Origin: a bacterium
GTDB lineage: Bacteria; B130-G9
Assembly (NCBI GenBank): GCA_021160245.1
Contig: JAGHCW010000073.1
Span: 1 to 5,424 of the forward strand
Reading direction: 5' to 3'
DNA length: 5,424 nt
Part shown: in pieces, positions 1-5,424 of the stretch
Position numbering within the stretch: position 1 is the first letter of the stretch
Layout of the letters: each line of letters starts with the position of its first letter
The notes under the pieces: generated by a model
Seen by the model: the letters and a program-made list of their open reading frames with translations, nothing else
The model's database searches: none
What the model was told of the DNA's origin: nothing
Made by a program: the position numbers and the translations under genes

Positions 1-260
1 ACATAATGTACTCTCCAGATTTGCTCAAGAATAACGAATGACAAGCAGGACAAATCGCCGCGAATGTAGTGGCGGGCAAAGCGGCGGCGTATTTGCTCGC
101 CCGCGTCACAAAGGCCGTTTCAGTCGCATCCAGTTTCCCCCTGAAATTGCGGAGCCACGTTGTCGAGAAAGACCATACTGCTGAGACGCGGTTCTTGTCA
201 AGGTATTTTTAGCCGATTTCGAGTGGGGCCGAGGAGAGAAGGGTGAGGCGGTTGCATGTT
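1..260. other. Intergenic region without a recognisable gene
   Basis: All three forward frames meet a stop within the first 41 bases (TAA at 4-6, TAA at 32-34, TGA at 39-41). I see no reading frame with a ribosome binding site and protein-like composition up to base 260. A minus-strand open frame crossing 198-494 has low-complexity, basic, proline-rich composition and runs through the palindromic repeat, so I treat it as spurious. The few residues before the TGA at 39-41 could be the tail of a gene entering from the left, but nothing supports that. The only structure I see here is the hairpin at 72-104. Confidence 0.6.
72..104. repeat. GC-rich inverted repeat (hairpin)
   Basis: GCGGGC at 72-77 is matched by its reverse complement GCCCGC at 99-104. 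Just inside, CAAA (77-80) can pair with TTTG (92-95), leaving unpaired bases on the right arm and a GC-rich loop. No T-run follows on the plus strand, so it does not look like a standard intrinsic terminator. It may be part of a dispersed palindromic element or the end of an upstream transcription unit. The pairing is read directly from the sequence; the role is unknown. Confidence 0.45.
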
Positions 261-320
261 ACGCGCGGGCTTGTCTTCGTCCATCGATATATCTGGGCAG
301 ACACAAGGCCCGCCCCTACG
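261..320. repeat. Imperfect palindromic intergenic repeat (REP/MITE-like)
   Basis: GCGGGCTTGTC at 265-275 faces an inverted, slightly longer copy at 300-313, which reads GCGGGCCTTGTGTC on the minus strand. The arms differ only by small insertions, and a 24-nt AT-rich spacer containing ATCGATATAT lies between them. The right arm is itself a hairpin (295-315): GGGC pairs with GCCC, and the stem continues inward with two G-T pairs on the minus strand. The minus-strand start CGTAGGGGCGGGCC resembles intergenic repeats I recall from many bacterial genomes, from memory only. The position in a gene-free region fits a non-autonomous palindromic repeat. No transposase is present in the window. Confidence 0.5.
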
Positions 321-367
321 TATGGTATGTACGCCCTTCAATTCGATCTGATTATTCGAAAAATGTG

Positions 368-401
368 TTGACTTGTATAGCCCGTGCAGTCCTGCTATCT
401 T
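368..401 (+). promoter_or_regulatory. Weak candidate promoter for the beta-helix gene
   Basis: TTGACT at 368-373 matches five of six bases of a -35 box. TGCTATCTT at 393-401 offers an extended -10 (TGn followed by TATCTT). The spacing between them is 22 nt, too long for an ideal sigma-70 pair, so either the extended -10 works without the -35 or neither is real. The location, about 70 to 105 nt before the start codon, suits the gene at 474. Sequence match only. Confidence 0.25.
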
Positions 402-460
402 TGTCCTCTGTGTTTGTGTCCGTAAATGAAATCTAGCGGTTATTGTGATTTCTGCGTAGC

Positions 461-466
461 GAGGAG
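461..466 (+). promoter_or_regulatory. Ribosome binding site deciding the start of the beta-helix gene
   Basis: GAGGAG lies 4 nt before the ATG at 471 and 7 nt before the adjacent ATG at 474. The in-frame ATG at 426 has no Shine-Dalgarno sequence and would add residues unlike a signal peptide in front of the basic n-region. The spacing favours 474, with 471 as the equally plausible neighbour. Confidence 0.7.
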
Positions 467-473
467 AGTTATG

Positions 474-2204
474 ATGAAGCAGCGTTCTATTCATTTTAGC
501 ATGTTAGTTCTCTTCAGTTTCTTTGCTGTTTTCAGTCTATCTGGCAGCATTCTTGGCAAGACATTATTCGTGAAGTCTGAGTATCGCACAGTCCAGGAGG
601 CCATAGATGATGCTGATTATGGTGACGTGGTCATGGTGGATCCGGGCACATACGACGAGGCTCTACATCTGAAGGAGGGCGTAACTCTTCTTGGAAATGG
701 GTCCAATTTGACGCGGCTTGATGCTCAGGCCGACGCAATCGGTATCGTTGCTGAGGCCGGCTCCAGAATAAGCGGCTTTGCGATAGATGAGGGCTTCGTC
801 GGAATCGAAGTTGTCGGTGATGGTGTCGAGATATCCGACAATTACATCTACACAAGATACATCGGTATTAGGTCGCTCGGAGTATCGCCCATGATTTCCG
901 GCAACGAAATCCATTCTGTGTACATTTGCATTATGACAAGGGACGGAGGGGCGCCGACCATTTCCCATAACGTCCTGACCGGAAGATACTGGGGCATTCT
1001 TGCCAACAGCACATCGCCGTACATCCACAATAACAAAATCGCCGATTTTGAGCAGGGCATATATACGGTCAATTCCAACGCCACAATCGTCAACAACTCG
1101 ATCATAAATAGCCTATTTGATGGCGTAGTCATCACGCAAGGCTCAGGCGCGTTCTTGATCAACAATGCCATCATAGGTCATTTTGAACGAGGCGTCAGCA
1201 TCTTCGATTCCTCGCCCATGCTCCTAAACAACATCATCACCGAGAACGCGACCGGGCTTTATTGCCACAACGCGACGCCTGTCCTCTCCCACAACTGCAT
1301 CGCCTCAAATCGCGACGCTGACTATGAAGGGGCAGAACCGGGCCCGGATGACATCGCGCAAAAGCCTCTCCTTCGAGGCGTGGGAATCGTCTCAGATATC
1401 TCCGGCTCGGATTTTGACAAGTTGATCTGCAATGAGGCGAATTGGGAGCCGGACTCGCTGGTCGGGCTGGACCTCATTCCGAATACCGAGAAGATGTACA
1501 TCATTTACGGCGGCCAGGACAGGGTTTACGACATACTCTCCAACACCAGAACCTCAATCACGGTCGAGGTGAATATCCCGCCGGGTGAGGATGACGCCAG
1601 CCACAAGACGCTCAGGTGGCGAGGTCGTAGAGACCAATATAAGCCTGGGGAGAGCGTGGACTACACAAAGTCGGGTGATACATTTTTTGTGGACGACCTA
1701 GTTCTGCAGGACACGGCGAGCGGCTGGGATGCTAATTCGCCCTGCATAAATGCGGGCAATCCAGATGCGATGTACAATGATGCCGATGGGAGCAGGAACA
1801 ATGTGGGCATATTCGGCGGCCCGTCCGCAGGCGTCCCAGGCCCTATCAAGGCCCCCATCGTCAAGCTCAGCAGTCTTGAGCAGATATACAAATACGACGA
1901 GACCGTCGATATTCGGGCCGACTTGAGTAATGAGCGGAGTGATGCCGTCGAGGCCGATTTATACATTGCTATATTGGTTGATGGTGTGCCCGGTTTCTTT
2001 TCGTACCCAAACTGGACGCCGGGGCTGAATCCAGTCCCGTATTCGCTTAGCGCGGGCTTCTCGGATGACGATATGCCAGTGCTTGAGATGGCCGCCGCAG
2101 CGATGCCTCTTGCGAGCTATCATGTTATGGCTGCATTCACCAAGAGAGGGTCGATGGAGTTCATCTCGCCGATAAACGAGCTGTGGTTTAAGGTCAGCGA
2201 ATAA
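474..2204 (+). CDS. Secreted right-handed parallel beta-helix protein with inserted module and C-terminal beta domain
   Basis: The protein has 576 residues. It starts with a signal peptide (K2, R4, hydrophobic core about 8-27; cleavage probably between 23 and 28), so it should leave the cytoplasm. Residues 40-62 (VQEAIDDADYGDVVMVDPGT region) are the cap typical of pectate-lyase-like/DUF1565 helices. From about 97 to 284 follow 21-23-residue coils of the PbH1 type, with asparagines stacking at 123, 144, 166, 187, 208, 231, 253 and 274. An unrelated segment of about 105 residues (301-406) interrupts the fold before the usual closing motif SPCINAGNPD (422-431) and GIFGG. Residues 459-576 look like a beta-sandwich adhesion or carrier domain (DLYIAILVDG, YPNWTP, PINELWFKV). 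No conserved catalytic acid cluster of a polysaccharide lyase is obvious, so activity is unknown; carbohydrate binding or a surface role is an inference. It ends in a double stop, TAATAG, and is convergent with the next gene. Confidence 0.88.
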   Translation: MKQRSIHFSMLVLFSFFAVFSLSGSILGKTLFVKSEYRTVQEAIDDADYGDVVMVDPGTYDEALHLKEGVTLLGNGSNLTRLDAQADAIGIVAEAGSRISGFAIDEGFVGIEVVGDGVEISDNYIYTRYIGIRSLGVSPMISGNEIHSVYICIMTRDGGAPTISHNVLTGRYWGILANSTSPYIHNNKIADFEQGIYTVNSNATIVNNSIINSLFDGVVITQGSGAFLINNAIIGHFERGVSIFDSSPMLLNNIITENATGLYCHNATPVLSHNCIASNRDADYEGAEPGPDDIAQKPLLRGVGIVSDISGSDFDKLICNEANWEPDSLVGLDLIPNTEKMYIIYGGQDRVYDILSNTRTSITVEVNIPPGEDDASHKTLRWRGRRDQYKPGESVDYTKSGDTFFVDDLVLQDTASGWDANSPCINAGNPDAMYNDADGSRNNVGIFGGPSAGVPGPIKAPIVKLSSLEQIYKYDETVDIRADLSNERSDAVEADLYIAILVDGVPGFFSYPNWTPGLNPVPYSLSAGFSDDDMPVLEMAAAAMPLASYHVMAAFTKRGSMEFISPINELWFKVSE

Positions 2205-2223
2205 TAGTGCGAACTTAATTGAA

Positions 2224-2250
2224 CTAGCGCGCCGCTAGCCGCCGGCTTTT
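2224..2250. terminator. Possible bidirectional terminator between convergent genes
   Basis: CTAGCG (2224-2229) and CGCTAG (2233-2238) form a perfect 6-bp stem around a CGC loop. An overlapping alternative, AGCC (2237-2240) with GGCT (2244-2247), runs into TTTT at 2247-2250 on the plus strand. The palindrome includes the TAG stop codon of the minus-strand glycosyltransferase (2235-2237). The stems are short and the T-runs poor, so termination strength is doubtful. Its placement in the 30-nt gap between two convergent stops is the main argument. Confidence 0.35.
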
Positions 2251-4412
2251 CTTATGATGACCTTGTCGATGATGACGGAACTCTGGGCTGAATGTCTGCC
2301 ATTCTCCGGCGCAAGAAGCTCTATAGAAAGCACGCCATCTGTCTTATGGCTCCGTCTCTGCGCCTCAAACTCATAGACCGTTGGCGTCTCGGAGTCTATT
2401 GCGCAGCTAAAAATAGGTCTCTCGTTCAGCGATATTTTGATTTTCGGTGGCTCTTGACTGCTCATGTCTGCCCTAGCAACGACGCTGAATGCCGCTCTCT
2501 TCGGGGGCAATTGGACCAAGCCTATCTGCTTGCTCGGGAAGCGTATCTCCCAGCCGCCGGGGACACGCCTACCGGCGAAGACCTCAGCATCGATGTTGTG
2601 GACCATGTCCTCCACCTCCAGCACGTCCACAAGGTCCGGCCCAACCTCTGTCGGCAGCCATGATCGATTGAGTCCTTTTGCTTCGAGCCGCTCCCATGCC
2701 TTGCGAGAGCTCTTGTACCATCCGGCCATTCGATAGAGAATCCTGAGCGTTATGTCCAGCTGCTCAGGCTCGCGGAAAATGGGTGCAAGAGTGCGCAGGA
2801 GCTTTCGCTTCTCCTTGAACGAAAACCGCGATATGCGCTTGGCGATAAATATGGTCTGGCCGTCATCGCACGAGAGCTTCGCGACAGGCTCATAGTGTTT
2901 GGCGAAGAAATCGGGAGGACGAGCAAGGAACTGGTCGATGCCCTCAACCTGCTTCCCCGATGGAATAAAAGGAGACATCTCCGCCTCGGGCGCCATGGAG
3001 GGAAACGAACCGCTCCGTCTGATGATGTAGTTGGCATCGATCAAATCGAAGAATAGGCTGCTGTTAGATAACGAGTTGAAGAGTATTCGTTCTCTTTGGT
3101 TCACAATCGACTCGAAACTGCAGTAGTACGCTTGCAGAGCCGGAAGTTTTGGCGCCACTGCCACAATGCACAGTTTCTTCTTAGAATCCCAGTCTGAGGC
3201 AATTGACCTCACAATCTTAGGAATCTGCCAATCGCTCCGACTCGGGATAAGCGGCGTAACACGGCTCTCGAAAAACGAGGCGCGGAATGTTGAGGCGATT
3301 ACGTCTTTTGGGAAGATGTTTTGTGCAGAGATCGTCAACCCAATGAAAAGAACAAGCGCAATCAGTATCGCTCTGACCCTTGATGGTCTAAGTGAAGCAA
3401 GACCGATAGCGCAGATAAGGGCAAGAGCCGGGTATGCGGGTAGAGTGAATCGAGACCACTTTGGTATGAGAAAGAGGAACACTCCGCAAGAGCCAACAAC
3501 CCATGAGAGACAGATGGCGATCGTGTGAGACTGTCGCTTCAAGTAAAGGAGCACCAATCCAACCATGACCGCCGCTGCAAGAGGCGGGGTCAGCCCGTCC
3601 CCGAAACGGAGGGGATAGAAGAAGAGATTGAATGGCACAAATGGGCTCTGGGGGGCGATTGTGCTGTAAATGTCTCGGTTGAATGCGTGGAGCGAGATGA
3701 TGTCTTTGATGTGACTTATGTACCAGGGACCCGCTATCACTGCCGCGACTCCGAGCGCGACTAGACCATTTGTAACTCTGCGCCTCAATCGCCTTCCATG
3801 AGAGCTGACTCCCGCGAGAGCAAGAAGCATCGGCAGCCAGAGAAACGTCGGGAACGTCCATTTTACAAGCATGCCCAAGCCAATTGAGGCCCCGAATGCG
3901 ATGGACCAGCCGAGGCTTCTAAAGCCCCCCGATTTCAGCAGAAGCAACATGCTAAGGGCAACCGAAAGTGTCAGCATCATGGCCAGATTATCGAAATGCG
4001 ACGCGGCAAATAGCGCCGGAAAGCAGCCAACGAGGAATGTGGCCAGAACGGCGGCAAGTGGATTGTCATCAGCGAGCATCCTGCCCAGACCATATACGAC
4101 CAGCAGAAGGAGAGAATAAAAGAGCGCAGAAAGCCCAAATGCGACCCTCCTTTCGGCGCCAGATATGGCAAATAAGAGCGAAAGAACCTCCCTGTGGGCG
4201 GGAGGGTAGGTGTCGAGGACCGGGTCGATGAGGTCTATCAGGCCGGCCCTGTATGAGTCGGTAGAGCTGAGATGCCGAACCGCGTCGAGTGTGTGTCTGA
4301 TGCAGTCTTGACCCAGGGGCGGCCGGTTATCGTACACTATCCAGAAGACACTGGCGAAAGTGTGGAGAAAGACCACCAGCAACATGAGCCAAAGGGCTCG
4401 CCGTTTAGTCAT
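2235..4412 (-). CDS. GT-C family membrane glycosyltransferase (ArnT/PMT-like) with C-terminal beta domain
   Basis: The protein has 725 residues. It is predicted to transfer a sugar from a polyprenyl-phosphate donor at the outer face of the inner membrane; acceptor and sugar are unknown. Hydrophobic spans are visible near 6-26, 91-111, 117-137, 143-160, 166-185, 187-201, 213-235, 275-291, 297-315, 324-340 and 347-363. The first extracytoplasmic loop has RPPLGQDCIRH, where D36 sits at the position of the family's catalytic loop acid; the usual following Glu is replaced by Cys. TYPPAH (68-73), HFDN (139-142) and GLGMLVKWTF (178-187) are further GT-C signatures of the ArnT/RgtA (PF13231-type) group. 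Residues 364-530 form the soluble tail common in this group (NYIIRRSG, DGQTIFIAKR). About 600-725 add a beta-rich domain (GGWEIRFPS, VIIDKVIIRK) resembling a carbohydrate-binding jelly roll. The start has AAGGA (4421-4417), 4 nt before ATG. It lies 34 nt after the lipoprotein gene, so the two are probably co-transcribed. The family is fairly sure; the substrate is not. Confidence 0.85.
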   Translation of the reverse strand: MTKRRALWLMLLVVFLHTFASVFWIVYDNRPPLGQDCIRHTLDAVRHLSSTDSYRAGLIDLIDPVLDTYPPAHREVLSLLFAISGAERRVAFGLSALFYSLLLLVVYGLGRMLADDNPLAAVLATFLVGCFPALFAASHFDNLAMMLTLSVALSMLLLLKSGGFRSLGWSIAFGASIGLGMLVKWTFPTFLWLPMLLALAGVSSHGRRLRRRVTNGLVALGVAAVIAGPWYISHIKDIISLHAFNRDIYSTIAPQSPFVPFNLFFYPLRFGDGLTPPLAAAVMVGLVLLYLKRQSHTIAICLSWVVGSCGVFLFLIPKWSRFTLPAYPALALICAIGLASLRPSRVRAILIALVLFIGLTISAQNIFPKDVIASTFRASFFESRVTPLIPSRSDWQIPKIVRSIASDWDSKKKLCIVAVAPKLPALQAYYCSFESIVNQRERILFNSLSNSSLFFDLIDANYIIRRSGSFPSMAPEAEMSPFIPSGKQVEGIDQFLARPPDFFAKHYEPVAKLSCDDGQTIFIAKRISRFSFKEKRKLLRTLAPIFREPEQLDITLRILYRMAGWYKSSRKAWERLEAKGLNRSWLPTEVGPDLVDVLEVEDMVHNIDAEVFAGRRVPGGWEIRFPSKQIGLVQLPPKRAAFSVVARADMSSQEPPKIKISLNERPIFSCAIDSETPTVYEFEAQRRSHKTDGVLSIELLAPENGRHSAQSSVIIDKVIIRKAGG

Positions 4413-4446
4413 CTATTCCTTATGGCCCCGGTTTGGCGGTTTGAAG

Positions 4447-4989
4447 CTAGTTTAGTATCCGGGCCAGATATCGCATCCTCACGGTGCAGCTTGATGGCCG
4501 AGACATATACTCGTTCTGGATTGCACCGCAAACGATGCCCTCAAAGCAGATTTCTTCTCCCTTTTCGGGAACCAGTTCAGCGTCCGCAAGCGGAAGCCAG
4601 AAGACGACATTCTCATCGTCAATTAGGCTCGGGTGGTCGTCCACCATATCAACAATAACCTGATAACCCTTGGCGAAAGGCCTTTGGGGAACACGCCAGG
4701 CTGCGCATGCCTTCCAACCCCATTGAAGTGGCAAGGTCTCCTCGCCAGCATGCCAGACTCGCCCACACCAGCGAACCTTCCCCTCAACTACTTTGTCCTC
4801 AAGATAAGCGTTGAACTTCGCCTCAGTCATGTGCTGTGCCTTGTACAGAATCTGATCGTACCTGCCAGGGCAAAGGGCCACAGAATCGAGCTGCGCGTCA
4901 ACTGTGGGCGGCGGACCTGAACAACCTCCAGCCAGAATGATCATCGCCAGTAAAACGGTTACGCGGAAATTAACAGCCATCCCAGTCAT
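4447..4989 (-). CDS. Small cysteine-rich lipoprotein, possibly OB-fold
   Basis: The protein has 180 residues. I place the start at 4989 because GGAGAG (5003-4998) lies 8 nt before that ATG; an ATG at 5010, seven codons earlier, has no such site. The N-terminus has R9, a hydrophobic core and the lipobox LAGGC with C23, followed by serine, which in Gram-negatives favours the outer membrane. A proline-rich linker (GPPP) follows. The mature part holds six further cysteines (40, 75, 95, 148, 154, 168), enough for three disulfides. The pattern VEGKVRWCGRV, then GYQVIVDM, NVVFWLPL and GEEICFEGIV reads like the strands of a small OB-fold lipoprotein (the tRNA_anti-like/PF12869 kind), but this is a guess from pattern. 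I do not recognise a named family. It sits directly upstream of the glycosyltransferase on the same strand and may share its promoter, suggesting an envelope task tied to glycan transfer. Confidence 0.8.
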   Translation of the reverse strand: MTGMAVNFRVTVLLAMIILAGGCSGPPPTVDAQLDSVALCPGRYDQILYKAQHMTEAKFNAYLEDKVVEGKVRWCGRVWHAGEETLPLQWGWKACAAWRVPQRPFAKGYQVIVDMVDDHPSLIDDENVVFWLPLADAELVPEKGEEICFEGIVCGAIQNEYMSRPSSCTVRMRYLARILN

Positions 4990-4997
4990 AGCGATTG

Positions 4998-5003
4998 CTC
5001 TCC
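4998..5003 (-). promoter_or_regulatory. Ribosome binding site deciding the lipoprotein start
   Basis: On the minus strand GGAGAG ends 8 nt before the ATG whose first base is 4989. The longer in-frame ATG at 5010 is preceded by AT-rich sequence without any purine-rich match, and the ATG at 4980 would be 17 nt away. This supports the 180-residue form, which also gives a normal-length lipoprotein signal of 22 residues before the cysteine. Confidence 0.7.
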
Positions 5004-5024
5004 ATCTCATTATCGATTAACAGA

Positions 5025-5037
5025 CGGTATCATACCG
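5025..5037. promoter_or_regulatory. 13-bp palindrome over the -10 box, possible operator
   Basis: CGGTAT-C-ATACCG is a perfect inverted repeat with 6-bp arms and a single central base. It covers the whole candidate -10 box of the minus-strand operon, where a dimeric repressor would block RNA polymerase. No regulator gene is in the window, so the operator role is inferred from symmetry and position only. Confidence 0.35.
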
Positions 5038-5058
5038 CCAGTCGCAACCTGAAAGCAA
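5029..5058 (-). promoter_or_regulatory. Candidate sigma-70 promoter of the lipoprotein-glycosyltransferase operon
   Basis: On the minus strand TATGAT (5034-5029) matches the -10 consensus at five of six bases. TTGCTT (5058-5053) gives a weak -35 at 18-nt spacing, matching only the TTG. Transcription would begin near 5020, giving a leader of about 30 nt before the lipoprotein ATG. The -10 lies inside the palindrome at 5025-5037. Confidence 0.4.
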
Positions 5059-5102
5059 ATCGCCTTCGACTTGGGGGTGTGACCCAGAATTGTAGGTAAC
5101 TT

Positions 5103-5140
5103 TGGTTCTGGCATCTGATGCGACATGAATGGTTCTGGCA
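5103..5140. repeat. 11-bp direct repeat flanking a small palindrome
   Basis: TGGTTCTGGCA occurs at 5103-5113 and again, identical, at 5130-5140, 27 nt apart start to start. Overlapping the first copy is the perfect palindrome GCATC-T-GATGC (5111-5121). The arrangement lies 45-80 nt beyond the candidate -35 of the minus-strand operon, so it could be an activator site. It could equally be the edge of the structured element that follows. Confidence 0.4.
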
Positions 5141-5164
5141 CGCAGGGCTGAGGCAATGTGCATC

Positions 5165-5246
5165 TTGCGCAATCCCTCATCGCCCGACTTCAGTCGAGGC
5201 GATGCAAAAGGCTACGATTATCGTAACCCACTGCTTCAGCTGTGGG
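5165..5246. repeat. Cluster of short palindromes and hairpins with shared TTCA loops
   Basis: In order: TTGCGCAA (5165-5172), a perfect 8-bp palindrome. Then a hairpin at 5178-5204, where CATCGCC pairs with GGCGATG (one bulged A at 5197) and CGAC with GTCG around a TTCA loop, 11 bp in all. Then TACGAT-T-ATCGTA (5213-5225). Then a hairpin at 5227-5246, where CCCAC pairs with GTGGG and GC with GC across one T-T mismatch, again with a TTCA loop. Two overlapping plus-strand open frames cross this area, but neither has a ribosome binding site or plausible composition. It could be a structured RNA, or palindromic ends of an IS200/IS605-type or REP-like element. Structure seen, function inferred. 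Confidence 0.5.
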
Positions 5247-5262
5247 GCTCGGAGGGCTGGAA

Positions 5263-5312
5263 ATGCTCCCTTGCATCTCTCTGGGATGGGGATTCCAGGG
5301 AGGAGGGAGCGT
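5263..5312. repeat. Long imperfect hairpin (about 20 bp of stem)
   Basis: Outer stem 5263-5270 with 5305-5312 (8 bp, core GCTCCC/GGGAGC). An asymmetric internal loop follows, five bases on the left (5271-5275) and A5304 on the right. The inner stem is 5276-5287 with 5292-5303 (12 bp including three G-T pairs), closed by a GGGG loop at 5288-5291. No T-run follows on either side, so it is not a typical intrinsic terminator. It lies directly after the hairpin cluster and is probably part of the same structured element. Confidence 0.5.
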
Positions 5313-5328
5313 GCGCCTCGTCAAGTCA

Positions 5329-5360
5329 CCCGACTCGAAGAGGCTGTCCAATAAGTCGGG
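5329..5360. repeat. 7-bp inverted repeat CCCGACT / AGTCGGG
   Basis: CCCGACT (5329-5335) has its perfect reverse complement AGTCGGG at 5354-5360, leaving an 18-nt loop. The same heptamer CCCGACT is found at 5183-5189 inside the first TTCA-loop hairpin, so the two sites share a word and could also pair in alternative ways. After it, 5361-5424 is T-rich on the plus strand and shows no gene. Confidence 0.4.
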
Positions 5361-5424
5361 AGTAGGCGGAGAAGGCTTTTCTGGGTTGTTTCCTTTTGTG
5401 TTGAAGTTCTTGATTGAATATGCC

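Follow-up and report, generated by a model that had tools for sequence, protein, structure and literature searches.

A hairpin-rich contig end in a Candidatus Coatesbacteria genome as probable nested mobile DNA

The window analyzed here, a stretch of 5,424 nucleotides, is a whole contig of a 3.43-Mb, 244-contig metagenome-assembled genome. It encodes a NosD/beta-helix protein on the plus strand (426-2204) and, on the minus strand, a PMT_2-type glycosyltransferase (4412-2235) as well as a 187-amino-acid protein without a Pfam match (5010-4447). A hairpin-rich region sits upstream of this last gene. None of the open reading frames across it has a significant Pfam match, which agrees with a first-pass annotation of the locus that had judged these frames not to be protein-like. 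An Rfam scan of the window gave no match to this region and two chance-level matches elsewhere, a tRNA scan of the window found nothing, and a promoter and terminator scan returned no promoter-like or terminator-like site. A scan of the genome collection with one window protein gave no result. The other end of the contig is also repetitive: positions 1 to 183 are 97.8% identical, in inverted orientation, to the first 183 bases of another contig, C13 (L112). Positions 263 to 330 hold a third dispersed repeat, GCGGGCTTGTCTTCGTCCATCGATATATCTGGGCAGACACAAGGCCCGCCCCTACG, which is 77 to 88% identical to the interior of 150- to 165-bp elements with GAGGCTGTCCAATAAG ends in this genome and in a relative, G001.

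The first-pass annotation had described dense inverted repeats upstream of the 187-amino-acid protein and suggested either a structured RNA or a palindromic mobile element. All six repeats that it listed are found in the sequence. As RNA, the 206-nucleotide region folds at -91.9 kcal/mol on the plus strand, versus -73.0 ± 4.6 kcal/mol in dinucleotide shuffles (z of -4.09; 0 of 200 shuffles as good), and the minus strand has a z of -3.53, with all 200 dinucleotide shuffles folding worse. As single-stranded DNA, positions 5160 to 5340 of the plus strand have a z of -3.70, again with every shuffle folding worse, and an intact relative (L018) reaches -5.2. Not all six repeats are stems, however. 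Three of them, at 5178-5204, 5227-5246, and approximately 5265-5310, are hairpins conserved within a repeat family. Of the remainder, 5165-5172 (TTGCGCAA) is an 8-bp palindrome of a size expected by chance, and 5213-5225 (TACGATTATCGTA) is peculiar to the window copy and not conserved, relatives carrying GGCTATCATTGTCCTAACC at that place. We rejected 5329-5360 as a real stem; one of its sides is an arm of the repeat and the other is formed by the terminal bases of a different element, an insertion sequence (IS) beginning at 5340, and the match between the two is fortuitous and without structural meaning.

BLASTN against the genome itself and alignment to complete copies (L009, L017, and L018) place a truncated copy of a Coatesbacteria hairpin element on the plus strand at 5074 to 5339. 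Complete copies are about 370 bp long, contain no gene, and end in terminal inverted repeats (TIRs) of about 24 bp with the sequence (G)GGGTGTGACCYNGGATTGTAGGTA. In aligned copies, the order is left TIR, about 75 nucleotides, hairpin 1, linker, hairpin 2, a spacer of about 80 nucleotides with a weaker central hairpin, hairpin 3, linker, hairpin 4, about 20 nucleotides, and right TIR. The window copy begins with the left TIR (5074-5101, plus strand; GGGGTGTGACCCAGAATTGTAGGTAACT), which matches the TIR pattern exactly at 5077-5098 and which, read as its reverse complement, forms the right end of complete copies. About 60 bp separate this TIR from the start codon of the gene at 5010-4447, upstream of which it lies. 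The second half of hairpin 3, the following linker, hairpin 4, and the right TIR are missing from the window copy because the IS begins at 5340 and the contig ends.

What remains includes a complete left REP-like module of hairpin, linker, and hairpin (5175-5248, minus strand), which scores 79.4 bits with a covariance model (R1) built from an alignment that includes the window copy itself. Hairpin 1 (5178-5204; CATCGCCCGACTTCAGTCGAGGCGATG, with a TTCA loop and one bulged base) is paired in 90.7% of cells over 25 copies and has compensatory changes at the second pair from the loop in 11 copies. A conserved linker (5205-5226; GTTACGATAATCGTAGCC on the minus strand, with GTAG at 5215-5212) separates it from hairpin 2 (5227-5246; CCCACTGCTTCAGCTGTGGG), which in most relatives is CCCCCGAATTCATTCGGGGG, a different stem with the same TTCA loop. 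Hairpin 2 is paired in 98.3% of cells, with two-sided changes at five of seven pairs and one-sided changes at none. The central spacer hairpin (5265-5310; GCTCCCT ... AGGGAGC, with alternative inner pairings) is the least conserved, its helices 3 and 4 being paired in 83% and 73% of cells. The fourth conserved hairpin in the window, hairpin 3 (helix 5), is recognized by alignment with intact copies from its 5' arm (5327-5335; CACCCGACT) and CGAA loop, which together span 5327-5339; its 3' arm is missing.

The interior of the element is an inverted pair of a module of about 70 nucleotides, consisting of a hairpin, a GTTARGAYAATGRTAGCC-like linker, and a second hairpin. The left half, when reversed, aligns with the right half, and both read hairpin, GTTARGAYAATGRKAGCC, hairpin. 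In 18 of 24 copies, the alignment of the left module with the right module of the same copy beats all 200 shuffles, a result that is partly due to shared palindromes. Loops are mostly TTCA or TGAA while stems vary, and GTAG or ATAG lies about 7 nucleotides from the stem in left modules, with GAGAG in right modules.

The element is dispersed. A BLASTN search of the genome with positions 5011 to 5424 gave 49 matches, mainly of three sorts. Some are copies of 5090-5340 or parts of it at about 70 to 77% identity, others lie at other contig ends and repeat the sequence from 5337 onward at 94 to 100% identity, and a third group consists of short copies of 5074-5101. A complete copy, used as the query, gives 33 matches within this genome and reveals more copies in the three related Coatesbacteria genomes compared with it (G001, G002, and G003); among 37 other genomes, only one (G004) matches, via a 24- to 26-nucleotide piece of hairpin 2. 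In a collection of 84,980 species, the motif of linker plus hairpin 2 occurs only in contigs labelled Candidatus Coatesbacteria, and viral contigs have no match to the hairpin motif. At an E value of 0.01, the module covariance model finds 52 modules in the window's genome and 46, 21, and 4 in the three relatives, with weak, mostly short matches in only two of the 37 other genomes. Among 47 neighboring module pairs, 32 are in minus-plus order, 29 of these being spaced 77 to 89 bp apart; the 14 pairs in the other order have variable spacing. Copies adjoin open reading frames in all orientations. Some stand in tandem (as at L050 and L066), and many are without recognizable TIRs, in tandem, or with a different tail (GATTCGGAGRAAGGAGCT), and the TIR-bounded unit may be only one of several ways in which the core has spread. 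We rejected the idea that free hairpins with TTCA or TGAA loops form a high-copy solitary REP, since they are not enriched in a 217-kb sample of the genome's contigs; such hairpins are, therefore, mainly found within these elements. A literature search found no description of such repeats in Coatesbacteria.

Both TIRs are present in L009, L017, and L018, as well as in copies from G001 and G003. Direct repeats of 9 bp lie outside the TIRs of three copies that contain the hairpin core, namely L017 (GATACGGAA on both sides), L049 (CGGGATCGG), and L073 (CCAGGCAGG). Because these duplications flank the TIRs of complete copies, the whole unit of TIR, modules, and TIR was inserted. The target duplication is imperfect or absent in other TIR-bearing copies, and the window copy, without its right end, displays neither a right TIR nor a duplication. 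G002 has the most TIR matches among the four genomes (29), and two 350-bp elements there carry the same TIRs with no hairpin modules: L136, which has the duplication GCGAAAGAG and in which no module was found, and L142, with an imperfect repeat outside the TIRs. No transposase with these TIRs was identified. An IS3-family transposase was considered as the owner of the TIRs; the only trace of one is a remnant about 200 bp from one TIR (on contig C96), which could be a mere neighbor.

Comparison of 25 copies revealed covarying hairpins. In these copies, 88.6% of cells pair, versus 82.4% in shuffles and at most 45% when partners are slid; two-sided stem changes occur in 81 cells versus 34 in shuffles, and the covariation score is 0.232 versus 0.127, all of these counts being biased toward the named structure, because RNAalifold alone recovers only hairpins 2 and 3 well and the remaining stems were counted on a structure named from the same sequences. 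The inner hairpin has 53 two-sided changes and no one-sided ones, indicating that G-U steps are avoided. The near-absence of G-U intermediates favors constraint at the level of DNA over RNA. Template-switch repair can give the same palindrome covariation without selection. The region has homologues, covarying pairs, and a folding energy better than that of shuffled sequence, which is the opposite, on each point, of what the first-pass annotation had named as speaking against an RNA or a mobile element.

From 5340 to the end of the contig (5424), the plus strand carries the end of a multicopy IS (GAGGCTGTCCAATAAGTCGGG...), which starts with GAGGCTGTCCAATAAG and within which the contig ends. Copies that are 94 to 100% identical lie at eleven other contig ends, which hold 35 to 87 nucleotides of this IS end. 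The junction at 5340 lies in the loop of hairpin 3, and the same IS is found in hairpin loops elsewhere, in hairpin 3 at L024 and L013 and in hairpin 4 at L012. At 11 of 27 IS ends, or at 9 of 25 when two self-matches are set aside, the 7 nucleotides that precede the IS are identical to an arm of an intact hairpin, versus 3.7% of random positions. The IS terminus recurs as an inverted repeat in short relatives. Only ends of the IS are assembled, with no autonomous copy among the assembled sequences, and the IS TIR pairs looked at in G001 enclose only short elements or unrelated open reading frames. Two contig ends, L026:1-57 and the end of L040, have in common a different sequence behind the same GAGGCTGTCTAATAAG terminus, which may be the opposite end of the IS. 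A preference for REP hairpins has been described for ISPpu9, ISPpu10, ISPsy8, and ISPa11 (PMC1525189); the IS at 5340 resembles them in that it and several other copies sit in REP-like hairpin loops, a comparison limited by the fact that this IS is known from its ends alone.

REPINs are inverted pairs of palindromic units at fixed spacing that form clusters and display compensatory stem changes (PMC3116915), and the element described here shares all of these features, along with hairpins that serve as IS targets (PMC1525189). It differs in that each unit is a hairpin doublet with a conserved 18-nucleotide linker, in its tag, which is not adjacent to the stem, in its tens rather than hundreds of copies, and in its envelope of TIRs and 9-bp duplications. 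In REPs, GTAG or GTGG lies 0 to 2 nucleotides 5' of the stem (PMC6006769), an arrangement that we did not find here, nor did we find in the genome a RAYT gene flanked by the same repeats or any intact RAYT gene. The only Y1 gene over the family cutoff in this genome is a truncated IS200-type fragment (L047) with no module beside it.

GTAG-tagged REPs that flank Y1 transposase genes are called REPtrons (PMC3733652). A second type of module in the phylum, hairpin-TGACAATGGTAG-CCGTAGGCGGGAGCCTACGG, fits the GTAG rule (PMC6006769) and flanks a Y1 gene of G002 on either side; the window's genome has about two dozen matches to such a GTAG-module Y1 locus. The linker of this type resembles that of the window element, whose stems are different and whose tag is displaced or degenerate. 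One module of the window type lies about 120 nucleotides upstream of the same Y1_Tnp gene in G002 (E value, 6.4e-7). At L145:1297-1995 (G002:C195), an IS200/IS605-type Y1 gene has GTAG-tagged hairpins on both sides and a window-family module just outside them, an arrangement that resembles a Coatesbacteria locus of the REPtron type. By their model scores, both of the Y1 proteins flanked by hairpins are IS200/IS605 transposases and not REP-associated ones. A 274-amino-acid RAYT-like protein in G003 (L146:540-1361, G003:C370) reaches 76.5 bits against the model for REP-associated tyrosine transposases (cutoff, 80), with no window-family module within the flanks searched. Because the tag is displaced or degenerate, the hairpin-flanked Y1 proteins are IS200/IS605-like, and the genome has only a Y1 fragment, we call the interior REPIN-like and do not class it as a REPIN.

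We propose that the region is probably nested mobile DNA, in which a gene-free miniature Coatesbacteria transposon (5074-5339) is interrupted by an unrelated IS (5340 onward). The first layer would be a nonautonomous miniature transposon of about 370 bp with TIRs and 9-bp target duplications, and the second layer would have arisen when the IS took the loop of hairpin 3 as its target. Complete copies were presumably moved in trans by a cut-and-paste transposase that recognizes the TIRs. The internal module pair may derive from a REPIN- or BIME-like repeat that may once have been mobilized by Y1 transposases still present in relatives, and the hairpins would act at the level of DNA, serving also as landing sites for other elements. 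As in bacterial MITEs, the copies are short, free of any transposase or other gene, bounded by TIRs and target duplications, dispersed, and multicopy; they differ from these in an interior that is an ordered inverted pair of covarying hairpin doublets and in that such doublets also occur without TIRs and in tandem. The element is, then, MITE-like, with an interior that resembles a REPIN or BIME, and represents a new family within a known class of elements and not a new kind of RNA. The first-pass suggestion of a palindromic mobile element is borne out by the matches within the genome, the copies in three relatives, the TIRs, the duplications, and the covarying hairpins, and its comparison with REPs was apt as a description of architecture.

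Other histories would produce parts of this picture. Under one of them, the element is a REPIN or BIME proper, its module pair mobile as single-stranded DNA via a REP-associated Y1 transposase and its TIR ends acquired later. The inverted pairs at fixed spacing, constant-loop hairpins, tandem clusters (L050 and L066), GTAG-like tag of left modules, module beside a Y1 gene in G002, and commonness of copies without TIRs all point in this direction. We nevertheless regard it as doubtful, given a GTAG that stands 7 nucleotides from the stem in the window copy and gives way to GAGAG in right modules where the rule is 0 to 2 nucleotides (PMC6006769), the assignment of both hairpin-flanked Y1 proteins to IS200/IS605, a RAYT-like protein in G003 with no module in the flanks searched, no intact Y1 gene found in the window's genome, and 9-bp duplications that enclose TIRs rather than modules. 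An improbable elaboration combines the two modes in a chimeric element, a TIR transposon with a REPIN-like interior that could be moved both by DDE-type transposases through its TIRs and by Y1 HUH transposases through its hairpins, its loops being preferred landing sites for a third element.

The remaining explanations fare worse. Low folding energy, covarying stems, and an element start about 60 bp from the gene at 4447-5010, on its upstream side, would suit a conserved structured noncoding RNA, or a leader acting in cis on the minus-strand operon downstream, that is incidentally multicopy, yet we consider this very unlikely. The element has no Rfam match and no promoter-like or terminator-like site, its copies adjoin open reading frames in every orientation and bear TIRs and duplications, and changes in its stems skip G-U intermediates; for these reasons, the first-pass reading of a free-standing structured RNA is unlikely. 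IS200/IS605 elements have neither TIRs nor target duplications. The likelihood that the region is the folded end of such an insertion sequence, as the first-pass annotation had also proposed, is close to nil: hairpins with constant loops are present, and the phylum does contain Y1 genes accompanied by hairpin arrays, but complete copies have TIRs and target duplications, the window contains no Y1 gene (nor was an intact Y1 transposase found in the genome), and the IS at 5340-5424 shares its terminus with short relatives, in which it forms an inverted repeat.

The family, as we interpret it, encloses an inverted, REPIN-like pair of hairpins within TIRs that are flanked by 9-bp duplications, and an IS has repeatedly inserted into its hairpin loops. 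This IS explains breaks in the metagenome-assembled genome, where it forms the end of at least 12 contigs; several of these ends fall inside a hairpin of the same kind. It would, therefore, be wrong to interpret such regions as genes for RNAs or as regulatory leaders.
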